Shown here: positions 1-64,000 of the stretch, in pieces
How positions within the stretch are numbered: position 1 is the first letter of the stretch
Layout: every line of letters begins with the position of its first letter
Source of the DNA: Zobellia uliginosa
GTDB taxonomy: Bacteria > Bacteroidota > Bacteroidia > Flavobacteriales > Flavobacteriaceae
Length of the DNA stretch: 64,000 nucleotides
Assembly: GCF_900156625.1 (NCBI RefSeq)
Contig: NZ_FTOB01000001.1
Span: 310,001-374,000 of the forward strand
Reading direction: 5' to 3'
Translations under genes and position numbers: made by a program
Notes under the pieces: generated by a model
What the model was told of the DNA's origin: nothing
The model's database searches: none
The model's input: only the letters and a program-made list of their open reading frames with translations

Positions 1-784
1 AAATATCATATAATTTCGCTAAGAACTGGCATGCGGCAGTGGTCGATTTAATAGGGTCGCTCCGTTCATCCACAAAACTGTTCACATTGAGATTGTACTG
101 TTTTCCGGTGCCGTACATAAATTGCCAAAGCCCGGTAGCCCCGACACGTGACCTTGCCCTCGGGTTCAATGCGGATTCAACAATGGAAAGGTATTTCATT
201 TCCAAAGGAATATCATAATTGTCAAGCTCTTGTTCAAACAAGGGAAAGTAGAACTGGCTTACCGTTAGCATGCGTTCCATAAGGTCCCTTTTTCTAAAAA
301 GAAAAGATTTGATGACATTTTCCAACGAAGGGTTATAGGCTATATTGAACGGTGTCTTTTGGTTCAATCGCTCCAAACGAGCCTTGAGGGTATCGGTGGG
401 CAATGAGGTCGGATAGGTCTTGTCGTAATCCAGTTTTTCAACCTCTCCGAACATCTCTTGCGAGAGGCTTGCGTTGGCGTAAAGTTCCTTCATCCACAGA
501 CTATCGTACTTAGCGGCTTCCGGCAAATCACGCAATTTTACTTTTAAGCCCGTACTGTCTTTTAAGAGCACAATGGGACTGTCGTTCAACGCGATACTGT
601 CATGGACCATTTGCTCCATTTGTTCAACACCGTTCATATCCATCGCCAAGGTATCGGATACCATACCGACCGTTTCGTCTTGAAGGCCTGCAACAGAATC
701 TCTTTCCTGTTCTTGGGCCACTATAGGCAGAGCCAATACCAGACTTGAGAATATCGTGAGAAAATGTTTTCTGTTTTTTGTCAT
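1..784 (-). CDS. Membrane-bound lytic murein transglycosylase (MltD-like), N-terminal part, runs off the left edge
   Basis: The reading frame opens with ATG at 784 (minus strand) and stays open for 261 codons to the window edge, so the C-terminal part is missing. The product starts with a signal-peptide-like segment ending in an Ala-Gln site (about residues 1-23). A region rich in Asp and Ser follows, then the start of an SLT (goose-lysozyme-like) domain. That domain has the motif SIVESALNPRARSRVGATGLWQF at about residues 200-225, in which the Glu of ESAL is the expected catalytic acid. The family cleaves peptidoglycan glycan strands in the periplasm with 1,6-anhydro product formation. LysM repeats, usual at the C-terminus of MltD proteins, would lie outside the window, so MltD rather than a general SLT protein is inferred. 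A hairpin (825-850) separates it from pgk upstream. Confidence 0.85.
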   Translation of the reverse strand, partial: MTKNRKHFLTIFSSLVLALPIVAQEQERDSVAGLQDETVGMVSDTLAMDMNGVEQMEQMVHDSIALNDSPIVLLKDSTGLKVKLRDLPEAAKYDSLWMKELYANASLSQEMFGEVEKLDYDKTYPTSLPTDTLKARLERLNQKTPFNIAYNPSLENVIKSFLFRKRDLMERMLTVSQFYFPLFEQELDNYDIPLEMKYLSIVESALNPRARSRVGATGLWQFMYGTGKQYNLNVNSFVDERSDPIKSTTAACQFLAKLYDI

Positions 785-824
785 CAAATGTGTTTATAAA
801 ACAAGGCGAATTTATTTATACAAA

Positions 825-850
825 TAGGGTTACAGCGTGCCGTAACCCTA
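825..850 (-). terminator. Hairpin between pgk and the transglycosylase gene
   Basis: A perfect 9-bp inverted repeat, TAGGGTTAC (825-833) and GTAACCCTA (842-850), with an 8-base loop lies downstream of the pgk stop. On the minus strand it is followed by an AT-rich stretch rather than a clean T run, so it may be a weak terminator or an mRNA 3'-end stabiliser. Confidence 0.5.
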
Positions 851-939
851 CTAAAATCGTTCTTTTTTATTGAATAATAAAATTTTTAACCAATAAAGCG
901 TTGGTGCACAAGGCGCCCCGTTTATCGATAACGCCTTTA

Positions 940-2130
940 CTAGCCCTTTATTGCAGCAATACCGGGCAGTGTTTTTCCTTCTAGGCTTTCTAACATGGCT
1001 CCTCCACCGGTAGACACATAACTTACCTTGTTCTCAAAGCCGAACTGTTTTACGGCCGCGACCGAATCACCTCCACCTACAAGTGAAAATGCCCCGTTTT
1101 TAGTAGCCTCATCGATAAAGTTTCCTACGGCAATGGTTCCTTTTGCAAAACTCTCCATTTCAAAAACACCGATAGGTCCGTTCCACAAAATGGTCTTTGA
1201 CTTCAAAATGACCTCTTTAAAGATTTCCAAGGTTTTTGGACCGGCGTCCAATCCTTGCCATCCGTCCGGTATTTTAGTGACATCGACTATTTGGGTATTG
1301 GCATCGTTGGCAAAATCGTCAGCTGCCAAAACATCAACAGGAATATGAACTTCAACGTTCTTTTCCTTGGCCTGCTTTAGAATATCCATTGCCAGGTCCA
1401 TTTTATCGTCTTCGCAGATAGAATCCCCAACATGTCCCCCTTGGGCCTTGATAAAAGTATAGGTCATTCCCCCGCCAATAATCAAGTGATCCACCTTGTC
1501 CAAAATATTTTCGATAATGGTAATCTTTGACGAAACCTTAGCTCCCCCTAAAATTGCAAGAACCGGTTTTTCGCCAGTTTGCATCACTTTATCGATCGCT
1601 TCGATTTCCTTGGCCAATAATAGTCCGAAACATTTCTCTTCAGGAAAGAACTTGGCTATAATAGTGGTCGATGCATGGGCCCTGTGTGCCGTACCGAATG
1701 CATCGTTGATATAAATGTCTCCCAACTTTGACAGTTGCTCGGCAAAGGCTTCATCGCCTTTTTCCTCCTCGGCATGAAACCTTAGGTTTTCCAACAACAA
1801 AATTTCGCCAGGTTTTAAATCGGCAACGGCCTTTTCGGCCACCTCACCAACACAGTCGGCTACGAATTTTACGGTTACGCCGATAACATCGGAAACCGTA
1901 CTGCAGATATGCTGTAAAGACAGATCCGGATTGCTTTGCCCCTTAGGCCTTCCTAGGTGGCTCATCAAAACAGCGCTACCGCCATCTTCAAGAACCTTGA
2001 TAATAGTAGGTTTGGCCGCTTGAATCCGGTTGGAATCGGTCACATTGAAATGCTCGTCTAACGGAACGTTGAAGTCAACGCGAATTAGGGCTTTCTTATT
2101 TTCAAAATTAAAGTCGTTTACAGTTTTCAT
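940..2130 (-). CDS. pgk: Phosphoglycerate kinase
   Basis: This 396-residue product has the normal length for bacterial PGK, the cytosolic glycolytic enzyme that transfers a phosphate from 1,3-bisphosphoglycerate to ADP. Diagnostic segments are visible. RVDFNVP is at residues 17-23, with Arg and Asp in the substrate-binding basic patch. SHLGRPKG is at 57-64. GGAKVSSK is in the hinge/nucleotide region, and [10 protein letters not shown] near the C-terminus is the glycine-rich nucleotide loop. No residue appears to be missing. A -7 box (CAAATGTA on the + strand at 2153-2160, i.e. TACATTTG) lies 23 bases upstream of the start and supports the ATG at 2130. It is transcribed alone, divergently from the delta'-like gene at 2273. 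Confidence 0.98.
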
Positions 2131-2152
2131 GTCATGCAGTTTTAGAGAGTCG

Positions 2153-2160
2153 CAAATGTA
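2153..2160 (-). promoter_or_regulatory. Bacteroidetes -7 box for pgk
   Basis: Reads TACATTTG on the minus strand, a full match to TAnnTTTG, 23 bases upstream of the pgk ATG. I see no good -33 TTG at the expected distance. Confidence 0.5.
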
Positions 2161-2260
2161 ATAAAAAGGATGTTAGACTGGTAACCGAAAACCATTAGAC
2201 TTATAGATATTAACCATATTTAAGAAGTGGTCCGCCTAAGAATGTATGTATTAAAAAAGT

Positions 2261-2268
2261 TATCTTTG
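2261..2268 (+). promoter_or_regulatory. -7 box directly abutting the delta'-like gene start
   Basis: TATCTTTG matches TAnnTTTG exactly and ends only 4 bases before the ATG at 2273. Transcription would start at or within a few bases of the start codon, suggesting a leaderless or nearly leaderless mRNA. Confidence 0.5.
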
Positions 2269-2272
2269 GGCC

Positions 2273-3424
2273 ATGCTGTTCAACACTATTTTAGGACTAT
2301 CGCACATTAAGAACCATTTGGCCACTAGCGCAGATGCTGGCCGAATTCCACATGCCCAATTATTCGTAGGGCCCGAAGGCTCGGGAACCTTGCCCATGGC
2401 CATTGCCTACGCCCAGTACATCATCTGCGGAAACTCAGGAGGGGAAAACGACGGAAGCAACGAAAGTTGCAACCTGAAATTCGGTTCGCTTTCGCATCCG
2501 GATATGCACTTTGCCTTTCCGGTATCGAATTCCGACAAGATAAAGAGCCATGCCGTGAGCGACCATTATATGGAAGAGTGGCGCAAATTCGTAAAAGAAC
2601 AGCCCTATGGCAACCTTTTCGATTGGTACCAATTGATCGGTATAGAAAAAAAACAAGGCCAGATCGGGGTTGACGAAGCCCAAGATGTGGTTAAAAAGCT
2701 CGCCTTGAAATCGTATGAAGGCGGGTACAAGGTCATGTTGATCTGGATGGCCGAAAAAATGAATACCCCGGCCGCCAACAAGCTCTTAAAATTAATAGAG
2801 GAACCCCCCAATAAAACGGTCTTTATATTGATCGCCGAAGACGAAGAACAAATTATACAGACCATACGTTCGCGCTGTCAAGTATTACATTTTCCCCCAT
2901 TGGCAGAAGAGGCAATGGCCAACGCCCTAGTCGAAAAGGGTGCCCTAAGGGAAGAAGCCCTACGTATAGCCCATGAGGCGAACGGCAACTTTAACAAGGC
3001 CCTTGACCTCATGAACGCCGACTCAGAAGATTTGGTATTTGAAAAATGGTTCGTGCAATGGGTACGCAGTGCCTTTAAGGCGAAGGGCAACAAAAGTGCC
3101 ATTCAAGACCTGATTATGTGGAGCGAGGAAGTGGCAAAGACCGGACGCGAGACCCAAAAGAAATTTCTACTCTACTGCCTTGCCGTAATGCGACAGGCCA
3201 TGCTTATTAATTTTAATGCCGACGAACTTGCCTTTATGAAGGTTCACGTAGATGGTTTTAGCCTTGAGAAATTTGCCCCCTTTATTCACGAAAACAACAT
3301 CATCACCATTACAAAGGAGTTGGAAGACGCCATATACCATATTGAACGCAACGGAAATTCTAAGATTATCCTTACGGACCTATCGATAAAATTGACACGT
3401 CTTTTACACAGAAAAGCAGCATAG
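2273..3424 (+). CDS. DNA polymerase III subunit delta'-like clamp-loader protein
   Basis: This is a 383-residue AAA+ clamp-loader subunit. The N-terminus (ILGLSHIKNHL..GRIPHAQLFVG) is the typical opening of bacterial delta'. The P-loop position reads GPEGSG at about 33-38 and lacks the Lys-Thr of a working Walker A, as expected for delta', which does not hydrolyse ATP. The segment NKLLKLIEEPPNKTVFILIAE followed by IRSRCQ (about 160-205) carries the sensor/SRC motif shared with DnaX and HolB. Two cysteines near residues 52 and 66 are what I see of the usual zinc module; it seems reduced. The start is supported by homology of the first residues to the family and by the promoter just upstream. 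A DoxX-like gene follows after 61 bases. Confidence 0.9.
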   Translation: MLFNTILGLSHIKNHLATSADAGRIPHAQLFVGPEGSGTLPMAIAYAQYIICGNSGGENDGSNESCNLKFGSLSHPDMHFAFPVSNSDKIKSHAVSDHYMEEWRKFVKEQPYGNLFDWYQLIGIEKKQGQIGVDEAQDVVKKLALKSYEGGYKVMLIWMAEKMNTPAANKLLKLIEEPPNKTVFILIAEDEEQIIQTIRSRCQVLHFPPLAEEAMANALVEKGALREEALRIAHEANGNFNKALDLMNADSEDLVFEKWFVQWVRSAFKAKGNKSAIQDLIMWSEEVAKTGRETQKKFLLYCLAVMRQAMLINFNADELAFMKVHVDGFSLEKFAPFIHENNIITITKELEDAIYHIERNGNSKIILTDLSIKLTRLLHRKAA

Positions 3425-3485
3425 TCTGTGCTATACTATGGAATTTTTGGTAACTTAATGGCTACCAACCGTAAACCAAGCTACT

Positions 3486-3884
3486 ATGGACACTTTTATG
3501 CATTTTGTTACCGAAATATTGATATTGATTTTTCTGATCATCGTCTTTGTTCAAAGCGGTATCGACAAAGTATTTGACTGGAAGGGTAATCTCACATGGC
3601 TTCAAGAACATTTTTCAGATACACCCCTTCACAAACTGGTTCCGATCTTATTGGGCACCTTGCTCCTAATGGAAATGGCCTCGGGCATCCTCTGCGCCGT
3701 TGGCCTATACCAAATGTTGATTATGGGGGAAAGCCATGTGGCCCTATACGGAAGCATAATATCATGCATTACCTTGCTGATGCTGATGTTCGGTCAGCGT
3801 TTGGCGAAGGACTATGAAGGAGCGAAGACCATAGCCGTATATTTTGTTCCCGCTATATTTCTGGTATACATCTTACAGAAATAA
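3486..3884 (+). CDS. DoxX/MauE-like small integral membrane protein
   Basis: The 132-residue product has about four hydrophobic segments: residues 8-25, 50-70, 80-105 and 112-130. After the first segment comes the sequence SGIDKVFDWKGNLTWLQEHF, which resembles the conserved N-terminal loop of DoxX/DoxD-type membrane proteins. The family's function is poorly defined; members occur in respiratory or redox contexts. It may share a transcript with the delta'-like gene 61 bases upstream. A strong hairpin ends the transcript 2 bases after the stop codon. Confidence 0.7.
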   Translation: MDTFMHFVTEILILIFLIIVFVQSGIDKVFDWKGNLTWLQEHFSDTPLHKLVPILLGTLLLMEMASGILCAVGLYQMLIMGESHVALYGSIISCITLLMLMFGQRLAKDYEGAKTIAVYFVPAIFLVYILQK

Positions 3885-3885
3885 A

Positions 3886-3921
3886 AAAAGCGTGCTTAAG
3901 ACTATTCCCAAGCACGCTTTT
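3886..3921. terminator. Bidirectional Rho-independent terminator
   Basis: Arms AAAAGCGTGCTT (3886-3897) and AAGCACGCTTTT (3910-3921) form a perfect 12-bp stem with a 12-base loop. A and T runs on both flanks suit the two convergent genes it separates. Confidence 0.9.
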
Positions 3922-3940
3922 AAGCCCCTGACAGGCCTTA

Positions 3941-4450
3941 TTACTTTTTCTTGTACTTCTCGTTCAATAAGCTAACGATTTCGCTTGTAAGGTCGTTTGC
4001 GTCTTTTCCATAAAGCACCGAACCGCCATCTCCGCCACCAAGTATGTAGCTATAGCCATTGGCCTTGCCGTACGCCTTGACCTCTTTCTTTACCTTGCTG
4101 ATGATACTATCCATCTCTGTCTGGCCTTCCAACTGCAATTGCTGGTCTTCTTGCTGTAATTGCTGTCCGATCATCTGGCCTTTTTGCTGCATCAAACCGT
4201 ACTCTTCTTGCGCCTTTTGCTGCGATAGTTTCTGAGCCTTTATTTGGAAAGCCTGGGCTTCTTGCTGAAAAGCTTGGGAAATACTGTCTCTTTTCTTGGC
4301 TAAAGCATCGGCCTTCACTTTAAAATTGGCTTCGACGTCAATTTTTTCTTGATACTCTTCCATCAACTTTACGTTGTCTACAAATCCGATCTTTTCTTGT
4401 TGGCAAGAGGCCAATACCAAAATCGCCAATACCCATACTACGTTTTTCAT
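3941..4450 (-). CDS. OmpH/Skp-family periplasmic chaperone-like lipoprotein
   Basis: This 169-residue protein begins with a lipoprotein signal (VLAILVLASC, lipobox Cys at about 16). A short segment follows (IGFVDNVKLMEEYQE) that matches the opening beta-strand of OmpH/Skp proteins. Residues 40-120 are a long Gln/Lys-rich alpha-helical hairpin (many QxAQ and QQ pairs). The C-terminus (YSYILGGGDGGSVLYGKDANDLTSEIVSLLNEKY) is the typical closing motif of Skp-like proteins. Skp chaperones outer-membrane proteins across the periplasm. The lipid anchor differs from classical soluble Skp but is common in Flavobacteria. It ends against the shared terminator at 3886-3921. Confidence 0.85.
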   Translation of the reverse strand: MKNVVWVLAILVLASCQQEKIGFVDNVKLMEEYQEKIDVEANFKVKADALAKKRDSISQAFQQEAQAFQIKAQKLSQQKAQEEYGLMQQKGQMIGQQLQQEDQQLQLEGQTEMDSIISKVKKEVKAYGKANGYSYILGGGDGGSVLYGKDANDLTSEIVSLLNEKYKKK

Positions 4451-4827
4451 AATTCTGTTTTATTTAAAATCTGCTTTGGTTGCTTCAAACCTGAAATCGA
4501 AAAAATTATTTGTGATGAAAGTTTATCGACCCATTCGAAGTTGGGCAAAAATAGAAAAGCTTTTCTAATTCACGAGAACTATTTTTTTTATGTGCACCCA
4601 AGACATGGTTCTACATAAAATCCGTTCACATCATCAAAATTACAGCTAAAATAACAGCATAAACAATTACTATGACACCTAACCATGAGTATCAGAAAAA
4701 GCTATAAAAAACAAGCTTCTCAAATACGCTCATTTAAACGATTAAAAACGAATCGACCCGATCACGTTAATCAAGTCAAAACGCCGTTAAATCGCTCGAA
4801 AATCAATTCTAACCTTGATTTTAAGGT
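4451..4827. other. Intergenic region of 377 bases
   Basis: No coding frame that I trust. It contains a -7 box for the OmpH-like gene (CAAAAATA at 4546-4553 on +, i.e. TATTTTTG on -) and next to it a perfect 12-base palindrome GAAAAGCTTTTC (4554-4565). The remainder is AT-rich and featureless to me. Confidence 0.5.
4546..4553 (-). promoter_or_regulatory. -7 box for the OmpH-like gene
   Basis: TATTTTTG on the minus strand fits TAnnTTTG and implies a leader of roughly 90 bases. The palindrome GAAAAGCTTTTC sits immediately upstream of it. No clear -33 element seen. Confidence 0.35.
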
Positions 4828-5658
4828 CTAAGCCTCCTTTTTTAGAATGTATATCAATGAAGATGCCTGTCCGTTGAACAAGGCCAAGACATTCGACCAC
4901 AGGCCAACACAAAAGGCCCTTAAAAAGTTTTGCTTGCCTGTTTTATATTTTTCGGAAAGCATGGACACATAAAACGAATCGAACCACATCGGTTTGGTCT
5001 TTATCAATTTCATATGATGCGAAGCAAACTTACCTTCGATAGCTTCCTTTGAAAAATGCCACAAATGTCTGGGCACATCATAAGCGGCCCAGAACTCTTT
5101 ATAGAACTTTGCATCCTTAGATTTAAAATTTGGAACGGCAACAATAAGAACCCCATCCGTTTCCAAAAGTGATAATATGGTCTTTATCTGATTATCGAGA
5201 CCGGGTAAATGTTCAAGCACATGCCAAAGCGTAATGACCTGAAATTTGTTTCCGGCAACAAAAGACAAATCGGAAACCAGTTCCATTTTTTTCTCGCGCG
5301 ATCTCATGCGCGCATCAAGACTCGGTTCTACCCCTTCAACGGACCAACCCCTACTTTGGGCATGTAATAAAAAATCGCCCGTACCGGCACCGACATCTAA
5401 TAGCGTTTTATTCTTTTTTGCATAACGGCCGATCAGGTTTACTTTATTCCATAAACTAAATTTTTTGACCGCATGGTACATCTTGTCCAAAGTAGACTTT
5501 CTGGAATCGGTGTGTGAGATATAGGCATCACTCTCATAATATTTTTGAAGATCTTTTGGCTGCGGTTGGGTCACCAACATTTGTAGATCTTCATCTAAAA
5601 GCAATTCAAATTCTTCACCGCTAACGGAGAAATCTTTAGTTCTTAAAAATGGTTTCAT
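4828..5658 (-). CDS. Class I SAM-dependent methyltransferase
   Basis: This 276-residue protein has a clear SAM-binding motif I, LLDVGAGTGDF (residues 86-96). An acidic/post-I segment VEGVEPSLDAR follows, then VITLWHVLEHLPG (about 135-150) as the motif-II/III region. This WHVLEH pattern is typical of UbiG/BioC-like and sugar- or lipid-modifying methyltransferases. The substrate cannot be told from the sequence. The N-terminal 60 residues (VSGEEFELLLDEDLQMLVTQPQPKDLQKYYESDAYISH) form the conserved leader seen in this Flavobacterial subfamily. The stop of a tiny upstream frame (5660-5776) ends 1 base before this ATG, so the two could be translationally coupled. Confidence 0.85.
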   Translation of the reverse strand: MKPFLRTKDFSVSGEEFELLLDEDLQMLVTQPQPKDLQKYYESDAYISHTDSRKSTLDKMYHAVKKFSLWNKVNLIGRYAKKNKTLLDVGAGTGDFLLHAQSRGWSVEGVEPSLDARMRSREKKMELVSDLSFVAGNKFQVITLWHVLEHLPGLDNQIKTILSLLETDGVLIVAVPNFKSKDAKFYKEFWAAYDVPRHLWHFSKEAIEGKFASHHMKLIKTKPMWFDSFYVSMLSEKYKTGKQNFLRAFCVGLWSNVLALFNGQASSLIYILKKEA

Positions 5659-5659
5659 T

Positions 5660-5776
5660 TTAGTTCTGCGTGGTAAGGTATTCTTTCTTGAGGTAACGAA
5701 GATAATTTAAAACAACGGCTCTGGAAAACGATTTTCTACAAAGAGCATCCCTGACCAAATTTGGGTATACTTCCAT
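5660..5776 (-). CDS. Possible 38-residue small ORF upstream of the methyltransferase
   Basis: An ATG at 5776 opens a 38-codon frame whose TAA lies 1 base before the methyltransferase ATG. The peptide is basic (starts MEVYPNLVRDALCRK, ends YLKKEYLTTQN) and has no motif that I recognise. The tight spacing is the only reason to list it; it could be a leader peptide, a remnant or chance. Confidence 0.25.
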   Translation of the reverse strand: MEVYPNLVRDALCRKSFSRAVVLNYLRYLKKEYLTTQN

Positions 5777-5912
5777 GGCCGTATATCAATTTTCATTTCG
5801 AACATTTGTATCACAATCCTGTAAAATTTCATTCTCATTTTTCAAAAACCAAATCGCACTGGTATTGTTTTTCGTCGGGAAAAAGTTCAAGACCTGATCC
5901 TATTTCCCTCCT

Positions 5913-6190
5913 TCATAAAATGAAAATAAAATAAATTTCTTCCTCCTCTTCAAATGGAACATTGTAATAAATATTCTCAAAGTTCAATTCAAACTTGGCC
6001 TTTACATAATCACAAAACCACTTCTCTTTTTGTTCCGCCAAGGATGAACCTATTCTGTTTTGAAAGCGACCATTTAAATTCTTTCGCCTCGGTGTTGTGA
6101 TACTTTTTTTTCAAAATAGTCCCACTCGAACAAGAAGCCAAGATCGAAATAAAAGCGGACCACAAATCCACCCAAAAAGCAATTTCATTG
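5913..6190 (-). pseudogene. Frameshifted remnant of a small lipoprotein gene
   Basis: Two overlapping minus-strand frames look like halves of one protein. The upstream frame (from about 6190) reads FISILASCSS, a lipoprotein signal with lipobox Cys. It continues KKKYHNTEAKEFKWSLSKQN, then runs to a stop at about 6012. In another frame the text continues from NRIGSSLAEQKEKWFCDY through KAKFELNFENIYYNVPFEEE to IYFIFIL and a TGA at 5913-5915. Joined near QNR, the two give about 85-95 residues of plausible exported protein. No intact ATG is in frame with the signal. I do not recognise the family. The broken frame and lack of an intact start argue for a decayed gene, though a sequencing error is possible. 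Confidence 0.45.
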
Positions 6191-6350
6191 CTGCAATTTT
6201 GAATCTAATATTAATCGCAATAAAATAAAATTCAACACAATTTTCAGCCCAAGAAAAACGTTCATAATACATGGCCGTCTAGCTTTTAAAAACAGCTCGA
6301 CCCAATGATAGATTCCTTTGGTTCTATTTGTTTTTTTTTAAAGGCCTTAA
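6191..6350. other. Non-coding remainder of the 5.66-6.45 kb gap
   Basis: AT-rich sequence with no coding frame or repeat that I can support. With the remnant at 5913-6190 and the terminator at 6351-6378 it accounts for the long gap between mnmG and the methyltransferase. Confidence 0.4.
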
Positions 6351-6378
6351 ATAAAAAACCTCGCCGATTAAGGCAAGG
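6351..6378 (-). terminator. Terminator of mnmG
   Basis: On the minus strand CCTTGCC and GGCGAGG (one mismatch) form a stem over a TTAATC loop, followed by a run of T. It lies about 80 bases past the mnmG stop. Confidence 0.65.
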
Positions 6379-6427
6379 CCATACATAAGCTCCAACCAAT
6401 TTTCATTGGTATCCGGAGGAAATTCCC

Positions 6428-6447
6428 ATTGTTCCACGTGGAACAAT
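6428..6447. other. parS-like centromere palindrome (site 1)
   Basis: ATTGTTCCACGTGGAACAAT is a perfect 20-base palindrome. Its 16-base core TGTTCCACGTGGAACA fits the broadly conserved ParB-binding consensus TGTTNCACGTGNAACA. It lies 8 bases beyond the mnmG stop codon. ParB loaded here would act in origin segregation; no parA/parB genes are in the window. Confidence 0.85.
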
Positions 6448-6455
6448 CAAGAAAA

Positions 6456-8324
6456 TCATCTTCCCAAATACACCAAGAGAACACTAATATCCGAAGGGTT
6501 AACCCCACTAACCCGCGCCGCTTGTGCAATGGTAACTGGCTGTATAGAGTTCAGTTTTTCACGCGCTTCGTACGACAAGGACTTCAACTTTGAATAGTCG
6601 AAATTCTTAGGGATTTTGACGCCTTCCAAACGCAATAATTTATCGGCATTGTTTTTTTCCTTCTCAATATATCCAGAATATTTTACCTGAATCTCCGCCT
6701 GTTCCAACACCTCCCTATCGAGATTGTTCTCGTCTACAAAACTGGAAACAGCATCCAATTGAAGCATGTGCTCCATCGTAACTTTGGGTCTAGAAAACAC
6801 CTTGAACATCTTATCGGATTGTTTCACTAAAGCGGAATTCACACTATCCAAAATGGGATTAATTTCTTCCGGGCGTACACTTGTTTCCCTAAAAAAACTA
6901 ACGAAGGCATCGGACTTTTTCTCTTTCTCCTCCATTCGCTTTAAGCGATTTTCCTTGGCCAAACCAATTTCAAAACTACGTGGTGTCAATCTCAAATCTG
7001 CATTATCTTGACGCAACAGTGTTCGATATTCAGCCCTGGAAGTAAACATTCGATAAGGCTCTTCGGTACCCTTTGTAATCAAGTCATCGATAAGAACCCC
7101 AATATAGGCCTCATCCCTTTGTAGTATAAAATCTTCCTTTTCATTGATTTTAAGGTGGGCATTTATACCCGCCATCAAACCTTGAGAAGCTGCCTCTTCA
7201 TACCCAGTCGTACCGTTAATTTGTCCGGCAAAATATAAATTCTGAACAAGCTTTGTCTCTAGCGTATGCTTCAATTGCGTAGGAGGAAAATAATCGTATT
7301 CTATCGCATAGCCCGGTCTAAAGAATTTGACATTCTCGAAGCCTTTTACCGATCGTAGGGCTTTGTATTGAACATCTTCTGGAAGGGACGTAGAAAAACC
7401 ATTTACATAGACTTCTACCGTATTCCAACCCTCTGGTTCTACAAAAATTTGATGGCTATCCTTATCCGCAAAACGATTGATTTTATCCTCAATGGACGGA
7501 CAATATCTTGGTCCGATACTTTTAATTCTACCATTGAACATTGGAGAACGATCAAAACCTTCTCGCAATAAATCGTGTACCAGAGCACTGGTATGTGTCA
7601 TATGACAATCACGCTGTGTCGTAAGAACCGGTGTGTCTAAATATGAAAATTTCTCAGGAACCACATCCCCTGGTTGGGGTATCATCACCGAATGATCCAA
7701 AGAACGGCCATCGACCCTAGGTGGAGTTCCCGTCTTCATTCGACCACTTTCAAAGCCTAAATCAAGCAATTGTTCGGTAATACCGGTAGCAGCTTTCTCT
7801 CCTGCCCTACCACCTCCAAATTGTTTTTCCCCAATATGGATCAAACCGTTTAGAAAAGTTCCATTGGTCAACACCACGGCCTTAGAGCGTATAGCTATAC
7901 CAAGGGAAGTCTTTACACCTACTACTTTATCCTTTTCAATAAGTAGTCCGCCTACCATTTCTTGATAGAAATCTACATTAGGCGTACGCTCCAATGCCAA
8001 ACGCCACTCTTCCGCGAAACGCATTCTATCGTTTTGCGCCCTCGGACTCCACATAGCAGGACCCTTAGATTTGTTCAGCATCTTAAACTGAATAGCGGAT
8101 TTATCGGTAATTATCCCACTATATCCACCCAAGGCATCAATCTCCCGTACAATCTGTCCTTTGGCAATACCACCCATGGCAGGATTACAGGACATCTGCC
8201 CGATAGTTTGTAAATTCATGGTCACCAACAAGGTTTTCGAACCCATATTGGCGGCGGCGGCGGCGGCCTCTGCACCTGCATGACCTCCACCCACAACTAT
8301 TACATCGTATTCTTCTCCAAACAT
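6456..8324 (-). CDS. mnmG: tRNA uridine-5-carboxymethylaminomethyl modification enzyme MnmG
   Basis: This 622-residue protein has the normal length for MnmG/GidA. With MnmE and FAD it installs the cmnm5 group on the wobble uridine of several tRNAs. The FAD-binding dinucleotide motif VVGGGHAGAEAA is at residues 10-21. The family signatures MSCNPAMGGIAKG, GTFLNGLIHIG and the GTTGYEEAASQGLMAG glycine-rich segment are all present. The C-terminal helical domain ends in the conserved RVSGVNPSDISVLLVYL stretch, which binds MnmE/tRNA. It is flanked by two parS-like sites, downstream at 6428-6447 and upstream at 8392-8407. The short inverted repeat ACATGA-AA-TCATGT at 8342-8355 lies 18 bases upstream of the start. 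Confidence 0.98.
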   Translation of the reverse strand: MFGEEYDVIVVGGGHAGAEAAAAAANMGSKTLLVTMNLQTIGQMSCNPAMGGIAKGQIVREIDALGGYSGIITDKSAIQFKMLNKSKGPAMWSPRAQNDRMRFAEEWRLALERTPNVDFYQEMVGGLLIEKDKVVGVKTSLGIAIRSKAVVLTNGTFLNGLIHIGEKQFGGGRAGEKAATGITEQLLDLGFESGRMKTGTPPRVDGRSLDHSVMIPQPGDVVPEKFSYLDTPVLTTQRDCHMTHTSALVHDLLREGFDRSPMFNGRIKSIGPRYCPSIEDKINRFADKDSHQIFVEPEGWNTVEVYVNGFSTSLPEDVQYKALRSVKGFENVKFFRPGYAIEYDYFPPTQLKHTLETKLVQNLYFAGQINGTTGYEEAASQGLMAGINAHLKINEKEDFILQRDEAYIGVLIDDLITKGTEEPYRMFTSRAEYRTLLRQDNADLRLTPRSFEIGLAKENRLKRMEEKEKKSDAFVSFFRETSVRPEEINPILDSVNSALVKQSDKMFKVFSRPKVTMEHMLQLDAVSSFVDENNLDREVLEQAEIQVKYSGYIEKEKNNADKLLRLEGVKIPKNFDYSKLKSLSYEAREKLNSIQPVTIAQAARVSGVNPSDISVLLVYLGR

Positions 8325-8341
8325 TCTACACTCTCTTAATT

Positions 8342-8355
8342 ACATGAAATCATGT
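8342..8355. promoter_or_regulatory. Short inverted repeat upstream of mnmG
   Basis: ACATGA-AA-TCATGT is a perfect 6+6 inverted repeat with a 2-base spacer, between parS-like site 2 and the mnmG start. It could be an operator; no regulator is known to me. Confidence 0.25.
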
Positions 8356-8387
8356 CAATCCATTAGCAACGCACGGGCCTATTTTCC

Positions 8388-8807
8388 CTATTGTTCCACG
8401 TGGAACATTACCATTTTTTCCTCTTCCTTAGTACGCATCAAACTGGCCTCTTCATCTGTTTTATCCTTATAACCGAACAGATGCAATACGCCATGCGCCA
8501 TAACCCGGCGCAACTCTTCTTCAAATTCGGTGTTTAAATCTTGGGCATTGTCCTTGACCCTATCCACCGAAATAAAAATGTCTCCCGCTATAGCTTTATC
8601 CTCAGTATAATCAAACGTTAAAATATCGGTATACGTATCGTGTGAGAGATATTTTTGATTCATATCCAAGAGCTCTTCATCAGAACAAAAAATATAATCC
8701 AATTGCTCTAAGGAACCCTGTTCAGATTCAATAAGCTTTTCTAGCCAACGCCTATATTTTTCCTGGTGTTCCAAAGAAAAATCAGTCTTAAAATGAAATT
8801 CAATCAT
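8388..8807 (-). CDS. ybeY: Endoribonuclease YbeY (16S rRNA maturation)
   Basis: This 139-residue protein is slightly shorter than most YbeY proteins. The metal-binding motif HGVLHLFGYKD starts at H105 with H109. The third His of the classical HGxLHLxGyDH motif is not seen: K114-D115 stands there, so D115 may supply the third ligand. The upstream FDYTEDKAIAGDIFIS segment is the usual beta-strand core. YbeY acts in 16S rRNA 3'-end processing and ribosome quality control. The last six residues, MFHVEQ, are encoded by the parS-like palindrome at 8392-8407. The start overlaps the end of the DUF4175 gene by 8 bases, so the two are very likely co-translated. Confidence 0.92.
   Translation of the reverse strand: MIEFHFKTDFSLEHQEKYRRWLEKLIESEQGSLEQLDYIFCSDEELLDMNQKYLSHDTYTDILTFDYTEDKAIAGDIFISVDRVKDNAQDLNTEFEEELRRVMAHGVLHLFGYKDKTDEEASLMRTKEEEKMVMFHVEQ
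8392..8407. other. parS-like centromere palindrome (site 2), inside the 3' end of ybeY
   Basis: TGTTCCACGTGGAACA is identical to the core of site 1 and fits TGTTNCACGTGNAACA. It overlaps coding sequence, giving ybeY the C-terminal residues MFHVEQ. The two sites are about 1.96 kb apart with mnmG between them. Confidence 0.85.
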
Positions 8808-11800
8808 TGTTCCTAAAATACTCTTTTACCTTGTTTTGAAAATTGTGGCGCAAAGGTAGTGCTTGTCGATCTAAAATCTCAATTTCATCGCGATAATTCT
8901 CTAATACTGAAGGCTTGGAGGTAATAGGATTTTTAAACTGATTGGTATTAGTATTGCTCTCCCTTTCGGACTTTTTCCCCTGCTTCAAGGCAGCATTCTC
9001 TAACTTCAACATTTCGTACTGAATGTTATTTATTTTAGAAAGACTACGCTGGGTAACGCCGTTTTCCAACAAGTCGTTTTCAAAATCCTCCATTTGCTTC
9101 ACTAGCTTCTCGCCCAATTTCTTGTCGCCGGAATTGATCATATCCTTCAACTGCTCCTCCAACTTCTCTCGCAACATTTGCTGGGTTTTATATATTTCGT
9201 AAATCTCTTTAAGTTCCCCTTCGGAAACTTGGTTGGACATCCCGCTCCCCTGTCCACCATTCTGTCCTTCCCCATTATTTCCTTGTCCCTTTCCCTTTTG
9301 GTCGCCTTGGTCACCACCTTGACCTTCACCCTTCTTCTGGCCTTCTCCTTGTTTACCCTCTCCCTGTTGGCCTTCTCCTTTCCCCTGTTGACCTTGACCT
9401 TGGCCTTCGCTCGACTTTCCTTGGCCTTCCTTGCCCATGCCTTCCATTTTCTCCTTAAGCTCCTGTTGGCCCTTGATAATATCAGGAAGTTGAAAGTCCT
9501 CTCCTTCACCCTGCCCTTTACGGGACATCATACTTTCTTGCATATTGTCCAATATCCGAGCCAGAAAATCAGCTAAGCTATTCGATGCAGTAAGTACATA
9601 CTTTTGATATGATACACCTTGGTATATTTGATTCTCTGCCACACTTTCCAAAGTTTTGTCGATATTGTAATACACCTCCGTTATTTGCTCATTTACAAAT
9701 TCAGACAGTTCGGCACGACGTAAGGACAAGGCAAATAAGCTATCGTCAACATGTTCGAAAAGATCTCGTAACTCCTGTTGCTTACGGATGCTATTCGAAA
9801 ATTGTGAGGTGTTGGCATCAACTTCCTCCAAACTCTCATACAAGCGCTCTTGTTTAAAACTAAAAGTAACCAGGTTATCCAAAATTTGTCGAAGCACTTC
9901 CGCATCTTCGGTAATGGAAGACCCCCCTCCTCCAGCGCCCGCCTTAGATAAGGCTTCACTCATTTCCTTCATCTTTTGCGCTGCTGATTTTTGCTTCTTT
10001 GTAGCCTTTTTACCAGACTCTTTCGCTTCTCCGGATTGCCTCTCATTTTCCAACTTTTCAAGGGCTGCCTTAGCTTCTTCCTGATCCTTTTTAACAGCTT
10101 CCTTCTTCTGTTGATCCATCTCTATACTCATCGGTTTTTTAAGATCTTGATTGTCCTTTTCCAACTCTTCAAGTTCTTTACCCAATTCACTGAACTTCTG
10201 GTTCAACTTTTCCTGCTCTTCAAGCGATTTCGCTTCAGCCTCCTTTTGCGCCTCTTTTTCTTGTTCCTCGGTCAATTTTTCCAATTCCCTACCTAACTGG
10301 TCCGCCTTTTCCGTAACATAATACCGTTTGGTCAATTCTAGTAATTGCTCAAGGTTTCGCTCGCTGTTCTGTTGTTTTTTACCCAACTCTTCGAGCTTCT
10401 TCGCCAGGGATTGCTTATCAATTTTGTCAGCTATCTTATTCAATTCCTCCAGCAATTTTTCATTCTTCTTCGCCTCCATCTCCTGCCGTTCCAATCGCTC
10501 TTGTAACAACTGGTTCAATTTATCGTCCTTGTCCCCCTTGTTCAGGTTTTCCTTTAGCTGCTTTGAAAACTTTTGCATCTGGTTCTCTTGCAGCTGTTGT
10601 TTTTTAAGAAAGTCCTTGATTTGATTCTTTTGGTTAAAATCCAACTGGTTTTTTTCCTTCTGGTTCTGGTTCAATTCCTTTAACTCGGTCTTCTGCTCTT
10701 TGAACTTGCTCAGCGATTTATCCAAATTATTAATAATGGCCTGCTGCGATTCCAACTCCTTATTTTTAAGTTCGGCCTCATCCAACAAAGCCAAGGAAAA
10801 GACTTGACTCTTACTGCTCTTTCCTTTATGTATTGCGTCGTTATCGGTCGCCTCAAAGTAAAAGCTATAGTCCACTCCAGGTTTCAAATCCAATCCAGAG
10901 GGGAAGGTATAGTAAAACCGTTCAAAATTCGTCTCGGGAGTGGATATCGCGATACTTTGTCGGTCTTCGGGCTTAGAATCAGAATAGCACACGAGTCTCA
11001 CCCTACTCAACCTATAGTCATCGGAAGCCTCACCCACATAATAGGCTACATTGGGGTTCAAGCTATCGCGTATCTGCTCTACCTTAATTGTTGGATAGGC
11101 ATCACGAATGACGTTAAACTTATATCCCAATCTTTCAAAATCGCTCACATTCCGGTTCGATGTGGTAATCTCATAGGCCAAATCGCGATATACAGTTTTA
11201 GATAGCGAAAAGACATCCCTTGATACTGTAAAATCCCGAACGGTATCTTTGGTCAACAACCGTACCGATTCGGTATTTTTACCGATTACCTTCCACCTTA
11301 CCCTTGTCCCTTCAGGAAAAGTAGCATTGCCCGTACTTTTTAGGGTTTCGGGAGGCATATTCAAATATCGTGGGTACTGCAAATTTACCTCAAAGTCTTG
11401 TACCGTCGGTGTTTTCAATACCTTTAAAGTATATTCCCTAGACCGTACACCATTGGCCGCAAAAGCGAAATTCATATCAACACGCGGTGCATCAAAGGTA
11501 TATTGGTACCGACCGCCATGCTCTTGCAAAACCGATTGCTTACCATCGATCTCAATATAAACCATCTCAGGACGAACTTCCCCTTTAGTCATCACTTCAA
11601 TGGTCAAGGACTCGGTGTCGAGTACACTTAAGTCATTCGACAAAAGGTGAAAACTAAAAGGCGCAGGAGGTTCATAGGCCATGTTGTAGTTTACGACCCG
11701 ATCCGCGGATCCGAAAAAAGGCCTCAAGTTGCCGGTAAGCCACATTATTAAAATGACAAGTAAGGGTATACCCAAGTATTTCAGGTACTTCAGGTTTTCG

Positions 11801-12240
11801 CGAAAATCCACCGCCTTGGTAAAGGGCACGACCCCCAACTGCTGGCTTCGCTGTTCTATACTGGCCAAAAGCAACTCGGAACGATCCTTATCTTCACCCA
11901 ACTCTATTAAGTTATACAACTTATCCCCAACCTCGGGAAAATGCCTTCCTATCAATACGGAGGCTTCCTTCTTGTCCATTCCCCGCTTTAACCTAAAGAG
12001 ATAGAACAAAGGCGTTAGAATGTATTTAAACAACAATAACAGTTCTACGGCTATACATCCCAACAAAAGCAGCAACCGTCCCGCAGAATTGAGCCAAAGC
12101 ATGTATTCAATGCCCAAGACCATAAAAAAGAAGAGCAATCCCAGAGCCATAAACAGCAAAATGCCTTTAACCAGCATCTTGGTATAGTACTTTCTAACAA
12201 AAGCCTTGAGCTTGTGAAGTATGTTCTGATAAGCGTTCAT
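8800..12240 (-). CDS. DUF4175-family large membrane protein with long coiled coil
   Basis: This 1146-residue protein starts with three hydrophobic segments (about 22-45, 48-68 and 150-168). A beta-rich, probably periplasmic part with Ig-like repeats follows (about 190-480). A very long Gln/Glu/Lys-rich coiled coil then runs from about 490 to 750. Residues roughly 930-1010 are an extreme low-complexity run of Gly, Gln, Glu and Lys. The C-terminus (SKPSVLENYRDEIEILDRQALPLRHNFQNKVKEYF) is conserved in Bacteroidetes members of this family. The function is unknown; a link to the cell envelope is inferred from topology. It is transcribed just ahead of ybeY with an 8-base overlap. The antisense frames over its low-complexity part are artefacts of composition. 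Confidence 0.8.
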   Translation of the reverse strand: MNAYQNILHKLKAFVRKYYTKMLVKGILLFMALGLLFFFMVLGIEYMLWLNSAGRLLLLLGCIAVELLLLFKYILTPLFYLFRLKRGMDKKEASVLIGRHFPEVGDKLYNLIELGEDKDRSELLLASIEQRSQQLGVVPFTKAVDFRENLKYLKYLGIPLLVILIMWLTGNLRPFFGSADRVVNYNMAYEPPAPFSFHLLSNDLSVLDTESLTIEVMTKGEVRPEMVYIEIDGKQSVLQEHGGRYQYTFDAPRVDMNFAFAANGVRSREYTLKVLKTPTVQDFEVNLQYPRYLNMPPETLKSTGNATFPEGTRVRWKVIGKNTESVRLLTKDTVRDFTVSRDVFSLSKTVYRDLAYEITTSNRNVSDFERLGYKFNVIRDAYPTIKVEQIRDSLNPNVAYYVGEASDDYRLSRVRLVCYSDSKPEDRQSIAISTPETNFERFYYTFPSGLDLKPGVDYSFYFEATDNDAIHKGKSSKSQVFSLALLDEAELKNKELESQQAIINNLDKSLSKFKEQKTELKELNQNQKEKNQLDFNQKNQIKDFLKKQQLQENQMQKFSKQLKENLNKGDKDDKLNQLLQERLERQEMEAKKNEKLLEELNKIADKIDKQSLAKKLEELGKKQQNSERNLEQLLELTKRYYVTEKADQLGRELEKLTEEQEKEAQKEAEAKSLEEQEKLNQKFSELGKELEELEKDNQDLKKPMSIEMDQQKKEAVKKDQEEAKAALEKLENERQSGEAKESGKKATKKQKSAAQKMKEMSEALSKAGAGGGGSSITEDAEVLRQILDNLVTFSFKQERLYESLEEVDANTSQFSNSIRKQQELRDLFEHVDDSLFALSLRRAELSEFVNEQITEVYYNIDKTLESVAENQIYQGVSYQKYVLTASNSLADFLARILDNMQESMMSRKGQGEGEDFQLPDIIKGQQELKEKMEGMGKEGQGKSSEGQGQGQQGKGEGQQGEGKQGEGQKKGEGQGGDQGDQKGKGQGNNGEGQNGGQGSGMSNQVSEGELKEIYEIYKTQQMLREKLEEQLKDMINSGDKKLGEKLVKQMEDFENDLLENGVTQRSLSKINNIQYEMLKLENAALKQGKKSERESNTNTNQFKNPITSKPSVLENYRDEIEILDRQALPLRHNFQNKVKEYFRNND

Positions 12241-12323
12241 AGATTGTAAAGATAAGGAAAAAAGGGCCTGGGCTCTTCGAAGCGAATTAAGGCGAATATG
12301 AGTACGGATTAAAGGGTATACCT

Positions 12324-12353
12324 TTGGGAGCTAGGGTGCTTTTTATACCTTTA
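12324..12353 (+). promoter_or_regulatory. Promoter of gltX
   Basis: TTG at 12324-12326, a 19-base gap and TACCTTTA at 12346-12353 (7 of 8 matches to TAnnTTTG), 19 bases before the ATG. A second, perfect box TACCTTTG lies at 12319-12326. The string TACCTTTACGCC recurs exactly in front of rpiB. Confidence 0.55.
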
Positions 12354-12372
12354 CGCCATAAATATTTTAGCC

Positions 12373-13881
12373 ATGAGCCAAAGAGTACGCGTACGTTTTG
12401 CACCCAGCCCCACAGGGCCATTGCACATCGGTGGTGTCCGCACTGCCCTATTCAACTATCTATTCGCCAAAAAACACGGTGGTGACTTCATACTAAGAAT
12501 CGAAGACACCGATCAGAACCGCTATGTAGAAGGTGCCGAACAGTATATTATCGATGCCTTGAACTGGTGCGGACTCACTTTTGACGAAGGCCCAGGTTTA
12601 CAGGGTAACTATGGTCCTTATAGGCAAAGTGAACGCAAACATTTATACAAGGAATACGCGGAAACCCTCATTGCCAAAGGAAAGGCATATTATGCCTTTG
12701 ATACCTCGGAAAGCCTTGATGTCCACCGCAAAGGTCACGAAGCCGAAGGCAAGACCTTTATATATAATTGGCACAACCGACTGAAACTGGACAATTCTTT
12801 ATCATTGTCTCCTGAGGAAGTCAAAAACCGCTTGGAATCCGGTGAAGCCTACGTCGTACGTTTTCTTACCCCTCCAGATGTAAAGTTACATCTTAAAGAC
12901 CTTATTCGCGGAACGATTGAAATCGACACCAATACCTTAGACGATAAGGTTCTTTTCAAAAGCGACGGTATGCCCACCTATCATCTCGCCAATATTGTAG
13001 ATGACCACTTAATGGAAATTACCCACGTCATCCGTGGTGAAGAATGGTTGCCCTCTTTGGCCCTTCACCAGCAACTCTATGATGCCTTTGGCTGGAAGGC
13101 CCCTGAATTTGCCCATTTACCGCTCATTATGAAGCCGGTAGGAAAAGGCAAACTCAGCAAACGCGATGGTGAAAAGCTAGGCTTTCCTGTCTTTCCCCTA
13201 AGTTGGAACGAATCGGAAGGCTATAAGGAAGCCGGATATTTTCCGGAAGCAGTCGTAAACTTCTTGGCCCTTTTAGGTTGGAACCCCGGTACCGAACAAG
13301 AAATTTTTAGCCTTCAGGAATTAATCGACACCTTTAGCATAGAACGCGTGAACAAATCAGGGGCACGCTTTGACCCTGATAAAACCAAGTGGTACAACCA
13401 ACAATACCTTCAAACTAAAGATGACAAGGAATTGGCCGGTCTTTATGCCGAAATCTTAAAATCAAAATCGATTGCAGTCGATGACCAAGCCAAAGACTAT
13501 ATTGAAAAAGTCGTCAGCCTGATCAAGGAACGCGCCGTATTCGTGTCGGACTTTTGGGATTTATCGGATTATTTCTTCGAAGCCCCAACATCTTACAACG
13601 AAAAGGCCGCCAAAAAACAATGGAAGGCCGATACCCCAGACATTTTAAACCGACTGGTATCAGTACTTGAAGGTATAGAAGAGTTTAGCTCGGCACATGT
13701 TGAAACTACCGTAAAAGCCTGGATTGGCAAAGAAGAATTATCCTTCGGTAAAGTCATGCCGCCCTTACGCTTGGTCATTGTCGGCGATATGAAAGGTCCG
13801 CATTTGTTCGATATCATGGCCATGATCGGAAAAACGGACAGTATTGCCCGTATTCAAAAGGCCATGACCGCTTTAGCATAA
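12373..13881 (+). CDS. gltX: Glutamyl-tRNA synthetase
   Basis: This 502-residue class I aminoacyl-tRNA synthetase charges tRNA-Glu. FAPSPTGPLHIGGVRTALFNYL (residues 9-30) holds the HIGH-type motif (HIGG). KGKLSKRDGEK near residue 260 is the KMSKS-type loop. The adjacent segments FILRIEDTDQNRYVEGAE and YHLANIVDDHLMEITHVIRGEEWLPS are characteristic of GltX/GlnS catalytic cores. The C-terminal helical anticodon-binding domain covers about 340-500. It has its own promoter and ends at a strong terminator. Confidence 0.98.
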   Translation: MSQRVRVRFAPSPTGPLHIGGVRTALFNYLFAKKHGGDFILRIEDTDQNRYVEGAEQYIIDALNWCGLTFDEGPGLQGNYGPYRQSERKHLYKEYAETLIAKGKAYYAFDTSESLDVHRKGHEAEGKTFIYNWHNRLKLDNSLSLSPEEVKNRLESGEAYVVRFLTPPDVKLHLKDLIRGTIEIDTNTLDDKVLFKSDGMPTYHLANIVDDHLMEITHVIRGEEWLPSLALHQQLYDAFGWKAPEFAHLPLIMKPVGKGKLSKRDGEKLGFPVFPLSWNESEGYKEAGYFPEAVVNFLALLGWNPGTEQEIFSLQELIDTFSIERVNKSGARFDPDKTKWYNQQYLQTKDDKELAGLYAEILKSKSIAVDDQAKDYIEKVVSLIKERAVFVSDFWDLSDYFFEAPTSYNEKAAKKQWKADTPDILNRLVSVLEGIEEFSSAHVETTVKAWIGKEELSFGKVMPPLRLVIVGDMKGPHLFDIMAMIGKTDSIARIQKAMTALA

Positions 13882-13903
13882 ATTATACCCACTACATTCC
13901 AAT

Positions 13904-13943
13904 AAGGGGCAACGATTATAAAAATCAATCGTTGCCCTTTTTT
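13904..13943 (+). terminator. Terminator of gltX
   Basis: GGGCAACGATT (13907-13917) pairs perfectly with AATCGTTGCCC (13927-13937) over a 9-base loop and is followed by six T. Confidence 0.9.
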
Positions 13944-14057
13944 GGTGACCAAAACCACAAAAACTAGTGGTGTGTAACAAACTCACGAAAAATACTACAT
14001 ATCTATAAAGCATTTCGTAAATTCAGTACTTCATTAAATCATCTAAAATCTAAAATT

Positions 14058-14990
14058 ATGGGCAGTTTTCTCTGGATACCAATTGCATTTTTCGTCATTG
14101 TGACTATCCTCTCAGGAGTCTTTATCGTCAAACAACAAACCGCGGTTTTAATTGAAACCTTCGGAAAATTTACTAGTGTCAGACATTCGGGCATTCAATT
14201 TAAGATACCCTTCGTTCAACGTATTTCCGCAAGGGTCGGACTCAAAATACAGCAACTGGACGTTATTATTGAGACCAAGACCTTAGATGATGTATTCGTA
14301 AAACTCAAGGTTTCGGTGCAATATGTAGTAATAAAGGAAAAGGTATACGACGCCTTCTATAAATTGGAGTACCCGCACGAGCAGATTACCTCCTACGTAT
14401 TTGACGTGGTCCGTGCAGAGGTTCCAAAAATGAAATTGGACGATGTTTTCGTAAAGAAGGATGATATCGCCATTGCCGTAAAATCGGAGCTACAGGATGC
14501 CATGTTGGATTATGGTTACGACATCATTAAAACCTTGGTAACGGATATCGATCCCGATGCCCAGGTAAAAGAAGCCATGAACCGTATCAATGCTTCGGAA
14601 CGGGAAAAAATAGCCGCCCAATTCGAAGGTGACGCCGCACGTATCCTTATCGTAGAAAAGGCCAAGGCCGAAGCGGAAAGTAAAAGACTTCAAGGTATGG
14701 GTATTGCGGACCAGCGTCGTGAGATAGCACGTGGACTAGAAGAATCGGTAGAGGTATTGAATAAAGTGGGTATCAACTCGCAAGAAGCCTCCGCCCTTAT
14801 CGTTGTAACACAGCATTATGACACCCTACAATCCATAGGCGAAGAGACCAACACCAACCTGATTCTATTGCCTAATTCACCACAGGCGGGTAGTGACATG
14901 TTAAACAATATGGTCGCCTCCTTTACGGCAAGTAATATGATTGGTGAATCGATGAAAAAAACACGTAACAAAAAAGACAGCGAGTCATAA
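14058..14990 (+). CDS. SPFH/Band 7 domain protein (stomatin/prohibitin-like)
   Basis: The 310-residue product has an N-terminal membrane anchor (about residues 4-24). Next comes a Band 7 domain (about 25-200) with the conserved opening VKQQTAVLIETFGKFTSVRHSG. Then there is an Ala/Glu/Lys-rich coiled coil (about 185-225, QFEGDAARILIVEKAKAEAESKRLQ). SPFH proteins form membrane-bound oligomeric cages and organise membrane microdomains or proteases. No NfeD or FtsH partner is adjacent, so a specific role is not assignable. It stands alone between two terminators. Confidence 0.9.
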   Translation: MGSFLWIPIAFFVIVTILSGVFIVKQQTAVLIETFGKFTSVRHSGIQFKIPFVQRISARVGLKIQQLDVIIETKTLDDVFVKLKVSVQYVVIKEKVYDAFYKLEYPHEQITSYVFDVVRAEVPKMKLDDVFVKKDDIAIAVKSELQDAMLDYGYDIIKTLVTDIDPDAQVKEAMNRINASEREKIAAQFEGDAARILIVEKAKAEAESKRLQGMGIADQRREIARGLEESVEVLNKVGINSQEASALIVVTQHYDTLQSIGEETNTNLILLPNSPQAGSDMLNNMVASFTASNMIGESMKKTRNKKDSES

Positions 14991-15028
14991 GGTACGGGAG
15001 CTTTATCTCCCCTATCCAATACTTGAAA

Positions 15029-15061
15029 AATGGCCTTAGGAAATTTATACCTAAGGCCATT
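15029..15061. terminator. Bidirectional terminator between convergent genes
   Basis: AATGGCCTTAGG (15029-15040) and CCTAAGGCCATT (15050-15061) form a perfect 12-bp stem. It serves the SPFH gene (+) and the DUF6327-like gene (-). Confidence 0.9.
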
Positions 15062-15079
15062 CTTTATATTAAAGCAATA

Positions 15080-15295
15080 CTAGTTGAACTTCTTCAAGAG
15101 CTTTTTCGCCACCATGGACAGGGTCAGTTTTTGAATAATTCCGCTAAACCCACCTAACAAATGGGTCGGATATAGACTGTTTTTTGTAATCTGTACATGC
15201 ATCTTAAAATTTTCACGGCCTATCTCCTGCTCCAATTTCAAAATTTTCAAGTCTTGATCGATCTGTTCGAACGAAGTGTATTTTTTTGGTATCAT
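15080..15295 (-). CDS. DUF6327-like small protein
   Basis: This 71-residue basic protein opens MIPKKYTSFEQIDQDLKIL and has a central VxKNSLYPTHLLGGFSGI segment. I recognise it as the small Bacteroidetes protein (DUF6327) that regularly follows YtxH and holin-like genes. Its start overlaps the stop of the preceding holin-like gene by 4 bases, so it is the last gene of a three-gene operon. Function unknown; an envelope or stress role is inferred only from its partners. Confidence 0.7.
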   Translation of the reverse strand: MIPKKYTSFEQIDQDLKILKLEQEIGRENFKMHVQITKNSLYPTHLLGGFSGIIQKLTLSMVAKKLLKKFN

Positions 15296-15642
15296 ATCTC
15301 TTCAAAATAAAGTTCGGAAAAACGGGCCATAAGCGGTTTTACCAAGGTACGTCGGAATACAAAGACCAAAATACCCAACAGTATATAAAAGCCCCCCACC
15401 ATAATAAATCCTAAAGGCGTATCTTCCAACTGGTTACCCATCCAAAAGGCTGCTCCGAGTGAAAGGAATAGAAGGGCCAATATTAGCGCCACGGATAGAA
15501 AAGCAGCTTGGGCAAAGCCTGTAATACCCTTCATAAGCAGCTTAAAAGCCTTTAACTTATAAAACTCCCTACTGCTATCAAGGTATGACTTGGCGCTTGC
15601 CTCCGCTTCTGATATACTATCCTTTAGTTCCTCAAATGCCAT
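15292..15642 (-). CDS. Holin-superfamily/DUF1469-like membrane protein
   Basis: The 116-residue product has an amphipathic N-terminus (about 1-35) and two hydrophobic segments (about 40-68 and 75-95), then a basic tail ending FSELYFEEI. This two-helix layout matches the phage-holin-like (DUF1469) family found in stress-related envelope operons. It is not evidence of a prophage. It sits between the YtxH gene (3-base gap) and the DUF6327-like gene (4-base overlap). Confidence 0.7.
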   Translation of the reverse strand: MAFEELKDSISEAEASAKSYLDSSREFYKLKAFKLLMKGITGFAQAAFLSVALILALLFLSLGAAFWMGNQLEDTPLGFIMVGGFYILLGILVFVFRRTLVKPLMARFSELYFEEI

Positions 15643-15645
15643 ATA

Positions 15646-15975
15646 CTATTTCTGTAGTTGTGCATTCTTTTTCTTCAATTCGGCCAATTTAGCTTCCAAA
15701 GTCATAATAATATCATCGGCCTTGTAACTCATGTTTGAAATGGTATCTTCAAGCTTCTGTTCAAAATCCACTTTCTTGGCCTCTGCAGTTTTCGTCAACT
15801 CGTCGGTAGCCTGTGATATCCTATGTGAAATATCCTCTTTGGTCTTTAAGGCGTTCTTCTTAATTTTCTTTCTTGTTTTCTCTCCTTTGTCAGGTGCGTA
15901 CAAGACCCCTGCTCCTACTCCAATAATTGCCCCGGTCAATACGGCCAACAAAATATTTCCACTATCATTTGACAT
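15646..15975 (-). CDS. YtxH domain-containing protein
   Basis: This 109-residue protein has one N-terminal glycine-rich membrane segment (ILLAVLTGAIIGVGAGVLYAPDKG). The APxKG turn is typical of YtxH. A charged coiled coil to the C-terminus follows (KTKEDISHRISQATDEL..LAELKKKNAQL). YtxH proteins are general-stress-associated in Gram-positives and of unclear function in Bacteroidetes. It is the first gene of the YtxH / holin-like / DUF6327 operon. Confidence 0.85.
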   Translation of the reverse strand: MSNDSGNILLAVLTGAIIGVGAGVLYAPDKGEKTRKKIKKNALKTKEDISHRISQATDELTKTAEAKKVDFEQKLEDTISNMSYKADDIIMTLEAKLAELKKKNAQLQK

Positions 15976-16323
15976 AATCTCTATTTTTTAAATTCATAAT
16001 CCGTTAAATCCGTTCGGAAGTATTTTTATGGGAAGACCTATAAAAATTTTTATCTCCAACAGATACCATGCAAGTATAGGATGAAGAAATTCTAAAAATT
16101 ACCTCAATCGAATCTAAAATTGACGTTTAAATACTTTTAGGGTGCGCCGAAGCCATTTAAGTCGATTTAAAAGCATCAAACCACCCAACCAAAGCAATCT
16201 ATAAGGTGAATTTTAAAACAGTCTGAAATCCCACGGAAATGAGTCTTTTTTAATATATATCATCAATACTCATTATACTTTCCATAGATATTAATTATAC
16301 CAAGAAGAATGGCTATTTCAAAC
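15976..16323. other. Intergenic region ahead of the YtxH operon
   Basis: AT-rich, no coding frame seen. It must hold the promoter of the YtxH operon, but I could not single out a convincing box. Confidence 0.4.
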
Positions 16324-16365
16324 AAAAAAAACTCCTTAAAAGCAAAATTGCCTTTAAGGAGTTTT
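16324..16365 (-). terminator. Terminator of glnS
   Basis: AAAACTCCTTAAA (16328-16340) and TTTAAGGAGTTTT (16353-16365) form a perfect 13-bp stem. On the minus strand a further T run follows. Confidence 0.9.
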
Positions 16366-16385
16366 CACAAGTAAAAATATAAAAT

Positions 16386-18068
16386 CTATTTGCCTTGGAT
16401 TTTTGCCCAAGTATCTCTTAATCCAACCGTTCTATTAAAAACCAATTTTTCATCTGAACTATCGGGATCAACACAAAAATAACCTAAACGTTGAAACTGA
16501 TAACGATCACCTGCTTTGGCCTCCGACAAACTCGGTTCTAAATATCCCGTAATCACCTTTAAGGAATCAGGGTTTACGAACTCCATAAAATCTTTGTCCT
16601 TATGTGTATCAGGACTCTCGTCAGTGAACAAGCGATCATAAAGACGAACTTCAGCCTTCAAGGCGTGGGGAACGGATACCCAATGCAAGGTTCCTTTTAC
16701 CTTACGAAGGCTTTCCTCGGTTCCGCTTCCACTTTTACTCTTAGGGTCATAGGTACATTGCACCTCTATAATATTCCCATCGGTATCTTTGGTACAACTT
16801 TCCGCCTTGATGATATATCCCGACTTCAACCGTACCTCTCCCCCTAATTTTAAACGGAAGAACTTTCGGTTGGCTTCCTCCCTAAAATCTTCCTGCTCAA
16901 TAAAAAGTTCCCTTGAAAAAGGAATCTGTCTTGTGCCGGCCGACGCATCTTCCGGATTATTTTCGGTATCCAACCACTCTACATCTCCCTCTGGGTAGTT
17001 AGTGATTACAACTTTTAACGGGTTAAGCACCCCCATTACCCTCGGTGCAATTTTATTCAAATGCTCACGAACGTGAAATTCCAAAAGGGAGACATCAATA
17101 AGGTTATCACGCTTGGCTATACCAATAGTATCGACAAAATTACGGATGGATTCAGGCGTGTAACCCCGCCTTCTAAGTCCTGATATCGTACTCATTCTCG
17201 GATCGTCCCAACCTTTGACCACCTTCTGCTCTACCAACTGCAACAGTTTCCGTTTACTCACAACGGTATGGCTAAGATTACGACGGGCGAACTCACGTTG
17301 CTTAGGTCTAAGCTTGTTGGAGTCTACTACTTGATCCAAAAACCAATCATAAAGTTCACGGTGCATAGCGAACTCTAGGGTACAAAATGAATGTGAGACC
17401 TGTTCGATATAGTCGCTCTCACCGTGGGTCCAATCGTACATCGGGTAAATACACCAATCGGTATTTGTTCTATGGTGTGCTTTATGTAACACTCGGTACA
17501 TTATTGGGTCACGCATCAACATATTCGAAGATGCCATATCGATTTTCGCCCTCAGTACATGTGTACCCTCAGCAAATTCACCGGCTTTCATCCTTTTAAA
17601 AAGGTCTAAATTCTCGTCAACGGAACGATTTCTATACGGACTCTCGGTTCCGGCTTGTGTGGGTGTACCTTTTTGGGCTGCCATTTCCTCAGATGATTGC
17701 TCATCTACATAAGCCTTCCCTTTTTTGATCAACTCAACGGCCCAATCATATAATTGTTGGAAATAATCCGAAGCATACCGTTCGGTATCCCATTTAAAAC
17801 CGAGCCATTCCACATCTCTTTTAATGGCATCTACATACTCTTGTTCTTCCTTTGCCGGGTTGGTATCGTCAAACCTCAAATTTACCGGTGCGTTGTACCG
17901 CAGACCCAGTCCAAAATTTAAACAAATTGAACTTGCATGGCCAATATGTAGATAGCCATTCGGTTCAGGCGGAAAACGAAAACGTAAATCTTGCTTTGAA
18001 TAACCATTTTTCAGGTCTTCCTCAACTATGTGTTCGATGAAATTCAACGACTCGACTGCCTCGCTCAT
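16386..18068 (-). CDS. glnS: Glutaminyl-tRNA synthetase
   Basis: Counted from MSEAVESLN, the product has 560 residues and charges tRNA-Gln. RFPPEPNGYLHIGHA carries the HIGH motif and VVSKRKL is the KMSKS-type loop. The C-terminal half is the two-barrel anticodon-binding domain. An in-frame ATG exists 33 bases further upstream (18101), but a perfect -7 box (TACCTTTG, 18089-18096) lies between the two. Transcription would therefore begin downstream of the longer start, which is why I chose 18068. Presence of GlnS means no GatCAB route is needed for Gln-tRNA. Confidence 0.97.
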   Translation of the reverse strand: MSEAVESLNFIEHIVEEDLKNGYSKQDLRFRFPPEPNGYLHIGHASSICLNFGLGLRYNAPVNLRFDDTNPAKEEQEYVDAIKRDVEWLGFKWDTERYASDYFQQLYDWAVELIKKGKAYVDEQSSEEMAAQKGTPTQAGTESPYRNRSVDENLDLFKRMKAGEFAEGTHVLRAKIDMASSNMLMRDPIMYRVLHKAHHRTNTDWCIYPMYDWTHGESDYIEQVSHSFCTLEFAMHRELYDWFLDQVVDSNKLRPKQREFARRNLSHTVVSKRKLLQLVEQKVVKGWDDPRMSTISGLRRRGYTPESIRNFVDTIGIAKRDNLIDVSLLEFHVREHLNKIAPRVMGVLNPLKVVITNYPEGDVEWLDTENNPEDASAGTRQIPFSRELFIEQEDFREEANRKFFRLKLGGEVRLKSGYIIKAESCTKDTDGNIIEVQCTYDPKSKSGSGTEESLRKVKGTLHWVSVPHALKAEVRLYDRLFTDESPDTHKDKDFMEFVNPDSLKVITGYLEPSLSEAKAGDRYQFQRLGYFCVDPDSSDEKLVFNRTVGLRDTWAKIQGK

Positions 18069-18088
18069 AGGGATAATTTTTAGAGCCA

Positions 18089-18096
18089 CAAAGGTA
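18089..18096 (-). promoter_or_regulatory. -7 box of glnS
   Basis: TACCTTTG on the minus strand, 20 bases upstream of the chosen ATG; it decides between the two possible starts. No clear -33 element. Confidence 0.55.
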
Positions 18097-18288
18097 GTCA
18101 AAATGCACTAATCGTACCGCTTTGAAATTGCTTTCATACAAATACTGAAGTTTCACAACACTTTTTTCCCTTGATACAACATTAAATTCAGTGCGCGTAT
18201 TATATAAGCCATATTTGTTTATAGAATTCTCTGTATCAAACCCAAATTGATCGATGAATTTGTAGTAAACCCAAAACTACGCCTACTT

Positions 18289-20562
18289 ATGAGACAGAAA
18301 AGAAATCACATTCCGCGCACAATTTTGATGGCCGTTTTATTGATGGCCACAGTACAAATCTCTGCACAAACGGTTGTTTTACAAGCACCGAAACCTGCAG
18401 GTAACCCGAATTTCGGTGATCAGCCCAATGAAAACCAGTGGACACAGATCTGTGCTGGTAACGCAGGCTTCAACCAATACTTCGCCACGATTGACTGGGC
18501 AGGCAACCCAAACAGTGACAACGAATGGATTCTTGAACTCTCTGATTCGAGTGGTAGTTTTTCCAACCCGGTAGAACTGGGGCGTGAATCAAGCAACACC
18601 ACGGTTAAAAATCCTGGTTTTGAGTTTCAGCTACCAACGACAGCTAGGGGTTCAGGTTACAAAATGAGGGTAAGGAGTACAAGTCCCGCCACAATAGGCC
18701 CAGAAACCATCGCTTATTCTATGTACTATTTAGGCTATACATCGAACTTACACATGAGTCCCAATGGAGACGGAACCACGCCTGGTACCGTTGAATCTTG
18801 CGGCGGTACGCAAATAACCCTAACGGTCGATAACATACCCGCCTCCGAATTAAATACCTATCAGTATTCTTGGTACAGAAGCGGAACCAAATTAGCAGAA
18901 ACCGGGCCGTCCATAACCACGGATGGTGCAGGTGAATATTTTGTCTTTTTAGATTACGGGGCATGTACGGGTTCTGCCAATACCGAATCAAATCATATTA
19001 TACTGAACTCAGGAGTATCTACGGGAATAGCCATTACTGCCCCGGCAGCAACTTCCTTATGTGCAGGAGATACCGTAGCCCCCTTGGAGGCGACAGTACA
19101 AAATGCTAGTTATACATATACATGGTATAGAAACGGAACCGAAGTACAGGCTGCCCAAATTGGCGGCTTTACCTATTCTATCGATACCAACGACCCCGCA
19201 TTTGTAGGCGATTATACCGTTGAAGTAAAAGGAGCTGGTATCTGCACCGAAACTTCGGCACCCGTTACCATAACAAACGCCGGTGCCTTTACCGTAACAA
19301 GAAATAACAATGCCAATTTGGTGGTCTTGCCTTCACAGAGCCAAACCTTAAGTGTAACCACCGATGCCAATGCACCGACTTACGAATGGTTTAGAAACAA
19401 TACACCTATACCAAGTTCTAACAACGCCACGTTAACAGTAACCCAGGCCGGTACATATCACGTTGCGGTTACACAAACCGGGGGTACGTGTTCATCGACT
19501 ACCATCAATTCGGAACAAACTGTAGTGGTCGCACCGACTTCCTTCAAAACGGAAATCAACTATGCTACTTCTTATGAAGCGTGTAGCAGTACGAGCATAG
19601 CCTTGACCGCCGATAAGATATATGCGGTTTTAGGCGATGGAAGCGAGGTAGACGTTACTGCCGATGTAGCTTCGTCATTCACCTATCAATGGCAGAAAGA
19701 CGGCGTTGATGTCGCTGGTGAAACTTCACAATCGATCAGCTTGACCGATAGTGACCACAACGGTTCTTACCACGTTAACACCGAACAAGGAGGCATGACC
19801 ACGGTCTCGAATACCCTACCGGTACAATTAGCTTCAAACCAATCGGTATCAATAACGGCATCCAGTACGGTATACTGCAGTTCTTCCGATGTAATTACCA
19901 TTACCACAGATGCCGATCTATCCGATAAGACCTTCGACTGGGAACGTGATGGAAGCGTAGTAAACTCAACCGATACTTCCTTAACCATAACCGAACCTGG
20001 TACTTATAGATTGGTCATCAAAAACGGGACCTGTAACCTCGTTTCCAACGAACTATCCATTACACCTCTTGATCCAGACCTTATCACTTTAGATGTTGAC
20101 GGCGATGTTATCTTCCCTGAGGGAAGTTCAAAAACCGTAAACGCCAGTGGAGGTACTGCCTACAGATGGCTCGATGCCAATAATGTAGAGATTAGCAGCT
20201 CATCTTCTGCCACATTCACAACTGAAGGAGACTATCTTCTAATTGCGAATATTGACAATTGTGAAGTAAGCAAACCGATTACCGTATCATACCTTGACCT
20301 TTTTAATATACCAAACGTTATAACACCTAATGGAGATGGCGCCAACGACCAATGGGTTATTCCTAACTCATATTCGAACAAGTCGGACGTGAATGTCATC
20401 ATCTACAACGCCAAAGGTGTAGAAGTCTTAAATGCAACCAACTACCAAAATAACTGGCCGGAGTCTTCCGTAAGCTTCGCTAAGCAAAACATGGTATTCT
20501 ACTATGTTATCAAAAACGCTAGCGAAACTTTAAAGCAAGGCACCATAACAGTTATTAGATAA
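18289..20562 (+). CDS. sprC: Secreted Ig-like repeat protein with gliding-motility C-terminal domain (SprC-like)
   Basis: About 757 residues when started at MRQKRNHIPRTILMAVL, which gives a proper signal peptide ending SAQ; an in-frame ATG 42 bases upstream would add an unlikely leader. The body is a string of Ig-like beta-sandwich units of about 90 residues. These have recurrent Cys and W(Y/F)R(N/S)G patterns, e.g. YTWYRNGTEV and YEWFRNNTPI. The last 85 residues begin NIPNVITPNGDGANDQW and match the type-B T9SS sorting domain (CHU_C/gliding motility-associated). The protein should be exported by the Por secretion system. First gene of a block whose order (this gene, SprD-like, SprB-like, SprF-like) matches the Flavobacterium johnsoniae sprC-sprD-sprB-sprF operon; the symbol rests on that synteny. 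Confidence 0.8.
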   Translation: MRQKRNHIPRTILMAVLLMATVQISAQTVVLQAPKPAGNPNFGDQPNENQWTQICAGNAGFNQYFATIDWAGNPNSDNEWILELSDSSGSFSNPVELGRESSNTTVKNPGFEFQLPTTARGSGYKMRVRSTSPATIGPETIAYSMYYLGYTSNLHMSPNGDGTTPGTVESCGGTQITLTVDNIPASELNTYQYSWYRSGTKLAETGPSITTDGAGEYFVFLDYGACTGSANTESNHIILNSGVSTGIAITAPAATSLCAGDTVAPLEATVQNASYTYTWYRNGTEVQAAQIGGFTYSIDTNDPAFVGDYTVEVKGAGICTETSAPVTITNAGAFTVTRNNNANLVVLPSQSQTLSVTTDANAPTYEWFRNNTPIPSSNNATLTVTQAGTYHVAVTQTGGTCSSTTINSEQTVVVAPTSFKTEINYATSYEACSSTSIALTADKIYAVLGDGSEVDVTADVASSFTYQWQKDGVDVAGETSQSISLTDSDHNGSYHVNTEQGGMTTVSNTLPVQLASNQSVSITASSTVYCSSSDVITITTDADLSDKTFDWERDGSVVNSTDTSLTITEPGTYRLVIKNGTCNLVSNELSITPLDPDLITLDVDGDVIFPEGSSKTVNASGGTAYRWLDANNVEISSSSSATFTTEGDYLLIANIDNCEVSKPITVSYLDLFNIPNVITPNGDGANDQWVIPNSYSNKSDVNVIIYNAKGVEVLNATNYQNNWPESSVSFAKQNMVFYYVIKNASETLKQGTITVIR

Positions 20563-20572
20563 TTTAACCACC

Positions 20573-22684
20573 ATGAAATTTGTAAAATACATTGCACTAA
20601 CCCTACTGGCTGCCCTGACGTTCGGAAACGTCCAGGCGCAGGAAGACGATCCAGTCCTGCTGTACAGTCCAGCATCACAGAATTTGTTGAAATTCAATCG
20701 ATTCTTGATCAACCCGACGTTTTCGACGGTACAGGAAGATAAGTCATACATCAACTTGCTACACAGAAACCAATCGGTACAATTTAAGGATAACGACCAA
20801 ACGTATTTCTTGAGTTATAGCGGTAGGATCGGTGATAGGAGCGGACTAGGGCTTAGCCTTTATACACAGAGTATCGGTCCCGTTTCAAACATCGGGGTTT
20901 TGGCCAACTACGCCTACGGTATAAAATTGAGTGACAAGAGTAATTTTACCTTTGGTGGTAACTTGGCCTATTATAGTACAGGCCTTGATCAAAACAACAT
21001 CGACGTTGTAGATGTAAACGATTACCGTTTAAACGGTACGGAAGACAGCAATGTGCTTTCGTTTCAACCTGGTTTCAACATTTCCTATGGGGATTTTGAC
21101 TTCGGTGTTTTTGCAGAGAATCTATTCGATTACAATTTAAAGACCAGCGAATCCCTTACCGATTTCGGAGATAAGACCTATTCCAGTCACCTTCAATATA
21201 CCCACAGTTTTAAAAACGGAGACGGTATTATGGAGGGCAGTCGTCTCATGCCGATTGCACGGGTTCGTATGAACGGCCAAAACCGTTTTGCTTCCTCTGA
21301 TGGCGAATCGCAAGACCTCACTTTTGGAGGTGGAGTAATTCTCGACCTACCTAAGCTGGGATGGCTACAAGGAGGCTATGACAGTTTCTACGGAGCCTCT
21401 GCCGGGGCCGGATTTAACATCAACAAAAGACTTTCCTTAGGGTATACCATGGAAAAAGGGTTTGGTACGGACTTCGATAACTTGGGCATTACCCATGAAA
21501 TCTCCTTTGCCTATTCCTTCACCCCGAACTTGACCGAAGACCGTGTAATGTTAGAGGATGATTACGAAGATAGCTTGGTAGCGGAAGACGAAATCGAAAA
21601 GAACAACTTCGTCGACAATGAGGAAATAGAAGAGCTCAAACGTAAATTGGCTGAAAACGATGCTATAATCCAAGAGTTGATGTTCCGACAAGACTCATTG
21701 GAAGCTGACCGTCAAAAAGACCTTGAGCGTCGTTTCAACATGGTCATGAGTATGGTCAGAAACGAAACCAATGGCAAGCGTCCCGACTTGGAAGACCGTG
21801 CCGAAAAACTCTTTTTAGGTCAGAACGATAACTCTACGGTAGCCTCGAATACTACTACACAAAACAATAATATACCGAACGGAACAACTGATGCCATCGA
21901 ACAAAATACCCTTCCTCCCACTAGACCTACAGTGGCAAGGGACAAAACCCAAAACCAGGTTGCGCGGCCGACCGCCACAGCGAGCAGTAGCAAAACCGCT
22001 GCCCGTAGCGGTGTAAAAAGCCGAAAGTTTAAAGACCTTGATGGCGTAACCGATGGCTACTACGTTGTAGCCAATGTATACAAAGGAGGTCAATACATGC
22101 ATAAGTTTATGGACAAACTTCAGCAAGATGGCTTTGAAAGCGACTACATAGACAACCCAAAAAACGGCTTGAAATACGTCTACCTCAAACGTTATGATAC
22201 TTGGGATGAAGCCGTAGCGGCACACAACAGCAACATGAACGGAGCCTATGATGGGGATACATGGATCATGAACGTAGACAATCGCTATTCAAACGAAGCG
22301 TATGCCAATAACGTAAACAAGCTAAAAGAAAAATCGGCCAAATACGATACCGATGTCCTACAAACAAAAACCGTAGTAAAAGACCAAGTGGTATCGAACG
22401 AGATAACGCCAAAAACGCATAAAATAGATGGTATCGGCTCAGGCTATTATATCATCGCAAATGTATTTGCCAACCCAAAAAATGCAAATCGTTTTGTAAA
22501 ACTTCTTAATTCTTATGGGCTTAGTGCCAGTTACTTCATCAATCCTGAAAACAACTGGAGGTATGTATACCTGAAGAGACACCAATCTTGGAACAACGCC
22601 CTTTTATCTTATTACACCAACCTAAACGATGCGTACAACGACAAAATGTGGATTATGCGTGTCCGACCAAACCTAATGGCCTAG
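20573..22684 (+). CDS. sprD: PorP/SprF-type outer-membrane barrel with coiled coil and two SPOR-like repeats (SprD-like)
   Basis: This 703-residue protein has a signal peptide ending VQAQ. Residues about 25-320 form a PorP/SprF barrel, opening with DPVLLYSPASQNLLKFNRFLINPTFS. An acidic linker and a coiled coil follow (about 340-400). A low-complexity Asn/Thr-rich stretch comes next. The end consists of two tandem SPOR-like repeats (about 490-580 and 617-703), each beginning GYYxxANV and ending MWIMxV or WIMNV. The family is tied to T9SS export and gliding. The repeats may bind peptidoglycan or a partner, anchoring the barrel to the wall. The gene starts 10 bases after the SprC-like stop, and its stop abuts the ATG of the giant adhesin with no spacer. 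Confidence 0.8.
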   Translation: MKFVKYIALTLLAALTFGNVQAQEDDPVLLYSPASQNLLKFNRFLINPTFSTVQEDKSYINLLHRNQSVQFKDNDQTYFLSYSGRIGDRSGLGLSLYTQSIGPVSNIGVLANYAYGIKLSDKSNFTFGGNLAYYSTGLDQNNIDVVDVNDYRLNGTEDSNVLSFQPGFNISYGDFDFGVFAENLFDYNLKTSESLTDFGDKTYSSHLQYTHSFKNGDGIMEGSRLMPIARVRMNGQNRFASSDGESQDLTFGGGVILDLPKLGWLQGGYDSFYGASAGAGFNINKRLSLGYTMEKGFGTDFDNLGITHEISFAYSFTPNLTEDRVMLEDDYEDSLVAEDEIEKNNFVDNEEIEELKRKLAENDAIIQELMFRQDSLEADRQKDLERRFNMVMSMVRNETNGKRPDLEDRAEKLFLGQNDNSTVASNTTTQNNNIPNGTTDAIEQNTLPPTRPTVARDKTQNQVARPTATASSSKTAARSGVKSRKFKDLDGVTDGYYVVANVYKGGQYMHKFMDKLQQDGFESDYIDNPKNGLKYVYLKRYDTWDEAVAAHNSNMNGAYDGDTWIMNVDNRYSNEAYANNVNKLKEKSAKYDTDVLQTKTVVKDQVVSNEITPKTHKIDGIGSGYYIIANVFANPKNANRFVKLLNSYGLSASYFINPENNWRYVYLKRHQSWNNALLSYYTNLNDAYNDKMWIMRVRPNLMA

Positions 22685-25600
22685 ATGAAACCTAATTTTT
22701 TCAAAAAATTATTAGTTGCCAGTATTTTACTATTGGCTTATTCCGGTTTTTCACAAGAGTACAATTCCTTTGATGTTCGCTACCAAACCAACATTAAGGG
22801 AGATCTCACCTTTATCTCAAACAATATTTTGAATAGGGATGGAGGTACCTCAAGTACCGAACCGGAAGACCCGTACAATAATATTTCCACTAACTGGAGT
22901 TCCAACCAGGAAACCGGTGGTTATTTTAATTACAACGATGACAAAAACATGCAGTACATCGATGTAGATGGCGACCCTTCTACATTTAACTCGAGTTCTG
23001 CGACATTTTCGTTTCCCAATGCCGATTGTAACCTCATTCGGTACGCGGGCCTATATTGGTCCGCCACCTATCCAAGTGCTACGGCCAATGGTCAGTCATT
23101 CTGGTGGGGTGCCATAAATAACAGTATACCTATAGGCCAAGGTCGACAGAACGATTTTAACCAAGTAAAACTTAAGGTTCCTGGCGGTACTTATGTAGAT
23201 GTAACGGCCGATGAAGTGCTCTTTGACGGCTTCACCAGTTCGGATAACTCCGTTAGGGGCAATAGTCCGTACGCCTGCTATGCAGATGTTACCCATCTTA
23301 TAACGCCATTGGGTGATCCAACAGGAGAATATACCGTGGCCAATATTAGGGCCACACTCGGTTCATTAAAAGGACAAGGGGGGTCATCTGGGGGTTGGAC
23401 CCTTGTGATCGTATATGAAAACCCCAATCTAACCGGAAAACTCATCACTACTTTTGATGGGTTTGCGCGCGTTAGGGATACAGATAGGGTCGATATCAAT
23501 TATTCAGGCTTCAATACCATTCCCGTGGGTCCCGTTAGGGCCAATGTTGGTGCTGCCGCCCTTGAAGGAGACTACAGAATTACCGGAGACCGCCTAAGAA
23601 TACGGGCCGCTAGCAGTGGTGGTTACACGACCCTGAGTAACGGAACGAACCCATCTAACAACTTTTTTAACAGTAACATTACCCTAAACGCAACCCTGAC
23701 CACGAACAGAACACCCAACAGTAGAAATACATTGGGCTATGACACGGACATGTTTTATGTCTATAACCCGGCCAACTCCGTAATACCCAATAACGAAACC
23801 TCGGCAACGCTCAGGTTCGAAACCAACGGAGATCAATATTATCCCTTCTTCAACTCCTTTAACATTGAAATCATCGAACCCGATATCGTTCTTGAAAAGC
23901 GGGTTGAAGATATTAGTGGTGTTGATATTACAGGGCAAGGGGTAAACTTAGGGCAAACCTTAGATTACGTACTTACCTTCCAAAACACGGGGAACGACAA
24001 TGCGGTAAACTATACGATTCGTGATGTTTTACCGGTGAACGTAACCCTAGACGAAAGCAACATCACCATGCCTAGCGGCACCACCTATACCTATGACCCC
24101 GCAACGCGCGCCGTTGAATTCAGCATTCCCAACAGGTATGTAGAGGTTGGCGATACCCCCGCAAATATTCGTATGCGGGTAAAAGTAGCGGAAAACTGCT
24201 TTGACTTTATAGATGCCTGTACCGATCTGATCGAAAACTTGGCCTACTCGACCTACCGTGGAGAAATTAACAATAATCAAATTACGGATGACCCGAGTGT
24301 ATCTGACTTCGATAATTGTGGTTTTGTTACCCCAGGGGCGACGAATTTCTTGTTAGACGACCTTTCGGACTGTAATTTTAACCGTACCGTACAACTCTGC
24401 GGGCTCAATGTTACCTTAGATGCAGGTGACAATTTTGACGACTATATTTGGGTGCGTGATGATAACGAAAACGGCGAGATAGACCCATCCGATACCATTT
24501 TAGACGATGGCGATCCCGACGCAGACCCTAGCACTTTGGTCGTTTCAGACATAGGTACCTACATTGTTGATAAAATTGTAGCCGACCCATGTAAAGGCTT
24601 TAAGGAAATCATCGTAGTAGAACGTTTTGGCACTACCCAAACCAACCCTATTGTAGATTATTTCAATGCCTTGAACAGCGATGCGGATCCAACTAACGAT
24701 ATTCAGGGGGAAATTGCCCAATGTAGTATTGATGGTGATCTTTTACCTAAAATTTTTCTCTGTGGGTCGGGCGATACCCAACCTTTTCAGATAAACATAA
24801 CCGATGCGCAAAGCCTAACATGGGAGCGTCTTGACGAAGGTAGCTGCTCTAGTGTTACCGATGATTGTGCCAACAAAAACCTAGGTTGTACGTGGAATAC
24901 CGTTGGAACAGGAAACAACTTTAATGCCACATCTGCCGGTAAATACCGACTTGTCATCAACTACCAGTTGGGATGCTTTAGCCGGTTCTATTTTGATGTT
25001 TACCAAAACAACCTAGACCTTCTCTTCAATAAGAGGGACATTATCTGTTCTACCGATGGAAACATTACCATCACCAATTTGGGCAGTAATTACGGTTACC
25101 AGTTGGTAGACATAACCAACAACACCATTGTAGTGCCATTTAGCGCTAATAACGGCCCTAGTTTTGACATCTCTACCAATGGAGCCTATAGAGTAGACGT
25201 AACGCAATTAGACAGCTCTGGAAACCCAATTCCTGATGCATGTATTTTCAGTACGCCTGACATAGGTATACTCGACCGCGATTTTCAGGTCAACGTAACC
25301 ACGACCCCATCTAATTGTAATGCCCAAGGTATTATCAAAATCGACGTTCTTAATGTAGAACCCAATTACACCTACGTACTTAGAAGAAGTGATGGAACCC
25401 TAATTGACGATGAAACCGCACAATCGGATAACACCCACTCCTTTAATGTAAATGCCGGTGATTATACCATTGAAGTTTCAACCGATGATGGGTGTTCGTT
25501 TAGCCAAGACGTAACCGTGGCCAGAACACCGGATCCCACCCTTATCGCACAAACGACAAAAGATATCGGCTGTACGGCTGGAACCATACAACTTACCGGT

Positions 25601-28600
25601 AGCGGAGGCTTGCCAAGTCCTGGCTATTCCTATGCCATTTGGAGTAAGGACGGCACCAATTTATATGCCGATGTAGCTTCAATACCCGGTGATGCCTATG
25701 AAACCGATCCTATTTTTACCTTCGGATGGCGCGATACGAATAGTGACGGTACAGACGAATATTTTCCAGGAGAAGAAGGGGATTACGTTTTTGTAATCGT
25801 CGATTCCAACAACTGTTTTGCCTTTTCCAACGAGGTGACCATAAACGATAACGGGGCTATGACCCTTGACTCGATTACCGAGACATCGCCTTCTTGTAGC
25901 GGTGATTCAGACGGGGCCCTGACCATAAACACTACGGGCGGTGTTGCTCCATTTTCGTACAGCATCGATGGTGGAACCACTACCCAGGGATCGCCAAACT
26001 TCGTAAACCTTATTGCCGGCACCTATGAAGTACTGGTAACCGATTCTTCCGGTTGTAGTTTATCACAAACCGTAGAATTGACCGAGCCCTTTCCTTTAAG
26101 TGCCTCGGCAGGTGTTTCACGTGACGCTACCTGTGACCCGAACGGTGCGGAAGTTCGTGTAACCAATGTGGTGGGAGGAACACCTCCTTACCAATACAGT
26201 TTTGACGGTGGTGCAACCTATGGCGCCTCAAGTATAGCTGTGCTTCCCCCTGGGGACTATACGGTAATCGTAAGCGATGGTTCTTGTGAGTATCCCATGA
26301 ACGTAACCGTTGAAGATGAGCCGGCAGAACCGACCGTAACCCTTACTCCCGAGGTTAGCTATGATTGTAACGGAACGGGAACTATTACAGCTACCCCAGA
26401 TATTGCTACGTACAACTATACTTATGCCCTAGATGGCGTACCCAATTCACCAGACCCCACAAGCAACGTTTTCCTTAACGTTGCCCCTGGCACCTATACG
26501 GTGAGCACCAGTTATGTGTCTCAGACCCCACCAACCCCCAGTTTATTGCTTACTGAGGATTTCGGAAGCGGACCAACCATACCTAGCCCAAACACAAATG
26601 GCTATAATTATGAAGACCAAACTACAAACTCTCCTGGCGATGCCAACGAAAACATCAATGACTTCGAGTATTCCGTAACGAGTGATATCGTCGCCCCGTT
26701 CGGCACATGGATCAACCCCATCGACCATACAACAGGAACAAGAACAGGTCAAGGCCGTTATTTGGTCATGAACGTAGGTACACCTACGCCTGCCCAAATC
26801 ATATATTCCAAGCAAATAAACGATATCATCCCCAATCAAGATATCAGTGTAACCCTGTATATCATGAACCTGCTACGGCAGGGAACGAGCGGTCTTGATC
26901 CCAATTTGACCATAGAAATTCGCGAACCGGGGACGGGTACCGTAGTAAGGTCGATTACCACCGGAACGATAGCCAAAAACACAGGGGAAAACGATTGGGT
27001 AGAATTTACCGCGGAACTCAATCCGGGAAGCAACACGACCCTCGATTTTGTAATCCGATCCGAAATACCCGGAAACGGGGGCAATGACTTTGCCTTGGAC
27101 GACATCGTTATACACCAAGTACCCGAAGTTTGTGAACAGACCGTTGAAACGCCGGTTACCGTGGTTGCCGGTCAGCTTTTCTCAGCAAACATTACAGGTG
27201 CTACCGATACGAGTTGTAACGGACTTGCCAACGGTTCCATAACCTTTGAAGTAGAGAACTTTAACGCCGCCGGATTTGAGTATTCAATAGACGGTAGTGC
27301 CTTTGTAAGCTCCACCATTTCACCCATTACCACTCCTGCCACCCTAAGTTCCGGTTCCCACACCGTAGTGGTCAGAAAGGTAGACGAGCCTAGTTGTTCT
27401 AGAACCTTGACACATACCATCAATGCCCCGGAAGCCCTAGTGGTTTCGGCATCGATTACCACAGAATTAAGCTGTACCAACGGCGGTGCTACCATTACGG
27501 CCAGTGCCACTGGCGGTACCACGGCCTACGAATATCAGTTGGAAGACCAGCTGGGCAACATTATCGGAAGCTATGATTTTGCGACCAACGGAAACAATAC
27601 TGTTTTCCCGAACCTTATTGCAGGCGATTATATCGTACGTGTCAGGGATGCCAATACATGTGAAGACGCCATTGATACAGCCCTTACCGTTGCACCGACA
27701 AACCCGATTACTTTCGATGTGATTCCTACGGCTTGCTATACGGGCGGAAATACGGCCTCCATCCAAGTTGATGTTACCGATGGTAACGGAGATTATACCT
27801 TCAGTATCAACGGAAACCCATGGGTAAGTCCGAGCCCTGCGAACAGTACAACACATACGTTTTCGGGACTATCAAACGGAACATACACCATCAATGTACA
27901 AGATGGTTTGGGCTGTACGGGAACGCTACAGACCCTTACTATCGATCCACAATTGACCGTTAGCGCCACGGCCCCAAGAATTACCGCTTGTGCTACGGAT
28001 ACCGATATCACCATTTCAGCCTCCGGCGGGGACAATAACTACGTTTATGCCGTAGTGGACAATGGTACCGCCGTAACCGACGGGGACTTTAACACGACCA
28101 ACCCTGTGACGGTGGCCATCGCCGGCGATTACGATGTGTACGTACGCGACAACAGTGGCGCTGCAGACTACTGCCAGGCCATGTATACCGTAACCGTAAC
28201 CAAAGACGACCCTATTGCCCTAACGGCAACACCAACGGCGGTAAGCTGTTTTGGAAGTTCGGACGGAGCCATTTCGATTACCGTAGATTCGGGCGGAAAC
28301 GCACCCTTTATGTACAGTATCGATAACGGCGCCACCTATGTACCCGGAAACAACTTCCCGAACCTATCGGCAGGAACCTATCCTGTACGTGTCAGGGACG
28401 CTAGCAATTGCGAAACCGTAGCCCAGGATGTAATCGTTACCGAACCGGCCCAATTGGTCGCAGAAGCGGTAATTACACAAAACTATACCTGTCTTGTCGA
28501 CGGGGAGATTACCGTTGGAAGCATCACCCCAACATCAGGTGGTTCAGGAAACTATCAATACAGCATCAATGGAGGCGCTTGGACGGCCTCTACCACAGGC

Positions 28601-31600
28601 GGACATACCTTCACTGGTCTAAACGACGGAACGCACAGTATTCGCGTTCGGGACGCCAATGCCACTTCGTGCGGGATTACTTTAGCAGATATTATAATTT
28701 TGCCATTGCCCACCGAACCTACGCTTTCTACTTCCGTAACATACAATTGCGATGGAACAGGAAACATTACGGTATTGCCTAGCGATCCCTCATACACCTA
28801 CAGTATTGATGGAGGAACGGCCCAAACAAGCAACCTCTTTAACGATATTGCCACAGGAAACCATACCATTACGGTCAATTACGGCAGTGATTGTACGGTC
28901 GACACAACCGTAATCGTCGAAGACGGCCATGCCTTTGAAGCCTCGATCACGGCTTTTGAAAACCTTGACTGTAACGCCGACAACTCAGGTAGCATTACCA
29001 TAGATGCCAGCAATTACGGGGCAGGCGGATTCGAATATAGCTTGAACGGAGCGGCCTTTGTTGGTCCGTTTAGCGCACCGGAACAAATTACCGGTCTTGC
29101 CGCCCAAGCGCACAGTATTGTCGTAAGGGATGTAAACGACCCTGTTGCCGGTTGTACCGTTACTTTGAACCAGACCCTTACCCAACCCGATGTCATTGTG
29201 GCCTCGGCCAACATTACCGAAGTCTTTACCTGTAACAACACCGGCGCGACCATTACAGCCAGTGCCATAGGGGGTACGCCCACCTATGAATACCAGTTGG
29301 AAGACGACCTCGGCACCGTTATCGGAGGCTATAATTTCGCTACCAACGGAAACAATGCCGTTTTCCCGAATATTCCCGCAGGGGACTATATCGTACGTGT
29401 TAGGGACCAAAACAACTGTAGCGATGCCATCGATACCCCGATTACCGTAACCGCTCCTGCAGTACCGACTTTTGACGTTACCCCTACAGCCTGTTACTCC
29501 GGTACCAACGATGCTTCCATTCAGGTTGATGTTACGGCCGGAAACGGTGGATATACCTTCAGTATCAACGGTGGACCCTTTTTAGCGCCAACACCGAGTA
29601 CCGAGGTTACGTACACTTTCAACAACCTGTCAAACGGTACCTATACCATAGACGTTAGGGACGCCTATGGATGTACGGCTGCACAACAGACCATTACCAT
29701 CGACCCACAGCTTGTAGTATCCGTTGACGTCGTTGATATCAATTCGTGTAACGACGGATCCATAACGGTCAACGCCACAGGCGGAAACGGAACCTTGGTA
29801 TATGCCATTGTACCGGCCGGTGACGATCCATCAGGACTTTATACCACAACCAATACCTTGACCATAACCAATGCCATGGCAACCGCCAATCCGGCCGGTT
29901 ATGATGTCTATGTACTGGACAACAATGGAGCATCACCCTCTTGTTCCTTTGTCCAAGAAGATATTGTATTCACTCCTGCCACTCCTTTATCGGTAAGCGG
30001 AACGGCCACCGACCCCGAATGTTTTGACGGGCTCGGCTCTGTAGATGCGACCGTTACAGGCGGTACGGCCCCATTTACCTATCAACTGGTAGATCTAACC
30101 CCTGCGGATGGTATCGATTATGGCAATACGAGTACAAACGTATTTACCCCTTCACTGACCTTCAACGGTATCGGGACAGGTGATTACGAAATAAACATTA
30201 CGGATGACAACGGTTGTACCGTTACCTCAACAACGGTAACGATCAACAATGCCGTGGAAATTACGGCCGACATCATTCCTATATTACCGGCGGCATGTAA
30301 TGACCCCGACATTAATGAATATGGTTTCCAATTTGACAATGTAACCGCTCCGGCCGGAGGCACTATAGAGTATAGTGATGATGGTGGTAGTTCTTGGCAA
30401 ATTTCCAATGAATTAAGAGGTAGCGTTTCGGGTACCGAGGTATACCCTTCTATTCGGGTTACCTTGCCCAGTGGTACCATTTGTCAAAAAGATTTTGATC
30501 GATATATCATTCCTTATCCCTTGGATGACTTGGATATTACCTTGGCGGCCGTGGTTGTCAATTGTAACGACCTTCAGGTCCGTGTATTGGGTAGCGAAGG
30601 AAACCCGATTCCGGGGTACGAGTATACCTATAGTGACGATCCGGCGAATTTCGATCCTTCCACGGCTATTTGGACGGCTCCAATACCGGCCGGAACCCCC
30701 CATATTTTCCAGAATATTGATGCCACAACCCCCCAAACACCAGGATTGCCCCTTTTGGTTCCCGGTAGAACCTACGTCTTTTACGTTAGGGACGGTGCGG
30801 GATGTGTGCGCCAGAGTAACGAAAATGTAAACGAATTGCCCGGTGTCAATCTGCCTATTGAAATTACCACGGACATCGTTCCTACTTGTTCCGGTTCATC
30901 AACAGGTGAAATAACATTCCACATTAATCCAAATACAACGCACCCTTTCATGCGCTATGAAATCTATGAGCTTGGTAATTCAACTCCTATAGATGTCAGT
31001 GGACCTGGGCCAGCGGCCAGCAATGTTCCCTACCACGATGAAATTACGGTTTCAGGTCTTGGCGAAGGGGAATACTATATCCGATTGGTTCAAGTAGATG
31101 CATCAAATGCAGATGCCTGTATCGGCGGTGGCGAGAACGCTCTCTTGGAGGAATTGGACGCCATTAATGCCACACCAACGGTTACGCGTCATATTTCCTG
31201 TAACCTTCCAGGATTGATTACCATTACCAATATTACCGGTGGTGGTGGAGCTCCGTATACCTACGATGTAGCAGGTCCTGGTGGATTTACCCCCTTAACG
31301 GGAACCACTTCGAATCCTATTGAAATTCCAGTAAATTCCCCAGCAGGAAGCTATACCGTCACGCTTTATGATCAATATAATTGTTCCGTAACCTTGGCTC
31401 CGGTGAATTTAGACCTTTCACCGAACCCGACCATAGACTCGGTTACCCAAGACAACTGTAACGCTCCTATCGACCTTACCGTTGTAGGTAGTTCCGCTGC
31501 AGGAAACATACGATATGCCATTGTACCGGCCGGAGATCCCGCACCGACAACCTACTTAAACAATGCCGGCTTATTTGAAAATGTCGCCCCAGGTTCATAT

Positions 31601-34600
31601 GATATTTACATTATGGACGGCAATGGTTGTACGAACTCACAATTGGGTTATGTGGTCAACCCAGTACTTTCGGCCAAGGCCGAGCTTACCAAGGTATTGG
31701 ATTGTACCGGGTCGCCCGATGCCCTTATTAACATTGAAGTATTGGATGGCTCGGGAAGCTATGAGTACTCGATAACCAATACCGCGGGTGTACCGGCAGT
31801 TGCACAAACGGCCATCCCAAGTAATCCGTTCGATTACCAGGCACCAGCGGCAGGAGATTATACGATTACCATCTACGATACCAATACACCGAACAGTGCG
31901 GCGTGTAACAGGCAATTTGTTGTAAACGTTCCAACCAGGGTCGAGCCTGTAATCGATACCTTTACAGCAACCGATGTTACTTGTTTGGGCAATTCAGATG
32001 GTACCATTACCATTACGGCCGTAGATAATGCCACGGGTCCATATACCTTTGAAATCACTTCATTTGATGGAGGTGTGGTAAGTATCGCCCCAACAAGTTT
32101 CACTAATACAACAGCCACGTTCACCGGTCTTGCTCCGAATTCGACTACGCTGCCAAGTGGCTATGTGGTTACCGTTAGGGGCAATGCTACAACGAACAAC
32201 TGTACTACGGATAGTGCTCCTATTATCATCACGCAGCCAGATGCCATTAACGTAACCTTAGATCCCGTGGTAGAGTTTGGCTGTACCACGGCCAACAACC
32301 AGAACGATGCCAGCATTTCAGTGGCAAACGTTACCGGTGGTTCAACCACCTATGTCCGTTACGAATTTATAAAAAACGATAACCCAGCCACTGCTGCGGT
32401 AGAACCGGACGTTGTGGTTCAGGACGGCTCTAACGACACCTATATCGAAACCGACCTTTTAGGCGGAGCATATACCATCAACGTGTATGACGACAAGGCT
32501 TGTGTAGGTACGGCCACGGCCACGATAGCGCCTTTTGTAGCAATAAGCAACCCTACGGTGAGTATTGATACCGATGTGAGCTGTAGCCCCGGCGACGATG
32601 CCGTGGTTTCCATAGGGGTAGATGTAACGCCTCCTTCAGGAAGTCCAACACTCGAATATTCCGTAGTAGGTACCGATAACGCCTATAGCCAACTTGGTCA
32701 AGCCTCCAATTCATTTAGCGGAATCGGGGTAGGAAACTATGAGGTTACCGTTACCAATACCGATACCGGTTGTTTCGTACAGACTACCTTTGAAATTGAA
32801 GATCCAAATACCTTTGAAATCGATGCTACGACAGTTGATGTAGTTTGTCACGGGACAGATGGTTCCGTTAGCTTTACCATAAGCGATAGCACCAAACCTT
32901 ATGGCGGCGGTTTCACTTGGCAAATCTATAATTCACAAGGTACGGTTGACCCCAGCGATGATACCCTCATCGCCTCGGCAAACGGAACCTCGGCCAATGC
33001 AGGTCCCACAACACCATTTGCAATTGGCGCGGGAGAATACCGTGTTGAGGTTACCCAAGATAGCAATCCTTCTTGTGTAGCTTCCGAAATGTTCACTATT
33101 GCAGGTCCTAGCGACCCGATCAGCGCAAACCGGGTATTTACCGATATCACTTGCGTACCTGGTAATAACGGAACCATAGAGGTTACAGACGTTACCGGAG
33201 GATGGGGAGGTTATTCGTATCTCATTTTCGATACGGCCGGGCCGGTTATCGACACCAACGATGCTGCAAACTATGTCTCGAATCCGAAAGCGGAAAACCT
33301 AAGCGCGGCTACCTACCAAGTTTGGGTTATGGATTCAAGGGGATGTGCACATCAATTGGCCGATGTTACGCTTAACGACCCAACGCCGATTACGGCAGAC
33401 TTAAGGATAAACCAACCGAATTGTACCGATTTGGAGGGAGAAATAGAGGTTATCAACGTACTTAACGGTCAGGGTAGCAACTATAGTTACCAGTTACAGA
33501 TGTACAATACAGGTACTTCTGCTTTTGAAGACCTAAGACCGATTCAGACCTCGCCTATTTTTGGTGGTCTGGGTGCGGGCGAATACCAAGTGATCGTCAG
33601 TGATCAATGGGGCTGTAGCAGTGCCACAAGCACGAGCATCGCCTTACACGAGCCTATTTCACCATTGGCATCCGTAGTTAAGACCATAGATTGCTCCGTT
33701 ACCGATCCGGGAGGACAGATTACTATTAGCCAAACGGGAGGTTCGGGCAACTTTAGATACGATGTTCAATACCCATCATCGGCCCCTGCTACCGTAGATG
33801 ACAGTAACATTACTGGAATCTTTACAGGTCTGACCCAAGTTGGTGACTACGTGTTTACGATTACCGATTTAGATGCCGATCATAGCTGTAGTACTACCAT
33901 AACCCAAAGATTGGAACCAGCGGTAATACCTGTAATAGGTGTAGATTCATCTACCAATGTAAGCTGTAACGGCGCAGATGACGGTACAATTTCAGTTAGT
34001 GTTACCGACAATGGAGTAGGCCCCTATACCTTTACCATTACGGCGGGACCAGGAAGTACGGCAACATTCCCAATAACTGCTACTTCCTCGACCTCGACCT
34101 CCGCTTTCTTTGATGGACTCGAAGGCTCAACGACAGGAATAACCTATACCATTGAAGCCCGTGGTGCCAACAACTGTGCCATAACCACCGATGTTACCAT
34201 TACCGAACGGGAAGCTATTACCGTAAATCCTATGAGCATTGTTCAGTATGGATGTACGGATGGCAACAACGGAAACAATGCCAGCGTATCGTTTACCAAT
34301 GCATCGGGAGGTACAGGTACTTATGTAAGATATGTATTCGTACGTGACGGAAGCGTTGTTCAAGACGGTTCCAACACTACCTATTTTGAAACCGACGGTT
34401 TAGGCGGTTCGTATGAAATAAGGGTATATGACGATGCAGGATGTTCTGCCATCTCGGCCGCGAATACAGTATTGCCTTTTGTAGAAATCAGCGATGCGAT
34501 CGTAACAACTACCCAAGAAGCTGCTTGTTCCCCATTGAACAATGGTGAAATAGAAGTTGGACTGACCGTTAGCCCAGCTACGGCAACACCGAACTTAGAG

Positions 34601-37309
34601 TATATCGTTACCGGAATAAATGTGGTCTACAATCAGACGATTGCCTCTACCAACAATCCCGAAACCTTTACAGGATTGGAAGTAGGTAACTACAGGATAA
34701 CGATCACCAATTTAGATACAGGCTGTGTTATCGAAACGGTACACACCATAGACGATCCGGATGTAATTGAAGTAATAGCCACAAAATTGACGGACGAAGA
34801 GTGTTTGAACAATGGTGTGGACGACGGTAGCTTTAGTGTTGCTATCAATAATTATACGGGGCCGTATAGCTATCAAGTATATGACGTTAACGATAACCCG
34901 GTACCTGGGGCCGCATTCAACGGAACCGGAGATACCAGTACACCGTTGGTGATTACAAACCTTCCTGGAGGAAGTTACTATGTACGTATTGCGGAAACCA
35001 ACGCGCCATTGTGCGACGACGATTCCAATATCATAACCATATTGGCTCCAAGTGACCCGATTACGGCCACCATAACTGAAGAAGCCAATGTTTCATGTAG
35101 CAATGACCAAGGCGAGATACTTGTTGATCCTGTCGGTGGCGAAGGTCCGTATACCATAGTATTGGATAATACCACTACTTCCCAAGTATATACCGAGACC
35201 AATGTTGAGGCTTTCATTTTCAGAAACCTATCTGCAGGTGATTTCCATGTAACCGTTACAGACGCCTTTGGTTGTGTACTTTCGGATAATATCACCTTAA
35301 TTAGACCTGATGATATCGTGGCCAATATTTCAGCAACGCCCCTATCGTGTTTCAATGGAAATACGGCAAGCGTCTTGGCTACCGTTGACCCTAGAAACAT
35401 TACGCCTACATACCAGTTCCAGTTGAATACCTATGATGACCTTGCAGGAAGCAACTTGTTGACCACTTCAGTAGGTCGCAGTACCGGTAACTTCAACAAT
35501 TTGGCTGCTGGTTTCTATAGTGTCACCGTAAGTGACGATGTAGGATGTTCAGTGGAAACCGCTATTGTCGAAATCGTTAATCCAACGGAAGTTGAAGCCC
35601 AATTGATAAGAACAAGTCCGTTAACCTGTGCTACCGGTGTAGAATTTGAATTGAGTGCAACAGGAGGAAGCGGAACCTACGAATACAGTGAAGACAACGT
35701 GACATGGACAGCGATGCCCGGAAACAGCGTCAATTTACCTCTAAGTGGTATGTTGGGTGCCGGTATTTATCGCTACTATGTTAGGGATGCCGTAAACCTA
35801 TGTACCGCTGTACAATCAAATTCGATAGAAGAAGATGTTATCGAGCCCTTAACGCTTACTGTAGATACAACAGCTGCCTTTATTAATTGTAATGGTGATA
35901 ATACCGCTACGATCTATGCAGAAGCTGATGGAGGTCTTGGTAACTATCAATATGCCCTGTACACCGATGCTACCTTAAGTGTGGCCTCACGCGTGGCCGG
36001 ACCACAAAGCAATGGTATCTTCAGTAATCTGACAGCAGGCACCTACTATGTAGATGTAACCAGTCAAGACTGTACGACCACTGCAGAGCGTGTAATTATT
36101 ACCGAGCCTACGGCCCTTAGCTATACCGATGCGGTTACCAACGTGACCTGTAATGGTGAAGAAGATGGTTCCATTACGGTTACCCTATCGGGTGGTTCAG
36201 GAGGATATCAATATGCCATATCACCAAACCTTAACCAGTTTGATGATAAAAACACCTTTGATAACCTTGCCCCTGGTGATTATACCGTAATTGCACAAGA
36301 TCAAAACGGTTGTTTTATTCAATTGGAATACACCATTGATCAACCTACTATAATCGAAGTAACGGCCACATCAACACCCGAAATTTGTGCTGGTGAAGCC
36401 AATGGTAGCATCGATCTTAGCATCACTGGTGGTACACCAGGCTATAGCACCCGTATGCATACGGAAGCAGATTTTGTACAAGACAGAACGACCTTTACCG
36501 GTCTGGCCGAAGGAACATACATCATTTTTGTACGTGACGCCCAAGGCTGTGAAGAGGATATAACCGTAACGGTAGATCCCGGTGTGAACCTTAATGCATC
36601 CGTAGAACCGGTGTATGGTTGTAACGGCAATATTCCGAACAACTATATCAATATTTCCCTTGAAGATACCAGTATTTCAGATCAGGTTCTTTATGGGGTA
36701 GATACTATGGATCCCGCAGAAATGCAACTGAATCCATATTTCAGGGACTTGTCTCCAGGTACGCACTATGTAGCCATATCACATGCCAACGGTTGTATTG
36801 TTACCTATGATGTAGAAATTGAAGATTACCAACCATTGACCATTACCCTAGAGCAATCCAATATCAATGAGATAACGGCCAACGTTTCTGGAGGTAGGGG
36901 TACATACACCATCACTTTCGATGGCAAAAACAACGGTTCCGATAATACTTACTATATCACTCGTACCGATACATACGTAGTTACCGCTACGGACGAAAAC
37001 GGTTGTGAGGTGATGGCCACCATTGATATGGAGTTCATTGATCTTGATATTCCCAACTTCTTTACCCCAAATGGAGATGGGCTAAATCAGACCTGGAAAC
37101 CTAAAAATGATGAAGGCTTCCCACAGATACTAACCGTCATATTTGATCGTTATGGTAGGGAGGTGTACCGAATGGGTCTTGGTGATCCAGGATGGGACGG
37201 TCTTTACAAACAAAAAGAACTTCCATCTGGTGATTACTGGTATGTTATCAAACTCAACGGAGAGAACGATGACAGGGAATTCGTTGGACACTTTACCCTA
37301 TATCGCTAA
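22685..37309 (+). CDS. sprB: Giant SprB-like cell-surface gliding adhesin
   Basis: This is a 4874-residue secreted protein. Its parts in order: signal peptide (1-24, ending FSQ); an N-terminal beta-rich head (25-395); a DUF11-like domain (about 399-505, EKRVEDISGVDITGQGVNLG onward); and many SprB-type repeats of about 80-110 residues. The repeats show the pattern C-(N/S)G-x-(S/D)DG-(S/T)I at the start and (L/A)xGxYxVxVxD..GC at the end. A non-repeat, galactose-binding-like insert lies at about 1286-1482. Two long internal duplications have periods of 585 and 661 residues. The last 90 residues (NFFTPNGDGLNQTWKP..) are a type-B T9SS sorting domain. SprB moves along the surface and drives gliding in Flavobacterium, where it is even longer. 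The frame is intact over 14.6 kb. The ATG follows the SprD-like TAG directly. Confidence 0.88.
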   Translation: MKPNFFKKLLVASILLLAYSGFSQEYNSFDVRYQTNIKGDLTFISNNILNRDGGTSSTEPEDPYNNISTNWSSNQETGGYFNYNDDKNMQYIDVDGDPSTFNSSSATFSFPNADCNLIRYAGLYWSATYPSATANGQSFWWGAINNSIPIGQGRQNDFNQVKLKVPGGTYVDVTADEVLFDGFTSSDNSVRGNSPYACYADVTHLITPLGDPTGEYTVANIRATLGSLKGQGGSSGGWTLVIVYENPNLTGKLITTFDGFARVRDTDRVDINYSGFNTIPVGPVRANVGAAALEGDYRITGDRLRIRAASSGGYTTLSNGTNPSNNFFNSNITLNATLTTNRTPNSRNTLGYDTDMFYVYNPANSVIPNNETSATLRFETNGDQYYPFFNSFNIEIIEPDIVLEKRVEDISGVDITGQGVNLGQTLDYVLTFQNTGNDNAVNYTIRDVLPVNVTLDESNITMPSGTTYTYDPATRAVEFSIPNRYVEVGDTPANIRMRVKVAENCFDFIDACTDLIENLAYSTYRGEINNNQITDDPSVSDFDNCGFVTPGATNFLLDDLSDCNFNRTVQLCGLNVTLDAGDNFDDYIWVRDDNENGEIDPSDTILDDGDPDADPSTLVVSDIGTYIVDKIVADPCKGFKEIIVVERFGTTQTNPIVDYFNALNSDADPTNDIQGEIAQCSIDGDLLPKIFLCGSGDTQPFQINITDAQSLTWERLDEGSCSSVTDDCANKNLGCTWNTVGTGNNFNATSAGKYRLVINYQLGCFSRFYFDVYQNNLDLLFNKRDIICSTDGNITITNLGSNYGYQLVDITNNTIVVPFSANNGPSFDISTNGAYRVDVTQLDSSGNPIPDACIFSTPDIGILDRDFQVNVTTTPSNCNAQGIIKIDVLNVEPNYTYVLRRSDGTLIDDETAQSDNTHSFNVNAGDYTIEVSTDDGCSFSQDVTVARTPDPTLIAQTTKDIGCTAGTIQLTGSGGLPSPGYSYAIWSKDGTNLYADVASIPGDAYETDPIFTFGWRDTNSDGTDEYFPGEEGDYVFVIVDSNNCFAFSNEVTINDNGAMTLDSITETSPSCSGDSDGALTINTTGGVAPFSYSIDGGTTTQGSPNFVNLIAGTYEVLVTDSSGCSLSQTVELTEPFPLSASAGVSRDATCDPNGAEVRVTNVVGGTPPYQYSFDGGATYGASSIAVLPPGDYTVIVSDGSCEYPMNVTVEDEPAEPTVTLTPEVSYDCNGTGTITATPDIATYNYTYALDGVPNSPDPTSNVFLNVAPGTYTVSTSYVSQTPPTPSLLLTEDFGSGPTIPSPNTNGYNYEDQTTNSPGDANENINDFEYSVTSDIVAPFGTWINPIDHTTGTRTGQGRYLVMNVGTPTPAQIIYSKQINDIIPNQDISVTLYIMNLLRQGTSGLDPNLTIEIREPGTGTVVRSITTGTIAKNTGENDWVEFTAELNPGSNTTLDFVIRSEIPGNGGNDFALDDIVIHQVPEVCEQTVETPVTVVAGQLFSANITGATDTSCNGLANGSITFEVENFNAAGFEYSIDGSAFVSSTISPITTPATLSSGSHTVVVRKVDEPSCSRTLTHTINAPEALVVSASITTELSCTNGGATITASATGGTTAYEYQLEDQLGNIIGSYDFATNGNNTVFPNLIAGDYIVRVRDANTCEDAIDTALTVAPTNPITFDVIPTACYTGGNTASIQVDVTDGNGDYTFSINGNPWVSPSPANSTTHTFSGLSNGTYTINVQDGLGCTGTLQTLTIDPQLTVSATAPRITACATDTDITISASGGDNNYVYAVVDNGTAVTDGDFNTTNPVTVAIAGDYDVYVRDNSGAADYCQAMYTVTVTKDDPIALTATPTAVSCFGSSDGAISITVDSGGNAPFMYSIDNGATYVPGNNFPNLSAGTYPVRVRDASNCETVAQDVIVTEPAQLVAEAVITQNYTCLVDGEITVGSITPTSGGSGNYQYSINGGAWTASTTGGHTFTGLNDGTHSIRVRDANATSCGITLADIIILPLPTEPTLSTSVTYNCDGTGNITVLPSDPSYTYSIDGGTAQTSNLFNDIATGNHTITVNYGSDCTVDTTVIVEDGHAFEASITAFENLDCNADNSGSITIDASNYGAGGFEYSLNGAAFVGPFSAPEQITGLAAQAHSIVVRDVNDPVAGCTVTLNQTLTQPDVIVASANITEVFTCNNTGATITASAIGGTPTYEYQLEDDLGTVIGGYNFATNGNNAVFPNIPAGDYIVRVRDQNNCSDAIDTPITVTAPAVPTFDVTPTACYSGTNDASIQVDVTAGNGGYTFSINGGPFLAPTPSTEVTYTFNNLSNGTYTIDVRDAYGCTAAQQTITIDPQLVVSVDVVDINSCNDGSITVNATGGNGTLVYAIVPAGDDPSGLYTTTNTLTITNAMATANPAGYDVYVLDNNGASPSCSFVQEDIVFTPATPLSVSGTATDPECFDGLGSVDATVTGGTAPFTYQLVDLTPADGIDYGNTSTNVFTPSLTFNGIGTGDYEINITDDNGCTVTSTTVTINNAVEITADIIPILPAACNDPDINEYGFQFDNVTAPAGGTIEYSDDGGSSWQISNELRGSVSGTEVYPSIRVTLPSGTICQKDFDRYIIPYPLDDLDITLAAVVVNCNDLQVRVLGSEGNPIPGYEYTYSDDPANFDPSTAIWTAPIPAGTPHIFQNIDATTPQTPGLPLLVPGRTYVFYVRDGAGCVRQSNENVNELPGVNLPIEITTDIVPTCSGSSTGEITFHINPNTTHPFMRYEIYELGNSTPIDVSGPGPAASNVPYHDEITVSGLGEGEYYIRLVQVDASNADACIGGGENALLEELDAINATPTVTRHISCNLPGLITITNITGGGGAPYTYDVAGPGGFTPLTGTTSNPIEIPVNSPAGSYTVTLYDQYNCSVTLAPVNLDLSPNPTIDSVTQDNCNAPIDLTVVGSSAAGNIRYAIVPAGDPAPTTYLNNAGLFENVAPGSYDIYIMDGNGCTNSQLGYVVNPVLSAKAELTKVLDCTGSPDALINIEVLDGSGSYEYSITNTAGVPAVAQTAIPSNPFDYQAPAAGDYTITIYDTNTPNSAACNRQFVVNVPTRVEPVIDTFTATDVTCLGNSDGTITITAVDNATGPYTFEITSFDGGVVSIAPTSFTNTTATFTGLAPNSTTLPSGYVVTVRGNATTNNCTTDSAPIIITQPDAINVTLDPVVEFGCTTANNQNDASISVANVTGGSTTYVRYEFIKNDNPATAAVEPDVVVQDGSNDTYIETDLLGGAYTINVYDDKACVGTATATIAPFVAISNPTVSIDTDVSCSPGDDAVVSIGVDVTPPSGSPTLEYSVVGTDNAYSQLGQASNSFSGIGVGNYEVTVTNTDTGCFVQTTFEIEDPNTFEIDATTVDVVCHGTDGSVSFTISDSTKPYGGGFTWQIYNSQGTVDPSDDTLIASANGTSANAGPTTPFAIGAGEYRVEVTQDSNPSCVASEMFTIAGPSDPISANRVFTDITCVPGNNGTIEVTDVTGGWGGYSYLIFDTAGPVIDTNDAANYVSNPKAENLSAATYQVWVMDSRGCAHQLADVTLNDPTPITADLRINQPNCTDLEGEIEVINVLNGQGSNYSYQLQMYNTGTSAFEDLRPIQTSPIFGGLGAGEYQVIVSDQWGCSSATSTSIALHEPISPLASVVKTIDCSVTDPGGQITISQTGGSGNFRYDVQYPSSAPATVDDSNITGIFTGLTQVGDYVFTITDLDADHSCSTTITQRLEPAVIPVIGVDSSTNVSCNGADDGTISVSVTDNGVGPYTFTITAGPGSTATFPITATSSTSTSAFFDGLEGSTTGITYTIEARGANNCAITTDVTITEREAITVNPMSIVQYGCTDGNNGNNASVSFTNASGGTGTYVRYVFVRDGSVVQDGSNTTYFETDGLGGSYEIRVYDDAGCSAISAANTVLPFVEISDAIVTTTQEAACSPLNNGEIEVGLTVSPATATPNLEYIVTGINVVYNQTIASTNNPETFTGLEVGNYRITITNLDTGCVIETVHTIDDPDVIEVIATKLTDEECLNNGVDDGSFSVAINNYTGPYSYQVYDVNDNPVPGAAFNGTGDTSTPLVITNLPGGSYYVRIAETNAPLCDDDSNIITILAPSDPITATITEEANVSCSNDQGEILVDPVGGEGPYTIVLDNTTTSQVYTETNVEAFIFRNLSAGDFHVTVTDAFGCVLSDNITLIRPDDIVANISATPLSCFNGNTASVLATVDPRNITPTYQFQLNTYDDLAGSNLLTTSVGRSTGNFNNLAAGFYSVTVSDDVGCSVETAIVEIVNPTEVEAQLIRTSPLTCATGVEFELSATGGSGTYEYSEDNVTWTAMPGNSVNLPLSGMLGAGIYRYYVRDAVNLCTAVQSNSIEEDVIEPLTLTVDTTAAFINCNGDNTATIYAEADGGLGNYQYALYTDATLSVASRVAGPQSNGIFSNLTAGTYYVDVTSQDCTTTAERVIITEPTALSYTDAVTNVTCNGEEDGSITVTLSGGSGGYQYAISPNLNQFDDKNTFDNLAPGDYTVIAQDQNGCFIQLEYTIDQPTIIEVTATSTPEICAGEANGSIDLSITGGTPGYSTRMHTEADFVQDRTTFTGLAEGTYIIFVRDAQGCEEDITVTVDPGVNLNASVEPVYGCNGNIPNNYINISLEDTSISDQVLYGVDTMDPAEMQLNPYFRDLSPGTHYVAISHANGCIVTYDVEIEDYQPLTITLEQSNINEITANVSGGRGTYTITFDGKNNGSDNTYYITRTDTYVVTATDENGCEVMATIDMEFIDLDIPNFFTPNGDGLNQTWKPKNDEGFPQILTVIFDRYGREVYRMGLGDPGWDGLYKQKELPSGDYWYVIKLNGENDDREFVGHFTLYR
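27180..30730 (+). repeat. Long-period duplication A inside the adhesin gene
   Basis: Two units of about 1755 bases (585 residues) in tandem. The Cys codon at 27215 corresponds to that at 28970. Shared landmarks include GATITASA, EYQLED, FATNGNN and DYIVRVRD; both units end near IDPQL. The copies have diverged at the DNA level. Confidence 0.75.
31982..35700 (+). repeat. Long-period duplication B inside the adhesin gene
   Basis: Two units of 1983 bases (661 residues) in tandem. The Cys codon at 31982 corresponds to that at 33965. Both units share GPYTF, the TYVRYxF..VVQDGSN segment, the NxDTGC stretch and APSDPI in the same order. Clearly diverged, distinct from duplication A. Confidence 0.75.
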
Positions 37310-37340
37310 ATAAAAAACTTAACCTACAACCTACAGTACC

Positions 37341-38294
37341 ATGCGCAAATTCATATGGACCTTGCTGCTCTTATCGGGCATTACAACCGCGAGAGGACAG
37401 GAGCTCAATTCTCCCCAACTCTCACAATATTTGGCAGATAACCCGTTTGTTCTCTCTCCGGTCTATGCCGGTATCGGAGACCATGTAAAAATCAGGCTTA
37501 ACGGTCTTACCCAGTGGGTAGGTATTAAAGATGCCCCACAGACCCAGTCATTGGCAGCAGATATGCGTCTAGGCGAACAATCTGGTGTAGGACTGTTCTT
37601 GTACAACGATAAAAACGGTTACACCAAACAACAGGGAGCAAGGGTTTCTTTTGCACACCACTTGACCCTTGATAGATACGATGACGAATTTCTATCATTC
37701 GGTATTTCATATAACTTTAACCAGTTTAGAATAGATGTCGATAAATTTGTTGATGCCAATCTGGATCCCGGGGTTATCAACAACCGCCAGACCAGTAACC
37801 ACAACTTTGATGTAGGTGCTTTGTACCGATATGGTAAATTCTATATCAGTGCCAACGCTTCTAACCTTTTAGGTAAAGACCCTAGTAATTTTACGTTCAA
37901 TGTAGACGAACCTAACGAACTAAGAAACTACTATGTCTATACCGGTTACCGTTATAGAAAAAACAAGAACAGTGACCTGGAAATAGAACCCTCTTTATTG
38001 TTCAAAATGTTCGAAAGTGACGGTCGATCGGAAACCGATTTAAACCTGAAGTTCAGATGGTACAATTTTGAGGATTATTTTTATGCAGGTGTGAACTATC
38101 GCTTCCTAAATGACCAGATCGGTAGTCCGCTCTACATTGCACCCTTTGCCGGTCTAAAGAAGAACAATTTCTATTTTGGTTACTCGTATCAGATCATTCT
38201 TAACGAGATTATTACCTACAGTACAGGTACCCATGTAGTTACCATTGGTGTAGACTTGTTTCAAGGGCTTAGTAACTGTCGTTGTACCTATTAA
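37341..38294 (+). CDS. sprF: PorP/SprF family T9SS protein required for adhesin export (SprF-like)
   Basis: This 317-residue protein has a signal peptide (about 1-19, ending RGQ) and a PorP/SprF beta-barrel. The start LNSPQLSQYLADNPFVLSPVYAGIGDHVKIRLN is the family hallmark. The C-terminus, GVDLFQGLSNCRCTY, is also typical. In F. johnsoniae SprF is needed specifically for secretion of SprB; the same job is inferred here from its position 31 bases after the giant adhesin. No terminator is visible after the stop. Confidence 0.88.
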   Translation: MRKFIWTLLLLSGITTARGQELNSPQLSQYLADNPFVLSPVYAGIGDHVKIRLNGLTQWVGIKDAPQTQSLAADMRLGEQSGVGLFLYNDKNGYTKQQGARVSFAHHLTLDRYDDEFLSFGISYNFNQFRIDVDKFVDANLDPGVINNRQTSNHNFDVGALYRYGKFYISANASNLLGKDPSNFTFNVDEPNELRNYYVYTGYRYRKNKNSDLEIEPSLLFKMFESDGRSETDLNLKFRWYNFEDYFYAGVNYRFLNDQIGSPLYIAPFAGLKKNNFYFGYSYQIILNEIITYSTGTHVVTIGVDLFQGLSNCRCTY

Positions 38295-38380
38295 TAAAAA
38301 ACAAAGCAACAAATTTTGGGCATGAAAATATTTCTAAAAATTACATCTTAGCTTGTTATCCTTATTTGGCCTGTTTCAAT

Positions 38381-38402
38381 TAAGTTTGCAGAAATAAATT
38401 TG
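38381..38402 (+). promoter_or_regulatory. Two candidate -7 boxes ahead of folB
   Basis: TAAGTTTG (38381-38388) and TAAATTTG (38395-38402) both match TAnnTTTG. The second overlaps the TTG start at 38400, so if it is used translation must begin further in. No well-spaced -33 TTG. Confidence 0.35.
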
Positions 38403-38768
38403 ATTTTGGACAAGGTAAAGGTTAATAACATAAGGGTATATGCCCACCATGGTTGTTTGGCGGAAGAAACCGCTATAGGTAGTGAATATTTGGTCAACGT
38501 TGCCGTAGATGCAGACTTAAGTAAGGCATCGGTTTCCGACAAGTTATCCGATACGGTCGATTACGTTCACATCAACCGAATCGTTAAGGAGGAAATGAAA
38601 ATTCCGTCCAAGCTTTTAGAGCATATCGGTAAACGGATCTTAGATCGGATATTTAAGGAAATAGCCATCGTTCAAAAGGCGGAAGTCGAGGTTTCAAAAA
38701 TCAACCCTCCTATAGGTGGCGATGTTGAAAAGGTAACCATTGTCTTGAAGCAAAAACGAAAAAAATAG
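38400..38768 (+). CDS. folB: Dihydroneopterin aldolase
   Basis: This 122-residue protein has the usual FolB length. It catalyses dihydroneopterin cleavage to 6-hydroxymethyl-dihydropterin and glycolaldehyde in folate synthesis. The start KVNNIRVYAHHGCLAEE contains the conserved Y-x-x-H-G-x-x-x-E active-site segment. SDTVDYVHINRIV and LLEHIGKRILDRI match the family core, including the substrate-binding Glu of LLEH. No ATG is available; TTG codons at 38400 and 38406 are the candidate starts. The later one gives MDKVKVNN, which fits family N-termini better. Confidence 0.92.
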   Translation: MILDKVKVNNIRVYAHHGCLAEETAIGSEYLVNVAVDADLSKASVSDKLSDTVDYVHINRIVKEEMKIPSKLLEHIGKRILDRIFKEIAIVQKAEVEVSKINPPIGGDVEKVTIVLKQKRKK

Positions 38769-38895
38769 TTTTTTAAGCGCTTTAAACATCATCCTAAACA
38801 ACTGTAAATCTTTACCCTTACCCGTTTCCTTGCACTTTGTAAATAGAACTGGTGAAAAAAAAGTAAAGTAAAAATAACATTTCCATCAAAAAAAC

Positions 38896-38903
38896 TATCT
38901 TTG
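38896..38903 (+). promoter_or_regulatory. -7 box of the tRNA-Cys gene
   Basis: TATCTTTG, a full TAnnTTTG match, ends 11 bases before the tRNA 5' end. The same octamer precedes the delta'-like gene. Confidence 0.6.
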
Positions 38904-38914
38904 CACCTGCAAAT

Positions 38915-38985
38915 GGCATCGTGGCCGAGTGGCTAGGCAGAGCTCTGCAAAAGCTTGTACAGCAGTTCGAATCTGCTCGATGCCT
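38915..38985 (+). tRNA. tRNA-Cys (anticodon GCA)
   Basis: The cloverleaf folds by eye. Acceptor GGCATCG (38915-38921) pairs with CGATGCC (38978-38984), discriminator T at 38985. The anticodon stem GAGCT/AGCTT encloses the loop CTGCAAA with anticodon GCA at 38947-38949. The T arm is AGCAG-TTCGAAT-CTGCT. The 3' CCA is not encoded. Confidence 0.95.
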
Positions 38986-38989
38986 CAAC

Positions 38990-39021
38990 AAAAAACCTTC
39001 GTAAAATACGAAGGTTTTTTT
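38990..39021. terminator. Bidirectional terminator after tRNA-Cys
   Basis: AAAAACCTTCGTA and TACGAAGGTTTTT form a 13-bp stem with a 3-base loop and a T run on the plus side. The A run at its left edge makes it usable for the convergent LysE-type gene as well. Confidence 0.9.
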
Positions 39022-39072
39022 GTTTCTATCAATGTGCTATGTCTTCACCAAACGAAATCACACCGGTTTCTA

Positions 39073-39741
39073 CTATAATTTTTCAATACGCTCTATACCG
39101 TTTTCAATATTGAACTGGTCTTTTGGTAAGAAGCCTTTGACTATAAGTACAATTCCGCATATAATAAGGATAATACCTATACCCTTCTTTATGAGATAAA
39201 TTCTATTGATCGTCAACTTTTTCTTCAATTGTTTCGCCAAGAGGATCTTAAAGATATCGGTTACAAAATAAGCCCCGACCATGGTGGAAAAGAATACGAT
39301 GATACGGTTGGGATCATTATTTAGGCTTGGTCCGACCACAATGATAATCCCCAACCAAAAAACAAGTACACCGATGTTGATAAAGTTGAGCAGAAAACCT
39401 TTGACGAAGAGCCCCAAGTAATCACTCTTTTTAACTTTGATGCTCGTATCGACCTGTTTAGGAGGTTTTTTGAAAATGGTGGTAATCCCATAAACCAGAA
39501 GAATAACGCCCCCAAAGACGTAGAGTCCGGGTTGGTTGCTTAAATTTTCTAGAAGTTGAAAACTACTGAAATAGGCAATAACAAGAAAAATGCCATCGGC
39601 AAGGATAACTCCGAAATCAAAAACGATTGCGGCCCTAAACCCCTTAATGGCACTGGTTTCAAGAAGCACAAAAAACACAGGCCCAATCATAAAGCTCAAT
39701 AAAAAGCCTAATGGAACTGCTGCCTGAATGTCTTCCCACAT
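39073..39741 (-). CDS. LysE-type amino-acid/metabolite exporter
   Basis: The 222-residue product has about six membrane segments. The N-terminal signature PLGFLLSFMIGPVFFVLLETSAIKGFRAAIVFDFGVILADG matches the LysE/RhtB superfamily, with a G-P pair in helix 1 and the conserved Asp in helix 2. The central loop is basic (KKPPKQVDTSIKVKK). Members export lysine, homoserine, threonine or related compounds from the cytoplasm; the substrate here is unknown. It ends towards the terminator shared with tRNA-Cys. Confidence 0.85.
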   Translation of the reverse strand: MWEDIQAAVPLGFLLSFMIGPVFFVLLETSAIKGFRAAIVFDFGVILADGIFLVIAYFSSFQLLENLSNQPGLYVFGGVILLVYGITTIFKKPPKQVDTSIKVKKSDYLGLFVKGFLLNFINIGVLVFWLGIIIVVGPSLNNDPNRIIVFFSTMVGAYFVTDIFKILLAKQLKKKLTINRIYLIKKGIGIILIICGIVLIVKGFLPKDQFNIENGIERIEKL

Positions 39742-39862
39742 GCGTTATTCTGCGTATTATAATTAATCGTTCGGGTCGGGTACGGTGCAATCATTGACGC
39801 TATTGGTCTAAACGGCAATGTTCATCATACAAAACTAAGGGATTACAACAGGAATGAAAAAA

Positions 39863-40543
39863 TTACATTCGAATTACCTTACCCCCAAAAACCGTTTTCT
39901 CATCCATTTTAGCCGGATTTCCATAAACCAGTACCTCTCCACCTGCCTTTACCGTAGCTTTTACATAGTCTGAGGCAAATATCTCGGCCCTTGATCCCGC
40001 ATTTACGTTAATGGTCGAAAACTTTGTCTTGAACTCCTTACCTTCATAGATACCTCCGGTATTAATGGCCACGTCCTGCAAATTAGAAGAGCCCTTGGTC
40101 ACTATAACCCCACCGGTAACCGTTTTTATCAACATTTGTTCAACTTCTGCCTTGATGTCGAGCTCACCGCCCTCTTGGGCCTTTAATTCAAGAACCTCTT
40201 GTTTTATAGCCTGTTCGCTTATGATGCGGGCATCTTCGTTAACGTCTATAACTACCAGGTTTTCGGTATAGTACAACTCTACAAAAGTGCGGTAACCGCT
40301 AAAGATCTTTCCTATTTGCATTCGGATCTTAAGCACCCCATCGTTATTAACAATGGCCACCTTGTTGATATTCTCACCGGTTATGATCGCTTTGTTCACA
40401 TCTGATTTTATCAGTTTAACCGATAGACCATCAAACGCCTTGACCTCAGTAAACTTCGTAAGGTCTTGTGTCATTTTTTCCCCTTGGGCCTCAAGTAAAT
40501 TCTGCCCGAGTATAAAAACGACAAGCCACACAAATTTTTTCAT
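39863..40543 (-). CDS. Secreted head-GIN (DUF2807) domain protein
   Basis: Started at MKKFVWLVVFILGQNLLEAQG it is 226 residues with a normal signal peptide; an in-frame ATG 36 bases upstream (40579) would bury the signal. The rest is a right-handed beta-helix of short repeats (VVIDVNEDARIISE, LELKAQEGGELDIKAE, INTGGIYEGKEF, INVNAGSRAEIFA) typical of the putative auto-transporter adhesin head-GIN domain. Usual members are about 230 residues, so it is complete. Function in Flavobacteria is not established; surface location is inferred. Confidence 0.85.
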   Translation of the reverse strand: MKKFVWLVVFILGQNLLEAQGEKMTQDLTKFTEVKAFDGLSVKLIKSDVNKAIITGENINKVAIVNNDGVLKIRMQIGKIFSGYRTFVELYYTENLVVIDVNEDARIISEQAIKQEVLELKAQEGGELDIKAEVEQMLIKTVTGGVIVTKGSSNLQDVAINTGGIYEGKEFKTKFSTINVNAGSRAEIFASDYVKATVKAGGEVLVYGNPAKMDEKTVFGGKVIRM

Positions 40544-40599
40544 GATGTACCTTTTAGGTTTATTATCGTTCAAAAACAAAATCCATTCAAAGAAATGGA

Positions 40600-42795
40600 C
40601 TATCCCTCATGTTTTCCCAGTAATGAAAAATCGAGATGGCGTTTGACCAAATCGGTATTTTTAACCATAACTACGACTTCATCGCCTAACTGATAGGTTT
40701 TCTTTGTTTTTTCACCTACAATAGCGTACTCCTTTTCATCAAAGGTATAATAATCATCTTTTATATCGCTTATCCTGACCATGCCCTCACATTTGTTGGC
40801 AATGATCTCAACGTAAACGCCCCATTCGGTGACCCCGCTGATTACCCCCACAAACTCTTGGTCTTGGTGATCTTGCATAAACTTAATCTGCATGTATTTG
40901 ATCGAATCGCGTTCAGCGCTAGAGGCCAAGTATTCCATATCCGACGAATGTTTACATTTCTGTTCGTAAACCTCTTCTTTGGCCGAATCGCCCCCATCTA
41001 GGTAATGTTGCAACAAACGGTGCACCATGACATCGGGATATCTTCTGATCGGCGAAGTAAAATGGGTATAGTAATCAAATGCCAAACCATAGTGCCCAAT
41101 ATTTTGGGTCGTATAGATGGCCTTGCTCATACTACGTATGGTCAGCGTATCTACCAAATTCTGTTCCTTCTTCCCCTTAACGTCGCTCAAGAGCTGGTTT
41201 AAAGAGGCGCTAATGGACTTTTTATCCTGAAAGTCTATCTTGTGACCAAACCTTGATATCAAGCCGTTAAGCGCTATTAATTTATCTTCGTCCGGATCAT
41301 CATGGATACGATATACAAAGGTTTTTTTCGGTTTTTGTTTTCCGATGAATTCGGCCACCTTTCTATTGGCCAGTAGCATAAATTCTTCGATCAGCTTGTT
41401 GGCATCCTTAGATTCTTTAAAGAAAACTCCTATGGGCTCGCTATTTTCGTTCAGATTAAAACGTACTTCAACCTTATCGAAAGAAATAGCCCCTTGTTGC
41501 ATACGTTTATCACGCATGATTTTGGCGAGGCGGTCCATCTCCAAGGTAGCCTTAACTACATCATCTGAAACCGAATAGGCCTCTTCACGTATAGAAATAT
41601 CCTCAGGAATATGGCCTTCACCGGTTTCTATAATATGTTGGGCTTCCTCATAGGCAAAACGTTCGTTCGAATTAATGACCGTTCGACCGAACCATTGCTT
41701 CTTTATCTGTGCCTTTTTATCGATTTCGAAAACTGCAGAAAAGGTATATTTTTCTTCATTCGGTCTTAGGGAACAGGCATTGTTCGACAAGACTTCAGGA
41801 AGCATGGGTACCACTCGATCCACCAAATAGACCGATGTGGCCCTTTCATAAGCTTCATCATCTAAAATGGTATCGGGTTCGAGGTAATGCGATACATCGG
41901 CAATGTGGATACCAATCTCATAATTGCCATTTTCTAGCACTTCAAAGGAAAGGGCATCATCAAAATCCTTGGCATCCTTGGGATCGATGGTAAAGGTCAA
42001 TGTATCTCTCATATCCCTTCTTTTGGCAATCTCCTCTTCCTTTATGGAAGTATCTATCTTATCGGCAAAATGTTCGACTTCCTCAGGAAAATCGTAGGGA
42101 AGTCCGTATTCGGCCAAAATAGCGTGAATTTCGGTATTGTGTTCCCCGGGTTTTCCGAGAACCTCGGTAATTGTTCCGGTAGGTGAATCGTCTCCATCGG
42201 GCCAACTTTCGAACCTTACGACTACTTTGTCACCATCATTGGCACCCTTTATCTGGCCTTTCGGAACAAAGAAATCGGTATACATCCTAAAATCGGTAGG
42301 ACGGACAAAGGCAAAGGTCTTCTGTAGATCGACTATACCGACAAACTCGGTTTTCTTACGTTCCAATACTTTGGTAACCTCACCTTCTAGCTTCTTTCCT
42401 TTTCTTCTAGGAAAGATATATACCTCTACGGTATCGCCGTGAAAGGCCTTGTTTACTTTGTTATACGGAACGAATACGTCATCGTCTAGACCTTCTATAA
42501 CGATATAGGCATTCCCACGTCCGGTAAGGTCAACCGTACCGACACTGTATTTTTTAGTACTAGAGGCGATAGCCTTGTAACTTCCTTTGGCTTCTTCCTG
42601 TATTCTATTCTTTTCTTTGAGTTGCCCTAACCTTTTTATCAATTGGTTACGGTCTTGAGTATTGTTTAGACCAAGTAATGCGGCCATTTGTTTATAATTA
42701 AAGCTCTTCTGTGGTTCTTTTTCAAGTATAGTGAAGATACCTTTAGTTATCTCGTTGTTTTTATGGTTACGAGATTGTTTTTTCTTTTTTGACAT
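40600..42795 (-). CDS. rnr: Ribonuclease R
   Basis: This 731-residue 3'-5' exoribonuclease degrades structured RNA in the cytosol. An N-terminal winged-helix domain (NYKQMAALLGLNNTQDRNQLIKRLGQL, about 35-65) is followed by cold-shock/OB folds. The RNB catalytic domain starts near 245 with TIDPKDAKDFDDALSFE, whose aspartates bind Mg. It continues with YAHFTSPIRRYPD-type sequence (YYTHFTSPIRRYPDVMVHR). A C-terminal S1 domain follows (VGVISGVTEWGVYVEI, about 655-725). The N-terminus is Lys-rich. It is divergent from rpiB across a 666-base gap that looks like a replication origin. Confidence 0.97.
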   Translation of the reverse strand: MSKKKKQSRNHKNNEITKGIFTILEKEPQKSFNYKQMAALLGLNNTQDRNQLIKRLGQLKEKNRIQEEAKGSYKAIASSTKKYSVGTVDLTGRGNAYIVIEGLDDDVFVPYNKVNKAFHGDTVEVYIFPRRKGKKLEGEVTKVLERKKTEFVGIVDLQKTFAFVRPTDFRMYTDFFVPKGQIKGANDGDKVVVRFESWPDGDDSPTGTITEVLGKPGEHNTEIHAILAEYGLPYDFPEEVEHFADKIDTSIKEEEIAKRRDMRDTLTFTIDPKDAKDFDDALSFEVLENGNYEIGIHIADVSHYLEPDTILDDEAYERATSVYLVDRVVPMLPEVLSNNACSLRPNEEKYTFSAVFEIDKKAQIKKQWFGRTVINSNERFAYEEAQHIIETGEGHIPEDISIREEAYSVSDDVVKATLEMDRLAKIMRDKRMQQGAISFDKVEVRFNLNENSEPIGVFFKESKDANKLIEEFMLLANRKVAEFIGKQKPKKTFVYRIHDDPDEDKLIALNGLISRFGHKIDFQDKKSISASLNQLLSDVKGKKEQNLVDTLTIRSMSKAIYTTQNIGHYGLAFDYYTHFTSPIRRYPDVMVHRLLQHYLDGGDSAKEEVYEQKCKHSSDMEYLASSAERDSIKYMQIKFMQDHQDQEFVGVISGVTEWGVYVEIIANKCEGMVRISDIKDDYYTFDEKEYAIVGEKTKKTYQLGDEVVVMVKNTDLVKRHLDFSLLGKHEG

Positions 42796-43461
42796 TAACT
42801 GTTTTTATTTGAACGTAAATTACGAATTATAATCGACTACCCTTAATCGTACCCCTCATCTTGATCTAAAACAAGGTTATCAACAAGTATATTATAATTT
42901 CTTTTTCTTTTAAATTTTTAAAAAATAAAATGGTGGTTATGATAGCTTGTTAATAGTGCTCATAAAATTATGGGAAAAAATTTGCTCTGAACGTGTTTAA
43001 GAAGTTGTTGACAATCTATACAATTATCATTTACCAGAAAACCAATATGATAGAATAATTATCCATAATCGTTCATAAGGTTTATCAACATAAATTTTTT
43101 AATAAGTAAACGTAAATTTAATGTTAATTAGGGTAGATAAGATTTTAATAGTGGATTATAAAAAGAGGAAAAATATATTTCTCATTTCACGAATAGTTTT
43201 GTAGAGTACTATTCAAACGAGAAATCAAAATTTAAGATCTAATTTCTATTGTAAGGTTATTAACAATAAATACACCTTTTTAACAATGACAAATTAACAA
43301 CGTACATCTCTTGTAATAAAACTTATGTTGTGAGTGTACCATAAATTGTGGTGAATCAGTTCTATTTGTACCTTTACGCCTAAAATCAAAGGTTTTTAAT
43401 AGGGACATACCTCTATATAATTAATGTCAAACCATTCGTCCCATATAAGAAGTAAGATACA
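42796..43461. other. Candidate chromosomal replication origin (oriC)
   Basis: This 666-base, very AT-rich gap between divergent rnr and rpiB has no coding frame. I find TTATCAACA at 42877-42885 and 43082-43090, TTATTAACA at 43257-43265 and TTATCCATA at 43059-43067. On the other strand are TTGTCAACA (43006-43014) and CTATTAACA (42948-42956). All are 8-9 of 9 matches to DnaA boxes of the TTATCCACA/TTATCAACA type. Long A/T tracts at 42895-42930 and 43091-43150 could unwind. Two parS-like sites about 35 kb away and an apparent change in G/C skew fit an origin. dnaA is not in the window. Confidence 0.5.
43346..43376 (+). promoter_or_regulatory. Promoter of rpiB
   Basis: TTG at 43346-43348, a 20-base gap, and TACCTTTA at 43369-43376. 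The 12-mer TACCTTTACGCC is identical to the one in front of gltX. The leader would be about 80 bases. Confidence 0.5.
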
Positions 43462-43893
43462 ATGAAAATAGCTATTGGTAATGATCACGCAGGTACAGAT
43501 TATAAATTGGCCATTGTTGGGCTGTTAAAATCTATGAGTATAGATATAACAAATTATGGTACCGATACTATCGATAGCGTTGATTATGCCGATTTTGTAC
43601 ACCCTGTGGCTACCGATGTCCATAATGGCGATGTTGATTTTGGTATCATTATATGTGGAAGCGGTAACGGCGCCTCAATGACGGCCAACAAGCATCAAAA
43701 AGTACGTTGCGCCTTGTGTTGGACTAAAGAAATCGTTCAGTTGAGCAGGGAACATAACGATGCCAACGTATTGAGTATACCCGCACGTTTTGTTTCATTG
43801 CCCCAGGCATTGGAAATGGTAAAGACATTTTTAGATACGCCTTTTGAAGGTGGTAGGCACGAAAGAAGAATAGAAAAAATTCCTTGTAGTTAA
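43462..43893 (+). CDS. rpiB: Ribose-5-phosphate isomerase B
   Basis: This 143-residue protein of the RpiB/LacAB family interconverts ribose-5-phosphate and ribulose-5-phosphate in the pentose phosphate pathway. The N-terminal GNDHAGTDYK motif binds the phosphate/substrate. CGSGNGASMTANKHQKVRCALCW (about 68-90) holds the active-site Cys and the anion-hole glycines. The C-terminal FEGGRHERRIEKI is the family ending. It has its own promoter across the candidate origin from rnr. Confidence 0.96.
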   Translation: MKIAIGNDHAGTDYKLAIVGLLKSMSIDITNYGTDTIDSVDYADFVHPVATDVHNGDVDFGIIICGSGNGASMTANKHQKVRCALCWTKEIVQLSREHNDANVLSIPARFVSLPQALEMVKTFLDTPFEGGRHERRIEKIPCS

Positions 43894-44046
43894 AAAGGTA
43901 AAGCCCTACTTTTATAAGAGGGTTCATAAATTACCTTTCAATCGAGCACCACACCAGTTTAGATGCCATGGGCCTATACCGTGCAATGCACTTTAGGGCC
44001 TTGCCATTAGCGTTAAGAACAACTGTTAATTTATTTTTGAGATGAA

Positions 44047-44964
44047 ATGGGAAACTTACATGATCGTTCCCACGGCCATTCGCATTCCGATTTAAAGGGA
44101 AGAAACCTAATTATATCTATTTTCCTAAACCTGTTGATAACGGTTTGCCAAATTATCGGGGGGCTCGTTTCAGGTAGCTTGTCCTTGCTTTCGGATGCCT
44201 TGCACAATTTCAGTGATGTACTTTCCCTTATCGTTAGTTATATCGCTACGTTGCTAGCTAAAAAAGAGGCCTCTACGAATAGGACTTTTGGCTATAAACG
44301 TGCCGAGATCATTGCCGCCTTTATCAATGCGGCTACATTGATCGTAGTGGCCATTATTTTAATAAAAGAAGCTTCGGAACGTTTTTTGCAACCCCAAAAA
44401 GTAGAATCCGACCTGGTTATTTGGCTTTCGTTATTGGGTATTGCCGCCAATGGTTTTAGTGTACTGTTGTTGAAAAAAGATGCACAGAGCAGTATGAACA
44501 TGAAATCGGCCTATTTGCATCTGTTAACGGATATGTTGGCTTCCGTAGCGGTACTTATAGGTGGCCTGGTAATGAAATTTTATGAAGTATATTGGGTAGA
44601 TGCGGCCTTGACCCTGGTGATTGCCCTTTACCTGATTTTTGTAGGATATGATTTATTAAAGGAATCGACACGGGTCTTAATGCTATTTACACCTAATACC
44701 ATTCAGGTTCGGCAAATTGTCGAGGAAGTAGGCATGATCGATTCGGTGAAAAATATACATCATATTCATATCTGGCAATTAAATGAAAATGAGGTACACT
44801 TAGAGGCACATGTAGATTTCAAGGAAGACGTCAAGCTTTCTGAGTTTGACAAGGTTTTAGGGCAAATAGAGGAAATTGTATATCACAAATTCGGTATCAA
44901 CCACGTTACCATACAACCTGAATACGGTAAGAGTGATAGTAAACAGATAATAGTTCAAGATTGA
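44047..44964 (+). CDS. Cation diffusion facilitator (CzcD/ZitB-like metal exporter)
   Basis: This 305-residue CDF protein has six membrane helices. A His-rich N-terminus (SHGHSHSD) is followed by the helix-2 metal site LLSDALHNFSDV (D50, H53, D57). The helix-5 counterpart is YLHLLTDMLASV (H and D four apart). The cytosolic C-terminal domain (about 210-295) carries HHIHIWQLNENEVHLEAHV, typical of zinc-regulating CDFs. It should export Zn2+ or a similar divalent ion against protons. The stop is 4 bases ahead of the acetyltransferase gene, so they form an operon. Confidence 0.93.
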   Translation: MGNLHDRSHGHSHSDLKGRNLIISIFLNLLITVCQIIGGLVSGSLSLLSDALHNFSDVLSLIVSYIATLLAKKEASTNRTFGYKRAEIIAAFINAATLIVVAIILIKEASERFLQPQKVESDLVIWLSLLGIAANGFSVLLLKKDAQSSMNMKSAYLHLLTDMLASVAVLIGGLVMKFYEVYWVDAALTLVIALYLIFVGYDLLKESTRVLMLFTPNTIQVRQIVEEVGMIDSVKNIHHIHIWQLNENEVHLEAHVDFKEDVKLSEFDKVLGQIEEIVYHKFGINHVTIQPEYGKSDSKQIIVQD

Positions 44965-44968
44965 TAGA

Positions 44969-45412
44969 ATGAAAATACAGATAAAATCGTTTGAAGAACT
45001 AACGACAACGGAGCTTTATGAGCTACTTAAGATAAGAAGCGAAATATTCGTTGTTGAACAAGATTGCGTGTATTTGGATATCGACGGCAAAGACCAGAAG
45101 GCCCTGCACGTAATCGGAAAGAGAAACAATGACATTGTAGCGTATACCCGAATTTTTAAAGGGGGAGATTATTTTGAAGAGGCCAGTATCGGTAGGGTAG
45201 TGGTCAAGGCTTCAGAAAGAAAATACGGCTACGGAAAAGAGATCGTTAAGGCTTCAATACATGCCATAGAATATCATTTTAAGGAAAGACGTATAAAAGT
45301 ATCGGCACAATTGTACCTTGAACGCTTTTATCACACCTTAGGCTTCAATCAAATAGGCGATGGCTATCTCGAAGATGGTATACCCCATATTGCAATGATC
45401 AGAGATAAGTAA
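44969..45412 (+). CDS. ElaA-like GNAT N-acetyltransferase
   Basis: This 147-residue GNAT-fold protein begins IKSFEELTTTELYELLKIRSEIFVVEQDCVYLDIDGKD, the hallmark opening of the ElaA family. The acetyl-CoA segment is SIGRVVVKASERKYGYGKEIV (RxxGxG). The C-terminus FNQIGDGYLEDGIPHIAM also fits ElaA. Substrate unknown. It is cotranscribed with the metal exporter and ends in a terminator overlapping its stop codon. Confidence 0.9.
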   Translation: MKIQIKSFEELTTTELYELLKIRSEIFVVEQDCVYLDIDGKDQKALHVIGKRNNDIVAYTRIFKGGDYFEEASIGRVVVKASERKYGYGKEIVKASIHAIEYHFKERRIKVSAQLYLERFYHTLGFNQIGDGYLEDGIPHIAMIRDK

Positions 45413-45440
45413 GGTCCGTTTATACGGACCTTTTATTTTT
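45411..45440. terminator. Bidirectional terminator at the acetyltransferase stop
   Basis: AAGGTCCGT (from 45411) and ACGGACCTT (45424-45432) with a 4-base loop, followed by a T-rich run. It separates convergent genes. Confidence 0.85.
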
Positions 45441-45459
45441 ATAATTACGAAATGTACGA

Positions 45460-45834
45460 TTAAATGCGAATAGGTTCTTTGTTGGTAAGGTTGATATCTT
45501 CCAACATATTATCGGTGAACTTGTAGTGTCCCTTGGTGGTAATGATACGGAAGCGGTTTGAGTTCATTCGACTTAAAGTATCCAAGAAAAGCCATTTGGT
45601 TTTTAAGAGTCTTGGTTTAGAGGATTTAAGGCTTATTTCAAAGTAATATTTTCTACCGTTCTTAAGGGCTACGATATCTGGTGTAATCTTTGAATCGCTT
45701 CCTTTTCTAACATAGGATTTAGGAGTTTCGTACCCCTCTATATCCGCTTTAATATCTTCAAAGCCCGTAGCTTCGAGATGATTGATCGACTTCTCTAAAA
45801 ATTCTTTGTTTTCTGACTTTTCTGTTGTTACCAT
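45460..45834 (-). CDS. Small protein with degenerate PD-(D/E)XK nuclease-like motif
   Basis: This is a 124-residue soluble, charged protein of no family I can name. The stretch SKITPDIVALKNGRKYYFEI (residues 48-67) continuing SLKSS looks like the core of a restriction-endonuclease-like fold: P52-D53, then E66 after 12 residues. The position of the usual catalytic Lys is Ser68, with a Lys two residues on (K70). The N-terminal helix (ENKEFLEKSINHLEATGFEDIKADIEGYETPKS) would match alpha-1 of such a fold. Activity is therefore doubtful. It lies next to a type II restriction-modification pair but is separated from it by 258 bases. Confidence 0.5.
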   Translation of the reverse strand: MVTTEKSENKEFLEKSINHLEATGFEDIKADIEGYETPKSYVRKGSDSKITPDIVALKNGRKYYFEISLKSSKPRLLKTKWLFLDTLSRMNSNRFRIITTKGHYKFTDNMLEDINLTNKEPIRI

Positions 45835-45941
45835 AAAGGATAAGATAGTAAAATTTTGTATAAAAACAAGTTTTGAGTATTGATTAACAGCATTTTAAGA
45901 GCTTAAAAAACACTATTCAATTTTATGGTACTATTTATAGA

Positions 45942-45961
45942 AACCGACCAAATAGTCGGTT
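45942..45961. promoter_or_regulatory. TetR-operator-like palindrome 1
   Basis: AACCGACCAAATAGTCGGTT: 7-bp perfect arms around a 6-base centre. It resembles operators of TetR-type regulators, but no such gene is nearby. It also lies within a short decayed frame on the minus strand ending LTDYLVGFYK. Confidence 0.4.
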
Positions 45962-46063
45962 AGCGATTGCTCCGCTTGGGACATGGAAGATTCACAACCG
46001 ATAAAAAGAAGCTTTGAATCGCCGTAAAGCTATACTACTGTATATATTCAAGACTTTGCCCGA

Positions 46064-46087
46064 TTTACCGACCAAACGGTCTGTAAA
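46064..46087. promoter_or_regulatory. TetR-operator-like palindrome 2
   Basis: Arms TTTACCGACC and GGTCTGTAAA (one mismatch) around AAAC. The inner half shares ACCGACCAAA with palindrome 1, so the two look like related sites 120 bases apart. It ends 5 bases short of the end of the nuclease-like gene. Confidence 0.4.
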
Positions 46088-46091
46088 AGTC

Positions 46092-46706
46092 TTAGGCCAG
46101 TCTTTTGGCAACACCGGATTCCTCTAAAAAATCGAGTTTCAAAATAAGGTTTAAAGGGTTTTCCACCTTGTTTTTGGTTGACGAAAACAGATATCCTTCG
46201 CTTCTATGGTGTAGCATATCCAGTTTTATTTTACCGTGTAGCTTTTGGCGCAATAAGGCATACTTTTTTATAGAGGCCGCGGTAATGGAACGGCGCTTCA
46301 AAAGGGCAATGAGTTTTTGCCGGTTTACCAAGGTGATTTTACATGAGGTAAAAGTGTTCGGGGCATCGGCATAAATAGAAGTAACCAAAGCATAGAAATC
46401 CGTTTTCTTAGAGGTATCGAATAACCAACCTTTCTTTAATGAACCTTTCTTTTCATAATTCAGTTCAAAGGCAAAGGTGGGCAGGTTTTCATTGACATAA
46501 TCGAGCTGTGCCTTTTCGTCTATAAAAAATTGCTTTCCATTGGTTTTGTGCCTAAAGATGAGGTCTATGCCTTTCAATTGGCGACTTAGGTCGCTTACCC
46601 GCTCAAAGGTGTAATGTTTAAGGTAGTGTTTGTAATAGCGGTCCAGTAAAATATAAAGCCTTTGTTCCCGTTCTAGATCCGATTTGAAATTACTCTGAGT
46701 AGACAT
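46092..46706 (-). CDS. Putative type II restriction endonuclease (PD-(D/E)XK)
   Basis: The product is a 204-residue soluble basic protein directly downstream of a C5 DNA methyltransferase (30-base gap, same strand). GIDLIFRHKTNGKQFFIDEKAQLDY (residues 46-70) fits the nuclease core: D48, a 14-residue hairpin, then D63-E64-K65 as the (D/E)xK element and a Gln at 67. An N-terminal helix (8-35) precedes it. The rest (ITLVNRQKLIALLKRRSITAASIKKYALLRQKL) is helical and basic and could contact DNA. I do not recognise the family; the role as the partner enzyme is inferred from the motif and position. Recognition site unknown. Confidence 0.65.
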   Translation of the reverse strand: MSTQSNFKSDLEREQRLYILLDRYYKHYLKHYTFERVSDLSRQLKGIDLIFRHKTNGKQFFIDEKAQLDYVNENLPTFAFELNYEKKGSLKKGWLFDTSKKTDFYALVTSIYADAPNTFTSCKITLVNRQKLIALLKRRSITAASIKKYALLRQKLHGKIKLDMLHHRSEGYLFSSTKNKVENPLNLILKLDFLEESGVAKRLA

Positions 46707-46736
46707 GTTACATTGATAGATGTAATTTTTAAGGGA

Positions 46737-47963
46737 TTAAACATCAATTTTATCCGCTAGGGCTTCGGCTATTTTTTCAACAACGCCAACAACCAGGGCA
46801 TTGCCCATAAAAAAGGCCCGTTTGGTATCGCTTATGCCCTCTAAAAGTGTGTGATTGTCAGGAAACATATTCAAGCGTTCGAGTTCTACGGGCGTTAAGC
46901 GTCTCAATCCCTTTTGGGTCTGTACCACATGCTTGAAACGAGAAGGCGATTTTCCGCCCTCTCCGGTAATGATAGTCCTTGAAGCATTGTCCAATGCATC
47001 GGGAAATATCATCCCCCCTTCGCTGTAGTTATAGGTAAAACCTGATTTGGCTGTTCGTACTTCCTTTTTTGCCCCTTTTAAGTATTCCCATTTATGATAG
47101 TCCTCTTCGGGAATGAAAAAGGCTTCGGTGACCTCCCCGTTTTGAAGCACATCGCCCAAAACGGTACGTTTGCCATCGTAGCTAGGTGCCGTTTTTACGG
47201 TAAAGACCTTTCCGTCGATAAATACCCCCGAGTTTTGAAAAGGGGAAAGTCCTTCTCCCAAATTAAAATTCTCCGAAATATGTACCAAATCTCCCTCGAT
47301 TTTGAAGGATGTGGGCTTTTGTACCGTTTGTTGAACGGGAAAAGCAGCAGGCATCGTTCCCGATGTATGTATCCAATCGGCGGCATCCGATTTTTTAAGG
47401 GCGTTATAAAGGGGAGTTGATTTGTGGTAGCCCAAGAAAAAAATGCGTCTACGGCGTTGGGGCATACCATAGTCCGCAGCGTTAATCACGCGCCATTCGA
47501 CCGCATAGCCCAAGTCGTCCAAACTTTTCAACATAATGGCAAAATCACGGCCACGTTGGGCAGAAGGTGATTTTAACAGGCGGTCTACATTTTCAAGAAA
47601 TAAGTACTTGGGTGGGTTTTTCTTTTCAGACAATATGCGGTGTATGCTCCACCAGAGGACCCCTTTTTTACCGATCAGCCCTTTGGAATTTTGTAAAGTG
47701 GTCGCTACCGAGTAATCTTGGCAGGGAAAACCACCTACCAAAAGGTCGGCATCGGGAATGGCATCGGTAGGAACTTCGGCTATATCTTCGTTACAATGAT
47801 TGGCCTTACCGAAGCGGGCCTCATAAACGATAGAAGCATGTTGCGTTTTTGTAGAAGGTTCCCATTGGTTGCTCCAGACGACCTCGTATTGTCCGGTTTT
47901 TTCGAGTCCGAGGCGGAATCCTCCGACCCCTGCAAAAAGTTCTATTGCCTTGAGTTTGCTCAT
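46737..47963 (-). CDS. DNA (cytosine-5-)-methyltransferase, type II
   Basis: This 408-residue C5 methyltransferase has all catalytic motifs. Motif I is ELFAGVGGFRLGL (8-20). Motif IV is GGFPCQDYSVA with catalytic C81. Motif VI is ENV (124-126) and motif VIII is YGMPQRRRRIFFLGY (165-179). Motif X is FMGNALVVGVVEKIAEAL near the C-terminus. The target-recognition region lies between about 190 and 330. It should methylate cytosine at an unknown site and protect the host from the nuclease encoded next to it. Length is normal for a stand-alone type II enzyme. A vsr gene is not present. Confidence 0.95.
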   Translation of the reverse strand: MSKLKAIELFAGVGGFRLGLEKTGQYEVVWSNQWEPSTKTQHASIVYEARFGKANHCNEDIAEVPTDAIPDADLLVGGFPCQDYSVATTLQNSKGLIGKKGVLWWSIHRILSEKKNPPKYLFLENVDRLLKSPSAQRGRDFAIMLKSLDDLGYAVEWRVINAADYGMPQRRRRIFFLGYHKSTPLYNALKKSDAADWIHTSGTMPAAFPVQQTVQKPTSFKIEGDLVHISENFNLGEGLSPFQNSGVFIDGKVFTVKTAPSYDGKRTVLGDVLQNGEVTEAFFIPEEDYHKWEYLKGAKKEVRTAKSGFTYNYSEGGMIFPDALDNASRTIITGEGGKSPSRFKHVVQTQKGLRRLTPVELERLNMFPDNHTLLEGISDTKRAFFMGNALVVGVVEKIAEALADKIDV

Positions 47964-48046
47964 TTGCGATAAAATTACATAATTTCACGAAGAGACTGTT
48001 TCAAAATAGCCTCTAATGCAACGAAAAAATGATAATAAATTTAAGA

Positions 48047-49240
48047 ATGAAGGGATATAAGATAGGTGGTTTGATGATTGGTTTTTTAGTATTGTTTTTG
48101 GTTTCCTGTACCGAAAAAAGCAAGAAGGAAGCCAAGCTTTTAAAGACTATTTCCGAAATACGGGAGGAATATGCACCAGATAAAAGAACCGCACTTTTTG
48201 ATGTTCACGTTTTTACCGATACCGAAAAATATATATTAAAAGGGGAAAGCAACCTGCCGGAAGCTATAGGAAAATTGAGGGCGACCTTAAAGGCAGAAAA
48301 CATTACCTATACCGATGCCATAGAAATATTACCTTCAAAGGAACTTGGGAAAAAGACATGGGCCGTTGTCAATATCTCGGTGGCCAATCTTAGGAGCAAG
48401 CCCAAACATTCTGCAGAATTGGCCACACAGGCTACCTTGGGTACCCCGGTAAAGGTTTTTAAGAAAGACGATGACTGGTATTATATTCAAACTCCCGATA
48501 AATATCTGTCTTGGGTCGATGCAGGGGGAATTGTTTTGATGGATAAAAGCCAAGCCGAAAACTGGAAAAACAAAAACAAACTTATTTATACCGAAACGGC
48601 CGGATATTCGTATCAGGACGCTAAGGAGGGACAACGAGTTTCCGACTTGGTCGCCGGGGATATTTTGGAGATGATAGGGGAGACCGAAGAATTTTTTGAA
48701 GTGCAATATCCCGATGGAAGAAAGGCCTTTGTGAGTAAAGAAGAATCGGAACCCTATGAAAGTTGGTTGGAAAAATTGGATCCAAGTCAAGAGAGCCTTG
48801 TCGCCACCTCAAAAACACTGATGGGTGTGCCGTATTTATGGGGAGGGACCTCGACCAAGGGAATGGACTGTAGCGGTTTTACCAAAACCATATTCTTTCT
48901 CAACGGAATGATCATCCCAAGGGATGCCTCACAACAGGTACACACGGGTAAAGCGGTTGATTCCGTCAAAAATTTTGATAATCTACAAAAAGGCGATTTG
49001 CTGTTCTTTGGAAGAAAAGCCACCGACTCAACCGCTGAAAAAGTGGTACACGTGGGCATGTGGATCGGGAACAATGAGTTTATACATGCCTCAGAGATGG
49101 TACGCATTAGCAGTATGGATAAAAATGCCGATAACTATGACGAGTTCAACCACGACCGTTATCTACGTTCAAAACGCATCTTAAAGGAAAATGACGATGC
49201 CTTGATTAGTTTGGTTAAAGACCCTGTTTTTAAGGATTAA
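48047..49240 (+). CDS. SH3 domain and NlpC/P60 cell-wall peptidase lipoprotein
   Basis: With the start at MKGYKIGGLMIGFLVLFLVSC the product has 397 residues and a lipobox Cys; an ATG 18 bases earlier is also open. An SH3b domain (about 105-165, VVNISVANLRSKPKHSAELA.. ending WVDAGG) precedes a second SH3-like part (about 190-240). The NlpC/P60 catalytic domain covers about 255-385, with Cys in STKGMDCSGFTK, His in KVVHVGMWIG and a third polar residue in EFIHASE. Such enzymes cut gamma-D-Glu-diamino-acid bonds in peptidoglycan peptides. It is divergent from the methyltransferase gene and ends at a REP-like element. Confidence 0.92.
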   Translation: MKGYKIGGLMIGFLVLFLVSCTEKSKKEAKLLKTISEIREEYAPDKRTALFDVHVFTDTEKYILKGESNLPEAIGKLRATLKAENITYTDAIEILPSKELGKKTWAVVNISVANLRSKPKHSAELATQATLGTPVKVFKKDDDWYYIQTPDKYLSWVDAGGIVLMDKSQAENWKNKNKLIYTETAGYSYQDAKEGQRVSDLVAGDILEMIGETEEFFEVQYPDGRKAFVSKEESEPYESWLEKLDPSQESLVATSKTLMGVPYLWGGTSTKGMDCSGFTKTIFFLNGMIIPRDASQQVHTGKAVDSVKNFDNLQKGDLLFFGRKATDSTAEKVVHVGMWIGNNEFIHASEMVRISSMDKNADNYDEFNHDRYLRSKRILKENDDALISLVKDPVFKD

Positions 49241-49250
49241 TGCTCGTTGT

Positions 49251-49281
49251 GGGCACGAGCATGATGCTCGCGCTAGCGGGG
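49251..49281 (+). repeat. REP-like palindromic element, copy 1
   Basis: GGGCACGAGCAT, a single G, then ATGCTCGCGCTAGCGGGG. Arms GCACGAGCAT and ATGCTCGCGC pair with one mismatch. A further arm ATGCTCGT (49240-49247) can pair with ACGAGCAT as an alternative hairpin. The tail GCTAGCGGGG is shared by other copies. Confidence 0.75.
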
Positions 49282-49291
49282 GGTTTTACTT

Positions 49292-49323
49292 CAGACGAGT
49301 ATGAGGCATACGTTAGTGGGCGG
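49292..49323 (+). repeat. REP-like element, copy 2 (decayed)
   Basis: ACGAGTATGAGGCATACGTT followed by AGTGGGCGG aligns with copy 1 along its length with scattered substitutions; the hairpin is degraded. Confidence 0.55.
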
Positions 49324-49347
49324 TATGAACAGTTATGAAATAGAAGT

Positions 49348-49791
49348 TTAATGTTCCATCCCAATTTTAACGGTAGAAACAATGGTTTCCATATCATCAA
49401 GGCTCTGATGAATACTTACATAAGCGTCCAATTGGAGCAGTCCATCATAATCAATAGGTTCTCCATTATCTAATTTTGAAACTACGGTTTCTCCAACGGA
49501 ACACGTACATTTTTTGAGTGTGATAGCAATATTGTCTTTTTCGTCACCACTACTGTACCTAATGTAAGCAGGATGTTCATCTGTATTGGAATCGACTAAT
49601 TTTACCAATACGTTTGTCGTGCCATCATCTCCTTCCGTAAAGGTTACCGTACCGGTAACATTGAAACCTTCCGTGGCTTCAAGTTGATATACTGTGCTTC
49701 GTAAGGCCTCTTCATGGTCATCATCATTGTTACAAGCCACTGATAAAACCACAATTACAAATAAAGACAGAAGTGATATATACTTTTTCAT
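49348..49791 (-). CDS. CHRD-like secreted lipoprotein
   Basis: This 147-residue protein has a lipoprotein signal (LSLFVIVVLSVAC, Cys at 20) followed by an acidic stretch NNDDDHEE, the usual surface-lipoprotein start. The rest is beta-rich. The segments VTGTVTFTEG, DEHPAYIRYSSG and YDGLLQLDAYVSIHQSLDDMETIVSTVKIG match the CHRD-domain pattern (HPAHIH.. and YVNVH..) seen in Flavobacterial secreted proteins. The pair of His-containing loops is like that of Cu/Zn-superoxide-dismutase-like folds, but enzymatic activity is not implied. Confidence 0.65.
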   Translation of the reverse strand: MKKYISLLSLFVIVVLSVACNNDDDHEEALRSTVYQLEATEGFNVTGTVTFTEGDDGTTNVLVKLVDSNTDEHPAYIRYSSGDEKDNIAITLKKCTCSVGETVVSKLDNGEPIDYDGLLQLDAYVSIHQSLDDMETIVSTVKIGMEH

Positions 49792-50040
49792 TCTACAGTT
49801 TATAGATTTAAAATTACTTTTTTTCGACCCTTATTAAATACATAATAAGGCCACCCCAAAAAAGATGCTAATGTAGATATTAAAATATTACAGAAATTAA
49901 GAAATTAAAAAAAAATAGGGATTGAAAAAATGATTTAGGTTCGCAGGGAAACCCTTGCTTAAAAATAGCCGGTTCTTTCGTAATATTCTCTTGGTGATGT
50001 GTTTAACACGCCCCATGGTTTTGTCTTTTCGGCTGTAAAG
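49792..50040. other. Intergenic region between the CHRD-like and MORN genes
   Basis: AT-rich, no credible gene. A minus-strand 67-codon frame (49897-50100) runs through a repeat and is probably not coding. Confidence 0.4.
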
Positions 50041-50086
50041 AAACATCCCCGTCCTTCGGGAACCGCCTTCAAAGGGGTGTTTTTTA
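50041..50086. repeat. Dispersed GC-rich hairpin of a second kind
   Basis: AAACATCCCC (50041-50050) pairs, with one bulge, with GGGGTGTTTT (50074-50083). Inside lies a smaller CCTTCGGG hairpin. The phrase CCTTCAAAGGGG recurs at about 52468-52480, suggesting an interspersed repeat. Confidence 0.4.
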
Positions 50087-50094
50087 CTTAACAC

Positions 50095-50119
50095 GGGCAC
50101 AATGTTCGTGCTAATGGGG
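50095..50119 (+). repeat. REP-like element, copy 3 (short form)
   Basis: GGGCACAATGTTCGTGCTAA followed by TGGGG. Same head (GGGCAC) and tail (GTGCTAnnGGGG) as copy 1 but with the centre shortened. Confidence 0.6.
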
Positions 50120-50124
50120 ACAAT

Positions 50125-50721
50125 TTACTTTTCTTGTAGAACACCTTCCTTGTAGTGCTTAACGGTTTTTGATTGCCCTGTTTCATCATAGTAACACCAT
50201 TCCCCTTCCTTTTTACCGTTTTTATAACTTCCTTCTTCCCTTAGAATGCCTGATTTATAATAGAAATCTTTAAATCTGCCATCTCCGTTTAGTCCAAAAT
50301 TGGTAGTATAGAGCATGTTTCCATTGGTATTATAAACCTTATATACTCCGAATAAAAGGCCATTCTTGAAGTTTTCGGTCTTTATCAATTTATTCTTGAA
50401 GGTGGTTTTCCAAAGACCATTTTTATAACCTTTTACAAAAGACCCGAGTTGATTAAAATCGGTTTTCAGCCCTTTAAAAGGAGTGTTGGGAATATCATTT
50501 CCTTCCCCGTCATAATCTTGCTTTTTCTCTTTTTCTTTTCGAATCGATATAGAATATTTCCCTCCTAGAGCCTTTCCTTTTGGGGAACAATATTTCAATT
50601 TACCATCAACATTTTTTGCAATTATATCGAGGGAACCGATAGGCGTAGTTATAGGTTCCATTTTTTTTTGGGCAGACAACAAGGTCATTGTACTGAAATA
50701 AACAAGTAATAAATATCTCAT
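50125..50721 (-). CDS. Secreted MORN-repeat-variant (YwqK-like) protein
   Basis: The 198-residue product has a signal peptide (about 1-17, LLSAQ). It contains four to five MORN-variant repeats of about 23 residues from residue 80 on, such as GYKNGLWKTTFKNKLIKTEN, LREEGSYKNGKKEGEWCYY and KTVKHYKEGVLQEK. Proteins of this kind are often labelled YwqK-family antitoxins, but there is no toxin partner here. The repeats more likely mediate binding outside the cytoplasm. It lies between two REP-like elements. Confidence 0.75.
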   Translation of the reverse strand: MRYLLLVYFSTMTLLSAQKKMEPITTPIGSLDIIAKNVDGKLKYCSPKGKALGGKYSISIRKEKEKKQDYDGEGNDIPNTPFKGLKTDFNQLGSFVKGYKNGLWKTTFKNKLIKTENFKNGLLFGVYKVYNTNGNMLYTTNFGLNGDGRFKDFYYKSGILREEGSYKNGKKEGEWCYYDETGQSKTVKHYKEGVLQEK

Positions 50722-50764
50722 ATTTATGGATTAGCGTAAAACTTTAAGATTTCTTCCTGCAATA

Positions 50765-50797
50765 CCCCGCTAGCGCAAGCGTCACGCTTGTGCCGCC
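50765..50797 (-). repeat. REP-like element, copy 4 (inverted)
   Basis: On + it reads CCCCGCTAGC followed by GCAAGCGTCACGCTTGTGCC. Arms GCGCAAGCGT and ACGCTTGTGC pair with one mismatch around a single C. In reverse complement it has the same head and GCTAGCGGGG tail as copy 1. Confidence 0.75.
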
Positions 50798-50867
50798 AAA
50801 GGTTTCTCATGTAACGAAGTACAATTAATTATATTGATGTATGTTTGATATTAACTATGACTTAAGG

Positions 50868-51431
50868 ATGAAATTAAAATATACTTTTCTTTTACTTTTT
50901 ATCAGTGCTTCTCTATTTTCTCAGAGAAGTGGCAATGTTAAGCAAGGTAAAGAGTGGAGTAAAGACGGCTCGTTGTTTGGTGCTAAATCTTTCATTTTTA
51001 AAGATATATTAGGGACTTCCGAGGAGGTTAAAAAGTTTGCGATTATACCTCTTTACGCCGCTTCATCTGAGGAGTTAACGACGGTATTTTACAATGCGGA
51101 AGAGATGGACAAAAATGGAGTTGTTTTCTGTTTTTACGGTTCCTATTGGAATGATTCGGGAGTATTGTATACTGAATATGGATACAAAAACCTTGATGAA
51201 AAAAAAGCTCTAATGTTTCTTAATAAAATACAGGATGTTATTGATTCAAACGAAGATTTTTTGAAGGATGAAAAAAATATAAACAATCTGTTTTTTGACT
51301 TTGAAGATATATCTGTTTTAATTTATCACGAAGGAGGTATAAAACTGAGATTGTATTGGGGTAATTTTGACTCAACATGGGATGAAAAAGCATTCTATTG
51401 GACGAAAAAAAGATTTGAGAGAGAATTATAA
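50868..51431 (+). CDS. Exported protein of unknown function
   Basis: Started at MKLKYTFLLLFISASLFSQ it has 187 residues and a clean signal peptide; an ATG 27 bases upstream is also open. The mature part has no motif that I recognise. It is mixed alpha/beta by appearance, with an acidic middle (DVIDSNEDFLKDEKNINNLFFDFEDISVL) and an aromatic C-terminus (LRLYWGNFDSTWDEKAFYWTKKRFEREL). Base composition is more AT-rich than the neighbouring sugar genes, and REP-like elements lie upstream, suggesting an accessory gene. Confidence 0.65.
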   Translation: MKLKYTFLLLFISASLFSQRSGNVKQGKEWSKDGSLFGAKSFIFKDILGTSEEVKKFAIIPLYAASSEELTTVFYNAEEMDKNGVVFCFYGSYWNDSGVLYTEYGYKNLDEKKALMFLNKIQDVIDSNEDFLKDEKNINNLFFDFEDISVLIYHEGGIKLRLYWGNFDSTWDEKAFYWTKKRFEREL

Positions 51432-51528
51432 TTGAGAAAGATTGATGTTAGCTTAGATTCCTCCACTACGCGAGTGCCAGATTTTTTTCTGTTTTCAAAT
51501 ATCTTAAAATAAGAATGATAGTAAAAAC

Positions 51529-52392
51529 CTAAAAATACCGCTGCAATATTTCCGTAACCGAAGCCTTATAAGAATGACCAAAAAGGTTTAAATGCACTAA
51601 GAGATAGTAGAGTTGGTAGAGGTCGTTTCTTTCGTTTTCATGACCTACAGGCCTAAAATGTTCTTGATAGGCACTATAGAAAGAAGGGCCAAAACCTCCA
51701 AAGAGTCGGGTCATGGCCAAATCTACTTCGTGATGGCCGTAATACACCGCCGGATCTATTAAATAGGGAGTTCCGTTTTGTGAGATCAAGTAATTTCCGC
51801 TCCATAAATCACCATGGAGCAAAGAAGGTTTTGTGTTGGGAAATAGATTTTTACAAGTTGTTAAAAGCTGGTTTTCGGAAGGGATTTCGCCATCATTTAA
51901 CTTACCCGTTTCTTTTGCCAGTTGCAATTGGGGCATAAGTCGTTCTTGCACATAAAATTCGGCCCATTGCATGTGGTTTGAATTAGATTGGTTAAGCTTG
52001 CCGATAAAGTTGTCGGTAGAAAATCCAAATTCCTTTTGGGTCGTATGGTGGTGTAGGGCCGCCAGTTGATGGCCTAAAAGTTCAAAGTCGGTTTCTGTGG
52101 GGCGTTTGGGTTCGATATAGTCCATTACCAAAAATCCGCCTTTTTCAAGGGACCCACAGAGTAGAATCTTTGGTACGCCTATGGTTTTAGATTGGGCAAT
52201 AGCCTCCAAGCCTAATTTTTCGGCCTTGAACAGCTCATAGCCGTTTTCTCCATAATTGATTTTACAAAAAAAACGTTCCGTTTCGGTTTCTAGGAGGTAG
52301 GCCTCTGAAATATCACCCCCGGAAACGGATTGAATCCGCTCAATATTCACACAGAGCAAATACGCGATATGTTCCTTTAGGTGCTTATCCAC
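51529..52392 (-). CDS. Fructosamine-3-kinase-family protein
   Basis: This 287-residue protein has an APH/choline-kinase-type fold. The catalytic loop LLHGDLWSGNYLI (H193, D195, N200) and the DPA motif (YLIDPAVYYGHHEVDLAMTRLFGGF) identify the fructosamine kinase family. Family members phosphorylate ketosamines or protein-bound fructosamine, allowing deglycation. The N-terminus (SVSGGDISEAYLLET) is the family's nucleotide-loop region. Length is complete. Transcribed alone on the minus strand. Confidence 0.92.
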   Translation of the reverse strand: MDKHLKEHIAYLLCVNIERIQSVSGGDISEAYLLETETERFFCKINYGENGYELFKAEKLGLEAIAQSKTIGVPKILLCGSLEKGGFLVMDYIEPKRPTETDFELLGHQLAALHHHTTQKEFGFSTDNFIGKLNQSNSNHMQWAEFYVQERLMPQLQLAKETGKLNDGEIPSENQLLTTCKNLFPNTKPSLLHGDLWSGNYLISQNGTPYLIDPAVYYGHHEVDLAMTRLFGGFGPSFYSAYQEHFRPVGHENERNDLYQLYYLLVHLNLFGHSYKASVTEILQRYF

Positions 52393-52501
52393 GCCGCTAA
52401 GTTAATACTATCGATTGATTTGCCCTGTTGGAGCGAGCTTCGGGCTTGTGACACATCCGTATAATTTCTTGTCCTTCAAAGGGGAGAGCATATCCCGGAT
52501 A

Positions 52502-54631
52502 TTACTCCAAGGCAAAGGCGATGATCGTATTACCCTTTTTCGTTCCCAATTTTTCGCCCCCACAGGCCAGGGCAATAAATTGTTTTCCGTTTACTTCGTA
52601 CATCGCCGGCGTGGCAAAGGCCGGGGCGGGCAGTCGGTATTCCCATAACGTGGCTCCCGTATGCTTGTCAAAAACCCTAAAATAACCATCGCGGGTAGCG
52701 GCTATAAACAGGAGTCCGTTTTCCGTAACCACGGGCCCGCCGTAGTTTTCGGTTCCTGTCCCGGTGATGCCTTGTTCCAAGAGTTCGGGAGATTCACCTA
52801 AGGTAATGGACCAAATATACTCTCCGGTATTTAAATTGATGGCGTGCATGGTTCCCCACGGGGGGGCTATGGCCGGCAGGCCGTTTTTATCCAAAAACTT
52901 GTTGTAGCCCATATGTTTGTAGGGCGTGCGGTATCCTTTTTCGGCATTCGTTTTTTCCACAAGGTTATGTTTGATTTCTTGGTTGAACAGAAAACGGATG
53001 AGGGCGTCTTTTTCCCTTGGCTTTAATTGGGGAAAGCCCGTCATCATACCTTTTCCGTTTGCAATGATAGAAGAGATTTCTTCCCTAGATTTACGGAGTT
53101 CAATATCTACCAATGTGGGGAAGCCGCTTGCGGCCAGTCCCTTCCTATCCGCTTGATGGCAGCTTGAGCAATATTGGGTATAGGTAGCCTCGCCCAAGGG
53201 CAGGGTTTCTAGCTTGGTGTCGTTTAGGCCCATTTGCATGATCCAGGGCATCTCGTTTGAATTCACGTAAATAATCCCTTCTTCGGGGTCTGCCGCCGTA
53301 CCGCCCCATTCCGCCGCTCCGTCGTAACCGGGCAAGAGCAAGGTAGGCTCCAAACTGGGCGGGGCATAGATACGCTTGTCCAGTTTCCGTAAAATGGCCC
53401 TGAGCGAATCGGGGTTTTCGGCATAGGGACTCACATTGTTTTCGGTGATGTCGGTCGATTGCCGGGCAAAGGGTTTTGGTTTTACGGGGATGGGCTGGGT
53501 AGGCCAAGCTTCTTCCCCGTTCAAAGTGGAGGGCGGTACGGGCACTTCTTCGATATCAAAAAGGGGTTCGCCCGTTTTTCGGTCGAACACGTACACATAG
53601 CCCTGTTTGGTCACTTGGGCCACGGCGGCAATTTTTCTGCCTTCCCGTTCTACCGTCAACAGGTTGGGCGGGGCAGGGGGATCGCGGTCCCAGAGGTCGT
53701 GATGGGTAAATTGAAAGTGCCATAGCCTTTGGCCCGTATTCGCATCCAAGGCGAGCAGGCAGTCGGAATAGAGGTTGCTTCCTTTTCGGGCTCCCCCGTA
53801 AAAATCAGGGGCGGCTGAACCTATAGGGGCATAGATAATTTCGAGTTCCTCGTCTACGGCCATACCGGCCCAATTATTTGCCGCACCGACCTCGTCGCTT
53901 CGATAGGCGTTTTCTTCCCAAGTATCATAGCCTTCCTCCCCAGGATGCGGAATGGTATGGAAGACCCATTCCAAGGCCCCGGTAAGTACGTTGAAGGCCA
54001 TAAGGTTTCCCGGAGCCGCGCCTGCCCCTTCGGAGAGCCGAAGCGGCATTACGATGAGGTTTTTGAAGATGCTTCCGGGGGTATTGGATATTACAAACTT
54101 TTCCCGTGCGCTTTCGGGCATTCCCGAACGCAGGTCGACCTTGCCCTTATCGCCAAATGTGGGTATGGGCTTTCCCGTAAGGGCATCCAAGGCATAGAGA
54201 TGGGGCCCGCGGGTACAGAGGATCCGTTTGTCATCGCCCTGTTCCCAATACGACAGCCCTCTGCTGGTAGAGTGCCACACTTGTATGGAATCGCCGAATT
54301 GCCAAATTTCCTTGCCCGTTTCGGCATGTAGGGCCACCACCCTTAGGGCGGCGGTAACCCCGTACAAGATACTATCGACCACCAAGGGGTTCATCTGCAT
54401 CTGGCCCCAATCCTTGGCTTCATAGGTCCACGCGACCTTTAGGTCCTGAACGTTTTCCTTGGTAAAGTCCGAAAGCGTGGAGTAATGGCTTCGGCCGGAA
54501 TCGCCCAAATAGGAAGACCATGTGGTATAGGCCTTATTTACCGGTTCTTGTTTTGTATCTGATCGACAACTAAAAAGTACGGTTCCTAAAACCGTACACA
54601 ACACGGGTATAACTAATTTTTTTAAATACAT
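52502..54631 (-). CDS. PQQ-dependent dehydrogenase with c-type haem domain, lipoprotein
   Basis: This 709-residue protein has a lipoprotein signal (LCTVLGTVLFSCRSD). It is an eight-bladed quinoprotein propeller: repeats WxYEA, WQFGD, WVFHT, WHFQFTHHDLWDRDPPAPPNLL are quinoprotein-type W motifs. A single cytochrome c module is inserted near 484-550 (QYCSSCHQADRKG, haem-binding CxxCH). The last blades follow it (PPWGTMHAINLNTGEYIW, ending with GNTIIAFALE). This layout is that of membrane quinoprotein glucose/alcohol dehydrogenases of the periplasm, which hand electrons to the respiratory chain. The substrate is unknown; the neighbours suggest a sugar. No PQQ synthesis genes are in view. Confidence 0.88.
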   Translation of the reverse strand: MYLKKLVIPVLCTVLGTVLFSCRSDTKQEPVNKAYTTWSSYLGDSGRSHYSTLSDFTKENVQDLKVAWTYEAKDWGQMQMNPLVVDSILYGVTAALRVVALHAETGKEIWQFGDSIQVWHSTSRGLSYWEQGDDKRILCTRGPHLYALDALTGKPIPTFGDKGKVDLRSGMPESAREKFVISNTPGSIFKNLIVMPLRLSEGAGAAPGNLMAFNVLTGALEWVFHTIPHPGEEGYDTWEENAYRSDEVGAANNWAGMAVDEELEIIYAPIGSAAPDFYGGARKGSNLYSDCLLALDANTGQRLWHFQFTHHDLWDRDPPAPPNLLTVEREGRKIAAVAQVTKQGYVYVFDRKTGEPLFDIEEVPVPPSTLNGEEAWPTQPIPVKPKPFARQSTDITENNVSPYAENPDSLRAILRKLDKRIYAPPSLEPTLLLPGYDGAAEWGGTAADPEEGIIYVNSNEMPWIMQMGLNDTKLETLPLGEATYTQYCSSCHQADRKGLAASGFPTLVDIELRKSREEISSIIANGKGMMTGFPQLKPREKDALIRFLFNQEIKHNLVEKTNAEKGYRTPYKHMGYNKFLDKNGLPAIAPPWGTMHAINLNTGEYIWSITLGESPELLEQGITGTGTENYGGPVVTENGLLFIAATRDGYFRVFDKHTGATLWEYRLPAPAFATPAMYEVNGKQFIALACGGEKLGTKKGNTIIAFALE

Positions 54632-54695
54632 TTAGGAGAAAGTATAGCTTCCTTAAATGTAGTCAAAAACTAAAAACTGGGTTGTAATCAACTTT

Positions 54696-57119
54696 TTACC
54701 AATTGAATTCTACGGTTTCATTCGGTTTTAAAGTAAGCTCCTTCTGCTTTGTGCCGTGTTTTAAAACGGTAGCCCCCCCGGTAACGGAATGTATTTTTAC
54801 CTTGGTAGGCACTTTATTGTTCCAAGTAATGGCCACTTCAAAATTTCCACGTGCTTTTAAACCCTTGACGGAACCATTGGCCCAAACATCGGGCAAAGCG
54901 GGTAAAAGGCGAATTTCTTGCAAGGAGGACTGCACCAACATTTCTACCACTGCGGCGGCTCCACCAAAATTCCCGTCGATTTGGAAGGGTGGGTGGGCGT
55001 CAAACAGGTTCGGATAGGTTCCGCCTCCTTTTTCATAGGAAGCCCTTACGCCGTCAGGGGCCACATAACGTAGCAGCTCACGATATTGTTTGTATGCACG
55101 GTTTCCGTCGAGCAAGCGGGCCCAAAGATTAATACGCCATCCTTTTGACCATCCTGTAGTTTCGTCGCCCTTAATGTTTAAAGTGGTTCTTGTGGCGTCT
55201 GCTAATTCGGGAGTATTTTCCGGACTGATATGATGCCCCGGGTAAAGGCCGTACAAGTGTGATTGATGGCGATGCTTGGGATCTACGTCTTCCCAATCGT
55301 GGTACCATTCCTGTAGATTACCTTTTTTTCCTACTTGATAGGGATAGAGCTTGGCCAGGGCCTTTTCCAGTTGGGTCTTGAACGCTGCGTCGGTTTTTAA
55401 GATTTCAGAGGCGGCTATGGTCTGTTGAAAACATTCCCTGATCATGGCAAGGTCGGATGTGGAACCGTACAAGGTAGCGCCTTGATATCCGTCTGGGGTG
55501 ATGAACTTGTTTTCCGGTGATGTTCCGGGCGAAGTCACCAAGTTTCCATCTTTATCTTCTACGAGCCACTCCAAACAAAATTCAGCAGCTCCCTTCAGAA
55601 GGGGATAGGCTCTGTTTTTTAGAAAATCCAAATCTTGGGAAAAAGTGTAGTGTTCCCATAAATGGGAGCTTAACCATGTTCCGCCCATATTCCAATTGGC
55701 CCAATTGATTCCACCTTGACCAAAATCGCCCACGGGGTTGCTCATCGCCCAAATATCCGAATTATGGCATGCGGCCCATCCACCGGCACCGTAAAAGGTC
55801 TTAGCGGTAATTTTTCCCGTTTGGGCTATATTTTCTATAAAGCCCAGCATAGGCTGGTGCATTTCTGAAAGATTTGCGTTTTCGGCCAGCCAATAATTTT
55901 CCTCGGCATTGATATTAAGGGTGTAGTTACTGCTCCATGGCGGTCTGATGTAGGGGTTCCAAATTCCTTGTAAATTGGCAGGTACATTCGGTGTTCTAGA
56001 ACTGGAAATCAACAAATACCGACCATATTGAAAATAAAGTACTTCAAGGTTTTTGTCTTCCTCCCCTTTTGCGTAGCGTTTTAGGCGCTTGTCGGTAGGC
56101 AAGTCTTCCGCAGTAGTTTTTCCAAGGTCTAAATGCACCCGGTTAAAATATTTTTGATGGTCTTTCAGGTGGGCTTCGAACAAGGCGTCAAATGGCTTTG
56201 AACTTGCTTTAGAGAGTTGTGAACTTGCCATTGCTTTATGGTCGAGACCTTCGGTGGCCGGGTTTTTGTCAAATCCGTTAAAACTCGTGGCAATGGAAAC
56301 ATAAATAACAGCTTCAGTGGCGTCTTTTAGGGCTACCGAATGGTCAGTGTCGATGAGTTTTCCATCGGTATGCCTTATTTTAAAAAGCGTGGTAAAACGC
56401 GTACCCCTATTCGGGTCAAATTGCACCGGATTGGGCATTTTTCCGCGATAACTGGGCTCTACGTGATAGGGGGCATAGCCGTTTACTTCTAAGATAGGGC
56501 CATTGGTGGCAAGCTCATATTTGAGCAAACTGTTGAATCCGATGTTAAAATTAAGGGCAGCTTTTTTACTGCTCTTTAGCCGAATGACCATGGCTTGGTC
56601 CGTATGCGAAATAAAGTACTCGCGCGTAAAAGTAATGCCATCGACCTTGTAGGTCACCGTAGACAGTGCTTTTTCGAGTTCAAGCTGGCGGTGATAGGAT
56701 TGCGGCTGGTTTTTGTGCTTAAAATTGAGGTATACCGTACCCAAGGGCATGTATGATTGTGAGAAACTCCCCTGTAATTTGCTTTGCAAGGCATCTGCCA
56801 GTTTGTAATTATCGTTTTTTAGGGCCTCGCGAATGGCGGGAAGGTTTTTATACGCTTCCGGATTCATATACGGGTCTACGGGTTCGCCGCTCCACAGGGT
56901 GGCATCGTTCAAATAAATCGAATCTGTGGCAACACCTCCAAAGATAGAAGCTCCGGCCTTTCCGTTGCCCAGAACCAAGGTCTCCTCAAAATGTTCGGCC
57001 GGCCGGTCGAACCAAAGCGTATGGGCCGATTGAGATGAGAGCAGGTTTACCGAGACCAAGGAAAACAAAACGGGAATTATGGAAGCTATTTTCAACAAAT
57101 AAGCGAACGGTTTTTTCAT
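54696..57119 (-). CDS. Glycoside hydrolase family 95 (alpha-L-fucosidase/galactosidase-like)
   Basis: This 807-residue secreted protein has a signal peptide (about 1-30). An N-terminal beta-sandwich opens with HTLWFDRPAEHFEETLVLGNGKAGASIFGG. The (alpha/alpha)6 barrel carries NLQGIWNPYIRPPWSSNYTL followed by NINAEENYW (catalytic Asn pair region). It also carries TSPGTSPENKF (general acid Glu) and PFQIDGNFGGAAAVVEML (Asp near the water). These are the active-site signatures of GH95, which removes terminal alpha-L-fucose or L-galactose. A C-terminal beta domain closes the protein. Marine Flavobacteria use such enzymes on algal polysaccharides. It is divergent from the NagX-like gene. Confidence 0.93.
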   Translation of the reverse strand: MKKPFAYLLKIASIIPVLFSLVSVNLLSSQSAHTLWFDRPAEHFEETLVLGNGKAGASIFGGVATDSIYLNDATLWSGEPVDPYMNPEAYKNLPAIREALKNDNYKLADALQSKLQGSFSQSYMPLGTVYLNFKHKNQPQSYHRQLELEKALSTVTYKVDGITFTREYFISHTDQAMVIRLKSSKKAALNFNIGFNSLLKYELATNGPILEVNGYAPYHVEPSYRGKMPNPVQFDPNRGTRFTTLFKIRHTDGKLIDTDHSVALKDATEAVIYVSIATSFNGFDKNPATEGLDHKAMASSQLSKASSKPFDALFEAHLKDHQKYFNRVHLDLGKTTAEDLPTDKRLKRYAKGEEDKNLEVLYFQYGRYLLISSSRTPNVPANLQGIWNPYIRPPWSSNYTLNINAEENYWLAENANLSEMHQPMLGFIENIAQTGKITAKTFYGAGGWAACHNSDIWAMSNPVGDFGQGGINWANWNMGGTWLSSHLWEHYTFSQDLDFLKNRAYPLLKGAAEFCLEWLVEDKDGNLVTSPGTSPENKFITPDGYQGATLYGSTSDLAMIRECFQQTIAASEILKTDAAFKTQLEKALAKLYPYQVGKKGNLQEWYHDWEDVDPKHRHQSHLYGLYPGHHISPENTPELADATRTTLNIKGDETTGWSKGWRINLWARLLDGNRAYKQYRELLRYVAPDGVRASYEKGGGTYPNLFDAHPPFQIDGNFGGAAAVVEMLVQSSLQEIRLLPALPDVWANGSVKGLKARGNFEVAITWNNKVPTKVKIHSVTGGATVLKHGTKQKELTLKPNETVEFNW

Positions 57120-57288
57120 AAAAATGAAGGTATATAAAATTAAACCTTAGCAAGATAGCAGCAATTAGTAAATGACAATGGTATTATTTTTTCTAAATTA
57201 GGGCAAATTTCAACCCAAAAGTCCCGATTTATCACGTTAGGGCAAAAATACCCCTGAGGGTGAAATTCTAACTTGATCCAACCAGCCT

Positions 57289-58395
57289 ATGTCTCAATTA
57301 GCCGAAAATGTATCGAAGCGTCTTTTTTCCTTGGATGTTTTTAGAGGTCTTACCATGTTTCTATTGATTGCGGAAGCAGCGGGTTTTCACCACAACTTTT
57401 CTGAATTGACCGAGGGCACGGCATTTTCGGGTTTAGCACATCAATTGCACCACCACCCGTGGAACGGACTCCGGTTTTGGGATTTGATCCAGCCCTTTTT
57501 TATGTTTATCGTTGGGGTGGCCATGCCCTTCTCTTTGCGAAAACGACTGGCCTCAGGAGACAAAAAAGGGGTGACCAAACACATTTTACGGCGTTGTTTT
57601 TTACTGTTCGCCTTCGGGGTGCTCCTGCATTGCGTATACAGTCATGCCTTGGTTTGGGAACTGTGGAACGTGTTGGTACAATTGGCCTTCACTATCTTGA
57701 TCGCCTATGCGGTAATGAACCTTTCGAATAAGACACAGATAGGCATATCTTTAGGTTTATTGCTGCTAACCGAAGTTTTGTATCGCGCTTATAACCCTGA
57801 AGCGCCCTATGCGCAGAACCATCAGAGTTTTGGTGCGTATATCGATATGCTGGTCATGGGGCGGGTAAACGATGGCTATTGGGTGTTCGTAAACTTTATA
57901 CCGACCGCCGCGCATACCATTTGGGGAGTTATTTGCGGAAAGGTCTTATTGTCACACATCCCTTCAACCCAAAAGATCAAACCTTTTTTGATTTGGGGAA
58001 CGGTTTTGGTGGTTCTTGGGTTTGCTATGGATTTTGCCGGAATCACACCGATAGTTAAACGTATTGCTACTAGTTCTTTTACCTTGGCATCGGGAGGCAT
58101 CGCCATTTTGACCCTAAGCCTTTTCTACTGGCTTATCGACATAAAAGGGTATCAAAGGAATTGGCTGAAAATTTTCTCCGTAGTGGGCACCAATTCCATT
58201 TTTATCTACCTCTTCGCAGAAACGGTAGGGGCACAATGGTTTCGTGGCTTTGGAAAAATTTGGACGGAAGGCCTATTGGCACCCATGGGTATCTCTGAAA
58301 AGGTCATTATGGTCATCAACGCCTTGTTTGTACTGTACATCTTTTGGTACATTACCTACTTTTTAGACAAGCATAAGGTCTACTTTAAAGTTTAA
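57289..58395 (+). CDS. NagX/DUF5009 membrane acyltransferase-like protein
   Basis: This 368-residue protein has about ten membrane helices. The N-terminus RLFSLDVFRGLTMFLLIAEAAG and the HHPWNGLRFWDLIQPFFMFIVGVAMPFSLRKR stretch are conserved in the DUF5009 branch of the heparan-alpha-glucosaminide acetyltransferase superfamily. His residues in this region (HxHHHPW) lie on the presumed acetyl-transfer path. Role in sugar acetylation or aminosugar use is inferred. The DUF1080 gene follows 39 bases later on the same strand, so they are probably co-transcribed. Confidence 0.85.
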   Translation: MSQLAENVSKRLFSLDVFRGLTMFLLIAEAAGFHHNFSELTEGTAFSGLAHQLHHHPWNGLRFWDLIQPFFMFIVGVAMPFSLRKRLASGDKKGVTKHILRRCFLLFAFGVLLHCVYSHALVWELWNVLVQLAFTILIAYAVMNLSNKTQIGISLGLLLLTEVLYRAYNPEAPYAQNHQSFGAYIDMLVMGRVNDGYWVFVNFIPTAAHTIWGVICGKVLLSHIPSTQKIKPFLIWGTVLVVLGFAMDFAGITPIVKRIATSSFTLASGGIAILTLSLFYWLIDIKGYQRNWLKIFSVVGTNSIFIYLFAETVGAQWFRGFGKIWTEGLLAPMGISEKVIMVINALFVLYIFWYITYFLDKHKVYFKV

Positions 58396-58434
58396 AACTC
58401 ATATCTCAAATATAATTTTATCAATACGCATACT

Positions 58435-59229
58435 ATGAATCGCACTAAAATTGGCCTTTTTATTTTTTGTATGGCCCTAATGGCCTGTAACTCTGCTAAA
58501 ACAACGGTTACCGATGCGGGCTGGGAAGATATGTTCAACGGAAAAAATTTAGATAGATGGACCACTAAAATACACCATTACGAAACCGGCGATAATTTTG
58601 GTGATACCTTTCGGGCCGAAGACGGTATGATCAAAGTACGTTACGATAAATACGATGGTGATTTTAACGATAGGTTCGGGCATTTGTATTATGACAAACC
58701 CTACTCGTATTTCCACCTTTCCCTTGAATATCGTTTTGTAGGGGAGCTGCATCCGGGCGCACCGGTTTTTACCGTGATGAACAGTGGGGTCATGTACCAT
58801 TCACAGGATCCGCGTACCATGTTAAAAGAACAGAACTGGCCCATATCCGTTGAGATGCAATTTTTGGGCGGTGTGAATGAGGGCGAAGAAAGACCAACTG
58901 GCAATATGTGCTCGCCGGGTACTGAAATCGTTTATCAGGGCGAACTCTACCCAAGCCACTGTTTGAGCTCTTCTTCCAAAACCTATTACGGAGACCAATG
59001 GGTAAAGGCCGAATTGATCGTAAGGGGTGATTCTTTGGTAACGCACATTATAAACGGGGAAGTTGTTTTAGAATATACAAAACCTCAAATTGGCGGTGGT
59101 ACCGTAGTGGGTTACGATCCCAAGGTAAAAATTGATGGTAAGCTTTTAAAAGAGGGGATGATCGCCTTGCAGAGTGAAGGGCAGCCTATAGATTTCAGGA
59201 ATATCAAGATCAAGAACCTGAAGCCCTGA
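58435..59229 (+). CDS. DUF1080 (3-keto-disaccharide hydrolase-like) lipoprotein
   Basis: The 264-residue protein has a lipoprotein signal (LFIFCMALMAC). The DUF1080 domain starts WEDMFNGKNLDRWTTK (about 30) and ends QSEGQPIDFRNIKIKNL. The concanavalin-like beta sandwich includes EYRFVG, MYHSQDPRTM and VEMQFLGG. Related proteins hydrolyse 3-keto-glycosides or bind sugars at the cell surface. It is the second gene after the NagX-like acyltransferase. Confidence 0.88.
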   Translation: MNRTKIGLFIFCMALMACNSAKTTVTDAGWEDMFNGKNLDRWTTKIHHYETGDNFGDTFRAEDGMIKVRYDKYDGDFNDRFGHLYYDKPYSYFHLSLEYRFVGELHPGAPVFTVMNSGVMYHSQDPRTMLKEQNWPISVEMQFLGGVNEGEERPTGNMCSPGTEIVYQGELYPSHCLSSSSKTYYGDQWVKAELIVRGDSLVTHIINGEVVLEYTKPQIGGGTVVGYDPKVKIDGKLLKEGMIALQSEGQPIDFRNIKIKNLKP

Positions 59230-59240
59230 TATTTTAGAAA

Positions 59241-59627
59241 TTATTTTTCGTACAGTTCAAGGGGAAGTCCATCGGGATCGGCAGAGAAGGTAAATTTACG
59301 ACCAGTAAATTCGTCGGTCCTGATGGGCTCGACACTTATGCCTTGGTCTGACAGCCTTTTACTTTCGTGGGCAACATCGTCTACCTCAAAGGCCAAATGG
59401 CGCAAACCTTGGGCCTCGGGCCTAGAAGGACGTATTGGCGGGTCGGGAAAGGAAAAGAGTTCAATGATGTATTCCCCATTAAGGGCGAGGTCTAATTTGT
59501 ACGACTGCCTTGCCTCCCTAAATACTTCGCTAAGAATCTCCAAGCCTAGAATATCTACATAAAAATGTTTTGACTTTTGATAGTCGGAGCAGATGATCGC
59601 AATATGGTGGATCTTGTTCAGGGCCAT
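59241..59627 (-). CDS. VOC/glyoxalase-I-like metalloprotein (YaeR type)
   Basis: This 128-residue protein is a pair of beta-alpha-beta-beta-beta modules. It begins NKIHHIAIICSDYQKSKHFYVDILGLEIL (metal His at about 8). GEYIIELFSFPDPPIRPSRPEAQGLRHLAFEVDD in the middle supplies the Glu and second His. The end DPDGLPLELYE supplies the last Glu. The SFPxPPxRPSxPEAxGLRHLAF phrase is characteristic of the SMU1112c/YaeR subgroup. Substrate unknown. The gene ends 11 bases after the DUF1080 stop on the opposite strand. Confidence 0.88.
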   Translation of the reverse strand: MALNKIHHIAIICSDYQKSKHFYVDILGLEILSEVFREARQSYKLDLALNGEYIIELFSFPDPPIRPSRPEAQGLRHLAFEVDDVAHESKRLSDQGISVEPIRTDEFTGRKFTFSADPDGLPLELYEK

Positions 59628-59649
59628 GGTCGAATGATTTGGAGTACAA

Positions 59650-61281
59650 TTATTTTAAGATGCTCCAATATTTACTTTCATTGCTCAAAAGTTCGGTAGC
59701 GGCCAAGATAGCCTCATCGTTCTTAAGGTAATAGTCGTAAAGGCCTTCACGGTAGAAATAGCGTTTGACGATTTCGTCTTCCAGCTTGTTCTTTATTTCG
59801 TTTTGGTAGTCTTCCAAGGCCGTGATCTTGCTTTTTTCAATATCGAGCAAAAGCTTTTTAAAATCGTTTTCTATGGCGTCGTTAAAAATAACCTCTTCGC
59901 GATTGGTCATGGCCGTCTTCAGGGTTTTTTCAGTCTTGGTCTCAAAGGAGAAATCACTTTTTGAGACAAAGTTTTTAAAGTCCTGATAGTCGCTATCGGA
60001 AAATTTGAACGCGTTCACATCGTTCACTTGATGCTCGTAGAAGTATTTCGTGGCATAGTCGAAGATGACGTTGTTTTGCAAGAGGGCCATGGTCAATTCG
60101 TTAGCCTTAGTAGCGGCTATTTCAATATCGGGCAGCACACCACCGCCATCTTGGACCTTACGTCCGTTACGGGTGGTAAAATCATGAATATCGGTTTTTT
60201 GAACGGCGTTGCCGTCCTTATCCCTGTTCCAATAATCGAGCGATTGGATGCATCTTCCCGATGGGGTGTAATAACGGCTAATGGTCACTTTTAGTTGGGT
60301 ACCATAGGTCAGTTTCAAGGGGCGCTGTACCAAGCCTTTTCCAAAGCTACGGGCTCCCATGATTACGGCACGGTCAAGATCTTGGAGTCCGCCCGAAACG
60401 ATTTCACTGGCTGAGGCACTACTTCCGTTTACGAGCACTACCAAGGGGATTTCCATATCCACCGGCTTGTTCTTTGTCTTATATTCCCTATTGAATTTTT
60501 TGACCTTTGATTTGGTGGTCACGATCAATTCGCCTTTGTCAACGAAGAGATTGGTGACATTGATGGCTTCGGAAAGCAATCCTCTGGGGTTGTCCCTAAG
60601 ATCCAATATAATTTTTTCGGCACCTTTACCCTTGAGGTCTAAAAGGGCGGCCTTGGTTTCGCTTGAAGCCTTGGCGTTGAATTTTGAGAGAACGATATAG
60701 CCGGTCTTGTCATCTACCATTTTATAGAAGGGTACCGCATCTACTTCAACGGCGGCACGAGTTATGGTGGCCACCTTGGTCTCGCCTTGTCTTTTAAAGG
60801 TAACTTCTACCGAAGTATTGTTGGCCCCTTTTAGAAGCTCACTGGCGTTATCGTCAAAATCGGAAACCTTAATGGCGCCGATTTTGATAATTTCATCACC
60901 GGCCTTGAGTCCGGCTTTGTCGGCAGGGTAGCCCTTATATGGTTCTATGATCAATAGGCGGTCTTTGAACGAGCGTACTAGGGCACCTATTCCCGAGTAT
61001 TCCCCCGCATTGTTGATACGGTAGGTCTCTACGTCTTGTTCGTTTAAAAATTTGGTGTAGGGGTCAAGGTCGTCTAACATGTTCTTTATAGCCGTATCCA
61101 TCAACTCTGCAGGGTTGGTCTCGTCTACATAGTTCATGTTAAGCTCTTTAAAGAGGGTAGTGAAAATTTCGATTTGTTTGGCAATCTCGAAGAAATCACT
61201 CTTTACAAACCCACTACCTATTACCAGAATAAGCACGGCAAAGGTGGAAACCAGCAGTTTTTTGCCGAAAAAATTTTTCAT
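59650..61281 (-). CDS. S41 C-terminal processing peptidase
   Basis: This 543-residue protein has an N-terminal signal/anchor (9-27). A PDZ domain (about 90-170, GIGALVRSFKDRLLIIEPYKG..AGLKAGDEIIKI) leads into the S41 protease domain. The catalytic pair is S290 in NGSSASASEIVSG and K315 in SFGKGLVQ, with the normal 25-residue spacing. The usual DLRxNPGG loop reads DLRDNPRG, a Gly-to-Arg change of unknown effect. The last 150 residues are a helical C-terminal extension. The enzyme would trim C-termini of periplasmic proteins. rnpA lies 66 bases upstream on the same strand. Confidence 0.92.
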   Translation of the reverse strand: MKNFFGKKLLVSTFAVLILVIGSGFVKSDFFEIAKQIEIFTTLFKELNMNYVDETNPAELMDTAIKNMLDDLDPYTKFLNEQDVETYRINNAGEYSGIGALVRSFKDRLLIIEPYKGYPADKAGLKAGDEIIKIGAIKVSDFDDNASELLKGANNTSVEVTFKRQGETKVATITRAAVEVDAVPFYKMVDDKTGYIVLSKFNAKASSETKAALLDLKGKGAEKIILDLRDNPRGLLSEAINVTNLFVDKGELIVTTKSKVKKFNREYKTKNKPVDMEIPLVVLVNGSSASASEIVSGGLQDLDRAVIMGARSFGKGLVQRPLKLTYGTQLKVTISRYYTPSGRCIQSLDYWNRDKDGNAVQKTDIHDFTTRNGRKVQDGGGVLPDIEIAATKANELTMALLQNNVIFDYATKYFYEHQVNDVNAFKFSDSDYQDFKNFVSKSDFSFETKTEKTLKTAMTNREEVIFNDAIENDFKKLLLDIEKSKITALEDYQNEIKNKLEDEIVKRYFYREGLYDYYLKNDEAILAATELLSNESKYWSILK

Positions 61282-61347
61282 GTTACTTGTCGTTTGTGAG
61301 GGTTTTGGTTCTTAAAACCCATAAATTCTTGTTGTTTTAGACGCCTA

Positions 61348-61725
61348 TTACGATTCATTTTTAGCTACAAACCGTTGAAGCAAGGCTTTCATGCTTCGCT
61401 CGGTAGAGGCATATGAAGGCATATCTTTACCAAGGTATAAAAATAAAAACGCAAAAGAGCCTTCCGTATTGTTAAGAATGTCGGGTTTGTTCAAACGGTA
61501 ACTTTCACGTAATAAGCGCTTGATGCGATTGCGTTTCACGGCACTTTTAAAGTTCTTTTTAGGTACGGCCATACCGGCCTTAAAACGGACTTCATCGTTA
61601 AAAGGGGCGGGTAGGTATATGAGTTTTATCGGATAGACGGAAACGGACTTCCCCTCGGCGAACAAGCGTTCGATAAGCTTTTTGCTTTTCAGCTTTTCTT
61701 TTTTCGGGAAAGTGAAGTTCGACAT
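61348..61725 (-). CDS. rnpA: Ribonuclease P protein component
   Basis: This 125-residue basic protein binds the RNase P RNA and helps tRNA 5'-end maturation. The RNR signature VKRNRIKRLLRESYR is at residues 63-77. The start FTFPKKEKLKSKKLIERLFAEGKSV is the usual one. Not next to rpmH/dnaA as in many other bacteria; here it is followed by the S41 peptidase gene, probably in one transcript. Confidence 0.95.
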   Translation of the reverse strand: MSNFTFPKKEKLKSKKLIERLFAEGKSVSVYPIKLIYLPAPFNDEVRFKAGMAVPKKNFKSAVKRNRIKRLLRESYRLNKPDILNNTEGSFAFLFLYLGKDMPSYASTERSMKALLQRFVAKNES

Positions 61726-61734
61726 GTACCTATG

Positions 61735-61769
61735 TTTAAAAAATCGCCCCCTGGGAAGAGGGGGCGATT
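61735..61769 (-). terminator. Terminator after the M1 peptidase gene
   Basis: Minus-strand stem AATCGCCCCC / GGGGGCGATT (61742-61751 and 61760-61769) with an 8-base loop, followed by a run of six T. It separates the M1 peptidase from rnpA. Confidence 0.9.
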
Positions 61770-61804
61770 ACAAATTTAATTCTTGAAATGGAAAGTAGTG
61801 TATA

Positions 61805-63664
61805 TTATGGCGTTTTTTGCCAAACATTGTCTTCCAAGTCGATATCGGCCATTAATTGTGAAGGGTCGATCACTACTGCTTTTACGTTTTCAAGCGGTTT
61901 GTCGAAAGTGAAGCTGTAGTTGGACTGCGCCCATGGCCAATCTTCTAATACCGTTCGGTTTATTTGTGGATAAGGATTTTCCTTTTCCCCACGCATCATG
62001 CGCAATGGTGCGTAAAAGGTCTCTTTTGTTCCATCTTCATATATCACTAGAATATCTATAGGCATAGGCATGGCCCCTTTACGGACTAAGGAAACCTCGG
62101 TTTTACCTTCCTTGTCCTTAACATCGGTAATACCGTAATCTATGGTATTGGTCGTCTGTGTCCAGTCCGTTAGATACCAATCGAGTTCCATGCCCGAGAC
62201 TTTTTCGGCGGTACGTTTGATATCGTTGGGTGTGGGATGCTTGAACTTGAAATCTTCATAATACTTGCGAAGGGTTTCCATCAATTTATCCTGACCGATA
62301 ACATAGCCCAGTTGCGACAAGAAAATAGAGCCCTTGCTGTAAGCGGCTATTCCATAGGCAAAGTTCAGGTCGTAGCGGTCGGCATGGGTGGTCTGGGGTT
62401 GTTCCTTACCGGAATTTACCAAGCTGTAATAACCTTTGTAGGTACCTTCAAAAGGATTCTCCTTGTTCTCTTGCATGACCTCGTTCATGGCCAAGGAAGA
62501 GATAAAGGTGGTAAAGCCTTCGTCCATCCATTCGTGTTTCGATTCGTTGGTGGCCAAGATGTGTTGAAACCAAGAATGTGCCATTTCATGGGCCGTGACC
62601 CCTACCAAGCTTCCAAATTTTCTTTCACCGGTAATCAGTGTGGCCATGGCGTATTCCATACCGCCGTCACCGCCTTGTATAACGGAATACTGCTCGTATG
62701 GGTATTCGCCTATGTTTTTGTTGAAAAACTTCATGAGCTCCGCTGTTTTGGGCTGAAGTTTTTTCCAGTTGTCTATAATCTCTTTATTGTCTTTGTACAA
62801 AAAGTGAAGCGTAGGCCCGTTTTCTACCTGAAGGGTATCGTGTATATAATCGGGGTCTGCAGCCCACATAAAGTCGTGTACCATCGGTGCCTTAAAGTGC
62901 CATGTAAGGGTCTTGCCTTTCTGTTTTTTCACCTTGGTACCGGGCGCTTCATAGCCGTGACCGATTTCTTGAGGGTTTTGCAGGTAGCCGGTTCCTCCCA
63001 CTACATATTTTTTGTCTAGGGTCAGCTTTACGTCAAAATCGCCCCAAACGCCGTGAAATTCACGCGCAATGTAGGGGTCGGCATGCCATCCTTCAAAATC
63101 GTATTCGGCTAATTTCGGATACCATTGGCTCATAGACAGGGCTACACCTTCGGCACTGTTTCTTCCGGCCCTTCTGACCTGTAATGGAACCTGGCCCTTG
63201 AATTCCATTTCAAAGGTGGTCTTTCCTCCAGGAGGTATCGGTTGGGCCAATTCGACCACTAAAATCGTTTCCTCCTCTACAAAATCGACCTTAACACCGT
63301 CTTGGGTGAGCGAGTTTACGTGCAGATAACCGATTTCACTTTCCTTTAGGCTGGCAATACGGCTCTTCTTTTGATCATCGGTCATTCTACCGTCGGGATC
63401 CGGAATGCTCTGTAGTCGCATATCCATTTCGCTTCCCGGCTGAAATGCATTGAAAAACAAATGGTAGTATACGCGACTAAGCTCGTCTGGGGAGTTGTTG
63501 GTATAGACCAGTTTTTGCGTACCGGTATATTGAAAGTTGTCGACGTTCATATCAACTTCCATGGTGTAATCCACGTGCTGTTGCCAATATGAACCGTTTT
63601 GCGCAACCGCCGCTTGCCCCAATAAGAGCATTACGGCGGCTATTCCTTTAAAAAAGTGTTTCAT
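61805..63664 (-). CDS. M1-family (aminopeptidase N-like) zinc metallopeptidase
   Basis: This 619-residue protein has a signal peptide (1-21). A beta-rich N-terminal saddle domain is followed by the thermolysin-like catalytic domain. GGMEYAM (335-341) is the exopeptidase-type substrate loop (here GGMEYA rather than GxMEN). HEMAHSWFQH gives zinc ligands H359 and H363 with catalytic E360, and E382 in HEWMDEGF is the third ligand. The N-terminal stretch about 35-60 (DYTMEVDMNVDNFQYTGTQ) is typical of the Bacteroidetes members. The location should be periplasmic or secreted. It starts 5 bases after the subtilase stop, so they form an operon. Confidence 0.93.
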   Translation of the reverse strand: MKHFFKGIAAVMLLLGQAAVAQNGSYWQQHVDYTMEVDMNVDNFQYTGTQKLVYTNNSPDELSRVYYHLFFNAFQPGSEMDMRLQSIPDPDGRMTDDQKKSRIASLKESEIGYLHVNSLTQDGVKVDFVEEETILVVELAQPIPPGGKTTFEMEFKGQVPLQVRRAGRNSAEGVALSMSQWYPKLAEYDFEGWHADPYIAREFHGVWGDFDVKLTLDKKYVVGGTGYLQNPQEIGHGYEAPGTKVKKQKGKTLTWHFKAPMVHDFMWAADPDYIHDTLQVENGPTLHFLYKDNKEIIDNWKKLQPKTAELMKFFNKNIGEYPYEQYSVIQGGDGGMEYAMATLITGERKFGSLVGVTAHEMAHSWFQHILATNESKHEWMDEGFTTFISSLAMNEVMQENKENPFEGTYKGYYSLVNSGKEQPQTTHADRYDLNFAYGIAAYSKGSIFLSQLGYVIGQDKLMETLRKYYEDFKFKHPTPNDIKRTAEKVSGMELDWYLTDWTQTTNTIDYGITDVKDKEGKTEVSLVRKGAMPMPIDILVIYEDGTKETFYAPLRMMRGEKENPYPQINRTVLEDWPWAQSNYSFTFDKPLENVKAVVIDPSQLMADIDLEDNVWQKTP

Positions 63665-63669
63665 ACTAA

Positions 63670-64000
63670 TTATAATTTAATTTTGCCTTTGGCCACGTTA
63701 TCCGCCATGATCAAGGCGTTGTAGGCATTTACGATTTTACCGGAGGTAGAAACCTTGTCCAAGGTTGCCGTTTTTGCCGTATCACCTCCCAAAATCACCT
63801 TTACCCTTGGAGCCAAACCAGATTCCATGATAATGTGTTTTACTTGGGAAGCGGTCAATTTAGGATAGTAAGAACGAATTAAGGCTGCAACACCGGCAAC
63901 AGCGGGAGCCGCCATTGAGGTTCCACCTTGAAAATCATATGAATTGTCGGGCATTGTTGAATAGATTTCGTCGCCAGGGGCAAAAACATCAACATTAACA
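63670..64000 (-). CDS. Subtilisin-family (S8) serine protease, C-terminal fragment
   Basis: An open frame enters from the right edge and ends at 63670; the first in-frame Met inside the window is not the real start. VDVFAPGDEIYSTMPDNS precedes the catalytic motif GGTSMAAPAVAGVAALIRS, with the active-site Ser in GTSMA. Asp and His residues of the triad lie outside the window. The C-terminus (AYNALIMADNVAKGKIKL) carries no T9SS sorting domain. It is followed closely by the M1 peptidase gene. Confidence 0.9.
   Translation of the reverse strand, partial: VNVDVFAPGDEIYSTMPDNSYDFQGGTSMAAPAVAGVAALIRSYYPKLTASQVKHIIMESGLAPRVKVILGGDTAKTATLDKVSTSGKIVNAYNALIMADNVAKGKIKL

Follow-up and report, generated by a model that had tools for sequence, protein, structure and literature searches.

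A probable chromosomal replication origin between rnr and rpiB, away from dnaA, in Zobellia uliginosa

The chromosomal replication origin (oriC) of Zobellia uliginosa very probably lies in the 666-base gap between rnr and rpiB, a prediction from sequence to which we give a probability of about 0.93. A sequence-only reading of this DNA had proposed a candidate origin here, and the proposal is supported by the skew minimum and the density of DnaA boxes in this genome, together with the synteny, boxes, and sequence conserved in relatives. The gap combines a switch in GC skew, a box cluster, low duplex stability, and conservation, and as a DnaA-dependent oriC away from dnaA it is well supported in silico. 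This would place oriC narrowly for the analyzed genome.

The window (the whole stretch of 64,000 nucleotides that was analyzed) covers positions 310001–374000 of contig C16, which has 1,136,348 bases in a genome of 5.30 Mb in 27 contigs. The gap is AT-rich and noncoding, as had been claimed, with 25.8% GC and no ORF of at least 60 aa in the ORF list, and the genes on its two sides are divergent. Cumulative GC skew over all 1,136,348 bases of C16 forms one V but for small dips; its minimum is at 42640 in window numbering, 156 bases from the gap, and it then rises toward the contig end, with a mean skew of −0.090 to the left and +0.072 to the right. The gap is thus at the GC-skew minimum of its contig, and a minimum elsewhere, which the sequence-only reading had named as evidence against an origin here, is not what the whole contig gives. 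The keto-amino minimum (C16:350855) and the A-T maximum (C16:349891) are each 2–3 kb from the GC-skew minimum. Two signals count against an origin at the gap: the purine-pyrimidine curve of C16, which has its minimum 57 kb away at 410722, and the bias of ORFs to the leading strand, which is seen to the left of the gap (157/244) but not to the right (265/543). Outside C16, 20-kb stretches were sampled on C6 (7), C13 (7), C12 (5), and C22 (1), and skew is positive in 18 of the 20; it is negative in the final two stretches of C12, where the change from plus to minus may represent the terminus side. No second minus-to-plus switch appears in these 20 stretches of four other contigs or in the 100 kb around dnaA.

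We define a near-box as a 9-mer with at most one mismatch from TTATCCACA, TTATCAACA, or TTATTAACA on either strand. At least six had been claimed for the two strands of the gap, and nine are found there, of which the plus strand carries five and the minus strand four, with exact matches at 42877, 43082, and 43257. When the gap was simulated 1,000 times with a first-order Markov model, the mean was 2.05 near-boxes and the maximum 8, so that none of the simulations reached nine; exact boxes had a mean of 0.10, and three were reached in 0/1,000. No more than three near-boxes occur in any of 35 A+T-rich comparison windows of C16 (666 bases, every 111 bases, GC at most 31%, surroundings of the gap left out). 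Over the 1.136-Mb contig, the top 666-base window, from 42626, overlaps the gap and holds 10 near-boxes, one of them left of the gap, while the most exact boxes in such a window, three, are found from 42601. The runners-up have eight near-boxes (in a stretch of 36.5% GC) and six (in three copies of a 248-base repeat). The cluster therefore exceeds chance, and the equally dense clusters elsewhere that might have spoken against it are absent, no other 666-base window of C16 equaling the gap. Outside the window, at C16:457173–457687, near-box words occur three times at 248-base spacing, which suggests a tandem repeat.

The individual boxes were followed in an alignment (A1) of the analyzed genome and 12 hand-picked relatives, out of 57 loci with rnr upstream of rpiB (Table 1). 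Across the 13 aligned gaps, the most frequent base accounts for a mean fraction of 0.84 at box positions, 0.62 outside boxes, and 0.72 between boxes in the core. Several boxes (43006, 43097, and 43277) are poorly conserved, which counts against the origin reading. Enrichment of 9-mers was computed for 44 of the 57 gaps, leaving out long ones (L089, L106, L110, L113, L115, L119, L120, L126, and L132), those with few boxes (L069, L079, and L118), and L129. In this set, a choice that favors the result, TTATCAACA is the most over-represented 9-mer, with 31 occurrences against 1.1 expected and presence in 26/44 gaps, and TTATTAACA occurs 36 times against 3.85 expected, in 29/44. TTATCCACA is absent from the 35 enriched words (those with at least 12 occurrences) listed for the 44 gaps.

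Table 1. Features of the window, in window coordinates; box conservation is given as aligned sequences out of 13 in A1.
Feature	Position	Strand	Basis or conservation
Candidate oriC, whole rnr-rpiB gap	42796..43461		666 bases; box cluster, skew, synteny, alignment
rnr (ribonuclease R), left flank	40600..42795	-	Pfam matches: RNB, CSD2, S1
rpiB (ribose 5-phosphate isomerase B), right flank	43462..43893	+	Pfam match: LacAB_rpiB
DnaA box TTATCAACA, best conserved	42877..42885	+	at most one mismatch 13/13, exact 11/13
Candidate unwinding region beside best conserved box	42886..42944		60-mer from 42885 is 87% A+T; alignment A1
Near-box CTATTAACA	42948..42956	-	at most one mismatch 8/13
Near-box TTGTCAACA	43006..43014	-	at most one mismatch only 2/13
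Near-box TTATCCATA	43059..43067	+	at most one mismatch 11/13, exact 0/13
Second candidate unwinding region	43081..43180		least stable 100 bases of the gap by nearest-neighbor energies
DnaA box TTATCAACA	43082..43090	+	at most one mismatch 9/13, exact 2/13
Near-box TTATTAAAA, weak	43097..43105	-	at most one mismatch 4/13
Near-box TAATTAACA	43122..43130	-	at most one mismatch 7/13
DnaA box TTATTAACA	43257..43265	+	at most one mismatch 12/13, exact 4/13
Near-box TTTTTAACA, weak	43277..43285	+	at most one mismatch 1/13
mnmG (gidA), rival oriC marker	6456..8324	-	profile match; used in two papers
parS-like site	6430..6445	+	0 mismatches to the parS pattern
parS-like site	8392..8407	+	0 mismatches to the parS pattern

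Nearest-neighbor energies make the gap the least stable stretch of C16 at both 300 and 666 bases. In shorter windows it is matched: counting the gap itself, C16 has 7 equally unstable places at 100 bases and 21 at 60 bases, and the latter number counts against the origin reading. The gap thus has the low stability of a DnaA-dependent oriC, from which unwinding itself would be a further step. Its most A+T-rich 50-base windows start at 42881 and near 43081, and the 60-mer from 42885 has one of the highest A+T contents in the window. A run of five [CT]T[AT] triplets, of the form of the DnaA-trio in the basal unwinding system, stands at 42898–42912, near the best conserved box, but a T-rich tract makes up much of it. 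The longest such run over 45 gaps has a mean of 3.2 against 2.2 in shuffled sequence, a small excess. DnaA binding, unwinding, and initiation at the gap might then proceed as follows. DnaA, whose gene is on a different contig, would bind to boxes of the TTATCAACA type on the two strands and oligomerize, upon which an A+T-rich stretch would open, most likely the first candidate region in Table 1, which we favor because it adjoins the best-kept box, or else the second; the helicase would be loaded at the opened stretch, and two forks would depart. The E. coli oriC likewise consists of DnaA boxes and an A+T-rich unwinding region, but its flanking genes differ from rnr and rpiB, and in place of TTATCCACA the gaps examined here favor TTATCAACA and TTATTAACA.

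For comparison with relatives, we took the best 80 of 589 confirmed rpiB relatives; the closest among the matches listed is that of Zobellia russellii, 90% identical, and records nearest the analyzed genome may be missing. In 57 of these 80 loci, rnr lies divergently upstream of rpiB, and 54 of the 57 have at least six near-boxes between the two genes, in gaps that range from 278 to 2764 bases, the box counts not being scaled for length and the long gaps possibly holding other genes. In 55/57, the window with the most boxes at the locus coincides at least in part with the gap (ties counted once). The syntenic loci with few near-boxes, L069 from Robiginitalea (2), L079 (3), and L118 (1), count against the origin reading. 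Among the 23 loci without rnr upstream, six have at least six near-boxes within at most 700 bases upstream of rpiB (L085, L099, and L107, all three cut by contig ends, and L127, L128, and L133), and the other 17, which include Capnocytophaga (three loci), Myroides, and Avrilella, have no such stretch. The Marinifilum locus (L127) has its skew minimum inside the box stretch upstream of rpiB, on the far side of which are ORFs that by eye resemble a response regulator and ruvB. A Crocinitomicaceae locus (L130) has five near-boxes, with rnr in the opposite orientation and a response-regulator-like ORF (by eye) between rnr and the stretch.

Flank skew was compared in the 71 of the 80 loci with enough flank, nine being dropped. 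It is lower to the left than to the right of the rpiB start in 49/53 loci with rnr upstream versus 9/18 other loci, a comparison in which the divergent genes are themselves a confounder; in 28 of the 53, skew passes from below to above zero at the rpiB start. Over the 160 kb examined in Z. russellii, skew reaches its minimum inside the rnr-rpiB gap. In the complete chromosome of a Lacinutrix, sampled in 40 stretches, skew is negative at 2.20 Mb and positive at 2.30 Mb, with the gap at 2.286 Mb and dnaA 1.39 Mb away from it; isolated stretches of opposite sign at 0.9, 1.9, and 3.8 Mb count against an origin at the gap. So do two displaced local minima: in Lacinutrix (120 kb) the minimum, at 2254632, is 31 kb away from the gap and in Mariniflexile gromovii (120 kb) it is 35 kb beyond rpiB, shallow and near a contig end, both times on the far side from mnmG. 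These two relatives are a warning that skew alone fixes an origin no more closely than tens of kilobases. In all three of these relatives (120–160 kb each), boxes are most concentrated at the rpiB gap. In the Lacinutrix neustonica record (L119), dnaA and mnmG both give two matches side by side, as though assembly errors had broken the frames.

Other placements of the origin have to be weighed against the rnr-rpiB gap. The genome has one Bac_DnaA match, on C12, in an ORF of 474 aa whose C-terminus is presumably domain IV-like (by eye); DnaA is thus encoded in the genome, and the earlier statement that dnaA is not adjacent to the gap proved right. An origin at dnaA is common in many bacteria, as the accessible part of PMC10225481 also has it, but around the gene (C12:150001–250000) the cumulative skew rises throughout, some 58 kb separate the two exact boxes, and near-boxes number at most four in any 666-base window, and we give this placement practically no credence. 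An origin at mnmG, with the rnr-rpiB gap being something else, draws on the sites around that gene. An exact parS-like site stands on each side of mnmG, 34–36 kb from the gap in agreement with the roughly 35 kb reported earlier; another, 124 bases ahead of the start of the window, has one mismatch. Exact or one-mismatch sites are also found beside mnmG in Lacinutrix, Z. russellii, and M. gromovii, and ParB is encoded elsewhere, on C13. Published assignments by Ori-Finder also put oriC at mnmG, in Mariniflexile litorale (PMC11278836) and Algorimicrobium (PMC12843772), as given in the accessible parts of these papers. However, cumulative skew is −12111 at mnmG and falls further to −13439 at the gap, and the region around mnmG (5000–10500) has five near-boxes and zero exact ones; it thus presents neither a skew minimum nor a box cluster. 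In the three relatives, skew passes mnmG without turning, and within the 120–160 kb examined a 666-base-scale box cluster is densest at the rpiB gap. An mnmG origin is thus very unlikely, and we prefer the rnr-rpiB gap because skew and boxes point to it. Because of its parS-like sites, the mnmG zone looks rather like a centromere.

The gap could also be a DnaA-binding regulatory cluster of the datA or DARS kind, or just a double promoter in A+T-rich DNA, situated near the origin but outside it. Divergent promoters would be expected in it, and A+T-rich DNA gives near-boxes by chance. Yet the number of near-boxes exceeds that in every simulation and every A+T-rich comparison window, the skew minimum is only 156 bases away, and the cluster adjoins rpiB even in loci without rnr (L127, L128, and L133). 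We consider a regulatory cluster or double promoter very improbable, and an origin in the rnr-rpiB gap remains our reading.

An origin adjacent to rpiB is not new in kind. In the accessible part of PMC9864904, of seven circular Tenacibaculum chromosomes, six have the oriC predicted by Ori-Finder directly beside rpiB and the seventh has it nearby, and among the cited papers, as far as their accessible parts go, this is the only one to tie rpiB to an origin. The likeness to the gap here is the flanking gene rpiB alone, in one genus, the boxes and rnr being features described here. For M. litorale, the text of PMC11278836 gives mnmG as oriC and leuB as ter, whereas in a figure legend of the same accessible part oriC is leuB_2 and dnaA, and ter is mnmG. 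The mnmG assignments (PMC11278836 and PMC12843772, accessible parts) are reported as consistent with GC skew, and in the former oriC is away from dnaA, as is the gap here; mnmG is about 20–35 kb from the rnr-rpiB gap in the analyzed genome and three relatives, a distance that a whole-chromosome plot may not resolve. The Mariniflexile compared here is M. gromovii, while the published assignments concern M. litorale and Algorimicrobium strains. Elsewhere, the accessible parts of the respective papers describe a predicted oriC of 649 bp with three boxes, far from dnaA, in Elizabethkingia meningoseptica (PMC8994065), a predicted oriC in Tenacibaculum dicentrarchi (PMC4759079), and an origin placed in dapB by skew alone in Blattabacterium, where dnaA and boxes are absent (PMC2768785). 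Titles and abstract openings among the matches listed contained no experimentally mapped oriC of a Flavobacteriaceae member, most subscription papers lying outside that search.

There are somewhat better than even odds that the site next to rpiB is an ancient, conserved location of the origin in the class Bacteroidia, independent of dnaA. On this reading, rnr is opposite in most Flavobacteriaceae loci seen and other genes elsewhere (in Marinifilum, ORFs resembling a response regulator and ruvB), the parS zone is at mnmG some 20–35 kb off, and the published mnmG and dnaA assignments would be misplaced. For many Flavobacteriaceae, an origin in the gap would give a simple rule, to seek TTATCAACA or TTATTAACA between rnr and rpiB, and some oriC annotations at dnaA or mnmG may be wrong by tens of kilobases or more. 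The use is in annotation more than in surprise, and ideas of how bacterial replication starts are unchanged.

To the right of the gap, at a distance of 2–4.5 kb, a C-5 cytosine DNA methylase (46737–47963) and two unnamed ORFs alongside it (45460–47963 together) perhaps form a restriction-modification system.
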